Part shown: piece after piece, positions 1 through 54,103 of the stretch
Position numbering within the stretch: position 1 is the stretch's first letter
How the letters are laid out: each line of letters starts with the position of its first letter
NCBI GenBank assembly: GCA_030950585.1
Contig: JAUZRG010000006.1
Coordinates: forward strand, 1-54,103
Direction of reading: 5' to 3'
Origin: Mariprofundaceae bacterium
GTDB taxonomy: Bacteria > Pseudomonadota > Zetaproteobacteria > Mariprofundales > Mariprofundaceae
Length of the DNA stretch: 54,103 bases
The notes under the pieces: model-generated
Database searches by the model: none
Seen by the model: only the letters and a program-made list of their open reading frames with translations
What the model was told of the DNA's origin: nothing
Translations under genes and position numbers: made by a program

Positions 1-34
1 GTTTCAATCCGCTCCCAGCACTGAGACTGGGAGA
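1..34 (-). CRISPR. Leader-proximal CRISPR repeat (type I-C array, edge of window)
   Basis: Read on the minus strand, this segment ends in GGATTGAAAC at base 1, the usual 3' end of type I-C repeats. It contains a perfect 7-bp inverted repeat, CTCCCAG at 12-18 and CTGGGAG at 27-33, which would form the crRNA stem. It lies just beyond cas2 and a leader, as expected for the first repeat of an array transcribed leftwards. Only one repeat is in the window, so its exact upstream boundary (about base 32-37) cannot be set; the first spacer would begin immediately outside the left edge. Confidence 0.8.
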
Positions 35-257
35 TATAGCACTTCATTTAAGATCTCAATATAAAACGAAAAAAACACTGTTTAACGCGAAGCTATGTTG
101 CATCGCATCTACAGCAGTATGTTTTCAAAATATAATAAATATATATTCATATATATTAACACCTTAGATAAAGCGCGAAAACTACGGGAAATCAGGCATC
201 ACTTTAGGTTCGCGCTGCCATGCTTTTCCGCATAAGGCCAAATTGTAAAGAGCAACT
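35..257 (-). promoter_or_regulatory. CRISPR leader
   Basis: An AT-rich stretch without a credible gene lies between the stop of cas2 and the first repeat. This is where a type I-C leader (array promoter plus spacer-integration signals) belongs. It contains a run of alternating TATATA around 137-160 and an 8-bp perfect inverted repeat, AGCGCGAA at 172-179 and TTCGCGCT at 209-216. The inverted repeat may be a hairpin after cas2 or a protein site. The leader function is inferred from position; no promoter box was convincing. Confidence 0.6.
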
Positions 258-548
258 TCAGAGAATCAAGGGTGCAGTAAAGTCCACATACGAATCTTTA
301 CCAAAAACTTGGACAGCCTTGTGATGACCACCATGCAAACGATAAATGCGAATACTATCTAAATCATGATTAATAATAGATCGTGCTTGATTGCATAGTT
401 GATCAAATTGCATGGCATCAACACTACATTCAAAAACAGACCACTGCACACGCTGGCCATAGTCCAAACATAGTTTTGCGATATGGCGCAAACGTCTACG
501 CCCAGCCTTTGTTTCTGTGTTGACATCATAGGTCAATAAAACATCCAT
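258..548 (-). CDS. cas2: CRISPR-associated endonuclease Cas2
   Basis: Cas2 is the small dimeric scaffold of the Cas1-Cas2 integrase that inserts new spacers. The 96-residue product has the normal family length and opens with MDVLLTYDV, the first beta strand with the conserved aspartate (Asp8). The RLRHIAKLC...GQRVQWSVFEC stretch follows the standard Cas2 ferredoxin-fold pattern. It begins 2 bases after the cas1 stop and is the last cas gene before the leader, as in other I-C loci. Confidence 0.95.
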   Translation of the reverse strand: MDVLLTYDVNTETKAGRRRLRHIAKLCLDYGQRVQWSVFECSVDAMQFDQLCNQARSIINHDLDSIRIYRLHGGHHKAVQVFGKDSYVDFTAPLIL

Positions 549-550
549 AA

Positions 551-1579
551 TTACCTCGGCATAAAGGGAATATACTCGCTAGACTCGCCTCGAATAAAGC
601 GAGCCATCAGTCTTGCTTGAATCAAAATAGCTAAACCCAAAGGGATTTTTTCTTTTAATTCAGGGTGCATGATTTCTTCTTGTTTTCTATTTTGCACAGC
701 GGTTAAAATGATTTTTCGAGCACCATCACTCATTTCCCATGCGCCACCTGTTCGTTCTGTGAAGTCACTGCCTTTTAATTGCTGGCGGTTGACCAATGTT
801 AAAGCCAAACGGTCTGCAAAAATAGGGCGAAACTCTTCCATTAAATCTAAAGCTAAAGCAGGGCGACCCGAACGAAGGGCGTGTAAATAACCCACTTGTG
901 GATCAAGGCCAACAGATTCTAGTGCGGAAGAGCAATCATTGCTGAGCATCGCATATAAAAAAGACAGCAATGCATTGATTCTATCTTTGGGTGGACGACG
1001 GCTGCGCCCATTCATCAAAAAATCATCACGATTTTTTCTAATCATTGAGCTAAAGCCATGAAAGTAAGTCTTTGCTGCATAACCTTCGATACCGCGTAGT
1101 TGATCCAAGTCCGTTGCACTGGGTAGATCAAGCAATGAACGGGCTAAGCTTTTGGCGATTTCTTTGAGCATGCTTTGATCTTGTTCATTTTTCGCTTCAC
1201 GCGCACTGCGTAGGACAAGGCTTCGTGTGTTTTGAATTTTACCTGCCAATAAAGCTTTCACCAAATCAAGTGAGCGGTCTTCATCCAAGAGCAGGTGTTG
1301 AGCACGGCGCAAAAAGACATTGCCTGACTGTGGCCCGATGAGGCGCGCTTTAAAACGACCGTATTCACTTAAAAAGATCACACTTCGCCCATCTTCAGCA
1401 CAGCGATGCAACATAAAAGGACTTACCATGACATTGCCAAATAAAACCACATCACCAATGTGATGCATGGGGATACGACTGACCGTTTTTTTTTCGATAT
1501 CCAGTTTCAGTGTTTCACGTTCTAAGTGTAGATAACTTCCTTGGCTCATCACATACATGGTATTTAAAATTTTCCGCAT
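551..1579 (-). CDS. cas1: CRISPR-associated integrase/endonuclease Cas1
   Basis: Cas1 is the metal-dependent integrase that catalyses spacer acquisition with Cas2. The 342-residue protein matches the I-C Cas1 length. The catalytic triad is visible as Glu165 (in RGIEGYAAK), His233 (in GYLHALRSGRP) and Asp245 (in ALDLMEEFRP). The start overlaps the 3' end of cas4 by 16 bases, implying translational coupling. All three active-site residues are intact, so the adaptation module looks functional. Confidence 0.96.
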   Translation of the reverse strand: MRKILNTMYVMSQGSYLHLERETLKLDIEKKTVSRIPMHHIGDVVLFGNVMVSPFMLHRCAEDGRSVIFLSEYGRFKARLIGPQSGNVFLRRAQHLLLDEDRSLDLVKALLAGKIQNTRSLVLRSAREAKNEQDQSMLKEIAKSLARSLLDLPSATDLDQLRGIEGYAAKTYFHGFSSMIRKNRDDFLMNGRSRRPPKDRINALLSFLYAMLSNDCSSALESVGLDPQVGYLHALRSGRPALALDLMEEFRPIFADRLALTLVNRQQLKGSDFTERTGGAWEMSDGARKIILTAVQNRKQEEIMHPELKEKIPLGLAILIQARLMARFIRGESSEYIPFMPR

Positions 1580-2178
1580 GAATCCTCCGCAATAGGTTGA
1601 AAAATCGTTTGTTGAGAGACTTTTACGTCAGGCATACACATTTCAAGCAGCGAACATTGTTTGCAGTGTTTGCCATAAGGTGATAAAATAACACGTTGTT
1701 TTTTCACCATGTTGTGAACGGCTGCGACTGTTTCCAAGGTGGTTTGACGCAAACCATGATCAAGTTGAACTTCACGCCTGCGCCGACTTTTAACATGGTA
1801 GATGGCTCCGATGCTGATCGAACAGTCCAACATTTCTTCCAAACAAAGTGCCTGAGCGCAAAGCTGCACATCATCATGCAAGCCTGCTTTACGTGGGCCA
1901 TGTTTGTATTCCACAGGAAAAACCATATTTTTCGGATGAAACTCCACCACATCGCACTTGCCTGTGATGGCTAAGCTATCCGACCAAACAGGCAAGGCGC
2001 GCTCAATACGCACCCCATCTTTCATTTCATATTCAGCCACATCCACACGCTCATGTTCTCGTTGGCCTTTTTGGGTGTGAAGGTTTTCACTCCACGCTTG
2101 CGCAACATGAATCAAAGCACATTGACGTGGACAATAAATATAATGTTGGAGTGCAGATATTGAGATTGCTTCAGACAT
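1564..2178 (-). CDS. cas4: CRISPR-associated exonuclease Cas4
   Basis: Cas4 is a RecB-like nuclease with an Fe-S cluster that trims prespacers and helps choose PAM and orientation. The 204-residue protein has the nuclease residues Asp76, Glu90 and Lys92 (VEYKHG), then a QLCAQALCLEE helix of the QxxxY/C type. Cluster cysteines are at the N-terminus (YIYCPRQC, residues 16 and 20) and the C-terminus (Cys172, Cys175, Cys181). It sits between cas7 and cas1 as in canonical I-C operons and starts 1 base after the cas7 stop. Confidence 0.95.
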   Translation of the reverse strand: MSEAISISALQHYIYCPRQCALIHVAQAWSENLHTQKGQREHERVDVAEYEMKDGVRIERALPVWSDSLAITGKCDVVEFHPKNMVFPVEYKHGPRKAGLHDDVQLCAQALCLEEMLDCSISIGAIYHVKSRRRREVQLDHGLRQTTLETVAAVHNMVKKQRVILSPYGKHCKQCSLLEMCMPDVKVSQQTIFQPIAEDSCGKF

Positions 2179-2179
2179 A

Positions 2180-3055
2180 CTAAAGGATGGATACGCCGTT
2201 TGGCAGCTCAGCAGTATTCACTTGAATGCTGTAGTCCGAAAAAGACCTTGGTGCAGTCACGCCTTCATTTAATGTGACTTGGACACGTTCAAATAACGCG
2301 TGGGCAGGTGCATTCCCCATGTTTGAATCATGTTTAAAAACAACAAGTTTTCGTGTTGCCATCAACCCGCGTGCCGCAGAACGATCATGCTCAAACATGT
2401 TTTGCAACGATTCCAAAAGTAAGGCGAGGTCTTCTTCAGAAAAACCAACTTGATTGGCAAGCGGTGCAGAGATAAAACCATGTGCTTGGTATAGGCCATA
2501 GGGAATGGTGAACTTACGCCCCATGGTGCGATTATCACCATCTTGTTTTTCAGCTTCTTTTTCTGTGGTAACAGCCATGCGAGTGATTGAGTGTTCCAGC
2601 GTGACAACAGGATCTAGGCTACGTGCAAAAGTGATTTGAACGGGGCCACGCACTTGCCCACAATTCACGCCTGTAGACATCACCGCACCAAAGGTACGTA
2701 CATCGTAAAAGTTTTTGCACATCCATTGCCGTGCTTCTTCTACTTTTGCCCCACCTTTCCTCTTTTTATCATTCTTTAATAACGCTTCTTCACCGATACC
2801 CACATAAGCACGTTCATGTTGTTGATTTAAAATGGCTTTTTCTTTGACATAAATTTCATAAGGTGGGTTTTCACCATGCTTTAGGCCAACATAGTTTCTA
2901 ATTTTACGTTTCAAACACACGTCGGTGACCAAGCCTTTGCCTGTTTCAGCATCGACCCTTGGTAGGTTTCCTGCATCAGGGTCACCATTGGGATTGCCAT
3001 CTTGCACATCAAAAAGAAGTACAAAGTCATATCTGTTCTGAATTGAGTTAGTCAT
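2180..3055 (-). CDS. cas7: Type I-C Cascade backbone protein Cas7 (Csd2)
   Basis: Cas7 forms the helical filament that coats the crRNA spacer in the I-C effector. The 291-residue protein begins with a typical Csd2 N-terminus: [20 protein letters not shown] with a following [19 protein letters not shown] segment, the RNA-binding RRM-like core. The start overlaps the end of cas8c by 8 bases, so translation is probably coupled. Length and motifs are normal for the family. Confidence 0.95.
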
Positions 3056-3419
3056 TGCTTACGTCCTTATTCTCTTTTTTTGTAAATAACTCTTGGCGTT
3101 GATGGTAATAGCCAATGGCAAAACGACCTTGATCAGCAATGGTTAAGTGAGCGGGAAAATCTTGAATGGATGTCATGATTTCGCCTATGAGCCGTTCTAT
3201 GTTGATGGCTCGTCCTTTAGATAACTTGGCAAGGTGATGTTTGCTTAATTTAATGAGTGTTGAAAAAACAGTTACAGGTGAACTCGATGCCGAGCCATAA
3301 TAACGATCTCGAATGGTGGCGTTCAACCCCGGGTTGGCTTCTTCTTGTATTTTTTCTAATACAGCAAAAAAACGCCCAAGTTGATACGCTGTATTGGTAT
3401 TATTTTCATCAAGAGACAC
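3048..3419 (-). CDS. cas11c: Internal small subunit Cas11c, nested in cas8c
   Basis: In type I-C systems the small subunit Cas11c is known to be made from an internal start in the 3' end of cas8c. Here an exact AGGAGG (minus strand, 3428-3433) stands 8 bases before an in-frame GTG at 3417-3419, which is codon 472 of cas8c. The product would be 123 residues, starting (M)[17 protein letters not shown], close to the known Cas11c size and start region. It shares the stop of cas8c. The signal is seen directly; the expression is inferred from the family. Confidence 0.82.
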
Positions 3420-4832
3420 GTGAATATCCTCCTCTGTGGATTCTTTTTGACGGTTTAAACAAGCTTTAATGAGTGCAACACGCGGATAACTAATATGCTG
3501 CTCAGCTTTAATCCGCCGAACCGCTGCACCCAGCAGTGTTTGGGGGTAAGGCTCACCTGCTAAAATAGCCCGCATGGTTTCGCCTGCTAAGTTGGGTGGA
3601 ATGTTTTCGGCTTTTCCTAAGCTGGCTGTAGAAACCAATAGCCGAAACAAGGGTAAATATGCCATTTCTTTTGGACTATGAACGATTTTGGTGTCATCAA
3701 AATGTTTGGCAATGTGTTCTGCCAATTCAGCAACCGTCGAGACTGACCAAAAGCGAATCGCAATACGTGCAGCATTGGGAGCTAAACCAAGCACATAAAA
3801 ACGATTGTTTTTATCATCACCTGTGTAACGGCCGTTGTGGATGGATTTAAACAACTGTTCAACAGCCCGAAAGTTACGATCTGGGTCATCCTGATTCGGT
3901 TCGCCAAACATATTGGGCAAGGCTTGCTCAAAGTCTGTCATTTCTTCAGCCCAGAAGATTGTCGATGTATCACCGATTTGCATGCGCTGGGGTGAATCTT
4001 GCCGCAATAAATGGTTTAGGGCTGTGGTATAGGCAAACACAGCTTGTTTGGATATGGGTGCATTGCCACCTTGTTTTTTCCCAAACGATTCTGAAGCATC
4101 CAAATTAAAGGAAACAATGTTTGCCCCAGAAGACTGAGCACCCCAAACACCCTTAATGGATGGATGTAAACGCTCAACCTCATGGTGATCACCTGTGATA
4201 AGGCAATGTTGCTTTTCACCACCACCTTCTAAAGATTTTTCTTGAACGGCTGCGATGACTTGGTGGCTTTGGCAGACTAAATCATGTTGACCATGCAAGC
4301 GAAAACTAATATTTGGGTTTGTTTTTTTGATCTCTTTCCAATGTAGAAACTCGGATAACTGTTTAAGATCAAGCTTTTCAAAAAAAGCTTGGACTGCCTC
4401 TAAACCACAGTCGTTGTTGAGGTGTCCAAGCTCGTTCGCTGCTTTATCCCAAAAAAAGATGTGTTGATCATCCACCCGCATTTGCCGTTTGGAAAGATCT
4501 TTTCTAATGAGATCACATGCATCGCAAAAACAACCATAAAAAGGAAAATGTTCACTCTTGGTATCAATACCAAGCACGTATTCTGCATTGTCCCATAACA
4601 AGTTAGCAGCAATACCCGATGTTTTTTTCACACCTTGAGGAACCAAATAAGCTCTTGCTCGTTTCTTTTTTCCAGAACCTTCACGGGTATCTTCAATTTG
4701 AATCAGATCGCCATCTTGATTGATCTCAAAAATAAAGGGGATTTCTTTTAACTCAAAGCCAATCGGGGCAAGCTCATTGGGAGAACTCTTTGATTTTCGG
4801 TCATAATACGCATTGAGAGCTTGAAGAATCAT
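3048..4832 (-). CDS. cas8c: Type I-C Cascade large subunit Cas8c (Csd1)
   Basis: Cas8c (Csd1) is the PAM-recognising large subunit of the I-C Cascade. The 594-residue protein starts [13 protein letters not shown], a typical Csd1 opening (ML.aL..yydR). Family segments continue throughout, including the [14 protein letters not shown] region and the [16 protein letters not shown] helix near the C-terminus. It overlaps cas5c by 4 bases (ATGA type) and cas7 by 8 bases. Its last 123 codons double as cas11c. No truncation or frameshift is seen. Confidence 0.94.
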
Positions 4833-5491
4833 CCGCGCACCCCCTCACTATCGTGAGCTGGAATATGCACCGTCCCTTTTTCTAATGTGGCTCTAAAAAA
4901 CATGGGATTAGGCTCCTTAGGATTACGATAATCCATATCGTAAAGCATCCAACCTAGATCACGACTTTCATTAATAGGTGTGGGTTGATCCTCATTGAGA
5001 TTCACCCATGTAAAGGCAGCTGAAAATTCACGGCATCCCAAGTAAGGCTGATTAAAACACTGACCTTTTTTCGCACGACGTTCAAACATCTGAGAAAATT
5101 TTGTAAGTGAATCACCTTCACCTGCTTTGTCTGTCATCTCAAAGTGGGCATGCAAACGGTATCGAACATCACGGAGAAACAAGCCCGCACGCTGTTGGCG
5201 TGCATCTTCGATGTTGATTCCTAACACTTTACCGCTTTTCATCAGGCTTTTGGGAGTCACTTTTGCCATGACTTTTCCCACTTCGTTTCGTCGCAAGTTC
5301 ATCCACTTGATCGGCCGTAACACCTCAATTTTATCAATGTGCCAGCGAATCGCAGGTTTCCAAAGAATAGCTTCAAAAATGGCGCGTGCGGATGACGGTG
5401 TGATCACATCATAAGACACACGCTCTACTTTCATTTCAGGTCGGGTAAAACAAGCGAAGTCACCTGAGACTTCTATGCAAATATATTTCAT
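4829..5491 (-). CDS. cas5: Cas5c (Cas5d), crRNA-processing endoribonuclease
   Basis: In type I-C systems Cas5c replaces Cas6: it cuts the repeat and keeps the 5' handle of the crRNA. The 220-residue protein has the typical N-terminus IEVSGDFACFTRPEMKVERVSYDVITPSSARAIFEA (split here only for description, residues 6-41) and a WMNLRRNEVG segment. No cas6 gene is present in the locus, consistent with this role. It lies 7 bases after cas3 and overlaps cas8c by 4 bases. Confidence 0.93.
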   Translation of the reverse strand: MKYICIEVSGDFACFTRPEMKVERVSYDVITPSSARAIFEAILWKPAIRWHIDKIEVLRPIKWMNLRRNEVGKVMAKVTPKSLMKSGKVLGINIEDARQQRAGLFLRDVRYRLHAHFEMTDKAGEGDSLTKFSQMFERRAKKGQCFNQPYLGCREFSAAFTWVNLNEDQPTPINESRDLGWMLYDMDYRNPKEPNPMFFRATLEKGTVHIPAHDSEGVRG

Positions 5492-5498
5492 ATTTCCC

Positions 5499-7697
5499 TC
5501 ACCATATTGTGTTTTCTACAGCCATGCTTTCTCCTTTGAGTAATAAGCCTAAATCAGGGTGGTACAATTCAGCGCAAACTTGGACGTAAAGATTTGAACC
5601 TGTTTCTTGTATATCCCCGCAAGCCAATAGTTGCTTCAATGCATATTCAGGCACCGTGACCGTATAGCGTTGTAATTTTCGCATCATTTCACGATTTGGC
5701 CCCCACTTTTTTAAATCATCTAAAAGATTTTCACTGGTTTCGTTGTAGCGTACAAAAACCGTTTGACCTGTATCATCAATGAGTTTCATTTTCATCGCTG
5801 CGGTGCGAAACTGCACATTGCTTAAATCACGCTCGGGTTGAAGAAGTCCTTCAATATCAGCCTTATCTAAGCAACTCTCATAATAAAAAGACGTAAAGAA
5901 TTTTGTGAAGTTTTCACGCGCTAAAGGATCAGATTGATTGTCATAAAGAAGCGAAACAGTTTTTTGTGCAGCGCGCAGTAAATGACCTGCGGGGGGTGGA
6001 TTTGGTGGTACAAAGACCACGACTTCACCTTTTTTGGGTAACTCTCCTTCACGGTTGCAGCGTCCTGCCGCTTGTGCGATGGAATCTAAACCAGCCAAAG
6101 CTCGGTAGACCACGGGAAAATCAAGGTCAACGCCTGCTTCAACAAGTTGTGTGCTTACCACACGAATAGGTATGCCATCTTTGAGTTTTTGTTTAATCTC
6201 AGAAATCACTTGAGAACGATGCTCACCACACATAAGGGCGGATAAATGAATGCTTTCAGGGATGAGCTTGAATAGGGCGCGTGCATCTTTTCGACTATTG
6301 ACGATGACTAAAGCTGAATCATGAACCATGATCTCATCTGCGATGTCATCCCATGTATTTGGCTGGTGAAAATCTTGTGGCAATGTCACATGCACACGTT
6401 CTAGTTGACGATATAAAGTGTCAGGATCAGAAATGATTTCACCAACATTTTGTAAACCTTTTAATTTTACTCTTCCAAAAGGATCTTTGATATCGTTGTT
6501 CAATGCAGGTTGAGTGGCTGTAGAAAGAACAAAGCTCACATTGTAATGTTGGGAGAGAAGATTCATCACCTTCAAAATGGGCTGTAGAAACTCAGGAGGT
6601 AAAAGTTGTGCTTCATCAAGAATCACAATGCTATTGGCAATGTGATGTAATTTTCGGCAACGACTGGTGCGGGCTGCAAATAACGATTCAAAAAACTGCA
6701 CATTGGTTGTGACCACAATGGGTGCATCCCAGTTTTCAGAAGCCAAACGTGATTGATGGGTTTCTTTATCAGGGTCAAGACTACTGTGATGCTCAATCAC
6801 ACCGTCAGCAAATATTTCTCTAAAGGTATCGGCTGTTTGCTCAATAATACTGGTATAGGGTATGGCATAAATAATGCGTGATTTTTGATGCTTTATCGCA
6901 TGATCTAAAGCAAAAGCCATCGAAGAAAGGGTTTTTCCACCCCCTGTGGGCACAGTTAAGGAAAAAATACCGCTATCTCTTCGGGCAGCACGACGACAGT
7001 CATCAAGGATAGAGCGGCGAATACGATTGACGGTTGTATTTTCAGCTTTCGTCAACATCGTTTGCATATACTGATCAAATTGTTTTTTGAGTTCAGGGAT
7101 TAAAGGGTAATGACTGCGCTTATTTGATTGTTTTTGATCATAAAAAGATTCGGTATCAAGAAAGTCAGCATCCACGAGTGATGAAAAAAGCATGCGTACC
7201 CATAATGCAAAACCATCAGAACCACCCACAAAGGCTTGATCGGGCATTGATCCTGCTAAAATTTCATCTGGAATGGTTTCTTTTAAGGCATCTTCAAGAA
7301 AATCGTGGTCTGCTAATCGTTCTGATAGTGCGCCACCGGGTGCATCGGTTTTATACCAATCGGGTAACCCCGCATGATGCCCTGCAATTAAATAAGCTAG
7401 GACATGCCCTGCTATGCCAAGTTGTTTCACTGCATACAAAGCACCTGCTGTTGAATGGTTTCTGCGCTGTATGCCTTCAGGCTCAATATGCGCATCCATA
7501 CCATTGGCCTCATAAATCATTTTTTGGAATGTCGCGGAATACTTACCCAGATCATGCCATCGGCCAGCCAGCTCAGCCCATTGACCTGAGTGAAAAGGAA
7601 TGCTGTTTTCTGTTGCACGCTTGGCTACTTTTAAGAGGTGATCTTCAAGTAAGTGAAGCTGTTTAGATTCTGATATATGTGCAGCATACTTTGACAT
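5499..7697 (-). CDS. cas3: CRISPR-associated nuclease/helicase Cas3 (HD-type)
   Basis: Cas3 is recruited by Cascade to unwind and degrade target DNA. The 732-residue protein has an N-terminal HD nuclease with GRWHDLGK (His48, Asp49), His81 and HHAG (107-110). A superfamily 2 helicase follows: Walker A PTGGGKT (250-256), DEAQ box (361-364) and motif VI QAAGRCNREG (542-551). A strong GGGGAGA ribosome binding site precedes the ATG. It is the first gene of the cas operon; a promoter must lie in the 51-base gap to the next gene or further upstream. All motifs are intact. Confidence 0.96.
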   Translation of the reverse strand: MSKYAAHISESKQLHLLEDHLLKVAKRATENSIPFHSGQWAELAGRWHDLGKYSATFQKMIYEANGMDAHIEPEGIQRRNHSTAGALYAVKQLGIAGHVLAYLIAGHHAGLPDWYKTDAPGGALSERLADHDFLEDALKETIPDEILAGSMPDQAFVGGSDGFALWVRMLFSSLVDADFLDTESFYDQKQSNKRSHYPLIPELKKQFDQYMQTMLTKAENTTVNRIRRSILDDCRRAARRDSGIFSLTVPTGGGKTLSSMAFALDHAIKHQKSRIIYAIPYTSIIEQTADTFREIFADGVIEHHSSLDPDKETHQSRLASENWDAPIVVTTNVQFFESLFAARTSRCRKLHHIANSIVILDEAQLLPPEFLQPILKVMNLLSQHYNVSFVLSTATQPALNNDIKDPFGRVKLKGLQNVGEIISDPDTLYRQLERVHVTLPQDFHQPNTWDDIADEIMVHDSALVIVNSRKDARALFKLIPESIHLSALMCGEHRSQVISEIKQKLKDGIPIRVVSTQLVEAGVDLDFPVVYRALAGLDSIAQAAGRCNREGELPKKGEVVVFVPPNPPPAGHLLRAAQKTVSLLYDNQSDPLARENFTKFFTSFYYESCLDKADIEGLLQPERDLSNVQFRTAAMKMKLIDDTGQTVFVRYNETSENLLDDLKKWGPNREMMRKLQRYTVTVPEYALKQLLACGDIQETGSNLYVQVCAELYHPDLGLLLKGESMAVENTIW

Positions 7698-7748
7698 ATA
7701 GTCTCCCCAGAAAGCAGGCTCTAAACCATAAAGATTTTACAAGACTTA

Positions 7749-8531
7749 TCAAGGGAAGAAGACGATGTTTTTACATTGTTTTTTTTCAAGCTCCACCCAC
7801 ACCACATGACTCTCAATGCTACCATCATCATGCAAGTGAATTTGACGGTATGCCAAGGGTCGGTCATCAAGGCTAAATTCATCTGAGTTTGGTTTGAACT
7901 GGCGGTTTGTGGACGGGCAGCCTAAAAACCTGATGCCATCTATTTCCTGATCAACAGCTTGATGGACATGCCCAAACGTGATGCCTTTTACTTTGGGGAA
8001 TATTGATAGCGTTTCAATAAAGTCATGACCATTGGTGATGCCTATTTTATCTAGCCAAGCACTGCCCACGTCAAGGGGGTGATGGTGGGTTGCGATCAAT
8101 GTGAAGAGCTGCGGGCAGGCTTTGAGTTGTTGTGTCACAAAAGCCATCTCTTGTGCTGAGATTTCACCATTCACGATGCCATCTATCGAAGACTTTACCA
8201 TGATCACTTGCCAATGCTCGTTACGCCAAACCTTTTGAGATAAAAAAGGAAAGTGACACAATTGCTTTTGCCGTTCATGCTCTAAATCATGGTTACCAGA
8301 AACATGTAAAATGGGTATGCTCACATGGTTGAAATTATCAATAACTTGTTGATAGGCGAGCACATCATCATGCACAAGGTCACCTGTTAACAACATGAGC
8401 GTGGCTTCTGGTGTTGATGCTAAACTATTTTTTAAAACATGTGTTAAACAGGTTGATGGATTTAAATCGAAAGGGTCTTGAGGAGCTTTAGAGCTCAGGT
8501 GTAAGTCCGTTAATTGTAAAATATGCAACAT
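7749..8531 (-). CDS. cpdA: CpdA-type 3',5'-cyclic-nucleotide phosphodiesterase
   Basis: This is a calcineurin-like metallophosphoesterase of the CpdA group, which hydrolyses cAMP in the cytoplasm. Metal-binding motifs are in order: D-x-H (TDLHL, Asp9 and His11), GDL (Asp51), GNHD (79-82), THHHPLDVGS and GHVHQ. The later CPSTNRQF segment is typical of CpdA rather than generic phosphoesterases. I chose the ATG at 8531 (260 residues) over one 54 bases upstream because a CGAGGTT site stands 5 bases before it and the protein then starts MLHILQLTDLHL. It follows no other gene closely. Substrate is inferred from family. Confidence 0.85.
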   Translation of the reverse strand: MLHILQLTDLHLSSKAPQDPFDLNPSTCLTHVLKNSLASTPEATLMLLTGDLVHDDVLAYQQVIDNFNHVSIPILHVSGNHDLEHERQKQLCHFPFLSQKVWRNEHWQVIMVKSSIDGIVNGEISAQEMAFVTQQLKACPQLFTLIATHHHPLDVGSAWLDKIGITNGHDFIETLSIFPKVKGITFGHVHQAVDQEIDGIRFLGCPSTNRQFKPNSDEFSLDDRPLAYRQIHLHDDGSIESHVVWVELEKKQCKNIVFFP

Positions 8532-8610
8532 GCATGAACCTCGATTAGTTTTAAAAACACTATATATTTCAATGCTTATTTTCAAATTAGATATTAAGGT
8601 AAGGATAGAT

Positions 8611-8654
8611 ATTGCCTATATTGATGATGTGCGTATTGCCTGTATTGGTAATGT
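8611..8654. repeat. Imperfect tandem repeat upstream of tRNA
   Basis: Two 20-base copies, 8611-8630 and 8635-8654, agree at 17 of 20 positions (core ATTGCCTxTATTG) with a period of 24 bases. They lie 29 bases before the tRNA gene in the region where its promoter should be. They may be two regulator or DNA-bending sites or just a local duplication. No -35/-10 pair with good spacing could be chosen. Confidence 0.6.
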
Positions 8655-8682
8655 AGATTAGTTTGCGCTGCGCATTTCGCAC

Positions 8683-8759
8683 GGACCCATAGCTCAATTG
8701 GTTAGAGCCACCGGCTCATAACCGGTCGGTTCCAGGTTCGAGTCCTGGTGGGTCCACCA
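8683..8759 (+). tRNA. tRNA with CAT anticodon, probably tRNA-Ile2
   Basis: A complete 77-base cloverleaf is present. The acceptor stem is GGACCCA/TGGGTCC, the D arm GCTC...GAGC, the anticodon stem ACCGG/CCGGT around loop CTCATAA (anticodon CAT), and the T arm CCAGG-TTCGAGT-CCTGG. The A discriminator and CCA tail are encoded. CAT tRNAs are initiator Met, elongator Met or the lysidine-modified Ile2. The GC-rich acceptor with paired first bases and the absence of three G-C pairs of an initiator point to Ile2, with elongator Met as the alternative. Confidence 0.95.
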
Positions 8760-8765
8760 CTACCA

Positions 8766-8797
8766 AGCATCGGAACTCGTTTTCGGTGCTTTTTTTC
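8766..8797 (+). terminator. Rho-independent terminator after tRNA
   Basis: A stem of about 10 pairs (AGCATCGGAA with TTTCGGTGCT, including G-T pairs) spans 8766-8790 and is followed by a run of seven T at 8791-8797. It begins 7 bases after the tRNA CCA. It should end the tRNA transcript before the next gene, whose ribosome binding site starts only a few bases later. Confidence 0.85.
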
Positions 8798-8815
8798 TTT
8801 ATAAGGAGAAAGCTT

Positions 8816-10015
8816 ATGGGAACTGTTTTAATGATCGGCGCTGGCGGTGTGGGGCGTGTTGTGGCACATAAATGCGCTCAACTTCCTAAAGTTTTTACAA
8901 ATATTTGGTTGGCTAGCCGAACTCTCTCTAAGTGTGATGCCATTGCCGCTGAAATTGGCCGTGATCATCCGATTCATACCGCACAAGTTGATGCTGACAA
9001 TGTGCCAGAACTGATGACCTTAATTGAACGCGTGAAGCCTAAAATGGTGATCAATGTCGCCTTACCTTATCAAGATTTGACCATCATGGATGCTTGCTTG
9101 GCAACAGGGGTTCATTATTTAGATACGGCCAACTATGAACCACTGGATGAAGCCAAGTTTGAATATAAATGGCAGTGGGCATATCAAGAACGTTTTAAAG
9201 AAGCAGGTTTGATGGCTTTGTTGGGTTCTGGGTTTGATCCCGGTGTCACCAATGTCTTTTGTGCTCATGCGGCCAAGCATCACTTTGATCGCATCCATAG
9301 CATTGATATTTTAGATGCCAATGCAGGTGATCATGGTCATCCTTTTGCCACAAACTTTAACCCTGAAATTAATATTCGTGAAGTCTCGGCCAATGGTCGA
9401 TTTTATCAGCACGGTAAATGGATTGAAACAGACCCCCTTGCGATTTCCACTCGCTTTGATTTTCCTGAAATAGGAGAGAAAAAAGCTTATTTAATGTATC
9501 ATGAAGAAATGGAGTCGATGGCAAGACATCTGCCAGAAATCGAACGCATGCGCTTTTGGATGACTTTTTCTGATAGTTATTTGCAGCATTTAGACGTGTT
9601 GAAGAATATTGGCATGACAAGCATTGAACCTATTCTTTATCAAGGCCAAGAAATCGTGCCATTACAGTTTTTAAAAGCATTGTTGCCAGATCCAGCTTCT
9701 CTGGGTGCCAGCACCAAAGGTAAAACATGCATTGGTTGTGTGATCAATGGTGAAAAAGATGGCAAAAAAAGTTCGCGTTATATCTACAATGTGAGTGATC
9801 ATCAAAGTTGCTTTAAAGAAGTGAATGCCCAAGCCGTTTCTTACACCACAGGTGTGCCAGCGATGATTGGTGCGATGCTGATGATGAATGAAACATGGTT
9901 GAAGCCCGGTGTTTGGAATATTGAACAGCTCGATCCTGATCCTTTTATGGCCGCACTGACTGTTCATGGTTTACCGTGGCAAGATACTCTCTTTAAAGGC
10001 AAGGTAGGTGCTTAA
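8816..10015 (+). CDS. Carboxynorspermidine/carboxyspermidine dehydrogenase (saccharopine dehydrogenase family)
   Basis: This enzyme condenses a diamine with aspartate semialdehyde and reduces the product with NADPH, giving carboxynorspermidine or carboxyspermidine. The 399-residue product opens with a Rossmann nucleotide site, MIGAGGVGRVVAHK, as in LYS1-like proteins. Sequence such as SGFDPGVTNVFCAH is characteristic of the CASDH group. The ATG at 8816 follows AAGGAGAA, better than an upstream TTG/ATG frame extension that would run into the tRNA terminator. The next gene is the matching decarboxylase, overlapping by 8 bases, which makes the assignment firm. Confidence 0.9.
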   Translation: MGTVLMIGAGGVGRVVAHKCAQLPKVFTNIWLASRTLSKCDAIAAEIGRDHPIHTAQVDADNVPELMTLIERVKPKMVINVALPYQDLTIMDACLATGVHYLDTANYEPLDEAKFEYKWQWAYQERFKEAGLMALLGSGFDPGVTNVFCAHAAKHHFDRIHSIDILDANAGDHGHPFATNFNPEINIREVSANGRFYQHGKWIETDPLAISTRFDFPEIGEKKAYLMYHEEMESMARHLPEIERMRFWMTFSDSYLQHLDVLKNIGMTSIEPILYQGQEIVPLQFLKALLPDPASLGASTKGKTCIGCVINGEKDGKKSSRYIYNVSDHQSCFKEVNAQAVSYTTGVPAMIGAMLMMNETWLKPGVWNIEQLDPDPFMAALTVHGLPWQDTLFKGKVGA

Positions 10016-11126
10016 GCTTCCTAGTCCTTGCTATGTGTTGGAGGCATCAAAACTTTTAGATAATTTAAAAGTATTTGAGCATATTCAGCATAACACAGGT
10101 TGCAAAATCATTCTTGCCCTCAAAGGCTTTGCGATGTGGGGTGCCTTTGATCTCATGCGACCTTATTTGCATGGTGCCACAGCCAGTTCTTTGCACGAAG
10201 CCATGTTGGCCAAAGAGTTTGGTCGTGAAGTTCATGTTTACGCGCCTGCGTATAAAGAAAGTGAATTTTCACAGCTGATGGCATTGGCTGATCATATCAC
10301 GTTTAACTCAGTGTCTAATTGGCAACGCTTTCAACAAGACATTGCCCAGTCATCTAAATACACTGCCTGTGCTCTACGCATCAACCCTGAAATTTCTGAA
10401 GTGAGCACCGCATTATACAATCCTTGTGCGCGTGGGTCTCGTTTGGGCATTGTTGCCGATCAAATGCCTGAAAGTATTGAAGAGATCGAAGGTTTTCATG
10501 TGCATGCGTTGTGTGGTTCAGACGATCAAGCCTTGGCGCGCTTATTGCAGGCTATCGAAGAAAAGTTTTCACACTGGCTACCGCACATTAAATGGCTGAA
10601 CCTTGGCGGTGGGCACCATATCACTCGCCAAGGCTATGATGTGGCGCATCTGATTCAACTACTAAATGCCTTTTCACAAAAACATCAAGTGCAATTATAC
10701 CTTGAACCCGGTGAAGCGGTGGGTTGGCAAACGGGCTACCTGACATCCACTGTTTTAGATGTTGTACACAATGATGTTGATATTGCGATTTTGGATACGT
10801 CGGCGGCAGCTCATATGCCTGATTGCTTGGAAATGCCGTATCGACCTGATGTGCGCGGTGCCAAAGAGGTCGGTGTTTTAGCACATGATTACCGCCTAGG
10901 TGGTGCAAGTTGCCTCGCTGGTGATGTGATGGGTGATTATTCCTTTGCTCAGCCTTTAGAGGTTGGTCAAAGTATTATTTTTGAAGATATGATTCACTAT
11001 ACTTTTGTTAAAAACAATACCTTTAATGGGATACAGCTTCCTGCTTTGGCGATTCAAGACCTTGATGGCCACATGAATATTTTACGTCAATTCTCTTATG
11101 ACGATTATAAATATCGCCTATCCTGA
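10008..11126 (+). CDS. nspC: Carboxynorspermidine/carboxyspermidine decarboxylase
   Basis: A PLP-dependent fold-III decarboxylase making norspermidine or spermidine from the carboxy intermediate. The 372-residue protein starts at a GTG overlapping the dehydrogenase stop. The PLP lysine is Lys39 in ILALKGFAMWG. Other family motifs are NLGGGHH (phosphate contact), LEPGEAVGWQTG and SCLAGDVMGDY near the C-terminus, which carries the active-site cysteine. Whether the product is spermidine or norspermidine depends on the diamine supplied; no diamine-forming gene is in the window. Confidence 0.93.
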   Translation: MLKLPSPCYVLEASKLLDNLKVFEHIQHNTGCKIILALKGFAMWGAFDLMRPYLHGATASSLHEAMLAKEFGREVHVYAPAYKESEFSQLMALADHITFNSVSNWQRFQQDIAQSSKYTACALRINPEISEVSTALYNPCARGSRLGIVADQMPESIEEIEGFHVHALCGSDDQALARLLQAIEEKFSHWLPHIKWLNLGGGHHITRQGYDVAHLIQLLNAFSQKHQVQLYLEPGEAVGWQTGYLTSTVLDVVHNDVDIAILDTSAAAHMPDCLEMPYRPDVRGAKEVGVLAHDYRLGGASCLAGDVMGDYSFAQPLEVGQSIIFEDMIHYTFVKNNTFNGIQLPALAIQDLDGHMNILRQFSYDDYKYRLS

Positions 11127-11237
11127 ACAGCTTCTTTGCATGAGATTATGATCAATAAACAAAGGATCAATTGATGATCTTCCCATAAAACGATAAAGTC
11201 CTCAATATCATGTTCCATTTACGTTTTATCTCCTTAA

Positions 11238-11519
11238 ATGCGTGTTATGATGCCGTCTAAGCATATTGAGATATGCAATCACTTTGGCATGCATGCACGC
11301 CCTTCAGCTCGCTTTGCTGCATTGGCTAAGCAGTTTGAATGTGATGTGTCACTGCGCTGTAATGACCTTGAGGTCAATGGTAAGAGTATCATGGGTTTAA
11401 TGATGCTTGCAGCATCCCAAGGTTGTGATCTTTGTATTATCACGCAAGGACAAGATGAGATCGACGCACTTGATGCTCTGTGTGAGTTGGTGAGTCAACG
11501 CTTTGGAGAAGAACGGTGA
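11238..11519 (+). CDS. ptsH: HPr-family phosphocarrier protein
   Basis: HPr passes a phosphate from enzyme I to EIIA proteins. The 93-residue product has the phospho-His motif GMHARPS (His19) and the second conserved site GKSIMGLMMLAAS with the regulatory-type serine. Three in-frame ATGs (11238, 11247, 11250) are possible and none has a strong ribosome binding site, so the exact start is uncertain. It overlaps ptsI by 3 bases. No sugar permease (EIIB/EIIC) is nearby, so a regulatory PTS is likely. That last point is inference. Confidence 0.9.
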   Translation: MRVMMPSKHIEICNHFGMHARPSARFAALAKQFECDVSLRCNDLEVNGKSIMGLMMLAASQGCDLCIITQGQDEIDALDALCELVSQRFGEER

Positions 11520-13153
11520 CTGAAAAGGAACCGTGCCAAGGGCGAGCTGGTGCATGGAGTCAAGGCATGGTGATTGGGCGTGTGCAAAAACTCAATTATA
11601 CACACCAGAATACGCCTCATCAGCATGTCGATGCGACTCAAGTTTGTGAGCAGCTAGAGCGTTTTGATATGAGCATTAATGCAGCACTGGAAGAGTTGGA
11701 TAAAGAGCAAGCTTATCTTTGTCAGAATCAACATGCAGAATCATTACATGTGCTGGATATACATCGCATGTTATTGCAAGATAATGATTGGTTAAATGAC
11801 ATTCGAGACAAAATAGAGAAGCAATGCATCAATGCTGAGTGGGCTTTGTTTCAAAAAATAAATGAGCTTTTAACTTTTTTTAACCAGCTTCAAAATAGCC
11901 ATTTTAAGAATAAAAAACTAGATATAGAGCAAGCCGGTGATCGTATTTTACGTCATCTTGCCAGCCAAATTCATGTTAAAACGGTTCTGAGTACAAAAGA
12001 ACCACTCATTTTTATCGCTCAGAACTTTCACCCTGCCGATGTGATTCAATTGTGGCGCAAGCATATGAAGGGCATTGTTTCAAAACAAGGTGGCACCAAT
12101 AGCCATGCAATGATTATTGCCCGAAGCATTGGTTTGCCTGCTCTCATGGGTGTCGATCATTTAATTGATATGGCTTCTGATGGTGATTTACTGGTCTTAA
12201 ATGCGGAGCTAGGGTACTGGTCGTTAAACCCTTCAGAATCTGAATTAGATGTGTACCGTCAAGAGTTCAATGCAACAAACTTAGAGCAAAGTAGGCTTCA
12301 ACATTATATTCATCGTCTACCCAGCACGACCAAGTCGCCATCTTTAATGGTGAATGTTGAGCTGATCGAAGAGCTGGAACTGGTCAAAGAACTTGAGGTG
12401 GATGGTATTGGCTTGTTTCGCACAGAGTTTATTTTTGCCAACGCCAGTCAAATCCCGACCTTAGAGCAACAGTACCGTTATTATGTGCAAGCAGTACGTG
12501 CCATGCAGGGGAAAGATGTCACCTTTCGTTTGATGGATATTGGTGGTGATAAACCGACCTTATTTCAACGCCTATTGCATCGAGCCCCTAAAGGTATGAA
12601 CCCACTCATGGGTATGCGTGGCATTCGTTTGCTATTAGAAAATATGCCGCTGCTTTATACGCAAATCAAAGCGATTTTAATGGCCGCAAAAGAAGGATCT
12701 GTGCGCATTGTGATTCCGATGGTTCATCGTTGCGAAGAGGTGATTGCTGTGCGTGAAGCTTTGGTATTATGCCAAAATGAGCTAAATATTCACATTGATA
12801 TTCCATTGGGTGTGGTGATTGAGATTCCTGCTGCTGTCATGATTGCGGATCAACTCGCTGATATATGTGATTTTCTTTCTATCGGTACGAATGACCTTAT
12901 TCAGTATACTTTAGCCACAGATCGCAACAACGAATATATGGCAAATAGTTACACCGATCAACACCCTGCGATCTTAGAAATGTTAAAGATTACCGTTAAG
13001 AAGGCAAAATCTAAAAATACAGAGCTGTCTATTTGTGGTGAAATAGCAGGAGATCCAGCTTGGACGCAAATCCTTATGGATCTGGGAATTACTCATTTAT
13101 CCATGAGTCCACATAGTATTTTGCGTGTGCGTCAACGCCTCTCTACCAAGTAA
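11516..13153 (+). CDS. ptsI: PTS enzyme I (phosphoenolpyruvate-protein phosphotransferase)
   Basis: Enzyme I takes phosphate from phosphoenolpyruvate and hands it to HPr. The 545-residue protein has the phospho-histidine in GGTNSHAMI (His197), the PEP-binding signature DFLSIGTNDLIQYTLA, and the active-site cysteine in SICGEIAGDP. It lacks an N-terminal GAF domain, so it is enzyme I-like and not the EI-Ntr (PtsP) form. The start is a GTG overlapping the HPr stop (GTGA), preceded by GGAGAAG, and the two are one operon. Confidence 0.93.
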   Translation: MTEKEPCQGRAGAWSQGMVIGRVQKLNYTHQNTPHQHVDATQVCEQLERFDMSINAALEELDKEQAYLCQNQHAESLHVLDIHRMLLQDNDWLNDIRDKIEKQCINAEWALFQKINELLTFFNQLQNSHFKNKKLDIEQAGDRILRHLASQIHVKTVLSTKEPLIFIAQNFHPADVIQLWRKHMKGIVSKQGGTNSHAMIIARSIGLPALMGVDHLIDMASDGDLLVLNAELGYWSLNPSESELDVYRQEFNATNLEQSRLQHYIHRLPSTTKSPSLMVNVELIEELELVKELEVDGIGLFRTEFIFANASQIPTLEQQYRYYVQAVRAMQGKDVTFRLMDIGGDKPTLFQRLLHRAPKGMNPLMGMRGIRLLLENMPLLYTQIKAILMAAKEGSVRIVIPMVHRCEEVIAVREALVLCQNELNIHIDIPLGVVIEIPAAVMIADQLADICDFLSIGTNDLIQYTLATDRNNEYMANSYTDQHPAILEMLKITVKKAKSKNTELSICGEIAGDPAWTQILMDLGITHLSMSPHSILRVRQRLSTK

Positions 13154-13239
13154 TAAAAAGTCTTTTGAAAAAAGATGGTTTCACGGTATAGAGGGTGAAG
13201 TCCGTGCTCTCATGAAATCAAGTGGCTAGGTTTCTGATC

Positions 13240-14592
13240 ATGCTCAAACAAGAAGACTCATTGTGGTCAAAGATTCAACAACAGCTTTCTGATGAAATTC
13301 CATCTGCCCAATTTGATGCTTGGGTACGACCTTTAAAAATAAAAGAAGATCAATATCAATTACAAATATTTGTGCCTAATCGCTTTTTTTTAGATGCGTT
13401 TAAGTCTCGCTATGCAGAGCAGGTTAAAAGTTTAGCACGTCAGTTCTCAACCTCAGACATCAATATTAGCTTTGAACTAGATAAATATTTATTGGCTTCA
13501 CCTGAGCCAGAAAAAACGGTTGTGCCATCCAACATCGCAGCTCTACCCAACAAGGTTCATAACAAAAAAAACATTGATGGTTTCATTGACCCAAGGTTTA
13601 CCTTTGAAAACTTTATTGTGGGGAAAAGCAATGAGTTTTGCCATGCCGCTTGTCAGGCCATCTTAGATGCGCCAGGCCAAGTCTATAATCCTTTGTTTAT
13701 CCATGGCGGTGTGGGCTTAGGAAAAACACACCTGATTCATGCCATTGCCAATGCTTTGCACCAAGGCAATAACGCACATATTGCCTACCGAACCAGCGAA
13801 CAATTCACCAATGAACTCATTGCAGCTATTCGTAAGGGAGGCACTGAGGCCTTTCGTCAACGTTATCGCAAAGCAGATATTTTAATCATTGATGATGTTC
13901 AGTTTTGGGCAAAAAAACGCAGCACGCAAGAAGAGTTCTTTCATACCTTTAATTGCCTGTATGAAGAACGAAAACAAATTATCATGACATCTGACCGTTT
14001 ACCTTCAGAGATAGGTCATCTCGAAGAGCGGGTACGATCTCGTTTTGCATGGGGGCTTGTGGCAGATATTCAGCCACCTGACTTGGAAACACGGCAAGCT
14101 ATTTTAGTGGATAAAGCAGAAATTGCAGGTGTTGAACTCCAAGATGATGTGGCTCTCTATATTAGCTCTAAAGTGACAAGGAATGTGCGAGAATTAGAAG
14201 GTGCGCTAACACGCCTGAATGCGCATGCGAGTCTGACAGGTAAGGAAATCAACCTTGATTTTGCAAAAAAAGTGTTACAAGGGCTTATTGTTGAAGAAGT
14301 TGAAAATATTTCAATACAAGTGATTCAAAAGAGACTGGTTTCTTTTTATGGGGTCAGTTTTGAAAATTTAGTCTCTAAAAGAAGACAAAAATCAATTGCT
14401 TTTCCTCGTCAAGTGGGCATGTATGCTGCCCGAAAACTCAGTAATGTTTCTATGGCTGATATTGGTGCTGCTTTTGGTAACCGTGATCATACCACTGTTC
14501 TCTATGCGATCCGAAAAATTGAAGAGGAAATTAAATCGTCTCCTATTTTTGCCAAGGAAGTCGAACGTTTTCTGATTTTTATTCGTGATTAA
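13240..14592 (+). CDS. dnaA: Chromosomal replication initiator DnaA
   Basis: DnaA binds DnaA boxes and melts the origin. The 450-residue form (ATG at 13240) has domain I at about 1-80 (LWSKIQQQLS...FDAWVRPL), a linker, and AAA+ domain III with Walker A GGVGLGKT (156-163) and Walker B ILIIDDVQF. Domain IV ends with the signature FGNRDHTTVLYAIRKI. A GTG 18 bases upstream is an alternative start. The usual neighbours dnaN, recF and rpmH are absent. Walker B is followed by WAKKRS where most DnaAs have LAGKE-like residues; this is a minor substitution. Confidence 0.95.
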   Translation: MLKQEDSLWSKIQQQLSDEIPSAQFDAWVRPLKIKEDQYQLQIFVPNRFFLDAFKSRYAEQVKSLARQFSTSDINISFELDKYLLASPEPEKTVVPSNIAALPNKVHNKKNIDGFIDPRFTFENFIVGKSNEFCHAACQAILDAPGQVYNPLFIHGGVGLGKTHLIHAIANALHQGNNAHIAYRTSEQFTNELIAAIRKGGTEAFRQRYRKADILIIDDVQFWAKKRSTQEEFFHTFNCLYEERKQIIMTSDRLPSEIGHLEERVRSRFAWGLVADIQPPDLETRQAILVDKAEIAGVELQDDVALYISSKVTRNVRELEGALTRLNAHASLTGKEINLDFAKKVLQGLIVEEVENISIQVIQKRLVSFYGVSFENLVSKRRQKSIAFPRQVGMYAARKLSNVSMADIGAAFGNRDHTTVLYAIRKIEEEIKSSPIFAKEVERFLIFIRD

Positions 14593-14625
14593 TGACATGA
14601 ATAAAACTGATCCTAAAAAGTCACA

Positions 14626-14653
14626 TTGCTATTCCTAAAAAGATACCTATTAT
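14626..14653 (+). promoter_or_regulatory. Likely sigma70 promoter of the RNase P RNA gene
   Basis: A -35 like TTGCTA (14626-14631) and a -10 like TATTAT (14648-14653) are separated by 16 bases. They end about 4-6 bases before the inferred 5' end of the RNA. Both boxes match the consensus reasonably (4 of 6 and 5 of 6). The region lies in the short gap after dnaA. Confidence 0.55.
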
Positions 14654-14656
14654 GCC

Positions 14657-15023
14657 GTGCGCAGAGTAGCACAAATGGTCGCATGTCGTGAGGCATGAGG
14701 AAAGTCCGGGCTACATAGAGCAGGGTGCCAGATAACGTCTGGAGAAGGTGACTTCAAGGAAAGTGCCACAGAAAATAGACCGCCAGAATAGCAATGTTTT
14801 GGTCAGGGTGAAAAGGTGCGGTAAGAGCGCACCGCGCTGCACGGTAACGGGCAGTGGCATGGTAAACCCCACCCGTAGCAAGGCCAAATAGGGAAACATA
14901 GGGTGCGGCTCGCATGCGTTTTCGGGTAGGCTGCACGAACCTATGAGCAATCATAGGTCTAGATGAATGACCATTGCTGCCTCGGCAGTACAAAACCCGG
15001 CTTATCGGGCTACTCTGCGCTTA
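14657..15023 (+). ncRNA. rnpB: RNase P RNA (class A)
   Basis: This is the catalytic RNA that removes 5' leaders from tRNA precursors. Conserved blocks are in order: GAGGAAAGTCCGGGCT, CAGGGTGCCAG, GGTGCGGTAAGAGCGCACCG, CAAGGCCAAATAGG, GGTAGGCTGC, CTAGATGAATGA and ACAAAACCCGGCTTATCG. The P1 helix is perfect over 12 pairs (14659-14670 with 15009-15020), which sets the ends within a few bases. The protein partner gene rnpA is at 50069-50410 in this same window. Confidence 0.97.
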
Positions 15024-15080
15024 ATTATTCATCTAATGATTTGATCAAGAAACTGCTTTATATCCACCATCATAAGCTCT

Positions 15081-16088
15081 TTAAAAGGGTCGCTGTGCAG
15101 CAAAGTCTGCTAAGTTTAGCATCAGTTGGTAAACTTCTTTTTGATCAGAATGATCGATTTTTTCTAGTGCCTCTTTTGCTCGATTGGCATATACCTTTGC
15201 CTGTGCCACACAGTGATCAACACCACCATGTGTTTCAACCATGCTTCTGACTTGGTGACGCTCGTCATGTTGATACGAACCATGTTCGGTGATGGCGCTT
15301 ACTAATACTTGTAACGGTTCATGTTGTTGCATGGCGTAAATCAAAGGAAAGGTGATTTTTCCCTCTTCAAGGTCATGACCCACAGGTTTGCCGACGGCTT
15401 CACTGCTGGCGCTATAGTCCAAGGCATCATCAATCAGTTGAAAGGCAACACCCAAGCACATGCCATATTCATGCATGTGTTGTATCACTTCCTCGGATTG
15501 GCCTGAAATACGTGCGCCAATTTCTGTTGCTGCTGAAAAAAGCACCGCTGTTTTGCGTTCGATCACTTCCAAAGATTGAGCTTCGGTCATCTCAAGGTGA
15601 AAAGAGCGGGATAATTGTAGGACTTCGCCCTCTGCCAACAGGTTGGTGACACGTGCTAACAAACCTAATATTGCCATATCTTGGCTTTCCACACTTAATT
15701 CAAAGGCTCTTGAAAATAAAAAATCACCAACCAAAACACTGGCTTGGTTTCCCCACACATGATTCACAGAGGGTGTGCCGCGTCTCTGGTCCGATGCATC
15801 AACCACGTCATCATGCAATAAAGATGCCGTGTGTATAAATTCAATTACCATCGCCAACATGATGTGATTTTGGCCTTGATGCCCAAATAAGCGAGATGTT
15901 AGCATGCACAAAAGCGGGCGCATGCGTTTCCCACCACTTTTGACAATGTAGTGACCAATGGCAGGTATCATGCCAACATCAGAATCTAATTGTGCAATGA
16001 TGCCTTGATTTAGCTCATCCATTTGCGCTTGGCATAAGGTAAAAGCTTGCTGTAAAGGGTTGTTTTTCAACTTTTCCACAAACGGCAT
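15081..16088 (-). CDS. ispB: Octaprenyl (polyprenyl) diphosphate synthase
   Basis: A trans-prenyltransferase making the long isoprenoid side chain of quinones. The 335-residue protein has the first aspartate-rich motif LLHDDVVDASD (about 90-100, followed by QRRG) and the second at FQLIDDALDY. The GGKRMRPLL substrate motif is at 52-60. It lies divergent from rng and convergent with rnpB. Chain length cannot be told from sequence alone; octaprenyl is the usual product of this family in proteobacteria. Confidence 0.92.
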   Translation of the reverse strand: MPFVEKLKNNPLQQAFTLCQAQMDELNQGIIAQLDSDVGMIPAIGHYIVKSGGKRMRPLLCMLTSRLFGHQGQNHIMLAMVIEFIHTASLLHDDVVDASDQRRGTPSVNHVWGNQASVLVGDFLFSRAFELSVESQDMAILGLLARVTNLLAEGEVLQLSRSFHLEMTEAQSLEVIERKTAVLFSAATEIGARISGQSEEVIQHMHEYGMCLGVAFQLIDDALDYSASSEAVGKPVGHDLEEGKITFPLIYAMQQHEPLQVLVSAITEHGSYQHDERHQVRSMVETHGGVDHCVAQAKVYANRAKEALEKIDHSDQKEVYQLMLNLADFAAQRPF

Positions 16089-16161
16089 CGTAAAAAGGTA
16101 ATTGCGTTCGTCAAGAGGAATAACCAGAGTTCTGGCAAATGACCTTTTATAAGTACGCCCA

Positions 16162-16195
16162 GATGAACTCTATTATGACAAATGATAGAGTCATC
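16162..16195. promoter_or_regulatory. Inverted repeat between ispB and rng
   Basis: GATG-(A)-ACTCTAT at 16162-16173 pairs with ATAGAGT-CATC at 16185-16195, giving 11 complementary bases per arm with one bulged A and an 11-base centre. It lies about 75 bases upstream of the ispB start and 170 bases upstream of rng in a 277-base divergent spacer. It may be an operator or a hairpin in the ispB leader. The rest of the spacer shows no clear promoter. Confidence 0.5.
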
Positions 16196-16365
16196 GTAAG
16201 CAATGAAGAAAAACATTATTTCTTGAAAAATGTCTTTGTTGAAAAGGTCTTGTGGGTGGTCATCGAAAAGTTTAAAAAGGCGCAGTGAAGATCTGTACCC
16301 TAAATAAAAAGAACCCATGTCACTGCTTAGGGTTAACAGCTGACATGAATCGCACGAGGTGACAG

Positions 16366-17877
16366 ATGGCTGCTGAATTACTTGTAAATGTCGCTCCTTT
16401 TGAAACACGTATTGCACGTATTGAGAATGGACGCGTTGAAGAAGTTTATATTGAGCGAGAAAGAGAACGAGGTTTACGGGGAAATATTTACAAAGGAAGA
16501 GTCCAACGGGTTTTGCCTGGTATTCAAGCTGCTTTTGTTGATTTAGGCATGGAAAGAGCTGGCTTCCTTTATGCTGGTGATATCTCTCACCCCTCTCATG
16601 ATGTGCAAAATAGTGCTGAGCCGGACGATAGTGATGATCGTGTTGAAGATACAACGACTTCTTTGTCTAGGGCGCAGATTCCTATTAATGAGCTGATTAA
16701 AGAAGGACAAGAGGTCATTGTCCAAGTGACCAAAGAACCTATTGCTTCTAAAGGTGCTCGTATCACGACCTTGTTAAGTTTGCCGGGGCGTTACTTGGTT
16801 TTCTTGCCACATCATCATCATGTGGGCATTGCACGGCGTATTGAGGATAAGGCAGAGCGCGAACGTCTTTTAGAAATTGGTCATAGTATTTCAAACAATG
16901 AAGGCGGCTTGATTATCAGAACCGTGGCTGAAGGCCATGCCAAAGAAGAGTTGGAGCAAGACTTAAAATTTCTTCAAAGGCTCTGGAAAGATATTGATAG
17001 TCGCACGAACAATAGTAAACCTGCTAATATGCTGCATACCGAGTTGAATCTATACTTGCGTGTCATGCGTGATTTTGTGGATGATGCCGTTGAAAAGATT
17101 CATGTAGATTCGCATGAAGCTTATGAGCGCATGAAAAATTTTGCCCAACGCTTTATGCCAGAGGTGGCAGATCGTCTTTATTATTACCCGGGTGAACGAC
17201 CGATTTTTGATGTGTACGCTGTTGAGCATGAAATAAATCAAGCCTTGCAACAACGTGTATCTTTAAAATCTGGTGGCTACCTGATTATTGATCAAAACGA
17301 AGCTTTAACGGCGGTTGATGTGAACTCAGGCTCTTTTGTTCACTCTCGAAATCTTGAAGAAACCAGTTTTAAAACCAACCTTGAAGCTGTGCATGAAATT
17401 GTTCACCAGTTACGTCTGCGTAACCTTGGTGGCATCATTGTCTTGGATTTCATTGATATGCAAGAAGAAGACAATCGCCAGCGTTTACTTGAGGTGCTGG
17501 ATGAAGCCTTGCGTCGAGATAAGTCCAAAACACAAATTGTGCAATATTCACAACTTGGTTTGGTTGAAATGACGCGAAAACGGACGCGTGAATCTTTGGG
17601 TCGCACCCTCTTGTGTCCATGCACACATTGTACTGGCACAGGTTATGTGAAAAGCATGATCACTATTTGTTATCAAATTTTTCGTGAAGTGGTTTCTGAA
17701 GCGCGCGCTTACCCTTGTCAAAAACTCATGGTGATTGCTCATCCTGACGTGATTGATCTTTTATTGGGTGAAGAAAGCATGCGTATTGGTAATATAGAAT
17801 CTTTTTTACAAAAAGAAATTATGCTTAAGAGTGACGAAGCCTTGGCTCCTGATCAATATGAAGTTGCACTCATTTAA
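16366..17877 (+). CDS. rng: Ribonuclease G (RNase E/G family)
   Basis: An endoribonuclease that matures 16S rRNA and degrades mRNA. The 503-residue length fits RNase G and lacks the long C-terminal scaffold of RNase E. The N-terminal S1 domain begins RGNIYKGRVQRVLPGIQAAF. The catalytic metal-binding aspartates are in AVDVNSGSF and IVLDFIDMQ, and the zinc-link cysteines in CPCTHCTGTG. The ATG is preceded by GAGGTGA. Many relatives sit next to maf or tldD; here the neighbour is glmU. Confidence 0.93.
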   Translation: MAAELLVNVAPFETRIARIENGRVEEVYIERERERGLRGNIYKGRVQRVLPGIQAAFVDLGMERAGFLYAGDISHPSHDVQNSAEPDDSDDRVEDTTTSLSRAQIPINELIKEGQEVIVQVTKEPIASKGARITTLLSLPGRYLVFLPHHHHVGIARRIEDKAERERLLEIGHSISNNEGGLIIRTVAEGHAKEELEQDLKFLQRLWKDIDSRTNNSKPANMLHTELNLYLRVMRDFVDDAVEKIHVDSHEAYERMKNFAQRFMPEVADRLYYYPGERPIFDVYAVEHEINQALQQRVSLKSGGYLIIDQNEALTAVDVNSGSFVHSRNLEETSFKTNLEAVHEIVHQLRLRNLGGIIVLDFIDMQEEDNRQRLLEVLDEALRRDKSKTQIVQYSQLGLVEMTRKRTRESLGRTLLCPCTHCTGTGYVKSMITICYQIFREVVSEARAYPCQKLMVIAHPDVIDLLLGEESMRIGNIESFLQKEIMLKSDEALAPDQYEVALI

Positions 17878-17984
17878 ACTTGAAATATTTTAAAATATAA
17901 ATGCCATGCGATAAGTCACTATTTTTCAAAGGTTCTATAAAAAGGTAGCCTTTAGCGTTGAATTGAATGTGGATGGAGAACTCG

Positions 17985-19385
17985 ATGAGCCAATCTTTAC
18001 AATACTCTGAACTTGCCATTATCGTCTTAGCAGCAGGAAAAGGCACCCGTATGTGCTCTTCCCGTGCAAAAGTACTGATGCCATTGTTAGGTAAAAGTAT
18101 GATTGAACATGTGTTGCATAGTGTTGAGGAATTAACACCCAAGGAAATTATTGTCGTGTGTGGTCACGATGCTGAGAATGTTCAAAAAAATATAGGGCAG
18201 CCTCGCGGCCTTCAATGGGTTGAACAGCGTGAACTTCTGGGCACAGGTCATGCCGTGCTTGCGACAGAAGAAAGTATCTCACAGGTTGATAATGTGCTGA
18301 TTGTGTGCGGTGATACACCGATGCTTCAGTCTGAAACACTAGCGACTTTTATTGATGAGCACCTTCGCCAAGAAGCATGTGTGAGTGTGTTGTCAGCTGA
18401 ATTAGATCAACCTGATGGTTATGGTCGCATTGTTCGTGATGTGATGGGTGAGTTTCTTGCCGTGGTGGAAGATAAAGACACCAATATCGAACAACGTGCG
18501 ATTTCTGAAGTGAGTAGCGGTATTTTCTGCATTCAGCGTCAGTGGTTATTTGAACTTCTTCATCAAGTTGAAAATAACAACATGCAGCAAGAATACTATT
18601 TACCTGATGTGGTTCAATTGGCTCTCACCCAAAACTTAAGTGTTCAAGCTATTCCTGTTGCCGATGAATATGAGATTCAAGGTATCAATAATCGTATTCA
18701 ACTCAGTCGCGTTGAACAACACATGCAGCAAAATATTATTCAACACTGGCAAAGCAAAGGGGTGAGTATTGAGAACCCACAAACCGTTCGCATCGAAGCC
18801 AGTGTTAGAATTGGTCAAGATACGACGATTCGTGCGGGGAGCCAGCTTTACGGCTCGACCCATATTGGTGATGACTGTTGTGTTGGTCCTTATGCTGTGA
18901 TTAGTGACAGCTGGATCAATGATCACATTACGATTGAAGCTTTTAGTCACCTTGATCAAGCCAGCGTGGGTAACCATAGCTCTATTGGTCCTTTTGGTCG
19001 TTTAAGAGCAGGAACTGAACTCGATGAAGCAACCCATATCGGTAATTTTGTGGAAATTAAAAATTCAATTATTGGTCAAGGAAGCAAAGCCAACCACCTC
19101 AGTTATATCGGTGATACGCAGATGGGTAAGAACTGTAATATTGGAGCTGGCAGTATTACTTGTAATTACGATGGGGCAAATAAGCATCAAACGAACATTG
19201 GTGACGGTGTTTTTGTTGGCTCTGGCACCAAATTTATTGCGCCTGTTCGTGTTGCTGATGGTGCAACGATTGGTGCAGGAAGTGTCATTACTGAGAGTGT
19301 GGATGAGGATGGTCTTACCTTATCAAAACGCTCAGAGGTTCAATATATAAGGCATTGGAAACGTCCGACCAAAAGTGAGAAATAA
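17985..19385 (+). CDS. glmU: Bifunctional GlmU (UDP-GlcNAc pyrophosphorylase / glucosamine-1-phosphate acetyltransferase)
   Basis: GlmU makes UDP-GlcNAc for peptidoglycan and lipopolysaccharide. The 466-residue protein has the nucleotidyltransferase signature LAAGKGTRM (15-23), then RELLGTGHAV, and a C-terminal left-handed beta helix of hexapeptide repeats. The acetyltransferase motif GAGSITCNYDG is present. Three in-frame ATGs exist; 17985 is preferred because GGAGAA stands just upstream. It is followed after 2 bases by aroE. Confidence 0.95.
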   Translation: MSQSLQYSELAIIVLAAGKGTRMCSSRAKVLMPLLGKSMIEHVLHSVEELTPKEIIVVCGHDAENVQKNIGQPRGLQWVEQRELLGTGHAVLATEESISQVDNVLIVCGDTPMLQSETLATFIDEHLRQEACVSVLSAELDQPDGYGRIVRDVMGEFLAVVEDKDTNIEQRAISEVSSGIFCIQRQWLFELLHQVENNNMQQEYYLPDVVQLALTQNLSVQAIPVADEYEIQGINNRIQLSRVEQHMQQNIIQHWQSKGVSIENPQTVRIEASVRIGQDTTIRAGSQLYGSTHIGDDCCVGPYAVISDSWINDHITIEAFSHLDQASVGNHSSIGPFGRLRAGTELDEATHIGNFVEIKNSIIGQGSKANHLSYIGDTQMGKNCNIGAGSITCNYDGANKHQTNIGDGVFVGSGTKFIAPVRVADGATIGAGSVITESVDEDGLTLSKRSEVQYIRHWKRPTKSEK

Positions 19386-19387
19386 AT

Positions 19388-20272
19388 ATGCCAAACATCA
19401 ATGGTGAAACAAAAGTTTATGGTATCGTAGGTAAGCCTGTTTGTCATTCCTTATCGCCAATGTTTCAGCACTCTTTTTTAGAAGAACATCAGATCAATGC
19501 TACTTATGTACCTTTTTTAGTGGCGGATCAAGAGAGCGTGGATGTCAGTTTGCAAGGCTTATGGCATGCGGGTGTGCAAGGTCTGAATATTACTGTGCCT
19601 TACAAAGAAATGGCTTTTCAACACAGTTCACCCGATGAAGATGCTCAGCGCATTGGTGCTGTGAACACTTTATATAGAGGTGAAGGGGGGTGGTCTTCGA
19701 CCAACACGGACTGGCAAGGTATCTATGATGTGATTCAACAAAAGCAGTGGCCAGTTGAAGGCAAGGATGTTTTATTATTTGGTGCTGGTGGTACAGCCAG
19801 AGCCATCGTCCACGCTTTGAATTTATTAAATATTAAAACATTATACATTACCAACAGAACAGCTGAACGCGCTCAACAATTACAACAACATGCGAAAGAA
19901 CAATACCCAGACCTCAATATTGAACTGGTGGATTGGGATGATAAAAAGTTACAAGCCACGATGTTAAGCACGAGCTTACTCATTAATGCAACCACGCAAG
20001 GCCTTAAGGAAGGTGATACATTTCCTTTTGCGTTGGTAGGCGAAGGTTACGCACTTGATGTGGTGTATCGCCCATCGGGAAAAACAGCCTTTAGGTGTTC
20101 AGCGATGGCTTGTGGACGTGAAGCAGTTGATGGTCTTCCCATGCTACTTGCTCAAGGTGCAGCTTCTTTTTCGCATTGGCATGGCAGAAAGCCAGACTGG
20201 ATTCGTACGCTTGCATGGCTTGAATCTAAACTAGCACGATCTCAGATTTTTCGGTGGAAGGGAACATTATGA
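19388..20272 (+). CDS. aroE: Shikimate dehydrogenase
   Basis: It reduces 3-dehydroshikimate to shikimate with NADPH in the aromatic amino acid pathway. The 294-residue protein has the shikimate-binding opening GKPVCHSLSPMFQH, the catalytic lysine region NITVPYKE, the nucleotide loop GAGGTARAI and the NRT motif (TNRTAER). The C-terminus GLPMLLAQGAASF is typical. The last 4 bases overlap the pilB start (ATGA), tying a housekeeping enzyme to the pilus cluster. Confidence 0.95.
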   Translation: MPNINGETKVYGIVGKPVCHSLSPMFQHSFLEEHQINATYVPFLVADQESVDVSLQGLWHAGVQGLNITVPYKEMAFQHSSPDEDAQRIGAVNTLYRGEGGWSSTNTDWQGIYDVIQQKQWPVEGKDVLLFGAGGTARAIVHALNLLNIKTLYITNRTAERAQQLQQHAKEQYPDLNIELVDWDDKKLQATMLSTSLLINATTQGLKEGDTFPFALVGEGYALDVVYRPSGKTAFRCSAMACGREAVDGLPMLLAQGAASFSHWHGRKPDWIRTLAWLESKLARSQIFRWKGTL

Positions 20273-21966
20273 AAGTATCTCGATTAAGTGATATTCTATT
20301 AAAATCAAAAAAAATAACCCCAGACCAGCAAACTGATATTTTACGTGATATGCGCTTATCGGGCGATACGTTGATTCATCAACTGGTGCATAAGAAAATT
20401 TTCGATGATAAAGAGCTAGCACAATTTATTAGTAAGTCGTCTGGCCGCCCACTCATTGATTTAGATAAGGTCGATATTCCGAGGAATATCACCAAGCTTT
20501 CCATTGCTATCATGCGTACCAATATGGCGATACCCATTCAACGCAGAGGTAGTTCACTTACAATAGCAGTGGTCGACCCTTATGATATTGCTGCACTGGA
20601 TGAGATGGCTTTTATTAGTGGCTGTCAGGCAGAAGTTAAGATTGTGACCGAGTCACAGCTGATGCGTGCTTTTGAACGTATTGATGGCACTGAAGAAAAG
20701 TTAAAAGCTGCGATGGCCGATCTTGAGGCCGATGATCCTGAAGTGATTGATACCCGTGAAGAGACGGATGACGCGACTTCTCTGGTTAAAGCCGAAGAAG
20801 CGCCGATTGTGAAGTTGGTGAACTTAATCTTCTTGGGTGCGGTGAAGCGCGGTGCTTCAGATATTCACATTGAACCTTATGAAAAAATCCTGCGTGTGCG
20901 TTATCGCATCGATGGTGTGTTGCAGGAAATCATGCAACAATCCAAAAGCAAACAAAACGCGATTGTTTCTCGTATTAAAGTCCTTGCTACACTCGATATT
21001 TCTGAACGTCGCTTACCCCAAGATGGACGTATTAAACTCAAAATATCCAAGACCAAAACCATCGATTTTCGTGTGTCTATTTTACCCACATTATTTGGTG
21101 AAAAAGTGGTTATGCGTCTTTTGGATGCTTCTAATTTGCAGCTTAACATGGCTGATCTTGGTTACGCACCTCAAGAGTTGAAATGGTTTAGAGAGAAGAT
21201 ACATCAACCTTATGGCATGGTGCTTGTGACGGGGCCAACGGGTTCGGGTAAAACCGTCAGCTTGTATTCTGCTATTGCTGAAATGAATAAACCAGATGTT
21301 AATATTTGTACTGCTGAAGACCCAGTGGAGTTTAACTTTATGGGCATTAATCAGGTTAATATCAATGTGGGCATTGGTTTAACTTTTCCAATTGCGTTGC
21401 GTTCGTTTTTACGTCAAGACCCTGATATTGTCCTAATTGGTGAGATTCGTGATCAAGAAACCGCTGAAATTGGTATTAAGGCTGCCTTAACAGGCCATTT
21501 GGTTCTTGCCACACTGCACACCAATGATGCCCCCTCGACCATGACGCGCCTTATCAATATGGGCATTGAATCCTTTTTAGTGGGGTCGGCAGTTGAGATT
21601 GTGACCGCACAGCGCTTGGCTCGTACCAATTGCAAGAATTGTACGGAGCCTGAAGTCATTCCTATAGAAGCTCTTATCGAAGCAGGTGCTGCACCAGAAG
21701 AAGCCTCCTCTTATAAAACGATGCACGGTGTCGGCTGTTCGACTTGTAATGATACAGGCTACAAAGGACGTACGGGCTTGTATCAAGTGATGCCTATTTT
21801 TCCAGAGATCCGTGAAGCTGTGTATGCAGGAAAAAATTCTGATGAAATTACAAAAATAGCCGTTAAGTGTGGTGTTCAAACATTAAGAATGGCTGCGCTC
21901 GGAAAAGTCAAAGAAGGCAAGCTCTCTTTAGAGGAGTGTTTGCGTGTAACCGTAGGTGATGAATAA
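20269..21966 (+). CDS. pilB: Type IV pilus extension ATPase PilB
   Basis: PilB is the cytoplasmic hexameric motor that drives pilus extension. The 565-residue protein has an N-terminal GspE-type domain, Walker A GPTGSGKTVSLYS, an Asp box (ASDIHIEPYE), Walker B region VLIGEIRDQETAEIG, a His box (LATLHTNDA) and the tetracysteine zinc site CKNC...CSTC. The ATG at 20269 follows GGAAGGGA and is chosen over one 15 bases upstream. It overlaps aroE by 4 bases and pilC by 1 base. Confidence 0.95.
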   Translation: MKVSRLSDILLKSKKITPDQQTDILRDMRLSGDTLIHQLVHKKIFDDKELAQFISKSSGRPLIDLDKVDIPRNITKLSIAIMRTNMAIPIQRRGSSLTIAVVDPYDIAALDEMAFISGCQAEVKIVTESQLMRAFERIDGTEEKLKAAMADLEADDPEVIDTREETDDATSLVKAEEAPIVKLVNLIFLGAVKRGASDIHIEPYEKILRVRYRIDGVLQEIMQQSKSKQNAIVSRIKVLATLDISERRLPQDGRIKLKISKTKTIDFRVSILPTLFGEKVVMRLLDASNLQLNMADLGYAPQELKWFREKIHQPYGMVLVTGPTGSGKTVSLYSAIAEMNKPDVNICTAEDPVEFNFMGINQVNINVGIGLTFPIALRSFLRQDPDIVLIGEIRDQETAEIGIKAALTGHLVLATLHTNDAPSTMTRLINMGIESFLVGSAVEIVTAQRLARTNCKNCTEPEVIPIEALIEAGAAPEEASSYKTMHGVGCSTCNDTGYKGRTGLYQVMPIFPEIREAVYAGKNSDEITKIAVKCGVQTLRMAALGKVKEGKLSLEECLRVTVGDE

Positions 21967-23186
21967 TGGCAGATGCACCCAAAACGAAACTTCATACCTT
22001 TACATGGAAGGCAAAAACACGCCAAGGTGAGGCCAAAGAAGGTTCACAAGAGGCGCGCGACAAAGGGGTTGTGCTTGCCTCATTGCGTCGGCAGCGATAT
22101 GTGGATATCAAGGTCTCTAAAAAAACGAGTTTTGATATGGAGTTATTCGCTGAAAAAGTGACACCAAAGGATATTAGTATCTTTTTGCGCCAACTTTCCA
22201 CCATGCTCAATGCAGGCTTGCCTTTGGTTCAATGTTTTGAACTGGCAGAGAAAGGGACTGAAAAGAAATCGATGGGAACCTTGTTGACCAAGATTCGTGA
22301 AGGTTTAGAGGCAGGTGGATCCTTAGGTGGAACCTTGCGTCAGTTTCCTCAAGAGTTTGATACCTTGAGTTGTGCACTGGTGGAAGCGGGTGAGCAAGGT
22401 GGTATCCTCGATACCATCTTATTGCGCTTGTGTGGCTACAAAGAAAAATCATTAGCATTGCAAGCAAAGATTAAATCTGCGATGACTTATCCGATTGCCA
22501 TCATTGCGATTTCATTTATTGTGACATCAATCCTAATGATTTTTGTGATTCCAATGTTTGCAGAGATGTTTTCTAGTATGGGTCAAGCACTGCCTTTACC
22601 GACTCAGATTGTGTTAACACTGTCGAATGGTTTTGTGGATTATTGGTATATTGTATTGGCATTGCCCTTTGCGGTTGTTTCAACAATCAAAGCGATTTAC
22701 CGCACGCCTCAAGGTCAGTATCAATTGGATAACTTACAGCTCAACTTACCTATCTTTGGTGATATTTTAAGAAAAGGCGCGGTGGCTCGTTTTTGCAGTA
22801 CTTTTTCCACGCTATCTTCAGCAGGTGTACCTATCCTTGAAACATTGGATACCGTGTCTCAAATATCAGGCAATGTGGTGCTAGAAAGGGTCATTATCAA
22901 TGCGAAGGAATCCATCATGGAAGGGCATACGCTCTCCGAACCTTTAGAAAAAAGTGGTGTGTTTCCACTCATGGTGACTCAAATGATTTCTATTGGTGAG
23001 GCGACAGGTTCTATGGAAGATATGATGGCAAAAATTGCTGATTTCTATGAAGAAGAAGTTGAAACAGCTGTGGATGGTTTAAGTCAGTTAATTGAACCTG
23101 TGATTATGGCCTTTTTGGGTATTGTCATCGGTGGTTTGGTGATCGCGATGTACCTGCCTATTTTCCAAATGGCATCGGGTTTATAA
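21966..23186 (+). CDS. pilC: Type IV pilus inner-membrane platform protein PilC
   Basis: PilC (GspF family) is the membrane platform turned by PilB. The 406-residue protein begins with a soluble stretch containing FTWKAKTRQGEAKEG, then two GspF domains and three hydrophobic segments (about residues 170-195, 220-240 and 370-395). Typical phrases are FLRQLSTMLNAGLPLVQ and FCSTFSTLSSAGVPILE. The start overlaps the pilB stop by 1 base (TAATG). Confidence 0.95.
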   Translation: MADAPKTKLHTFTWKAKTRQGEAKEGSQEARDKGVVLASLRRQRYVDIKVSKKTSFDMELFAEKVTPKDISIFLRQLSTMLNAGLPLVQCFELAEKGTEKKSMGTLLTKIREGLEAGGSLGGTLRQFPQEFDTLSCALVEAGEQGGILDTILLRLCGYKEKSLALQAKIKSAMTYPIAIIAISFIVTSILMIFVIPMFAEMFSSMGQALPLPTQIVLTLSNGFVDYWYIVLALPFAVVSTIKAIYRTPQGQYQLDNLQLNLPIFGDILRKGAVARFCSTFSTLSSAGVPILETLDTVSQISGNVVLERVIINAKESIMEGHTLSEPLEKSGVFPLMVTQMISIGEATGSMEDMMAKIADFYEEEVETAVDGLSQLIEPVIMAFLGIVIGGLVIAMYLPIFQMASGL

Positions 23187-23193
23187 ACAGTCA

Positions 23194-24741
23194 GTGCAAT
23201 ACTTTAGTGCTGTTCGGCAGAATCTCTTTTTAGTTTTTTGGTGTCGGTTATTTTATTTTAGCACGTTATTATTGATTATTGCTTACTTTTATTTTGAGCA
23301 GTTTTCTAATTTAGAGCAATCTCTTTTTTTAACGGTTGTGGGTAGCTCCTTACTTCTTTTTGTTTTACAATGGTTTTTTCAGCATCAAGTTGCTTTTATT
23401 TTTCAATTTTATATTCCTTTCTTACTGGATATTTTTTTTATTGCTGCCTTTGTTTTTATCACAGGTGGCATTGAAAGTCCTTTTGTTTTTGCCTTTGTGT
23501 TGGTGATTGTGGTTGCAGGTAGTCAGCCCAGTATTTTATACATTTTAATCACAACCCTAACAGCTTGTAGTGCTTATGTGTGCGCGGTTTATTTGTATGC
23601 ATGGCAATGGAATAGCCGACTTTTTGTGGAAGATACCCTGAGTATGCTTTTGCAAACATCGGCGTTATTATTGATTGGCGGCATGATGGCCAGCATTGCC
23701 AAACGGCAGCTTTCTTTGGAAGAAGAAACCCATGTTGTGATTAATAAGCACCGCAACCTTCAAGCCTTACACAGTCAGCTGATTGCATCCATGCAGGAAG
23801 GTGTCCTTGTCTTGGACGCAAACTTGCGCATTCAAGATAGCAATCAAGCAGCTCAAAAGCTTTTGGCTTATAAAAAAAAGCAGCAACATCAGCCTTTGCC
23901 GACATTTGTGAAACTGCCTCTTGGCTTGCAGCATTTTTTTCAGGCCAATACGAATGCATGTTTCCAATGTGAATGGCTGATTGATGAAAAGCACTGTCTA
24001 CTCAATGTCATCCGTTTATCGTATGAAAAGGAGTCAATGTGGTTATTGACGATGGTTGATGTGAGTGAAAATTTCAAGTTAGAACAACAAATGGCGCATC
24101 AAGATAAATTGGCCACATTGGGTCGCATGGCTTCTATTCTTGCCCATGAAATTCGCAATCCATTGCAAACGATTTCTCAAGCTGCAGACATCATGCAGCC
24201 AGCAAAGTCTTCTCAAGATCAAGAGATGCAGCAAATTATGCAAGAAGAAATTGAGCGTCTAAAGAGATTGATCAATGATATTTTGGGTTATGTGCAGCCT
24301 TTTCAACCTAAGCCAGTCCGCACAGACATGGGTAGCCTGATTGAATCCTCATTGCATAAAATTGATATAAAGAACAAATTGGGCTTACGTTATAAATGTA
24401 AGTTAAAAGAATTGTTGATTGATCAAGATCATGCGCGCCTTGTGCTTGATAACTTATTGCATAACGCTATTCGTGCCAGTGCAAAAGAAAATAGCATTCA
24501 CATTAAATGTTTTCATAAAAAGGAAAAGTGGTTTCTCAAGGTTTATGATCAAGGTTCGGGTATCCCTGAGCCTATTCAAGCACGTTTATTTGAGCCTTTC
24601 ATTAGTCAATCAGGCATTGGTTTGGGTTTAGCTACCGTATGGCAAGTGTGTCAGGCCAATACTTGGCATGTGTCATTTGAAACATCAAAAGAAGGTACAT
24701 GCTTTACCATTGAAGGGTTTTTGGAGAACGAGAATGGCTAG
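23194..24741 (+). CDS. pilS: Sensor histidine kinase PilS
   Basis: PilS is the membrane sensor that phosphorylates PilR to control pilin transcription. The 515-residue product has about six hydrophobic segments in the first 180 residues, a PAS-like middle region (SMQEGVLVLDANLRIQDSN), the phosphoacceptor LAHEIRNPLQT and an ATPase domain ending GIGLGLATVWQV. It starts at GTG 7 bases after pilC with a weak ribosome binding site; no in-frame ATG lies nearby. It overlaps pilR by 8 bases. Confidence 0.9.
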   Translation: MQYFSAVRQNLFLVFWCRLFYFSTLLLIIAYFYFEQFSNLEQSLFLTVVGSSLLLFVLQWFFQHQVAFIFQFYIPFLLDIFFIAAFVFITGGIESPFVFAFVLVIVVAGSQPSILYILITTLTACSAYVCAVYLYAWQWNSRLFVEDTLSMLLQTSALLLIGGMMASIAKRQLSLEEETHVVINKHRNLQALHSQLIASMQEGVLVLDANLRIQDSNQAAQKLLAYKKKQQHQPLPTFVKLPLGLQHFFQANTNACFQCEWLIDEKHCLLNVIRLSYEKESMWLLTMVDVSENFKLEQQMAHQDKLATLGRMASILAHEIRNPLQTISQAADIMQPAKSSQDQEMQQIMQEEIERLKRLINDILGYVQPFQPKPVRTDMGSLIESSLHKIDIKNKLGLRYKCKLKELLIDQDHARLVLDNLLHNAIRASAKENSIHIKCFHKKEKWFLKVYDQGSGIPEPIQARLFEPFISQSGIGLGLATVWQVCQANTWHVSFETSKEGTCFTIEGFLENENG

Positions 24742-26086
24742 AATACTACTCGTGGAAGATGAGGCAAATGCACGCCGTGTTCTTTCTCTTGGTCTACAAA
24801 TGAAAGGTCATCAGGTGAGCAGTGCGGCGGATGAATTTGAAGCAAAGTCAGCCATGCAGGTTGAGAAGTTTGATATTATCTTGACAGATTTACGCATGAA
24901 AAATGCAGACTCAGGTTTAGCCGTCGTGCGCAGTAGTAAGCAATTACAACCTGAAGCCAAGGTTTTACTCATGACCGCTTATGCCAGTGCTGAAACAGCG
25001 GTGATAGCGATCAAAGAAGGTGCCTTTGACTATATGACCAAGCCTATTTCAGGTGATGATTTGGCGATGGCAGTGGAAGCTGCCCTCAGTGATCGTGATG
25101 ATCAAAAAGAGCAAAAAGAAAATGTTGCAACCCATGACCTCATTGGTGATTCCGTGATCATGCAGCGTGTGCGTCAACGCTTATACCGTGCTGCTAAACG
25201 ACATTTTACGGTGCTTATTTCTGGAGAATCAGGCACAGGCAAGGAGCTTGCTGCACGAACCTTGCATCAATATTCTAAACGTCAACACGGCCCTTTTATT
25301 CCTGTGCACTGTGGTGCTATTCCATCTGAGCTTTTTGAATCTGAACTTTTTGGCCATAAAAAAGGTTCTTTTACAGGTGCAGATCAAGATCGAAAAGGTC
25401 TCATCGAAAGTGCCAATGGTGGTATCCTCTTTTTGGATGAGATTGGTGAAATGCCTTTGCCTGCCCAAGTGAAGTTGCTGCGTGTATTGCAAGAACGCAA
25501 AGTGCGACGTGTCGGCGATGATTTAGAGCATGATATTGATATTCAAGTTGTGGCAGCGACCAATCGAGATTTAGTAAAGGAAGTTGAAGAAGCAAGGTTT
25601 CGTGAAGATTTGTTTTATCGCTTAAATGTGATTCCTATCTATCTTGCGCCATTACGCCAACGTCGTGAAGACATTGAACCGTTGATTCACCATATTATTG
25701 CCAAGTGGCAACAGCATGAAGATGATGATATTTCAATTAGTCCAGCATGTATTGAGCACCTTAGTAATTCACCTTTATTGGGTAATGTGCGCGAGTTAGA
25801 AAATAAGTTGCAAAATCTATTGGCGATGTCGGAAGATGGTGTCTTGGATGAAAGTTTTCTTGATGATGGTCAAGTCGAAGCAGCACAACATGATACTGAG
25901 CAAGCTTTATGCTCATTGGCAGCATTACAGGAATCTCAAATGAATCTTGATCAATGGCTACATCACATTGAACAAGCACTGATTGAGCAAGCTTTGTCAG
26001 CTAGTGATGGCAATACCGCCAAGGCGGCAACCGTCCTTGGTATGAGTAGTCGATCTTTAAGGTATCGTCTTGAAAAAAAAGTGTGA
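24734..26086 (+). CDS. pilR: Sigma54-dependent response regulator PilR
   Basis: An NtrC-type activator that with sigma54 usually turns on pilA. The 450-residue protein has a receiver domain (phospho-Asp52 in TDLRM), an AAA+ domain with GESGTGKE and the loop GSFTGA (the PilR variant of GAFTGA), and a Fis-type helix-turn-helix (GNTAKAATVLGMSSRSLRYRL is the end region). The ATG at 24734 follows GGAGAA inside the end of pilS. No pilA or obvious sigma54 promoter is in the window. Confidence 0.92.
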   Translation: MARILLVEDEANARRVLSLGLQMKGHQVSSAADEFEAKSAMQVEKFDIILTDLRMKNADSGLAVVRSSKQLQPEAKVLLMTAYASAETAVIAIKEGAFDYMTKPISGDDLAMAVEAALSDRDDQKEQKENVATHDLIGDSVIMQRVRQRLYRAAKRHFTVLISGESGTGKELAARTLHQYSKRQHGPFIPVHCGAIPSELFESELFGHKKGSFTGADQDRKGLIESANGGILFLDEIGEMPLPAQVKLLRVLQERKVRRVGDDLEHDIDIQVVAATNRDLVKEVEEARFREDLFYRLNVIPIYLAPLRQRREDIEPLIHHIIAKWQQHEDDDISISPACIEHLSNSPLLGNVRELENKLQNLLAMSEDGVLDESFLDDGQVEAAQHDTEQALCSLAALQESQMNLDQWLHHIEQALIEQALSASDGNTAKAATVLGMSSRSLRYRLEKKV

Positions 26087-26098
26087 GAGAGCGTCAGC

Positions 26099-26866
26099 AT
26101 GATTGAATTTTGGATTATTACGATTGGTTTGTTTGGCATGGTTTTTGGAAGTTTCTCCAATGTGCTAGTACACCGTTTGCCGCGTCGAGAATCGGTTGTC
26201 TTTCCATCCAGCAACTGCCCTAAATGTCATGCCGATATCGCATGGTATGATAATATTCCTGTGTTATCTTATCTCATTTTACGCGCAAAATGCCGACACT
26301 GTCAGCAACATATTGCCATGCGTTACCCGCTATTAGAGATAAGTATGGGTTTATGTTGGTCAGCACTTGTCTGGCATTATGGTTTATCACCCACAACTGT
26401 GATGGCCATTGTATTGGTTAGCCTTTTGTTGGTTTTATCCATTATTGATTTGGAAACAGAGTTATTACCCAATACACTGACCTTTCCCGGTATTGCGCTT
26501 GGTCTTCTCTACAACCTATGGGCAGGTGATATTTATAGCAGTCTCATTGGTGCTTTTGCAGGTTATTTTGTGTTTTGGTCTGTCGCGACAGTGTTTTTCA
26601 TGCTGACCAAGAAACACGGGATGGGTGGCGGTGACTTTAAACTACTGGCGATGCTCGGCGCTTTTTTGGGTTGGCAGTCTTTACCGCTTATTATTTTATT
26701 TGCTTCGTTATCAGGCACAGTGATTAGCGTGATTTATTTGATTATCAGTCGTAAAGGTAGCCAAACACGCATTCGTTTTGGTCCTTTTCTCGCAGCAGCG
26801 GGTATCGTCTGGTTGTTGTGGGGACCTCAAATCTGGCAGTGGTACCTTGATCTTGCCAAAGTCTAA
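26099..26866 (+). CDS. pilD: Prepilin peptidase/N-methyltransferase PilD
   Basis: PilD is a polytopic aspartic protease that cuts and methylates prepilins, and in many species type II secretion pseudopilins too. The 255-residue protein has the cytoplasmic zinc loop CPKC...CRHC near residues 41-67, and the two catalytic aspartates in IDLETELLPN and GMGGGDFKLL. Several hydrophobic segments follow. It starts 12 bases after pilR. Confidence 0.95.
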   Translation: MIEFWIITIGLFGMVFGSFSNVLVHRLPRRESVVFPSSNCPKCHADIAWYDNIPVLSYLILRAKCRHCQQHIAMRYPLLEISMGLCWSALVWHYGLSPTTVMAIVLVSLLLVLSIIDLETELLPNTLTFPGIALGLLYNLWAGDIYSSLIGAFAGYFVFWSVATVFFMLTKKHGMGGGDFKLLAMLGAFLGWQSLPLIILFASLSGTVISVIYLIISRKGSQTRIRFGPFLAAAGIVWLLWGPQIWQWYLDLAKV

Positions 26867-27455
26867 TCGCATTTTAGCCATCAGCGGTGGCATTGGTAGC
26901 GGTAAAAGCACCGTGGCCAGCTACCTTGCCAAGCAAGGCCTAGCTCACTTAGATATGGATCAAGTGTCACGCCAAGTCACTCAAGTTGGTAGCTACGGTT
27001 TGCAACAGCTCACTGCAACCTTTGGCTCAGCAATACTCACCTCTCATCACGAGCTTGATCGCAAAGCATTGGCCAAACTGTGTTTTGCATCCCCTATGCA
27101 TACTGCAACGCTCAACGGCATCCTACATCCGTTGATCTGGGAAGCATCGCATGCATGGCAAGAGCAACAGAAAGGTGATTGGGTCTTATTTGAAATACCA
27201 CTACTGATCGAATCCAATAGTCTGTATCGAGTCGATCAAGTGGTCATGGTCATAGCTAATTTAAAGACAAGAAGGCAACGTGTGCTAGCCCGTGGCTTTC
27301 AAGATGAAACAGCTTTTGAAGCTATCTTAAAACACCAGTGTCAAGATGAACAACGCATTCAAGCTGCTGACTTTATCATTGATAATGATGGCTACTCACA
27401 CATGCATGAACAGTGTGATGCTTTGTTGAGTCATTTAAGAAATGATAATCTGTAG
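26853..27455 (+). CDS. coaE: Dephospho-CoA kinase
   Basis: CoaE performs the last step of coenzyme A synthesis. The P-loop GGIGSGKST is near the N-terminus, followed by DMDQVSRQV and the CoA-binding segment VLFEIPLLIES. No ATG/GTG is available close to the conserved N-terminus; TTG at 26853 (200 residues) or TTG at 26847 overlap the pilD 3' end. A GTG at 26778 would add an unrelated 25-residue tail. pilD-coaE adjacency is common in gammaproteobacteria. Confidence 0.9.
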   Translation: MPKSNRILAISGGIGSGKSTVASYLAKQGLAHLDMDQVSRQVTQVGSYGLQQLTATFGSAILTSHHELDRKALAKLCFASPMHTATLNGILHPLIWEASHAWQEQQKGDWVLFEIPLLIESNSLYRVDQVVMVIANLKTRRQRVLARGFQDETAFEAILKHQCQDEQRIQAADFIIDNDGYSHMHEQCDALLSHLRNDNL

Positions 27456-27893
27456 GCTGAACTTACAGCTATGTTGATAGTTCTTGTATATGATTTTTTC
27501 ATTTTAGACTTTTAGTAGCTGTTTACCATACTGTTCTGATGGTATTTGTTGATGTTAAACATGCACTGTGCAAGCGTATGAAAAACTCAAAGTAATTAAA
27601 TTTAATTGCAATATATTTTCATGTTTAGCATGATATTTTATTCTTAGAGTTAAATTGTTTTCAAATCGCGCTGTAAATACGTATAATAAATGCTGTGTTA
27701 TTATTGATTTTTCTAAATGTTTTCGCACTATATTAAATACATGTTTTATCTGTTTTTTAAAAGTTTTTAGAGGAAATAAAGATAATTATATCATCTTAGG
27801 CTCTGTTGACATTTGGACAGTGAGCTTGAGGCATTAATTTGTTTAGACTTCACCTTTGTGAGGTTTTTTGCATGTGTAATACAAGGCTTATTG
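27456..27893. other. AT-rich gene-poor stretch
   Basis: No credible gene is seen here. Base composition is clearly more AT-rich than the neighbours, with several short homopolymer runs. Around 27798-27825 the sequence GGCTCTGTTGACATTTGG resembles the ends of some insertion sequences, but no partner end was found. A weak stem-loop with T run (ACCT...AGGT then TTTTTT) lies near 27852-27868. It may be a remnant of transferred DNA. Confidence 0.4.
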
Positions 27894-28469
27894 ATGATCA
27901 ATGGGATAAAGTTAAATTTCCTAAGTGATCAAACAGGATATTTCACCTATTATCATACTCTCGACAAAAAATATCGCCGAGTTATTTTTGTAAGAAAAAT
28001 TGTTATGTTTTGTGACGTGATTTCTGAAGCTAATTTTAACAAAAATGTGGCAATGTCAACTGCACCACATTGGTACACAGCGGCAAAGCCGTGGAATACT
28101 ATTAGTCTGGACGGCCGTATCGAAATGCAAGCAATGCGCAATCACTTTGAAACACAAGAAAATATTGCTCTCACCCCAACAGCAAAAACACAAAACAAGA
28201 AACAAAGTCAGTTAGCAGCTAAAGGAAAAGAATTGATCATCAAAATCAATAAAGATTTTGGGCTAGATGAGTTTCACCATGAACCTCAGATATTTGGAAC
28301 TAATATGGTTCTGTAGCTTCCTATTGATGCTTGGAAAAAAACATCCAATAAAGAAAAAAAAATGCTCCAGAGTTACGTAGCCAATAAATATAAAAATTGG
28401 GCTATCGGTGTTGGAAGAGTATCTAATAACACCATATTTATTGACAGAATTGTGTTAAAAGCTAATTAA
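27894..28469 (+). pseudogene. Unrecognised ORF interrupted by an amber codon
   Basis: One reading frame runs from an ATG at 27894 to TAA at 28467-28469, broken only by TAG at 28314-28316. Both sides look protein-like: KELIIKINKDFGLDEFHHEP before it, and LQSYVANKYKNWAIGVGRV then IFIDRIVLKAN after it. I do not recognise the family. An inner ATG at 28053 (MSTAPHWYTAA) is another possible start. A 7-bp inverted repeat (AAGCTAA 28459-28465, TTAGCTT 28477-28483) straddles the final stop. The simplest reading is a decaying transferred gene; readthrough is possible but unsupported. Confidence 0.4.
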
Positions 28470-28619
28470 TCGAAACTTAGCTTGATAAATAGGTACCTTC
28501 AAACTGATTCCTTACCATCACGACCACTAAGGTAAAGTCTTCAAGACTCATCCTAGCAGCCTAAAGTTTTTGACAAAGACTCAAAAAAACAACGACTGAA
28601 AATTACATACAAAAAACCA

Positions 28620-29114
28620 TCACCCACGTTTGCGGCGCAAATAAATCAAGGATGCACCACCCGCTTGCACTGGCTTCACGGCTAAAATATCTTTGGAATA
28701 AGGCCCTTCTTTTAACCAGCGAAAAACTTCTTCTTTTAACACTGCTTTACCTTCGGGTGAATGCAAACCACGACCGTGGATGATGCGCACCACGCGGTAG
28801 TGGCTTCTTAACGCATTTTTTAGAAAAACCACACAGGCATTCAACGAGGTCTGAACATACAAACCATGCAAATCCAAGGTTGCTTCAATGTCTGTGCTAT
28901 TGGATACCCGCTGCATTTCTCGACTAGAAACACCTTTTTCTTGAAATTGAAATTCACTTTCAAAACGATGCACTGAAACTTTAGAGCTGCGACGTTGCGG
29001 CGCATGCTGTTTTTCATGAATATCTATTTTTTTCTTTTGTTTCTTTTCGTTACGAGCTTTTTTCTTTAATCGGACCACATCCGACATGGCAGCTAAAAAA
29101 GAATCATCACTCAC
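28620..29114 (-). CDS. Smr-domain protein
   Basis: The C-terminal half is an Smr (small MutS-related) domain with the motifs ATLDLHG and IIHGRGLHSPEGKAVLK; such domains are nucleases or nucleic-acid binders in DNA repair or ribosome quality control. The first 60 residues are very basic and lysine-rich (RLKKKARNEKKQKKKID). Length is 164 residues, similar to E. coli SmrA/SmrB-type proteins. It is the last gene of the long leftward operon, 3 bases after gpsA. Substrate is not predictable from sequence. Confidence 0.85.
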   Translation of the reverse strand: MSDDSFLAAMSDVVRLKKKARNEKKQKKKIDIHEKQHAPQRRSSKVSVHRFESEFQFQEKGVSSREMQRVSNSTDIEATLDLHGLYVQTSLNACVVFLKNALRSHYRVVRIIHGRGLHSPEGKAVLKEEVFRWLKEGPYSKDILAVKPVQAGGASLIYLRRKRG

Positions 29115-29117
29115 GCC

Positions 29118-30110
29118 TTAATGCTCCTGACGAACAGGCCGAGACAACAATTGTTCTAAGGCAAGTTGTGGGGTCATACCATGATTAATAATTTGATATA
29201 CAGCATCAATCATGGGTGTTTCTAATTCGTGCTGACGCGCCAGTTGATAAGCTGCTTGCACGGTTCGCACACCTTCCACCACTTGACCGACTTGTTTCTT
29301 GGCCGCATCAATCGTCAAGCCTTCGGCCAAAGCAAATCCAAAACGTCGATTGCGTGATAAACCACCCGTACATGTCAGCACCATATCGCCCATGCCAGAT
29401 AAACCATACACCGTTTCGCTGCGACCACCGCAAGCTTGAATCATCCCATTCATCTCATACACACCACGGGTAATCAACGCAGAAACACTGTTGTGACCCA
29501 AACCCATGCCTGAGGCAATGCCCGCAGCAATCGCATATACATTTTTAAGCGCGCCACCCAAGCTCACACCGATCATGTCATCACTGAGGTATAAGCGAAA
29601 ATTCGTATCATCAAAAAGCTCTGCTGCTGCCAATGCGGTGCTCATACCATGCGCAGCCATCGTGGTTGCTGTGGGTTGGCCTTGTGCGACTTCAGCCGCA
29701 AAAGAAGGACCTGATAAAAGAGCCACACGTTCAATATCAAAAGAAGTGGCTAACCATTGATCCACACGTTGCAATGTCTCTGGATGTAATCCTTTGCAGG
29801 CAGCAATCAATAAAAGAGGCTCAGCCTTGGCAATACGTGGTAAATAATCCAACACAACATGACAAGGAAAGGCAATCACCACAGGGCGATTATCTTGCAT
29901 CACCCACGCCCAATCCGAACTCACATGCAAAGAATCAGGAAAACTGACATCTGGTAGAAACTTCTTATTTTCACGCGCTTGCTGCATCGCCTCGGCAGTG
30001 CTTGGTATGTATTCAAATAAATAAACATCACGCCCAAAACGCGATAGTGAAATCGCCAAGGCGGTTCCCCATGAGCCTGCACCCAATACTGTAATCGCTT
30101 GTTTGCTCAC
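29118..30110 (-). CDS. gpsA: NAD(P)-dependent glycerol-3-phosphate dehydrogenase
   Basis: GpsA reduces dihydroxyacetone phosphate to glycerol-3-phosphate for phospholipid synthesis. The 330-residue protein has the Rossmann motif VLGAGSWGTALA (8-19), LSGPSFAAEVA, the catalytic-lysine region GGALKNVYAIAAG and the substrate motif GDMVLTCTGGLSRNRRFG. All are intact. It lies 9 bases after lnt and 3 bases before smr. Confidence 0.96.
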   Translation of the reverse strand: MSKQAITVLGAGSWGTALAISLSRFGRDVYLFEYIPSTAEAMQQARENKKFLPDVSFPDSLHVSSDWAWVMQDNRPVVIAFPCHVVLDYLPRIAKAEPLLLIAACKGLHPETLQRVDQWLATSFDIERVALLSGPSFAAEVAQGQPTATTMAAHGMSTALAAAELFDDTNFRLYLSDDMIGVSLGGALKNVYAIAAGIASGMGLGHNSVSALITRGVYEMNGMIQACGGRSETVYGLSGMGDMVLTCTGGLSRNRRFGFALAEGLTIDAAKKQVGQVVEGVRTVQAAYQLARQHELETPMIDAVYQIINHGMTPQLALEQLLSRPVRQEH

Positions 30111-30119
30111 ACCTTCACC

Positions 30120-31607
30120 TCACGCATCATGTTGTCGGAAAGCATAAAACATAAACCAAAATATCGGAATAAGTAGCAACAGCAACAACCAATTCCCGAA
30201 CCGTTGATAAGGCGTGATGCGATCAGATAATTGAAATTCACCCACAAACACACCGGCTGTAAACCATGGGATATGATTCATTGAACCATCTGGTGAAATA
30301 ATACCAGTCACCCCAGTATTGGCAGCGCGCAACACATAACGACCAGACTCAACAGCCCGCATGCGTATCGCTTGTAAATGCTGCCATGCCGCAGGCGAAT
30401 CACCATACCACGCATCATTAGTCACATTCACCAAGACTTGAGCGCCAGCTAACACCCGCTTACGCGTTAACTCAGGAAACAATGATTCATAACAAATAAG
30501 CGGACCATACAACACATCTTTATATTGAAAGGTCACCGAGCCTTCATACGGTTGAAAATTACCAATGGTTTGTACCATTTTTTTCAAGAAAGGCACCCAA
30601 TCAGGTACATATTCGCCAAAAGGAACCAAGTGCTGCTTGCCGACAAAATCGCGCACAGGCACATCTGGTTTTTGTAGATAAGCACCATTATATGAAATGG
30701 TACCCACTTGGCTAAGACCACCAAAAATAACAGGCTTCTGCCAAGGCTCCATTTCAGAACGCAACCAAGCATCCCATGATAATGCTTCTTTGGGATAAAA
30801 AGGCACCGCTGATTCAGGCCACACCACCAGATCAACATCTGCAACATATTCTGCGGACAATGAAATTAAACGCTGTAAACTTTGTTCTAAAAAAGTCGCA
30901 TCCCATTTTTGATCTTGGGCAATATTGGGCTGAACCAAGGCCACACGATAGCGTTCACCTTCTGGCTTATGCGCATCAGGTGATCCAATCAAGACCACAC
31001 AAGAAAAGGCAAGCACACAGCATGCTTCCACGCGCCATTTTTTACCACCACGTTGAAACCACATCACTAAAAAATACACACAACATGCTAATAATGCAGG
31101 AATAAAGGCAGCTCCATAGACACCCACCCACAATGCCCAACCCACAGCAGGTGTATCTAAAATAAGCGTGCCTAAACTGGTCCAAGGCAAACCTGTAAAA
31201 ACAAAGCCTCGCAACCATTCAATCAACACAGCCAATGCAGGGAAAAGATACAAAATGGGTATACGATGCTGAAAACGCACACACAACCAAGCCCATATGG
31301 CAGGAAAGCAGCCCATCACAAAACCCATCGGCAACATGACCATTAAAGCCAATCCATAAGGCATGGGTGCAAAGGTATGCAGTGTATCTGCCAACCACCA
31401 TGACCCTAAACCAAACCAACCAAAGCCAAAGGCCAAACCCATCCAAAAAGCTTGGCCACGCAATAACGTTGCCAACCAAATAGCCAAGGCAATTGATGCA
31501 ATCCATTTAAAATCATAAGGCGAAAAAGCAAAAGGCATGGCTGTACCACACAATAAAGCCAACACCAACCGCACCTGAAAAGAATGACGGTATTTAATGA
31601 CTAACAT
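30120..31607 (-). CDS. lnt: Apolipoprotein N-acyltransferase
   Basis: Lnt adds the third acyl chain to outer-membrane lipoproteins at the inner membrane. The 495-residue protein has about six N-terminal hydrophobic segments, then a periplasmic nitrilase-like domain with the catalytic triad Glu (VVWPESAVPF), Lys (GKQHLVPFGEYVP) and Cys (PLICYESLFPEL), and a last hydrophobic segment at the end. It overlaps corC by 14 bases, an arrangement widely conserved. Confidence 0.95.
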   Translation of the reverse strand: MLVIKYRHSFQVRLVLALLCGTAMPFAFSPYDFKWIASIALAIWLATLLRGQAFWMGLAFGFGWFGLGSWWLADTLHTFAPMPYGLALMVMLPMGFVMGCFPAIWAWLCVRFQHRIPILYLFPALAVLIEWLRGFVFTGLPWTSLGTLILDTPAVGWALWVGVYGAAFIPALLACCVYFLVMWFQRGGKKWRVEACCVLAFSCVVLIGSPDAHKPEGERYRVALVQPNIAQDQKWDATFLEQSLQRLISLSAEYVADVDLVVWPESAVPFYPKEALSWDAWLRSEMEPWQKPVIFGGLSQVGTISYNGAYLQKPDVPVRDFVGKQHLVPFGEYVPDWVPFLKKMVQTIGNFQPYEGSVTFQYKDVLYGPLICYESLFPELTRKRVLAGAQVLVNVTNDAWYGDSPAAWQHLQAIRMRAVESGRYVLRAANTGVTGIISPDGSMNHIPWFTAGVFVGEFQLSDRITPYQRFGNWLLLLLLIPIFWFMFYAFRQHDA

Positions 31608-32403
31608 GTTTAAAAATCTGCAATCTAATAATACGCCTTGCAGATGCTTCTAAAACTTTAAAACGCAGGTTTTCAATATCAACCTCTTCGCCCACACAAG
31701 GAATACGCTGACAATAAAAGGTCAACATACCACCAATAGAATCATAATCACCCGCAGGAAAACGCAAACCTAACTCTTCTGAAAGCTCATCCACACCCAT
31801 CCGTGCATACACAATATAACTACCATCTAACTGGCGTTCCCATTCCACATGAGAATCATCTGATTCAACAATAGAACCCACAATTTCAGATAAGATATCG
31901 GCCATTGTGACCAAGCCCGCAGTACCGCCATACTCATCAACCACCACGGCAAGGTGGCAGCCAGTTTTTTTCATTTTCATGAGCAAGCCCGGAATCAACT
32001 GAAATTCAGGTACTTGAATGCATTCTTTTATAATGGTTTCTAAAGGTGGTGATTTGCCCAATGATTGAGCTGAAAACATATCCCACGCATGCACCATGCC
32101 TTGCACATGATCTAAGTCTCCTTTAAAAACAGGCCAACGTGTAAAGCCACCCGATGCCACCGTTTGAACAGCGTCAGTAAAAGCTAAGTCTATATTTAAG
32201 GCATGCATATCTAAACGCGGCACCATCAGTTCTCTCACGCGCGTATGGCTAAAACACAATAAATTACCCAACATATCACGGTGAACATCTGATTGAATCG
32301 CTTCAGCGCGTTGAATCACATCTAACAACTCAATTTCTGTTTTACCCGGTCGAAAATAATGCAATAACTTCGCACGCCAACGTTCAGGTATATGATCACG
32401 CAT
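31594..32403 (-). CDS. corC: CBS-pair protein CorC (HlyC/CorC family)
   Basis: A cytosolic protein with two CBS domains (LMVPRLDMHALNID... and VVDEYGGTAGLVTMADILSE) followed by a CorC_HlyC C-terminal domain (YDSIGGMLTFYCQRIPCVGE). In enterobacteria it is linked to magnesium and cobalt efflux with CorA. The 269-residue length fits. There are no membrane segments. It overlaps ybeY by 8 bases and lnt by 14 bases. Confidence 0.9.
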   Translation of the reverse strand: MRDHIPERWRAKLLHYFRPGKTEIELLDVIQRAEAIQSDVHRDMLGNLLCFSHTRVRELMVPRLDMHALNIDLAFTDAVQTVASGGFTRWPVFKGDLDHVQGMVHAWDMFSAQSLGKSPPLETIIKECIQVPEFQLIPGLLMKMKKTGCHLAVVVDEYGGTAGLVTMADILSEIVGSIVESDDSHVEWERQLDGSYIVYARMGVDELSEELGLRFPAGDYDSIGGMLTFYCQRIPCVGEEVDIENLRFKVLEASARRIIRLQIFKHVSH

Positions 32404-32866
32404 CGGTTGACTCAGGGTAAGGGCAATGTAAACCAGCCTTGGCCATCAACAGTGTTTCCAACGCTTGCATCACTTGTGCCTCATCATCTTCTTCATGATC
32501 GTAAGCCAATAAGTGCAACAAGCCATGAATAACCAAATGACACACATGATCTTGAAAGGGCAGTGCTAAACGCAAGGCTTCTTGTTCAACAAAGCCCACG
32601 GCCAGGACAATATCGCCTAATGGTTCGTCTACATTAAAATCAGGCCCATCTTGCTGAGGAAAAGACAACACATCGGTACAAGAGGGTTTATCACGCCACT
32701 GTGTGTTCAAAGCCAAAACAGCTTCATCACTGGCAAAACGCAGACATACTTCAACATCGTGCGACAACGCCAACTCATCACAAACAAGCCTGAGCATGGA
32801 GGTCATTCGCTCAGAGGAGGGACAACGATCAACCTCAACCCCTTCGTCATAAATAAGATCAATCAT
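32396..32866 (-). CDS. ybeY: Endoribonuclease YbeY
   Basis: YbeY is a zinc-dependent RNase involved in 16S rRNA maturation and ribosome quality control. The 156-residue protein has the metal motif [11 protein letters not shown] (in [16 protein letters not shown]) and the LSFPQQD segment typical of the family. It overlaps phoH by 4 bases and corC by 8 bases. Confidence 0.94.
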
Positions 32867-33789
32867 TGCGCTGACTCAGCTGCATCATAAGCATTCACAA
32901 TGCGTTCAACCAACGGATGCCGAACCACGTCCAAACTGGTCAGACGGGTCACACCCACACCTTTGACGTTATCCAAAATAGGCAACACATGCAGCAAACC
33001 ACTTTGTTGATGGTTGGGTAAATCCATTTGCGAGACATCACCTGTCACCACCATCTTGGAATCAAAACCCAAGCGTGTTAAAAACATTTTCATTTGTGCT
33101 GGCGTGGTATTTTGAGCTTCATCTAAAATAATAAAAGACCGATTCAAGGTTCGGCCTCGCATATAAGCCAAAGGAGCCACTTCGATACGACCTGACTCCA
33201 TGAAAGCAGCCATTTTTTCACTGCCCAACATATCAGACAAAGCATCCAATAAAGGACGCAAATAAGGATCTACTTTTTGTTGTAAGTCACCAGGAAGAAA
33301 GCCAAGTTTTTCACCCGCCTCTACAGCAGGTCGAGTCAAAATGATTTTTTCGACTTGTTGTTTTTGCAAAGCCACCACAGCACAAGCCACCGCTAACCAC
33401 GTTTTACCTGAACCCGCAGGCCCAACCGCCAGACTTAAGTCATGCTTTAAAATGGTTTCCACATACTCGCGCTGTTTTGGCGTTTTTCCTTGAATATGTT
33501 TACGGCCAGCAATCAAAACAGTGGCCTGTTCTTGTGCCTTAAGATCATAATCTTTGAGCAAACATTCTAACTCTAGATCATCAACCATTTTCAATTTCAC
33601 GGTGCGAGCCAAAGCTGTCATCATGATTTTGGCTTGCTTGCTTTGCTGGCCATCAATCTGCCACTCACCAGATTTTCCAGATAATTTTACTTCAAAGAAC
33701 TCTTCAATACGCAATAAATATTTATTTTGCGGGCCACAAAAACGTTGAAGTTCTTCCACACTTAAAGACAACTGTACCTGTGCCATCAT
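32863..33789 (-). CDS. ybeZ: PhoH-like ATPase YbeZ
   Basis: A cytoplasmic ATPase related to RNA helicases, working next to YbeY. The 308-residue protein has Walker [28 protein letters not shown], and Walker [13 protein letters not shown], ending with the [13 protein letters not shown] sensor region. An N-terminal domain of about 90 residues precedes it, as in PhoH-like proteins. It overlaps miaB and ybeY by 4 bases each. Confidence 0.93.
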
Positions 33790-35114
33790 GAATCCACCAC
33801 TACCATTTCACCGCGCAAAGACTGGCCATAAGCTTCGATAATACGCACATCAACAAGCTGACCTAACAAACGTGGTTTTGCTTGAAAGTGAACAATTCTA
33901 AAGTCATCGGTGCGACCCTGCATGTCCCCTTCTCGACGACCCACACATTCCACCAAGACTTGTTTTGTGGTGCCAATTTGCTCTTTCATCGTTTCGCGAA
34001 CCTGTTCTTGTAACAAATCCTGAAGCTCTTTCAAGCGCGCACTTTTCACCAATTCAGGCACATCATCCACAATGTCTTGCGCAGGCGTTCCCGGTCTTGG
34101 TGAGTATTTAAAACTAAAAGAAAAATCAAAGCGTACTTCACGAATCAAACTCATAGTTTGTTCAAAATCTTCATCTGTCTCGCCAGGATAACCCACAATG
34201 AAATCTGACGACAAAGCAATATCAGGGCAAAAATCACGCAGTGTGGCAATTTGATCGAGGTAATCTTGGCGTGTGTGGCCGCGATGCATGGCTTTTAAAA
34301 TAGCATCCGAGCCTGTTTGCACGGGTAAATGCAATGAAGGCATGAGTTGAGGTAAGATTGCAAAAGCTTCCATCAAGTCATCATTCATTTCAATGGGGTG
34401 GCTGGTGGTAAAACGCAAGCGTTTTAAGCCTTCTAATTCTGCCACAGCATGCAATAACATCGTGAAATCAAATTCCACATTATCTTGCTCACTGACGTAA
34501 GCATTTACATTTTGACCCAATAAGGTGATTTCAATAACTCCCGCTGCCAATAAAGCACGACATTCCTCTAAAACAGCTTCAGGTGAACGTGATATTTCTG
34601 GGCCACGGGTGTAAGGGACAATGCAAAAGGTACAAAATTTATCACAACCTTCCATGATAGTAACAAAAGCAGAACTGCCCTTTTTGCCACTCACTGCGGG
34701 TAAATGATCAAACTTTTCAATTTCAGGCATCTCCGTATCGACCACTTTCACACGGTCACGCCTGACTGTCTTCACCAGCTCAGGTAAACGGTGATAAGTC
34801 TGAGGGCCAAATACAATATCAACATAAGGAGCACGTTGTTGAATACGTTTCCCTTCTTGCTGACCCACACAACCGCCGACACCAATAATCATACCAGGTC
34901 TGTTTTGCTTGTGTTTGTTGAGACGGCCTAATTCAGAAAATACTTTCTCTTCTGCTTTTTCCCGCACAGAACAAGTATTGAGTAAAATAACATCGGCATC
35001 TTGAGGCAAAGCCACAAGTTTTAAGCCATATGCCTCCTGCATGATTTCAAGCATCTTGCTTGAATCATATTCATTCATTTGGCAGCCATACGTTTTGATA
35101 TAGAGAGTATCCAG
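33786..35114 (-). CDS. miaB: tRNA-2-methylthio-N6-dimethylallyladenosine synthase MiaB, CTG start
   Basis: MiaB is a radical-SAM enzyme that methylthiolates A37 of tRNAs. The first ATG in frame (35078) would begin MNEYDSSKM and lose the first cluster cysteine of YGCQMN. The frame continues upstream through LYIKTYGCQ to a TAA with no ATG, GTG or TTG. A CTG at 35112-35114, with AAGGA 8 bases before it, gives [14 protein letters not shown] and 442 residues, matching the family. Cluster cysteines are then Cys11, Cys48, Cys82 and the radical-SAM set Cys157, Cys161, Cys164. A TRAM domain closes the protein. Confidence 0.93.
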
Positions 35115-35128
35115 CGTCCTTATCCTTG

Positions 35129-35144
35129 AGGAACTTTAGTTCCT
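35129..35144 (-). promoter_or_regulatory. Hairpin between hda and miaB
   Basis: AGGAACT-AA-AGTTCCT is a perfect 16-base palindrome, probably folding as a six-pair stem with a TAAA loop. It starts on the last base of the hda stop codon and ends 14 bases before the CTG start of miaB. There is no T run, so it is not a standard terminator. It could control coupling between the two genes or miaB start access. Confidence 0.5.
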
Positions 35145-35836
35145 TATTCTTTTAATGTCTTTAAATGTTGCTTAATCCAGCGCACACTCATTTTGCGTTT
35201 TTCTTGTAATGAGGCCAAATGAAGTTCTTCAATCGCAGCAATCAGCTCAGGCAACGACCCCAAGCCTTCCTTATAAAGTAAAGTCAAAACAGCATCACTT
35301 AGAAACCATTGTCGAGACTGCGCCACTGAAAACAAAACATCCCGCTTGTCTTTTTCAGATTCAGCAGCGTGCATTTCCACACATAAAAGTTGCTGTAGAT
35401 GCACGGCCACTTGGCTTAAAGCCAGTTCAGAGGGATCACAACGCCAAGCTAAAATGAAGGGGGTTCGTTTTAGTATCGCCTTTGATAACACATGAAACAA
35501 CGCACTATCACAACAAAAGTCCAAAGGACCTGCTTCAATATCAATCAACCAAGCATCTTTAAATGCCAGCACATCTAAAAAATACTGCACTTGCTCCATC
35601 ACTGCCAAGGTTTTGCCACCGTGACTAATTTCTAATAATGCTGCATTAGGGTGCTCCAATTGCAGGGTATGCAATAAATGTGTTTTGCCTGCACTCTCTT
35701 CAGAGTTTAACCAAACTTGTCCACCCAGACTCATCCACTGAGCCACATCAGCACTGGCACTAAGCACCCCTTCATGTTGAATCCAAGTACCATATTGATA
35801 GGTAGGCTCGATATTTAAATCTAAAAGATGTTGCAT
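35144..35836 (-). CDS. hda: Hda-like DnaA homologue
   Basis: Hda-type proteins are short AAA+ relatives of DnaA that, with the sliding clamp, promote DnaA-ATP hydrolysis. The 230-residue protein is DnaA domain III in size, with a degenerate P-loop NSEESAGKTHLLHT (the first Gly missing, as in known Hda) and WLIDIEAGPL in place of Walker B. The C-terminal lid fits. It follows a PerM-type gene by a 1-base overlap, the classic perM-hda pair. Overall identity looks low, so function is moderately sure. Confidence 0.75.
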   Translation of the reverse strand: MQHLLDLNIEPTYQYGTWIQHEGVLSASADVAQWMSLGGQVWLNSEESAGKTHLLHTLQLEHPNAALLEISHGGKTLAVMEQVQYFLDVLAFKDAWLIDIEAGPLDFCCDSALFHVLSKAILKRTPFILAWRCDPSELALSQVAVHLQQLLCVEMHAAESEKDKRDVLFSVAQSRQWFLSDAVLTLLYKEGLGSLPELIAAIEELHLASLQEKRKMSVRWIKQHLKTLKE

Positions 35837-36903
35837 TAGATGTTGCCTATGCGCTGCTGATAGTAAAGATCAAGTTCGCGCACCAGTATGGATGCAGATG
35901 CTGTTACAGGAATGGCCAATAAAATACCCGTGAAACCAAAGTGTTCACCACCAATGACCAAAGCCAATAAAATCACAACAGGATTTAGTCCCAAAGCATC
36001 ACCCAATATCTTAGGGGTTAAGTAAAAAGACTCTAATACTTGCACACTAGCAAAAACCACCACAATCAAAATCAAGTGATAATCCAAACCAAAAGACCAA
36101 AAAGAAATGAGTATCGCCGCACTAAGGCCAATCAATAAACCAAGGTAAGGAATAAATGCCAGCATGCCCGCCAAAGTCCCAATAGCAAAGGCACTCGGCA
36201 GCCCAAGCAAAGCCAAACCAACACCGTATAACACCGCTAATAAACAGCATACTGAAAGTTGCCCACGTAAAAACGAACTAATCATTGCGCCAATATCTTG
36301 AAACAAAGAACGACTCTTTTCACGCACAAACTTGGGAATACGTTGATAAACGCCATGCGTCACTTTATCCCAATCATGCAATAAATAATAAGCCACCAAA
36401 GGTACCATTAACAAATTAAGTAAGGCCGCAACAAAGCCAAAAAAACCAGACACTGCTGTGCTTCCCCAAGCTGCCCATGGGCTAATTTGTTCCATATCAA
36501 GGTGCTGCATGGCTGCCTTAAGCCAATCTCGTAAATTATTATTTTCTGCAATGGATTCAAAACCAAAGAAACTCATTAATTGAGGCCATAGCGTCACTTC
36601 AAAACTTTGTACTGCATCAGGCAACAGCTCAATAAATCCTGATATTTCACGTATCAATGGGGGTAGAAAAATCAATACCAAAGTAGAGATCAAAACCAAA
36701 GCACAGCTATAAACCAATAAGCAAGCTTGATTTCTCGACATCGGATATTGCTCCAAACGTGTCACTAACGGCGCTAATAAATAAGCCATCAACCATGCGG
36801 ATAATAATGCACCTGAGATTGGTTCCAATAACCAAACAGCAAAAACAATACAACCACATAACAAAGTCGCGTTTAGCCACCAAAGCAACACACTTGATTT
36901 CAA
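35836..36903 (-). CDS. perM: AI-2E family membrane transporter (PerM-like)
   Basis: A polytopic inner-membrane protein with about seven to eight hydrophobic segments and the family phrase FIPYLGLLIGLSAAI. The C-terminal region VILLALVIGGEHFGFTGILLAIP is also typical (UPF0118). Members have been linked to export of AI-2 or Na+/H+ exchange, but the substrate here is unknown. The 355-residue length is normal. It overlaps the upstream gene by 4 bases and hda by 1 base. Confidence 0.88.
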   Translation of the reverse strand: MKSSVLLWWLNATLLCGCIVFAVWLLEPISGALLSAWLMAYLLAPLVTRLEQYPMSRNQACLLVYSCALVLISTLVLIFLPPLIREISGFIELLPDAVQSFEVTLWPQLMSFFGFESIAENNNLRDWLKAAMQHLDMEQISPWAAWGSTAVSGFFGFVAALLNLLMVPLVAYYLLHDWDKVTHGVYQRIPKFVREKSRSLFQDIGAMISSFLRGQLSVCCLLAVLYGVGLALLGLPSAFAIGTLAGMLAFIPYLGLLIGLSAAILISFWSFGLDYHLILIVVVFASVQVLESFYLTPKILGDALGLNPVVILLALVIGGEHFGFTGILLAIPVTASASILVRELDLYYQQRIGNI

Positions 36904-37799
36904 CGAATAATCCAGCCTTGTTCACTACGCTGAGGTGTCATGCCTCTAGCTTGAAACCATGCCAACAACCACGCATCATCTTTGGTGCTTAACTCAAGAT
37001 GGTAAACTTGTCGTTGCTTGCTATAACTCACAGCTTGGAGTGAACGAACATTGACCTCTGAACGAAAAGCCCTTTCCAATGACACCACTTCTTCTAAGTT
37101 CATGTTGCGCTTGAGTACTAAGGTTTTCTCTCCACTAATCTCTTTGCCAACCACATCAATTTGTTCAGCTGTATACTGCACAAACTGTGCATCTCTGGCT
37201 TTCAACATGAGTTCTTTTAGCCATGCCTTCATCAGAGGCACAGATGTTTCTCCATCAATATAACGTGTTTCGCTATACGTTGCGCCTTGCGACTCAACTT
37301 GCAAATCAACCATGCCTTTTTGTTGCCACTGCCAATGCAAAGACAATGACTTTCCAGCATCGCTTAATTCAATGCCCCAGTCATGAGCAATTTCTTTTGC
37401 TGCTGAAGTCATAAATAAACGAGACTTCGACATTGGCTGACCATGTAAGTTTGTCATTTTAATATTTAAATTTAAACGAGGCGGTCTTTGGAACCAATGC
37501 ACCCCTTTTGATTTAAAAGCCTGAGACACACGCTGATCATGAAAGAAAACATAGGTTTTTTTCTTCTTATTGGATAAACTGACAATAAAATCAGTCCCAA
37601 CAATGACTGGTTTGGCAGTTGAGCGCAGCTCACGAGGCAATAAACGATTTAATAGTATTGGCCATGCTTGCTGCATGGCTTGTTTAATATTGGGCTGGGC
37701 TTGTTTGGAAATAGCCACAGTCATGCGTGCATCATTTGCCCAAGCCAAAGAAGCATAAAAACATAGTGTGAAAAAAAGAAGGGATTTCAAGAAATTCAT
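36900..37799 (-). CDS. DUF2066-type exported protein
   Basis: A 299-residue protein with a clear signal peptide (MNFLKSLLFFTLCFYASLAWA, residues 1-21, cut likely after AWA) and no later membrane segment. The mature part begins NDARMTVAISKQ and resembles the DUF2066 proteins often found before perM-hda in gammaproteobacteria. Its function is unknown; location is probably the periplasm. It overlaps the SspB-like gene and perM by 4 bases each. Confidence 0.7.
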   Translation of the reverse strand: MNFLKSLLFFTLCFYASLAWANDARMTVAISKQAQPNIKQAMQQAWPILLNRLLPRELRSTAKPVIVGTDFIVSLSNKKKKTYVFFHDQRVSQAFKSKGVHWFQRPPRLNLNIKMTNLHGQPMSKSRLFMTSAAKEIAHDWGIELSDAGKSLSLHWQWQQKGMVDLQVESQGATYSETRYIDGETSVPLMKAWLKELMLKARDAQFVQYTAEQIDVVGKEISGEKTLVLKRNMNLEEVVSLERAFRSEVNVRSLQAVSYSKQRQVYHLELSTKDDAWLLAWFQARGMTPQRSEQGWIIR

Positions 37800-38260
37800 T
37801 TAACCACTCTCAAGTGCGAACGTCTTGAACTTGGCTTACTTGGTATTGAAGTTTCTTTGGAAACTTCTGCACGCTCGAAACGTTCATCTTCTTCCGAAGA
37901 AGCCTCAGACTCCATTTGCTGCAATGTTGATAAAATAACATCAGGAATATCACTTTCCCACATCAAGCCATCTTCCATGCTCAGTTCAGGCGGATAAGCA
38001 GCCCAGATAGCTGATAGTGGAATCACACAAAGAGACAACACACCTGAAAAAGAAAATTGAGATTCGATGCGATCATGAAAAAAGTGAATCGGTTGAGGCA
38101 TACGGCAGTTTAAAACCAAACGCAGGGCAGGATCACCTTTTAAAAAATCAGGTAAAATCACATCATCACGACTGGCATTCACCACAATATGAATGCGTCC
38201 TTGTTGCTGGAAATACTTTTGTACATCTTTCGATTTTTGCGCTTGACTGAATGCTTGCAT
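37796..38260 (-). CDS. sspB: SspB-like ClpXP adaptor
   Basis: SspB delivers ssrA-tagged and other proteins to ClpXP. This 154-residue protein has an N-terminal Sm-like core (IHIVVNASRDDVILPDFL, ALRLVLN, FSFSGVLSLCVIPLSAIWAAY), an acidic linker (EASSEEDERFE), and ends SHLRVVK. That end is the ClpX-docking tail seen in SspB proteins (…LRVVK or …LKVVK). The order of parts, fold pattern and tail together support the call; sequence of the core is diverged. It sits 49 bases after ntrC. Confidence 0.82.
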   Translation of the reverse strand: MQAFSQAQKSKDVQKYFQQQGRIHIVVNASRDDVILPDFLKGDPALRLVLNCRMPQPIHFFHDRIESQFSFSGVLSLCVIPLSAIWAAYPPELSMEDGLMWESDIPDVILSTLQQMESEASSEEDERFERAEVSKETSIPSKPSSRRSHLRVVK

Positions 38261-38309
38261 AACCTATTCACCAACTTATTTCATTTTTCATGCTGAAAAC
38301 TATCGTTTT

Positions 38310-39728
38310 TTATCTTCTTTTGCGATAGTCAGCACTACATATTTGATACGTTGTAAGCATTTTACGCACGGTATTGCGATTTAAACCCAGCATCTTAGAT
38401 GCTTTTATTTGATTTCCATCACAATGCTCAAGGGCAAGTTTGAGCAATGCAGGTTCGGCTTCTGCCAACATGTGTTGATATAAATGACAAGCCGATGCAT
38501 GCCCCAGTTGATTCAAGTACATGTGCATATTGCGATAAACAGCTTGCGACAAAGACTCCTGAACCTGATCGGGGTTGCCGTGGTAATCCAAAGCCAAAGC
38601 CACATCCGACACCGTGATCGCAGCACCCGGAGTCAATACTGCCAAACGACGCATGACGTTTTTTAACTCTCGCACATTTCCGGGCCAATCATGCTTGCAT
38701 AGTAAATCGGCAGCAGGTTCCAGCAAAATGGGAATGGGCATGCCCAACTCTGCCACGACCTCTTGCAAGAGATGCTCTGCCAGCAATTTAATATCATCCT
38801 GACGTTCACGCAAAGCGGGTATTCTCACAGGAATCACATTCAAACGATAATACAAATCTTCTCTAAAAGACTTTTCTTTAATGAGCTGAAGCAAGTCTTG
38901 ATGCGTGGCTGCCAACAAGTGAATATCAATCGCAATATCTTCTTTTCCACCCACCCTTTGCACAGTTCCTGTTTCTAAAACTCGCAAGATCTTGACCTGC
39001 AAAGATATCGGCATATCACCAATTTCATCTAAAAAGAGCGTTCCACCATTGGCTTGCTCAAAGCGACCAATGTGCTGCTTATCTGCACCTGTAAAAGCCC
39101 CTTTCTCATGACCAAAAAGCTCAGACTCCATGAGTTCAGAAGGAATGGCAGCGGTGTTAATAGCAACAAAAGCTTGATGAGAACGCTTGCTTTTACGGTG
39201 CAGAAGCTGCGCTACCAATTCTTTTCCTGTTCCTGATTCACCTGTGATCAACACGGTTAATCCCGATGCAGCCACTTTTCCCAAGGTACGAAAAAGATGT
39301 TGCATGACAGGACTTTGTCCTTGTAAAAAGGATTCTTCTATTTTCTTATCTTCATTTAAAGAAAGATTTTTGTTCAAGTCTTGCTCATCTTGAACCCGCT
39401 GAGCCAACTTTCGTACTTCATCTAAATCAAAAGGTTTTGGTAAATACTCCAACACCCCTAAATCATAGGCCTTACTGGCATTTCCAAAGGTAGACTCCGC
39501 AGTTAACAACACCACAGGCATCGAAAAACATGCAGCTGCCACAGCATCCATACCATTGCCATCAGGTAAATACACATCTAAATAAACCAAGGAAAAATTA
39601 TTTTTTTCCATCAGATTTTTTGCTTGATCCAAAGTGGAGGCTTGTTCAACATGATAGCCAGCTTCACTCAACACACGATTCAAAACCCAACGAATGCCAT
39701 CATCATCATCCACAATTAAAATATTCAT
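38310..39728 (-). CDS. ntrC: Nitrogen-type response regulator NtrC
   Basis: A sigma54 activator of nitrogen-responsive genes. The 472-residue form has a receiver domain (phospho-Asp51 in VYLDVYLPDG), AAA+ with GESGTGKE and a perfect GAFTGA loop, and a Fis-like helix-turn-helix (GNQIKASKMLGLNRNTVRKML). The ATG at 39728 overlaps the ntrB stop (ATGA) and gives the standard MNILIVDDDDGIRWVL opening; an upstream in-frame ATG adds 12 foreign residues. Gene order dusB-ntrB-ntrC is classic. glnA and glnK are not in the window. Confidence 0.92.
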   Translation of the reverse strand: MNILIVDDDDGIRWVLNRVLSEAGYHVEQASTLDQAKNLMEKNNFSLVYLDVYLPDGNGMDAVAAACFSMPVVLLTAESTFGNASKAYDLGVLEYLPKPFDLDEVRKLAQRVQDEQDLNKNLSLNEDKKIEESFLQGQSPVMQHLFRTLGKVAASGLTVLITGESGTGKELVAQLLHRKSKRSHQAFVAINTAAIPSELMESELFGHEKGAFTGADKQHIGRFEQANGGTLFLDEIGDMPISLQVKILRVLETGTVQRVGGKEDIAIDIHLLAATHQDLLQLIKEKSFREDLYYRLNVIPVRIPALRERQDDIKLLAEHLLQEVVAELGMPIPILLEPAADLLCKHDWPGNVRELKNVMRRLAVLTPGAAITVSDVALALDYHGNPDQVQESLSQAVYRNMHMYLNQLGHASACHLYQHMLAEAEPALLKLALEHCDGNQIKASKMLGLNRNTVRKMLTTYQICSADYRKRR

Positions 39729-40741
39729 TGTGAATGAAGCAAAGGCAAATGAAGAAAGAAACAACTTCGCCCATTTTCCGCCGTGAAGTGTACACGACCA
39801 AGGTGCTCCAACATGATTTGCTGCACCACAGCAAGCCCTAAGCCACTACCACGTTTTTTTGCCGTTACAAAAGGCTCAAATAGTGAGCCTTGCAAGGACT
39901 TTGGAATACTTTGACCATCATTGACAATTTTCACTTCCAAAACCATCCCTTTATGTTGAGGTAAAGATGTTGCCGTGGCCAATCTAGTTTGCCATTCAAT
40001 GTATTGTGGCTTGGCTTCCAATGCATTTTGCCAAAGATTTTCAATCGCTTGGCGTAAACGTTGTGGATGTGCTTGAAGCACAGGTAAGCTAGGGTCATAA
40101 ACCCGATGTATTTTTACACCATCGGGCACGGTGTGCATCACATCGTTTAAAAGGCTATGAATATTCACATCCTGCATCGCCATATCGGCTCGTGGTCCTA
40201 GTTGCAGAAAATAATCCACACGTTGCGCAATACGATCCACATTTCCCATGACCTGCTGCATGGCTTCTTGCAAATCTTGTTGCAATGGATGTTCAGAGAC
40301 CCATTGGCAGACACCTCGTAAAGCAGCCAATGGATTTTTAATTTCATGCGCCATTTCCAAGGCAATACGAGACACAACTAGAGACATCTCATGCCTTTTA
40401 TTTTGTTGCTCTACATTCATACGATTGGTTTCAGGAATCAATAACAAGCAAACCTGATCATCTGAACGCCTTAAATGCATGGAAAGGGGTGTATGCCCCA
40501 ATTTCAAACGCAATGTATGATCAGAAATATCCATTTCTATGCCCTGTGCGCGCTCTTTTAAAGCCAATAATGCTTCTCGTGGCTCAAAGAAAAGCGTCAA
40601 GTCCATGCCCAGTAAACGTTGTAGCGATGTTTGCAGCAATTGCTCTGCAAGATTGTTGGCAAAAGAAATCGTCCAATCCTGATTCAACAACAGCAAAGCC
40701 AATGGTAAATCAGAAACATCTACATGATGCTTACGTTGCAT
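39725..40741 (-). CDS. ntrB: Nitrogen regulation sensor kinase NtrB
   Basis: NtrB phosphorylates NtrC under control of PII. The protein (338 residues from ATG 40741; an ATG at 40777 is also possible) has a PAS domain (LPLALLLLNQDWTISFAN), phosphoacceptor MAHEIKNPLAALRG, the NtrB-like VYDPSLPVLQAHP segment, and an ATPase domain with GSGLGLAVVQQI. No membrane segment is present, as for other NtrB proteins. Neither ATG has a strong ribosome binding site; both lie in or at the dusB end, so translation is probably coupled. Confidence 0.92.
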   Translation of the reverse strand: MQRKHHVDVSDLPLALLLLNQDWTISFANNLAEQLLQTSLQRLLGMDLTLFFEPREALLALKERAQGIEMDISDHTLRLKLGHTPLSMHLRRSDDQVCLLLIPETNRMNVEQQNKRHEMSLVVSRIALEMAHEIKNPLAALRGVCQWVSEHPLQQDLQEAMQQVMGNVDRIAQRVDYFLQLGPRADMAMQDVNIHSLLNDVMHTVPDGVKIHRVYDPSLPVLQAHPQRLRQAIENLWQNALEAKPQYIEWQTRLATATSLPQHKGMVLEVKIVNDGQSIPKSLQGSLFEPFVTAKKRGSGLGLAVVQQIMLEHLGRVHFTAENGRSCFFLHLPLLHSQ

Positions 40742-41765
40742 GTGAAGTATAAGCTTTCTCAAAATAAACTTGTGCATCTAGCAGTTGTTTTTCCCAACTT
40801 TGGCAGTGCTGAAAGGACATCCGAAATTCAGCCGATCCTGCCAAACCTTTGCTATACCAAGGCACATGTTTACGCGCTAATTTGGATGCTGTGCGTTCCC
40901 CATGATGCATCAAGAGTTGTTGTAAATGATCATGAACCACGACCCAGCGTTCTTCTCCTATTGGCTCTGAAGGAATAGGCTGGCCTTTTAGCATCGCACT
41001 GACTTCACCCAGTACCCAAGGGTTCCCTTGCACAGCACGACCAATCATCACACCATCACAGCCTGAGATAACCATCATTTCCTTGGCACTTTCAGCATCC
41101 ACCACATCCCCATTGCCCACCACAGGAATGCGTACCTCTGACTTGGCTTCGCCAATGTCTTCCCAGTTGGCATGACCATTAAACATTTGGGAGCGTGTCC
41201 GCCCATGCACAGTGAGCATTTGCACCCCCGCATCTTCGGCAATACGTGCAATGCGGCGCATATTCTTGCTGTTTTCATCCCAACCCGTGCGAATTTTTAA
41301 AGTCACAGGCACATCCACAGCAGCAACCACCGTATCTAAAATGAGTCCCACCAGCTTTTCATCACGCAACATCGCAGAACCTGCAATTTGTTTACAAATC
41401 TTTTTAACAGGACAACCCATATTGATATCAACAAAATCCGCCCCTTGCTCAACAGCCCAGCGTGCAGCCTCTCGCATATATTGCGGATCAGAACCTGCAA
41501 TTTGCACAGCGGCAGGATGTTCATCATCACCGACTTGAGCCATCCGAATGGTACGTTCTCGACCATATTCAATGGCACGCGAGGCGATCATTTCTGTCAC
41601 GACTAATCCCAAACCAAAACGACTGCAAATGCGTCGAAAAGGTAAGTCCGTGATTCCTGCCATAGGCGCAAGAACCAAGGGGGGATCAATAAGATGTTGG
41701 CCAACCTGAAAGGCGGCATGATGATTCGATGCTTTCAAAGAAACATCTCCAGATTGTGTATGCAT
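40731..41765 (-). CDS. dusB: tRNA-dihydrouridine synthase B
   Basis: An FMN enzyme that reduces uridines in the tRNA D loop. The 344-residue form (ATG 41765) shows PPLVLAPMAGITDLPFRR, catalytic-cysteine motif INMGCPVKKICK, KIRTGWDE and TVHGRTRSQMF, then GNGDV and IGRAVQGNPW for phosphate binding of FMN. An ATG 51 bases upstream is possible but gives a low-quality extension. It heads the dusB-ntrB-ntrC group, and so probably the long leftward operon. Confidence 0.94.
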   Translation of the reverse strand: MHTQSGDVSLKASNHHAAFQVGQHLIDPPLVLAPMAGITDLPFRRICSRFGLGLVVTEMIASRAIEYGRERTIRMAQVGDDEHPAAVQIAGSDPQYMREAARWAVEQGADFVDINMGCPVKKICKQIAGSAMLRDEKLVGLILDTVVAAVDVPVTLKIRTGWDENSKNMRRIARIAEDAGVQMLTVHGRTRSQMFNGHANWEDIGEAKSEVRIPVVGNGDVVDAESAKEMMVISGCDGVMIGRAVQGNPWVLGEVSAMLKGQPIPSEPIGEERWVVVHDHLQQLLMHHGERTASKLARKHVPWYSKGLAGSAEFRMSFQHCQSWEKQLLDAQVYFEKAYTSHAT

Positions 41766-42071
41766 GCTGCAAATTCTTGGCTGACTTGAAGTATTGGTAA
41801 AGCATAAAATAATCATATCTACTCAACGACAATCACCAAAAAATCTCTTAGTCACTGAAAACAAAAGAGAAAATAGATTTTTAAATCCAATAATATCACT
41901 TCGTATGCATCAACTAAACCTGTCAGAACCAATCCTTATCACTAAGTTAACAAAAGAAAATTCAAGTATCCATATGACTTACCCATAAACATGTTCTACC
42001 TTGCGCCCGCTGTCAGAAAAAAGAAAAGACACCGACTCATAGATAAATCATCGACTACAGGAGCAGTAACT
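41766..42071. other. Divergent spacer between dusB and ccdA
   Basis: About 300 bases of AT-rich DNA separate the leftward dusB operon from the rightward ccdA operon, so promoters for both should lie here. I see no clear -35/-10 pair, repeat or RNA fold. An open frame in front of ccdA (from 41991) is not conserved-looking and is better treated as leader. Confidence 0.5.
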
Positions 42072-42818
42072 TTGCTGGAAGTGACATTCACAGGTGCCTT
42101 TATTGCAGGCATCTTATCCTTTTTATCCCCTTGTGTTTTACCCTTAGTACCTGCTTATTTATCTTATATTAGCGGTGTATCCATCGACACATTGCGCGAA
42201 AGTGGTGGCTCTCACCGTTACCGTGCCATCATTCAATCACTTTGGTTTGTCTCTGGTTTTAGTTTGGTTTTTATCTTTTTGGGTGCATCGGCAACCTTAT
42301 TAGGCCAGCTACTCTGGCAAAACATGAACTTATTGGCTCAAATTGCAGGTGGTATTATTTTTATTTTTGGCCTGCACTATACAGGCTTGATTCGCATTCG
42401 CTTTTTAATGATGGATGCTCATGTTGATACCAATAAATTAAAAACATCGCATGGCTTTGGTGCATTGCTTCTCGGTGCCGCTTTTGCTTTTGGTTGGACT
42501 CCCTGTGTTGGGCCTATCTTGGGTGCAATCCTTGCCATTGCAAGCACACAAAATGACTTAAGTCTGGGCATACTATTATTGTGTTCCTACTCAGCAGGAC
42601 TGGCGATTCCTTTTTTATTGGCAGCAACATTAACCGATCAGTTTATGCGCTGGATGATTCGTTTTCGTCAACACCTGCGCACCTTGGAAATCTTTTCAGG
42701 CATCTTATTGATGATTGTGGGTGTACTTATTTTCATGGGAGACTTTAACCTTTTGGCAAGCTGGGTTAGTGAAGTATTTCCCGCGCTAGCAGACATTGAA
42801 TCATCCTTGAAAAATTAG
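42072..42818 (+). CDS. ccdA: CcdA/DsbD-type thiol-disulfide transporter
   Basis: CcdA moves electrons across the inner membrane for cytochrome c haem ligation. The 248-residue product has six hydrophobic segments and two cysteines in pseudo-symmetric motifs, LSPCVLPLVPAY and GWTPCVGPILGA. TTG at 42072 is preferred: AGGAG lies 8 bases upstream and the protein then starts MLEVTFTGAFIAGILSF. An ATG at 41991 would add 27 basic residues before the first segment. The cytochrome at the right edge is a possible client; this link is inference. Confidence 0.88.
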   Translation: MLEVTFTGAFIAGILSFLSPCVLPLVPAYLSYISGVSIDTLRESGGSHRYRAIIQSLWFVSGFSLVFIFLGASATLLGQLLWQNMNLLAQIAGGIIFIFGLHYTGLIRIRFLMMDAHVDTNKLKTSHGFGALLLGAAFAFGWTPCVGPILGAILAIASTQNDLSLGILLLCSYSAGLAIPFLLAATLTDQFMRWMIRFRQHLRTLEIFSGILLMIVGVLIFMGDFNLLASWVSEVFPALADIESSLKN

Positions 42819-42856
42819 TTGTTGACCTCAATTCCAGCTGGTGATTCAATCACAGC

Positions 42857-43150
42857 ATGCATGTTGATGATCATAATGAAGCCTCTATTCAGAAGCAGAT
42901 AGAAAAAATAGCTCAGGCCATGGAGAAGAGCTTAATAAATGTTGAAAAGGTGATGGCTGATAATTTACGCTTACGCGAACTGATGCGTGTATCAGAAAAC
43001 GAGCTACGCCAACGCCGTGAACATATTTATCAACTAGAAACTCGCCTTAAAAAGATGCAAGAAAAACGGGTAGTCGCACAAAAAAACATCGACCAAGCTG
43101 TGACTCGCCTTGATCAAATGTTGAATAATTCTTCCGAGAGAGACAAATGA
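42857..43150 (+). CDS. Short coiled-coil protein upstream of zapA
   Basis: The 97-residue product is predicted almost wholly coiled coil (QKQIEKIAQAMEKSL... and NELRQRREHIYQLETRL...). A small coiled-coil gene in this place before zapA is common and resembles ZapB/TIGR02449 proteins; a cell-division role is plausible but unproven. It overlaps zapA by 4 bases. No ribosome binding site precedes the ATG; instead a 7-pair hairpin with one bulge (42837-42856) abuts it. Confidence 0.75.
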   Translation: MHVDDHNEASIQKQIEKIAQAMEKSLINVEKVMADNLRLRELMRVSENELRQRREHIYQLETRLKKMQEKRVVAQKNIDQAVTRLDQMLNNSSERDK

Positions 43151-43440
43151 ACCAAATTATTCAAGTGACCATCATGGGCCGAGATTTATCAATTCGCACC
43201 GATGATGACCCAAAACATCTCATTGCAGCTGCAAAAATTGTCCAAGATAAAGTCGATAAGTTTCGTCATCAAGGTATGGTAGTATCCTCGGATCGCATGC
43301 TTTCACTTGTGGCCTTAAACCTTGCAGGCGAACTTATTCAACAACAAGAAGAGCAACAAGGCAAAACAGAAACATTGAAATCATCACTCGATACGTTAGC
43401 GTTGCAATCAGAGCAATTAGAAAAAGCGTCCCTGTGTTGA
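43147..43440 (+). CDS. zapA: Cell division protein ZapA
   Basis: ZapA crosslinks FtsZ filaments. The 97-residue protein has the family pattern QVTIMGRDLSIRTDDDPKHL then AAKIVQDKV and SDRMLSLVALNLAGELI, followed by a coiled-coil tail. ATGA overlap with the preceding gene is seen. Its last codons also form the 5' arm of the 6S RNA closing stem. zapA-6S RNA-fau is a conserved order in gammaproteobacteria. Confidence 0.92.
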   Translation: MNQIIQVTIMGRDLSIRTDDDPKHLIAAAKIVQDKVDKFRHQGMVVSSDRMLSLVALNLAGELIQQQEEQQGKTETLKSSLDTLALQSEQLEKASLC

Positions 43441-43609
43441 ACGACAAACACTAAAGTTGGCAGAGCCGATACGTGTCGACAGGGGATACCGCTATTGCAA
43501 CTGTGTGAGTCCCTCTTTTAGCTGGGAAACCTGATGTTGCGATGCACTGCCCACCTCACTTTTGAGGGTTCGACAACTTCGTGTCTTGACGGCAATGCGG
43601 GGATGCTTT
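43423..43609 (+). ncRNA. ssrS: 6S RNA
   Basis: 6S RNA binds sigma70 RNA polymerase in stationary phase. The gap between zapA and fau holds AGAGCCGATA, as in E. coli 6S RNA, and a long imperfect hairpin. A closing stem of about 12 pairs joins AAAGCGTCCCTG (43423-43434) to the end GCGGGGATGCTTT (43597-43609), giving about 187 bases, close to the 183-184 of E. coli. Synteny with zapA and fau makes the identification strong. Exact ends are inferred from the stem, and a shorter RNA is possible. Confidence 0.85.
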
Positions 43610-43610
43610 C

Positions 43611-44162
43611 TTGAAGCAGCAACTCAGACAACAAATCAGGGTTGCTCGCCAAGGCTTAACCCCTCAAGAAAAAGCATTCAAATCAATGCAAATTCAACAA
43701 CGTGTCTTTCCCCTTTTAAAAGATGAATCCCATGTTTTTTTATATCAAGCATGCCCACAAGAAGTTCAAACCACATGGTTATTTGAGCATTTAAAGCAGC
43801 ACGTCTTCGCGCCTATGACAAAACCTGATGCCCACATGACATGGCTGCGTATTCACGAAGACACCATCTGGGAAAAAGGTTGTTTTTCTATTTTTGAACC
43901 AAGCAATGGTGAACAATGGAACCCCAGCCAAAGCCCCATCACCATCATTTGTCCATTATTGGCATTTGATCGCCAAGGTCATCGCTTAGGGCAAGGCATG
44001 GGCTGTTATGATCGCTGGTTAAGTCGCTATGGGATGCACGTAAAACAAATCATTGCCTTTGCTTTCTCTTGCCAAGAATTACCCAGCATTCCTCATGAAA
44101 CACACGATTACCCGATTAACGCCATCATCACCGAACACGAAAAAATCAAGGTTAAGCCATGA
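43611..44162 (+). CDS. fau: 5-formyltetrahydrofolate cyclo-ligase
   Basis: Converts 5-formyl-THF to 5,10-methenyl-THF. The 183-residue protein starts MKQQLRQQIRVARQGL and carries the family signature RLGQGMGCYDRWL near residue 135. The start is a TTG at 43611, one base after the inferred 6S end, and GGGGA of the 6S 3' arm serves as the only ribosome binding site. It overlaps ampD by 4 bases. Confidence 0.92.
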   Translation: MKQQLRQQIRVARQGLTPQEKAFKSMQIQQRVFPLLKDESHVFLYQACPQEVQTTWLFEHLKQHVFAPMTKPDAHMTWLRIHEDTIWEKGCFSIFEPSNGEQWNPSQSPITIICPLLAFDRQGHRLGQGMGCYDRWLSRYGMHVKQIIAFAFSCQELPSIPHETHDYPINAIITEHEKIKVKP

Positions 44163-44695
44163 TATTTAAAGCCTCACCGCACCACGATGATCGCCCAAAA
44201 AACATGCCGATAGAACTCATTGTCTTGCATGCCATTAGCTTGCCTCAACACCAATTTACCACACAACACATCATTGATTTATTTTTAGGACAACTCGATC
44301 ACAACGCACATCCTGGCTTTGATGAATTACGTGATTTACAAGTATCCGCACATTTTTTAATTGATCGACAAGGCCAGATCATTCAATTTGTACCTTGCCA
44401 AAAAAGAGCTTGGCACGCAGGCGTATCGCAATGGAAATCACGTCAGCAATGCAATGATTTTTCCATCGGAATTGAAATGATTGGCGATGAAGAGCAAGCA
44501 TTTTCAGCTCAGCAATACCAATGCTGTGCGCAATTATGCCATAGTTTACAGCATCTCTTTCCCAGCATCTCTGACATCACAGGCCATGAGAACATCGCCC
44601 CAGTCAGAAAATGGGATCCAGGTAAACAGTGGGACTGGCCTTTGTTTCATCACATAAAAAACCAAGGAAAACATACCATTTTGGATGTCATATAA
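44159..44695 (+). CDS. ampD: 1,6-anhydro-N-acetylmuramyl-L-alanine amidase AmpD
   Basis: A cytoplasmic zinc amidase of cell-wall recycling. The 178-residue protein has the zinc ligands in IVLHAISLP and GHENIAPVRKWDPG (His and Asp), plus FSIGIEMIGDE with the catalytic Glu. There is no signal peptide, as expected. The short FHHIK end matches family length. Overlap of 4 bases with fau suggests coupling. Confidence 0.92.
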   Translation: MIFKASPHHDDRPKNMPIELIVLHAISLPQHQFTTQHIIDLFLGQLDHNAHPGFDELRDLQVSAHFLIDRQGQIIQFVPCQKRAWHAGVSQWKSRQQCNDFSIGIEMIGDEEQAFSAQQYQCCAQLCHSLQHLFPSISDITGHENIAPVRKWDPGKQWDWPLFHHIKNQGKHTILDVI

Positions 44696-44698
44696 AGC

Positions 44699-46243
44699 AT
44701 GTACCAACAGTATTTTCATTTAAAAGGTTCGCCCTTCTCTATTTCGCCAGACCCTCATTATTTATACATGAGCGAACGCCATCGTGAAGCCTTAGCTCAC
44801 CTCCATTACACCCTACAAAGTGATGGTGGCATTACCTTGTTAACAGGTGAAGTCGGCACAGGAAAGACCACCGTTTGTCGCTGTTTCTTAGAACAACTAC
44901 CAGAAAACTGTGAGCTTGCTTTTGTGGTGCATCCCAAACTAACGGTCGAAGAACTACTGGCCACTATTTGTGATGAGTTTGGCATATCATACCAACACCA
45001 CGGCATGAAACACCTCATAGACCAGCTCCATTGCTACCTTTTAGAAGCGCATAGCCAAAATCGCCGTGCCATCTTATTGATTGATGAAGCACAAAACCTC
45101 AGTGCGGAAGTTTTAGAGCAGTTACGCTTGCTAACTAACCTTGAAACCAATCAAAAAAAATTATTACAAATCATCTTATTGGGTCAACCTGAGCTACAAA
45201 ACATGCTCGCCAAACAAGAGTTACGCCAGTTTTCACAGCGCATCATCGCACGTTATCACCTCACCGCTTTGAAAAAAAATGAGGTCAAAGCCTATGTGAT
45301 GCACCGACTCAATATTGCAGGTGTGATCCAAAATTTGTTTTCAGCTAAAAGCTTGAAACTGGCTTATCAACATAGCCAAGGAATTCCACGCCTAATCAAC
45401 CTTTTTTGTGATCGAGCCTTGCTGGGAGCCTATGCCCAACACCAAGCCCAAGTCTCAGAAAAGACCATGCGCAAAGCCATTCATGAGATCATCGGTGAGC
45501 AAGACAATAAACCCACCTCCAGCCATCGACGCACCAACTTATGGTTCATTCTCTTTTTATGCTGCCTTGCTCTGTCCTATCAAATGCAAATCAGCCTAAC
45601 AAACCAAACACAAGCCCCTATTGTCATCACAACACAAGCACCTGTGCCCATAAAGATCGTAGAAGAGGAGAAAAAAAAAGAAGTACAACACTTATCATCA
45701 GCACATCCCAACAATGGCCAAGCCGCTTTTCAAACCATGCTACAATACTGGGACGTTGATAAAGTCTTCAAGAAACCAGCCTGCCAATACATTTCAGATT
45801 ATGGCCTCAATTGCTTAACGGGCAAGGGCAACTGGCAACGCTTAAGGCAGCTTAATCGACCCGTGGTTCTGCATCTCCTTGATGAAAATCAGCATAGCTT
45901 TGATATTACCTTGGTATCACTTGAGAACAAACAAGCCAAAATCATTCTTGATAGCCAGATCAAGATCGTCAGCACAGATCTCATTGATCAATATTGGTAT
46001 GGTGATTATTTACTATTATGGCGCAGCCTAAAATACATTCGCCCCTCAGTAGAGCATGAAAAGTTTTTACGTATTCTGCAAAGAGTCCAAAAGAAAGCTG
46101 AGCCCGAAGACATCGCATCCATCAAACAATTCCAACTGAAACAAGGCTTAGAAGCTGACGGTGTGATTGGTCAACAAACCCTCATTCATTTGTATATCAG
46201 CATTGATACCCATGCACCCAAACTCATACAGGAAGCACCATAA
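44699..46243 (+). CDS. gspA: GspA/ExeA-type ATPase with peptidoglycan-binding domain
   Basis: ExeA/GspA helps place the type II secretin through the peptidoglycan. The 514-residue protein has an AAA ATPase (Walker A LTGEVGTGKTT, Walker B ILLIDEAQNL), one hydrophobic segment at about 282-300, a C39-like degenerate domain (residues ~345-450, VVLHLLDENQHSFDI) and a C-terminal PG_binding_1 repeat (IKQFQLKQGLEADGVIGQQTL). It shares a 1-base TAATG overlap with gspB. No other type II secretion gene is in the window. Confidence 0.9.
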   Translation: MYQQYFHLKGSPFSISPDPHYLYMSERHREALAHLHYTLQSDGGITLLTGEVGTGKTTVCRCFLEQLPENCELAFVVHPKLTVEELLATICDEFGISYQHHGMKHLIDQLHCYLLEAHSQNRRAILLIDEAQNLSAEVLEQLRLLTNLETNQKKLLQIILLGQPELQNMLAKQELRQFSQRIIARYHLTALKKNEVKAYVMHRLNIAGVIQNLFSAKSLKLAYQHSQGIPRLINLFCDRALLGAYAQHQAQVSEKTMRKAIHEIIGEQDNKPTSSHRRTNLWFILFLCCLALSYQMQISLTNQTQAPIVITTQAPVPIKIVEEEKKKEVQHLSSAHPNNGQAAFQTMLQYWDVDKVFKKPACQYISDYGLNCLTGKGNWQRLRQLNRPVVLHLLDENQHSFDITLVSLENKQAKIILDSQIKIVSTDLIDQYWYGDYLLLWRSLKYIRPSVEHEKFLRILQRVQKKAEPEDIASIKQFQLKQGLEADGVIGQQTLIHLYISIDTHAPKLIQEAP

Positions 46244-46923
46244 TGTCCTTTTTACTTGATGCTTTAAAAAAGTCAGAACAAGAACGGCAAGATGTTTTAC
46301 CTAATTTACAAACAAAACATGCCACATACACGCAAAAAAAATGGCCTTGGCTTTGGATCTCTCTTCTAAGCCTTGCCATATTGCTTAACGTCGCTTTGTT
46401 TTTTTGGTTCTACCCAAGCACAACGCCCAAACAAACCATAGCAAAGCAGCCAATGATACAGCCACCAATCACACAGCAAAAAACGATTAAAAAACAACAA
46501 GCCATCGTGCCAGAACAAGAACAAAAAGAAGAAACGATCAGCTTGCCTTTCAGTCACCTGAAAGATGCGCCCATAGCACAAGCCACACCCAGCAAAGCAT
46601 TCATAGAGAAAAACAAACAACCGATGCGTTTAACGCCAGAAAAAAGCTTAAGAAAACAAGTATTGGTCACGAAGAACACAACCATGACCCTGAACGACCT
46701 TAGCCCGCAACAACGCAAAAAAATTGGCCATGTGAATATTTCAGCTCACTTCTTTAACGAACAAGCAACAGACCGCATTGTGATGATCAATGGTGATACC
46801 AAGCATGAAGGGCAATGGGTTCACCCTGAACTGCAAATCATTGCGATCACAAGCCAAGGTGTATTGCTAAAACACCAACAACTTGTATTTAGCATGGAAG
46901 CCTTTCAAGAATTGAAGCCTTAA
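46243..46923 (+). CDS. gspB: GspB/ExeB-type secretion assembly protein
   Basis: GspB is the inner-membrane partner of GspA. The 226-residue protein starts MSFLLDALKKSEQERQ, the hallmark N-terminus of this family, has one membrane segment at about 33-52, a Gln/Thr/Pro-rich linker, and a C-terminal domain (LSPQQRKKIGHVNISAHFF, then RIVMINGDTKHEGQ) typical of GspB/PulB. It runs to within 2 bases of the convergent mnmE. Confidence 0.88.
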   Translation: MSFLLDALKKSEQERQDVLPNLQTKHATYTQKKWPWLWISLLSLAILLNVALFFWFYPSTTPKQTIAKQPMIQPPITQQKTIKKQQAIVPEQEQKEETISLPFSHLKDAPIAQATPSKAFIEKNKQPMRLTPEKSLRKQVLVTKNTTMTLNDLSPQQRKKIGHVNISAHFFNEQATDRIVMINGDTKHEGQWVHPELQIIAITSQGVLLKHQQLVFSMEAFQELKP

Positions 46924-46925
46924 AC

Positions 46926-48239
46926 TCACTTCCCAATACAAAAGCTAGAAAAGACATGATCCAAAATGTGTTCAACATCGCCGATACCTAGGATTTCACC
47001 CAATGCTGACCATGCTTGTCGCCATTCGAGGGCGACGAGTTCCATGACTTCTTCTCGGCCTAGGTATTGCAGACCTTGTTTGAGGTGCTGTAAGGCCGTT
47101 TCAACAAGTTGGCGATGCCGTGCATTGCACAGCAAGATGCCTTCTTCATGGGCTGGCATATCACCTAAGAGTTCGGCCAATTGATCGGCTAGTGTTTGTA
47201 AGCCTGTGCCTTGGTGAACAGAAATAGGCATAAAATGGCTGGGAATGTTGATTGTGGAATCGGTATCCACTTTGTTCATCAATGAGACATCGGCGCGTAA
47301 CGTGCTCTCCCAACTTTCAGGCCGACTCACATCTGCCATAAAGATCACCAAGTCGGCATCTTCTGCGGCATGCATGGCACGGCTCACACCTTCTTTTTCG
47401 ATAAAGTCATCGGTTTGACGAATACCAGCGGTATCCAATAAACGCAGCGGAATACCGTTGATGGAAAAATCCATTTCAAGCACATCGCGCGTTGTGCCTG
47501 CGGTGGTGCTCACAATGGCGCGTTCACGACCGCTCAAAGCATTGAATAAACTGGATTTACCCACATTGGGTGAGCCAACGATGGCCACAGTTGCACCATC
47601 AAAAAGACGTTCACCAAAATTGGATGTGCCCAACAAGGCGGTCATGGGTGTTAATAAGTTGCTCTCAACATCCTGCCTGATTTGATCAAAAAGCATGTCG
47701 GGAACTTCGTCTTCGGGGAAATCCAAACAAGCCTCTAAATGGGCAACCAAACGTGTCATTTCTTGCATTAAACTATCGAGCTTACGACCAAAATCACCTT
47801 GCAGGTGACGTTGTGCCTGACGGGCTGCACGCAAGGTGGCCGCATCAATACAAGCAGCAACCGCTTCAGCTTGGGATAAATCCATTTTATTATTGTCTAC
47901 AGCACGGCGTGTGAACTCACCGGGTAAGGCGGCTTCTGCACCAAGTTCTAATAAGCGGCTAAACAAAGCCTGCATCAACACAGGGCTGCCGTGACCTTGA
48001 AACTCGACGACTTCTTCCCCTGTGTAAGAATGTGGGGCAGGAAAATAAAGCACCAAGCCACTATCCAACAAGGCATCTTTTGCATCATAACAATTCACAT
48101 AATGGGCATAACGAGGAAGGTAATCTTTTTTAGCGTGACAAAGCTTTTGAGCCATTGCCAAAGCATCAGGGCCTGAGAGGCGTAATATTCCAATACCGCC
48201 ACGGCCTGAAGCCGTGGAAATCGCAACAATGGTAGACAT
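46926..48239 (-). CDS. mnmE: tRNA modification GTPase MnmE
   Basis: MnmE with MnmG modifies U34 of certain tRNAs. The 437-residue protein has the N-terminal folate-binding domain ([12 protein letters not shown]), G domain motifs [26 protein letters not shown] and NKVD, and the invariant C-terminal end FSSFCIGK. All intact. It overlaps yidC by 1 base. Confidence 0.96.
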
Positions 48240-49837
48240 TAAAGCGCTTGTTTAACCTTAAGAACATACCACTGCTGAATAATGGATAGAACGTTGTTCA
48301 CGACCCAATAAAGCACAAGGCCAGCTGGGAAGAATAAGAATAACACTGTAAACAATGGTGGTAAAAATTGCATCACTTTGGCTTGAATCGGATCAGTTGG
48401 TTGTGGGTTTAGTTTTTGTTGAATAAACATCGACGCACCCATCACAACTGGCAAGATAAAATAAGGATCTTGCACCGACATATCATGAATCCAACCAATG
48501 AAAGGCGCGTGACGCATTTCAATTGACATCAATAATGTTTTATATAACGAAAAGAAAACAGGAATTTGAATCAAAATAGGCAAACAACCACTCAGTGGGT
48601 TTACCTTGTTTTTCTTATATAAGGCCATGACTTCCTGACCCATTTTTTGGCGATCATCACCATAACGTTTCTTCAGGCGTTCCATTTCTGGTTGCAACTT
48701 ACGCATCCCAGCCATGGATTCGTATGATTTTTGGGTGGGGTAGAAAAATAAGATTTTAATACCGATCACCAATAAGATGATACACCAACCATAGTTGCCA
48801 ACCACATTATCATACAGCCATAACAAGCCACCATGCATGGGTTTTGCAATTGCAGCAAACCAACCAAAATCAACACTTCGCTCTAGCTCTACGCCCAGTT
48901 TTTCCATGATAGGAATAGACTTAGGTCCCATATAGTAACTGGCTTTAAAGACACCATCTTTACCATCAGCTTCTGCATCGGCAATCATACCAGCTTGGTA
49001 AGAACGGCCGTCACCTTTAAAGTAATAACGGTACTCATTGTCTGCTTGACCAATAATCGCAGCGATAAAGTAACGACTTGTGATCCCAGTCCAACCACCA
49101 ACAGCCAACAAACGTTGATCGTGGTCATCAATATCGGTGTAGTTGACCTCTGTTAAAGATTTAGCAATAAAGCCAACAGGTCCAACAAACTCTTGGAATG
49201 TTGATGCATCTTTATCGGGGTAACGCTCCATTATTTGGCGATAAAGCTGAAGTCCACTGCCTTCACCAATGCGATCGACAACATCCACAACATAACCATT
49301 GCTAGCCATGCTCAGATCACGTGTCCAAAGCCGACCATCGGGTAAGGTTGCTTGTAATGTCACAGAATGATTGGTTTTTTCAATCACTTTAAATGGAGGG
49401 GTTTCCTCTTTTATAATACCTGAAGTGATATAGAGCGAGTGGGTTTCATTCTTTTCTAAAACATCGGTATTGGGAGCATCAAGCTCTAGCGATTTTTTAT
49501 AATCATTCAGGCTTGCATGTACCAACCAGCCTTTTTCATTAATATCAAGTTCAACTTGATCATTGCTCAAAGAGGCAATAATTTGATCTGTTGCTTTCGC
49601 TTGAGAAGGTGTTGCAGATGATATGGAGGCTTGGCTTATTTCACTAGGCGCAACGCTGGTATCGTTTTCAGAACTTGGCATAGAGCTTCGTTCATCTTGT
49701 TTCACTTTAGACGAAGTCTCTAGTGTTTCCACTATTGGATTTTCAACTTTCTGTTCTGGTGGCGGAAATGCTGCGGTCCAGCCCCAAAGCACTAGCATTG
49801 AAAGAACAAATGCGATCACTAAATTACGATTATCCAT
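48239..49837 (-). CDS. yidC: Membrane protein insertase YidC
   Basis: YidC inserts proteins into the inner membrane. The 532-residue form is the long Gram-negative type: an N-terminal anchor (residues 6-20), a large periplasmic domain, then the conserved 60KD_IMP core with [20 protein letters not shown] and further membrane segments. The C-terminus carries [15 protein letters not shown]. It lies 17 bases after yidD in the conserved rpmH-rnpA-yidD-yidC-mnmE order. Confidence 0.96.
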
Positions 49838-49854
49838 GCTTTACTCCAGCAATA

Positions 49855-50067
49855 TCAAGGAAGTGGATCGTAGCCACCCTTACAAAAAGGATGACACCGA
49901 CAAATTCGGCGACAAGAAAAAAAAAGTCCACGCATAGCACCATAACGTTGCAATGCCTCTAAACTATATTCAGAGCAAGTAGGGTAAAAACGACATCTAG
50001 CAGGCAGTAACGGCGAAATGAAATAACGATAAAATCGCACACAGGCAATTAAACATCGTTTTAACAT
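49855..50067 (-). CDS. yidD: Membrane protein insertion efficiency factor YidD
   Basis: A 70-residue protein with the family core YRYFISPLLPARCRFYPTCS and CHPFCKGGYDPLP end, including the conserved cysteines. It is thought to help YidC. The ATG lies 1 base after the rnpA stop, so expression is probably coupled. Confidence 0.94.
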   Translation of the reverse strand: MLKRCLIACVRFYRYFISPLLPARCRFYPTCSEYSLEALQRYGAMRGLFFSCRRICRCHPFCKGGYDPLP

Positions 50068-50068
50068 C

Positions 50069-50410
50069 TTAAGCTTGGTACCACTGCATCAATTTATTCA
50101 TGCCCAATTCAGCATCCTTTATTGGATCCTTCATGCTTTGCCAGCCAGTTCTAGGAATAATCAAAATATCAACGGATAAATGCCGTAGTGGATGGCAGCG
50201 GTAAACCTCTCGCATGCGTCTCTTCAAGCGATTTCTTTGCACTGCATTACCATACTTTCGTGATACGGCTAATCCCAGACAGGCATGATTCAGATTGTTT
50301 TTGCCATGGACAATTAATAACTGACCAGAAACATATTTTTTACCACGCCTTAACCGCGCAAAGTCCGACTTGGACCTTAAGCGTAAGGCGGGAACATATT
50401 TCTGGTTCAG
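50069..50410 (-). CDS. rnpA: RNase P protein component, CTG start
   Basis: The basic protein partner of the RNase P RNA. The 113-residue product reads (M)NQKYVPALRLRSKSDFARL, with the RNR signature GNAVQRNRLKRRMREVYR. No ATG, GTG or TTG lies between the in-frame rpmH TAA and the conserved ALRLRSKSDFARLRRG segment; the only start-like codon is CTG at 50408-50410, 3 bases after the rpmH stop. No good ribosome binding site is seen, so reinitiation after rpmH is likely. rpmH and rnpA share one frame separated by the TAA and TTT codons. Confidence 0.9.
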   Translation of the reverse strand: MNQKYVPALRLRSKSDFARLRRGKKYVSGQLLIVHGKNNLNHACLGLAVSRKYGNAVQRNRLKRRMREVYRCHPLRHLSVDILIIPRTGWQSMKDPIKDAELGMNKLMQWYQA

Positions 50411-50413
50411 AAA

Positions 50414-50554
50414 TTAAACGACGTTACTTAAACGTTTACGGCCTTTGGCACGACGACGGTTAATGATAGCGCGACCACCACGGGTGGCCATGCGAGCACG
50501 AAAACCATGTTTGCGGGCGCGACGTATACGACTAGGGTTGTATGTAAAACTCAT
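50414..50554 (-). CDS. rpmH: 50S ribosomal protein L34
   Basis: A 46-residue, very basic protein: [18 protein letters not shown], then [25 protein letters not shown]. This matches bacterial L34 end to end. GAGGA precedes the ATG. It heads the rpmH-rnpA-yidD-yidC-mnmE operon. dnaA, usually beside rpmH, is about 36 kb away in this window. Confidence 0.96.
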
Positions 50555-50584
50555 TGTTATATCCTCAAATTCAGAAGGGAGCGC

Positions 50585-50612
50585 ATGGTAGTCAACAATA
50601 TTTTACTGTCAA
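50585..50612 (-). promoter_or_regulatory. Promoter of rpmH operon
   Basis: On the minus strand a perfect TTGACA (50607-50612) lies 16 bases before TACCAT (50585-50590, 4 of 6 to TATAAT), about 30 bases before the L34 ATG. The rest of the 260-base spacer up to 50814 is AT-rich; a short CCCCGC...CGAGG stem near 50762-50777 is the only other structure. Confidence 0.6.
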
Positions 50613-50814
50613 GATTCTACCCATTTTTCTACCATTTCATTTTTAAAATATGATGTTAATCATCTCGTTTTATGATCACGTTATTTCTAAGTTGTCTGAT
50701 CAAAAACGCATTTTTTCAATATGTTTGCACACGAGATACTCATTGAGTGTTCCCACATAGATCCCCGCTTTCACGAGGATGATCATTTTCATCACAACTG
50801 CATAACATCAACTA

Positions 50815-51549
50815 TTATTTTACTTCTGGCGCATTCAACATAGGCAAGATATGAATATCAACCCGACGGTTTTTTTTCCATGCCTTTTCATCATGGCCTT
50901 GGGATGACGGTTTAGATTCACCATGACAATGATTTTTAACATTTTTAATATTAAGCCCTGATTTAACTAGGAAAAACCCCACTTCGTTGGTGCGTAAACA
51001 CGACAACCTTTGGTTAACTTCAGCACTTCCTTGCTCATCAGCATGCCCACTAACGATCACATTGGCATGCTGTTTATCCAATAGTTTCAAGACGATACTT
51101 TCGATTTTTTGTTGTGCCATCTCAGATAATTTAAACTGATTTGATTTGAAATAAACAGCTTCACGCAGTGCTTGCTGTTTCTTCACGGACTCTTTCTTGA
51201 TTTTTATTTTAACTTTTTTAATCACCTTCGCCACTTTCAGCACAGGTATGGGTTTCACGACCTTGGGTGTGCATGACTCTTTGGCTTGCGCTAAAAAGAC
51301 ATCTGCTTTTTGCTTTAAAGCAAGTGCATCACTGCGATCCATATTACCTTCCGAAAGTTCATGGTTGGCCATCACCAAATGTGCTTCTGCCTCAGCAAAA
51401 GCCACAGGAGCACACTTGGCATAGTTCTTTTGCATACCAGCTTCAAAAGAGGCGCGTGTATCCTGCAAAAGGTAATGATCCATTTTTGGGCTAGATGTCG
51501 CGCAGGCAACACACAGCAAAGGGGTCAGCAATAAAAAAAAGAACTTCAT
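50815..51549 (-). CDS. OmpA-family outer-membrane lipoprotein
   Basis: The 244-residue protein has a signal ending LLCVAC, a lipobox-like site (non-ideal, Cys at -3), a helical DUF4398-like region (residues ~35-90, EAEAHLVMANHELSEG) and a Lys-rich linker. It ends in an OmpA peptidoglycan-binding domain (AVYFKSNQFKLSEMAQQ, VSGHADEQGSAEVNQRLS, RRVDIHIL). Role: probably anchoring the envelope or a complex to peptidoglycan. It overlaps the preceding small gene by 4 bases. Confidence 0.82.
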   Translation of the reverse strand: MKFFFLLLTPLLCVACATSSPKMDHYLLQDTRASFEAGMQKNYAKCAPVAFAEAEAHLVMANHELSEGNMDRSDALALKQKADVFLAQAKESCTPKVVKPIPVLKVAKVIKKVKIKIKKESVKKQQALREAVYFKSNQFKLSEMAQQKIESIVLKLLDKQHANVIVSGHADEQGSAEVNQRLSCLRTNEVGFFLVKSGLNIKNVKNHCHGESKPSSQGHDEKAWKKNRRVDIHILPMLNAPEVK

Positions 51550-51794
51550 ATCGTTCCACCTTGTTCTTGGCGATCATGTTGGCGTGCTAAATCCAAAAAA
51601 TAACGCGCATCTATCCAATCACCTTCACGCTGCTCATGCAATGCAAACGCCGCAAACCTCAAGCTGAGGCGAGCATGGTAATGTTCAACATGCTCATACC
51701 TTTGTATCAAAGCCTCTGTTTCTGTTTCCAGACCTGAAGCATGCACAGGCATGGAAAAACCAATGAAAACAATCAAAAAAACAATATATTTCAT
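51546..51794 (-). CDS. Small secreted protein of unknown function
   Basis: An 82-residue product with a signal peptide (MKYIVFLIVFIGFSMPVHA, cut likely after VHA) and a helical mature part rich in Glu, Arg and His (ETEALIQRYEHVEHYHARL). AGGAGA precedes the ATG by 7 bases and overlaps the TAG of the cytochrome gene. I recognise no family. Operon position suggests it works with the cytochrome or the OmpA-like lipoprotein. A start at 51878 inside the cytochrome gene has no ribosome binding site. Confidence 0.7.
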   Translation of the reverse strand: MKYIVFLIVFIGFSMPVHASGLETETEALIQRYEHVEHYHARLSLRFAAFALHEQREGDWIDARYFLDLARQHDRQEQGGTI

Positions 51795-51805
51795 AAAAGT
51801 ATCTC

Positions 51806-54103
51806 CTATAGCCTTGGTGCAACAACCAAAAATGGTGTGGCATAATTTTGCACATTTAAAATATAAGATTTTAACCATGCAGGAATGGGAACAGGTATTT
51901 GTGTTCTGGTAATCGGATCAAAGTTAAAAGCAGTTAATTGCTGATTAATGTCCAAGTTGAAGGCATAAAAAGCACCATCTTCTGCCACCACTGTGGCTCT
52001 GATGTTAAAGTATTGAGCCGCGCTATAACCGTTAACCAAGTCATCCATAAAGGTAAAGCCGCCCGTCATTGCTTTTTGCTTACCTGTGATCAAGTTAATG
52101 GCATACAACTCATCCACACCTTGATTGACAAGTTGCGTCATAAAGGTTGCATTGCGCCAGACATAAGCAGAAATATAATTGCCACCACCCATCTTCGTGC
52201 GCCACTCAGGAACACGTGTAATATCCACAACCGTTCCGACTGAACCCGCAATCGCGGCATCCAAAGTGTAGGCATCAATCAAACCAATATAAAAATCGCC
52301 ATTATTTGCTGGAAACTGTGCCAACTTAGATTCCAGCATACCTTGCAACTCACCAGGGTTACCAGTGTAAGGATCTGCGGGTCTCCACCACAACAAGTAA
52401 TTGGTTTGTTTATGACCAACCCGATCAGCATTGGGCTGATGATCCAAGATAATTCTAGCCAATAGGTTGGCATTTGTTTCATCCACCACATAAATCGTTT
52501 GGGTCATTTGATCATTAAAGAACAACCAACCCTTATCTGAACGACGATACACCGTGGTCCATGTGGCTGTATTGGCTGGAATCACACCCACCAAGGTATC
52601 GGTGCCATATTGATCAATGATGCGCAACTCATTGCTGACTTTAACCGTATAATAAGAATAGAAATTCGGCATTGCAGCTTGAGGTTTGGGCACCATATAA
52701 TCACTGTAGACTTCCACAGGAATGGTTTGAATGACGGGATTATCCAAGCCATCACTCACGATAAACTCTAAATTACGTGTGCCTCGATCACCCAAAATAG
52801 CATAGGTTTTCAAAGCTGCTTGACTAAAGCTGTAGTAATCCATTGCAATCATCGAGTCATTGATGCCAAGCACGGGACGAATCGTTAACTGAGCAAGATC
52901 ACCATCAGCATCCACCCAATCAATGGGGCCAATCCACTTGGGTGCTTCGTATTCACGCATCACAATAGGATTAATGGGTTGAACCACGGTTGGTGCTTGG
53001 TTTACCGCTGTGCCACCCGATACCCATGTATACAAATCGTTGTAATCCGCACTACCAGTCGTCAAAACTGCTGGATGTAAAACCGTAGCATCCAAGCCTG
53101 TTCCTGTGGCATAATTGAGTAATTCAGAGGCTGTGAGTTGAGCGAAATCAACACGTCTACGTGAAGAGTTCATGGTCGAACTCATGGCTGAAGTTAAATC
53201 ACTTTGCCAATTTAATGAAGAGAACTTGGTATCCGTCATATAGGGAATATGCCCTTTCATCACAAAACGGAAATCTCTATTTTTTAACTTCGTCGCATCA
53301 ATAAAAGCCTTTTTAAATGGTAAAGCAGCTGTTTCAATTGCTCGTTTTGCATCGAATGTACTGTTCTTACTGTCACTATGGCAGCTAAAGCACTGACGCA
53401 GCATCACTTGATAAGCGCGTTGTGCAGCGGGTGTATTGGTCGCTAATTTTGAAGATGTAAATTGAATACGATCACTCAAACCCACACGTGACTGTGTGCT
53501 ACTATAAGTAATAAACGCCTGTGTTTGAGCAGGTGTCCAATGCTTACTATGGTCATATTGCGCATTAATACTTTGAATGTCATTGAGGATATTCTGATCA
53601 AAGGTAGCACCATAATCGCCCACGCGCTCAAGTGTGCGGCTACTGGCATTGGGATGCGTGCCATCCGCAGGCACACTTAAATCATCATTAAGCAACAATG
53701 ACCATAAAAATGGTGCTGGATGATAACGATTGTCCATGCCCATTGGGCCAATCGAATCATTGATATAAGGCAAGACCTGACCTGTTCTGCTGGTCGTATG
53801 TGCCTGACCCAACAATGCCAACCATGAAGGAACCTGTGAATCAATACCTGTGCTATTGGCTAAGTTCAGATGACTACCGCTCTTATGACAGCTGGCACAG
53901 CTTTGGCCTGAAGTCGCACTTGCCATATTAAACAATGGCACCACATCGGTATGATAATCAGGTACACTCGCCACAGCATTATAGGTACTGATATCGGTCA
54001 CACCTGCCAAATCACCCAACATTTTAGCTTCAGATGTACTGTGATAATTTTGATATAAATTCACATTGGCTTGTGAGCGTTCTTGATGACACTGATTACA
54101 TGC
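51806..54103 (-). CDS. Multiheme c-type cytochrome, C-terminal part (5' end outside window)
   Basis: The frame is open to the right edge and no start codon belongs to it; 765 residues are visible. Three CxxCH haem sites are seen: CNQCH (54086-54100), CASCH (53885-53899) and CFSCH (53378-53392). After the haem part comes a cadherin-like section (WVDADGDLAQLTIRP, FIVSDGLDNPV), then a region of beta-rich WD/propeller-like texture (LRIIDQYGTDTLVGVI, LYAINLITGKQKAM). Such a large haem-plus-beta protein suggests a periplasmic or outer-surface electron carrier. The family is not recognised and the missing N-terminus may hold more haems. Confidence 0.75.
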   Translation of the reverse strand, partial: ACNQCHQERSQANVNLYQNYHSTSEAKMLGDLAGVTDISTYNAVASVPDYHTDVVPLFNMASATSGQSCASCHKSGSHLNLANSTGIDSQVPSWLALLGQAHTTSRTGQVLPYINDSIGPMGMDNRYHPAPFLWSLLLNDDLSVPADGTHPNASSRTLERVGDYGATFDQNILNDIQSINAQYDHSKHWTPAQTQAFITYSSTQSRVGLSDRIQFTSSKLATNTPAAQRAYQVMLRQCFSCHSDSKNSTFDAKRAIETAALPFKKAFIDATKLKNRDFRFVMKGHIPYMTDTKFSSLNWQSDLTSAMSSTMNSSRRRVDFAQLTASELLNYATGTGLDATVLHPAVLTTGSADYNDLYTWVSGGTAVNQAPTVVQPINPIVMREYEAPKWIGPIDWVDADGDLAQLTIRPVLGINDSMIAMDYYSFSQAALKTYAILGDRGTRNLEFIVSDGLDNPVIQTIPVEVYSDYMVPKPQAAMPNFYSYYTVKVSNELRIIDQYGTDTLVGVIPANTATWTTVYRRSDKGWLFFNDQMTQTIYVVDETNANLLARIILDHQPNADRVGHKQTNYLLWWRPADPYTGNPGELQGMLESKLAQFPANNGDFYIGLIDAYTLDAAIAGSVGTVVDITRVPEWRTKMGGGNYISAYVWRNATFMTQLVNQGVDELYAINLITGKQKAMTGGFTFMDDLVNGYSAAQYFNIRATVVAEDGAFYAFNLDINQQLTAFNFDPITRTQIPVPIPAWLKSYILNVQNYATPFLVVAPRL

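Follow-up and report, generated by a model that had tools for sequence, protein, structure and literature searches.

The window spans 54,103 nucleotides and is identical with contig C169 of a Mariprofundaceae genome; it carries at its right end the 3' part of a gene for a three-heme lipoprotein cytochrome. With moderate confidence, we assign this cytochrome to a divergent branch of the HZS_alpha-like (PF18582) family, the relatives of the hydrazine synthase (HZS) alpha subunit, and regard it as a redox enzyme anchored in the outer membrane and acting on a putative small substrate.

Gene and domain plan of the cytochrome

The cytochrome gene is the last gene on the right side of the contig and runs off its end. 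Its open frame encodes 765 amino acids (51809-54103, minus strand; stop codon 51806-51808), among which there are only six cysteines, all located inside three CxxCH motifs. Because the full-length relatives, which are lipoproteins with exactly three CxxCH motifs, comprise 1,318-1,518 amino acids, the 765-residue product is a fragment. A search of the same genome (G000) with the N-terminal 563 amino acids of a relative (locus L004) returned one match only, located where contig C138 ends: a piece of 450 amino acids with the lipobox NAC, 74% identical to the L004 protein and ending at its residue 446. The C169 piece begins at L004 residue 564, with about 117 amino acids missing between the two. 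Since a profile search of the genome matched just the C138 and C169 pieces, the cytochrome gene is a single-copy gene. Based on collinearity, and not on reads, we infer that both pieces are parts of this one gene, whose complete product would have roughly 1,330 amino acids. The features are as follows (minus strand throughout; residues are those of the 765-residue frame).

51806-54103, minus strand: 3' part (765 amino acids plus stop) of the three-heme, probably HZS_alpha-like, lipoprotein cytochrome (open reading frame, own-genome search, alignment)
G000:C138:3-1352, minus strand: putative 5' part of the same gene (own-genome search, alignment)
54086-54100, minus strand: heme motif 1, CNQCH (residues 2-6), at the position equivalent to heme alpha-I of HZS alpha (open reading frame, alignment, hhalign)
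53885-53899, minus strand: heme motif 2, CASCH (residues 69-73), collinear with the second CxxCH of HZS_alpha-like proteins (hhalign, E 5.6e-9)
53378-53392, minus strand: heme motif 3, CFSCH (residues 238-242) (alignment, hhalign)
52688-52990, minus strand: Ig/cadherin-like segment (about residues 372-472) (AF2 strands; Foldseek matches to C-cadherin and Lp49)
51809-52666, minus strand: C-terminal beta-propeller (residues 480-765) (AF2 pLDDT mostly 70-90; VIA Z 12-14.5 to LRP6, ROS1 and TolB propellers)

An alignment spanning two phyla revealed as invariant the lipobox cysteine, the three CxxCH motifs, and two further histidines, His750 and His753 (L004 numbering), which could be distal heme ligands. 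The residue at position +2 of the lipobox is isoleucine or valine, not aspartate, and the mature cytochrome is most likely lipid-anchored in the outer membrane. The AF2 model of the N-terminal 947 amino acids reached a mean pLDDT of only 39, and the N-terminal propeller was recognized by sequence profiles only. A fold search with the part encoded in the window returned HZS beta (5c2v_B, E 2e-5) and, equally, LRP6, TolB, NirS, and N2O reductase; specific kinship based on this search was rejected because propellers of many families matched equally well.

A previous sequence-only reading had described a large multiheme protein, possibly of the envelope or surface, with cadherin-like and propeller-like regions and without a recognized family. 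The frame is real, both types of region were borne out by the AF2 model and the fold search, and the envelope location is correct; the protein, however, has three hemes only and its gene is truncated by the contig end. Searches of Pfam, NCBIfam, and PDB gave no sequence matches of use for the whole protein, in agreement with that reading. A plain cytochrome c peroxidase, given there as an example of a known family that would overturn it, was rejected together with MauG, since the match to PF03150 covered 27 residues around a single CxxCH with E 0.022 and stayed below the cut-off.

Relationship to hydrazine synthase alpha

From eight full-length relatives we derived a profile and used it to search 398 Pseudomonadota and 296 Nitrospirota genomes. 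Beside true members, the profile matched only 11 distant proteins (E 6e-9 to 6e-17), and all 11 carry PF18582, the HZS alpha middle domain (E 8.5e-14 or better); one of them (L071) matches the HZS alpha subunit 5c2v_A with E 2e-9. TolB, a propeller protein general in Pseudomonadota, served as a specificity control and was not matched in the genomes searched. Profile-profile comparison (hhalign) of the window family with five of the 11 PF18582 proteins gave matches for the propeller block (98.8%, E 4e-17), for the block of the second CxxCH (95.9%, E 5.6e-9), and, as the weakest of the three, for the block up to the first CxxCH (57.8%, E 1e-4), all of them collinear in both groups. The cytochrome is probably a divergent HZS_alpha-like protein, therefore, because PF18582 carriers alone appeared among the distant matches and because the profile blocks are collinear.

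The N-terminal propeller and the second CxxCH, and possibly the block before the first CxxCH, are thus common to the window family and the HZS_alpha cytochromes found outside anammox bacteria, and the five Pseudomonadota members compared also look like lipoproteins. Unlike them, the window family is missed by PF18582 (no match with hmmscan), is several hundred amino acids longer, and has a small barrel gene beside it. The additions to the HZS_alpha-like plan comprise the third CxxCH, for which no collinear counterpart was found in the HZS_alpha-like proteins compared, the Ig/cadherin-like segment, and the second, C-terminal propeller. In two Pseudomonadota (L071 and L072, near 2406), the gene of the HZS_alpha-like lipoprotein shares a few bases with an overlapping ApbE-like (flavin transferase) gene.

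HzsA itself (PDB 5C2V) is composed of a six-bladed propeller followed by heme I and heme II (PMC12758564), and the same order is found in the window family. In true HZS alpha, Tyr591, located four residues after the CxxCH histidine, ligates heme alpha-I, and the histidine binds zinc (PMC12758564, PMC12607021), whereas every listed member of the window family has serine, aspartate, or asparagine and no tyrosine at this position in the alignment. Moreover, the owners of the window family are not anammox bacteria, the NCBIfam equivalog NF052339 (hydrazine synthase alpha) did not match the L004 and L006 proteins, and neither hzsB or hzsC nor a fused beta-gamma gene was found near the cytochrome in the relatives, for which flanking sequence of at most 8 kb was covered. 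In the same flanks, no CxxCH-bearing gene adjoins the cytochrome, and one di-heme protein (L006:51-722) is encoded 5.5 kb away. Hydrazine synthase as such was rejected because of the missing tyrosine, the missing beta and gamma genes, and the unmatched equivalog. The functions of the non-anammox relatives of hydrazine synthase alpha are untested (PMC12758564, PMC10732223), and our literature search found no papers on HzsA-like proteins in Thiothrix.

Distribution, neighboring genes and electron transfer

Relatives of the cytochrome are rare and scattered among Mariprofundaceae, Thiotrichales and other gammaproteobacteria, and Troglogloeales, with Thiothrix and Thiomargarita among the owners. 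The gene was found in 3 of 37 genomes of the same Zetaproteobacterial family, in 7 of 63 genomes of the order that includes Thiothrix fructosivorans, and in 1 of 296 genomes of the phylum of the Troglogloeales record; further relatives occur in gammaproteobacterial MAGs. In the tree, the window protein is placed beside another Mariprofundaceae sequence with full support and the deeper placement is weak; lateral spread of the gene is likely. The Troglogloeales gene (L007:6125-10317, G400:C48) is broken into two frames of about 304 and 1,098 amino acids, owing either to a sequencing error or to its being a pseudogene.

The recurring neighbor of the cytochrome is a gene encoding a small outer-membrane barrel, which adjoins it in 12 of the 14 loci with usable flanks and is absent beside it in L014 and L087. 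On C138, the cytochrome gene is preceded, at a distance of 75 bp, by a same-strand gene whose 256-residue product has a signal peptide and a C-terminus of the outer-membrane type (LLFRY). In Mariprofundaceae (L004, L012, L018), the barrel gene precedes the cytochrome gene. In gammaproteobacteria and Troglogloeales, a gene for a 226-266-residue protein with outer-membrane features follows the cytochrome (L005-L011; also L086 and L089); the gap, measured in the seven loci L005-L011, ranges from -14 to +11 bp. Comparison of the Mariprofundaceae and gammaproteobacterial barrels with hhalign found no detectable homology, which weakens the case for a specific barrel partnership.

Lipoprotein intramolecular transacylase (Lit) is known from Gram-positive bacteria; Thiotrichales, which are Gram-negative, encode a Lit homolog (PF07314) beside or near the cytochrome in four loci detected by family scan:

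L006:11072-11677, Lit homolog
L008:11191-11817, Lit homolog
L009:13120-13725, Lit homolog, with one gene between
L014:10761-11300, Lit homolog

A Lit-like gene, recognized by sequence resemblance, is also located near the cytochrome in L086; a search of the window's own genome found no Lit. In a genome of the Thiotrichales order (L096, G437:C99, 1911-9966), the cytochrome gene stands directly behind a cluster that by eye resembles the pilY1-fimT-pilV-pilW-pilX minor-pilin genes.

The range of owners (Mariprofundaceae, Thiothrix, Thiomargarita, and Troglogloeales among them), the lipoprotein nature of the cytochrome, and the outer-membrane barrel next door would also suit an extracellular electron-transfer cytochrome, a surface-exposed lipoprotein with Fe(II), sulfur, or a mineral as its electron donor that delivers the electrons inward with the barrel as partner. 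So would a weak match to an MtrC domain in one relative, which narrowly missed the cut-off (E 8e-7). We consider this function unlikely. Known conduits contain closely packed hemes, whereas the window family has about 445 amino acids per heme, and this spacing, together with the lack of a large porin, argues against an electron conduit. In MtoAB, PCC3, PCC4, and OmcA/MtrC, a c-type cytochrome gene likewise adjoins an outer-membrane barrel gene, but these systems have ten or more hemes compared to three, and the barrels of about 226-266 amino acids are far too small to hold the cytochrome, while the porins of PCC3 can contain as many as 42 transmembrane regions (PMC5566968). In addition, no periplasmic multiheme partner is encoded in the relatives' flanks, and most genomes of the same family lack the cytochrome. 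A porin-cytochrome conduit was rejected because of the small barrels, the wide heme spacing, and the lack of a nearby multiheme partner, and an OmcA/MtrC decaheme cytochrome because every full-length member has three CxxCH motifs and TIGR03507 scored far below its cut-off.

The 82-residue/OmpA pair and the proposed function

Two short genes follow the cytochrome gene in the window:

51546-51794, minus strand: 82-residue secreted helical protein with a signal peptide (coding part 51549-51794), first gene of a Zetaproteobacterial two-gene module (open reading frame, recurrence)
50815-51549, minus strand: 244-residue OmpA-domain (Pal/YiaD-like) peptidoglycan-binding lipoprotein (coding part 50818-51549), second gene of the module (PF00691, ATGA overlap)

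The junction between the cytochrome and the first of them reads CTA-TAG-GAGATACTTTT-ATG, with the AGGAG ribosome-binding site on the cytochrome stop codon TAG and 11 bases from stop to start, and the stop codon of the 82-residue gene overlaps the start of the OmpA gene as ATGA. No Pfam family was found in the 82-residue protein or in any of ten members (e.g., DUF4398), and DUF4398 was seen weakly in its OmpA partner. The lipoprotein resembles Pal/YiaD-type OmpA lipoproteins in its PF00691 domain (E 8.8e-13; 48.9 bits compared to a cut-off of 27.2) and its lipoprotein signal, and retains the aspartate and arginine known to bind peptidoglycan. It differs from them in scoring below the curated Pal and YiaD cut-offs, in its helical N-terminal part, and in being coupled to an 82-residue secreted partner. 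Position -3 of its lipobox (LLCVAC) departs from the usual pattern, whereas the lipoboxes of its homologs are regular. Directly behind the OmpA gene lies an mnmE-yidC-yidD-rnpA-rpmH run (46926-50560, minus strand), a cluster commonly located close to the origin in bacteria.

Among 16 Zetaproteobacterial genomes, all 19 distinct genes of the 82-residue type are followed directly by an OmpA lipoprotein gene (gap -4 to 0 bp). No c-type cytochrome frame was found within about 1.5 kb of the pair in 18 of these 19 cases, the exception being the window's own. The window's genome contains a second pair on contig C118 (L064:4066-5051), which adjoins an apparent RND-type efflux cluster. In G013, which alone among the near relatives has a cytochrome gene with its 3' end intact, the pair occupies a different contig, and no counterpart of it was found in the 428 bp behind the cytochrome. 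Since the pair recurs without the cytochrome, and G013 has both apart, it is an independent envelope module; its position beside the cytochrome is a local arrangement, and the three-gene operon is not a conserved unit. The sequence-only reading had correctly recognized the secreted protein and the ribosome-binding site overlapping the cytochrome stop codon. It also named the peptidoglycan-binding lipoprotein, which the PF00691 match confirmed, although that gene lies outside the interval 51546-54103 to which it had been assigned. Its proposal of a possible three-gene electron-transfer unit is not supported, given the separate recurrence of the pair and the small barrel as the neighbor that recurs beside the cytochrome.

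The three genes may still act as one functional unit in this particular genome, the 82-residue and OmpA proteins having been recruited as a link between peptidoglycan and both the cytochrome and the barrel. The tight spacing, the ribosome-binding site on the cytochrome stop codon, and the failure to find a terminator between the genes agree with this idea and make co-transcription possible; a different OmpA-domain protein also follows the cytochrome and barrel in Troglogloeales. That protein is, however, in L007 a barrel-OmpA fusion of another type, and, given the 18 pairs without a nearby cytochrome and the separation in G013, recruitment seems very improbable.

Least probable of all, and highly doubtful in our view, is a cytochrome whose catalytic activity has been lost and which acts instead as an adhesin, a scaffold, or a sensor based on heme, binding through its two propellers and Ig segment; the large non-heme binding domains and the minor-pilin cluster in front of the gene in one genome would fit such a role, but all three CxxCH motifs and the two further histidines are invariant across two phyla, which points to a retained redox function.

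For the HZS_alpha-like redox enzyme that we favor, the anatomy and homology described above allow a mechanism to be proposed that covers catalysis, substrate, membrane side, and the role of the barrel. The N-terminal propeller would cover heme 1, as in HZS alpha, and the small substrate would be converted there, while hemes 2 and 3 would exchange electrons with a soluble cytochrome, either as donor or as acceptor. The second propeller and the Ig segment may dock a partner, and the small barrel may help to anchor or display the lipoprotein. The 82-residue and OmpA proteins would tie the outer membrane to peptidoglycan and, by position, would at most be co-transcribed with the cytochrome.

Close gene spacing alone is thus misleading in this region, where the 82-residue/OmpA pair constitutes a separate Zetaproteobacterial envelope module. 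As a broader and decidedly speculative proposal, to which we give little probability, the HZS_alpha-like lipoprotein and the small barrel, joined in Thiotrichales by a Lit-type transacylase, may form an outer-membrane enzyme system of lithotrophs, rare and spread by lateral transfer, that carries out a new surface reaction on small nitrogen, sulfur, or oxygen species. Missed by PF18582, lipoprotein-anchored, and present in culturable Thiothrix, the branch represented in the window would offer a testable member of the HZS_alpha-like family outside anammox bacteria.
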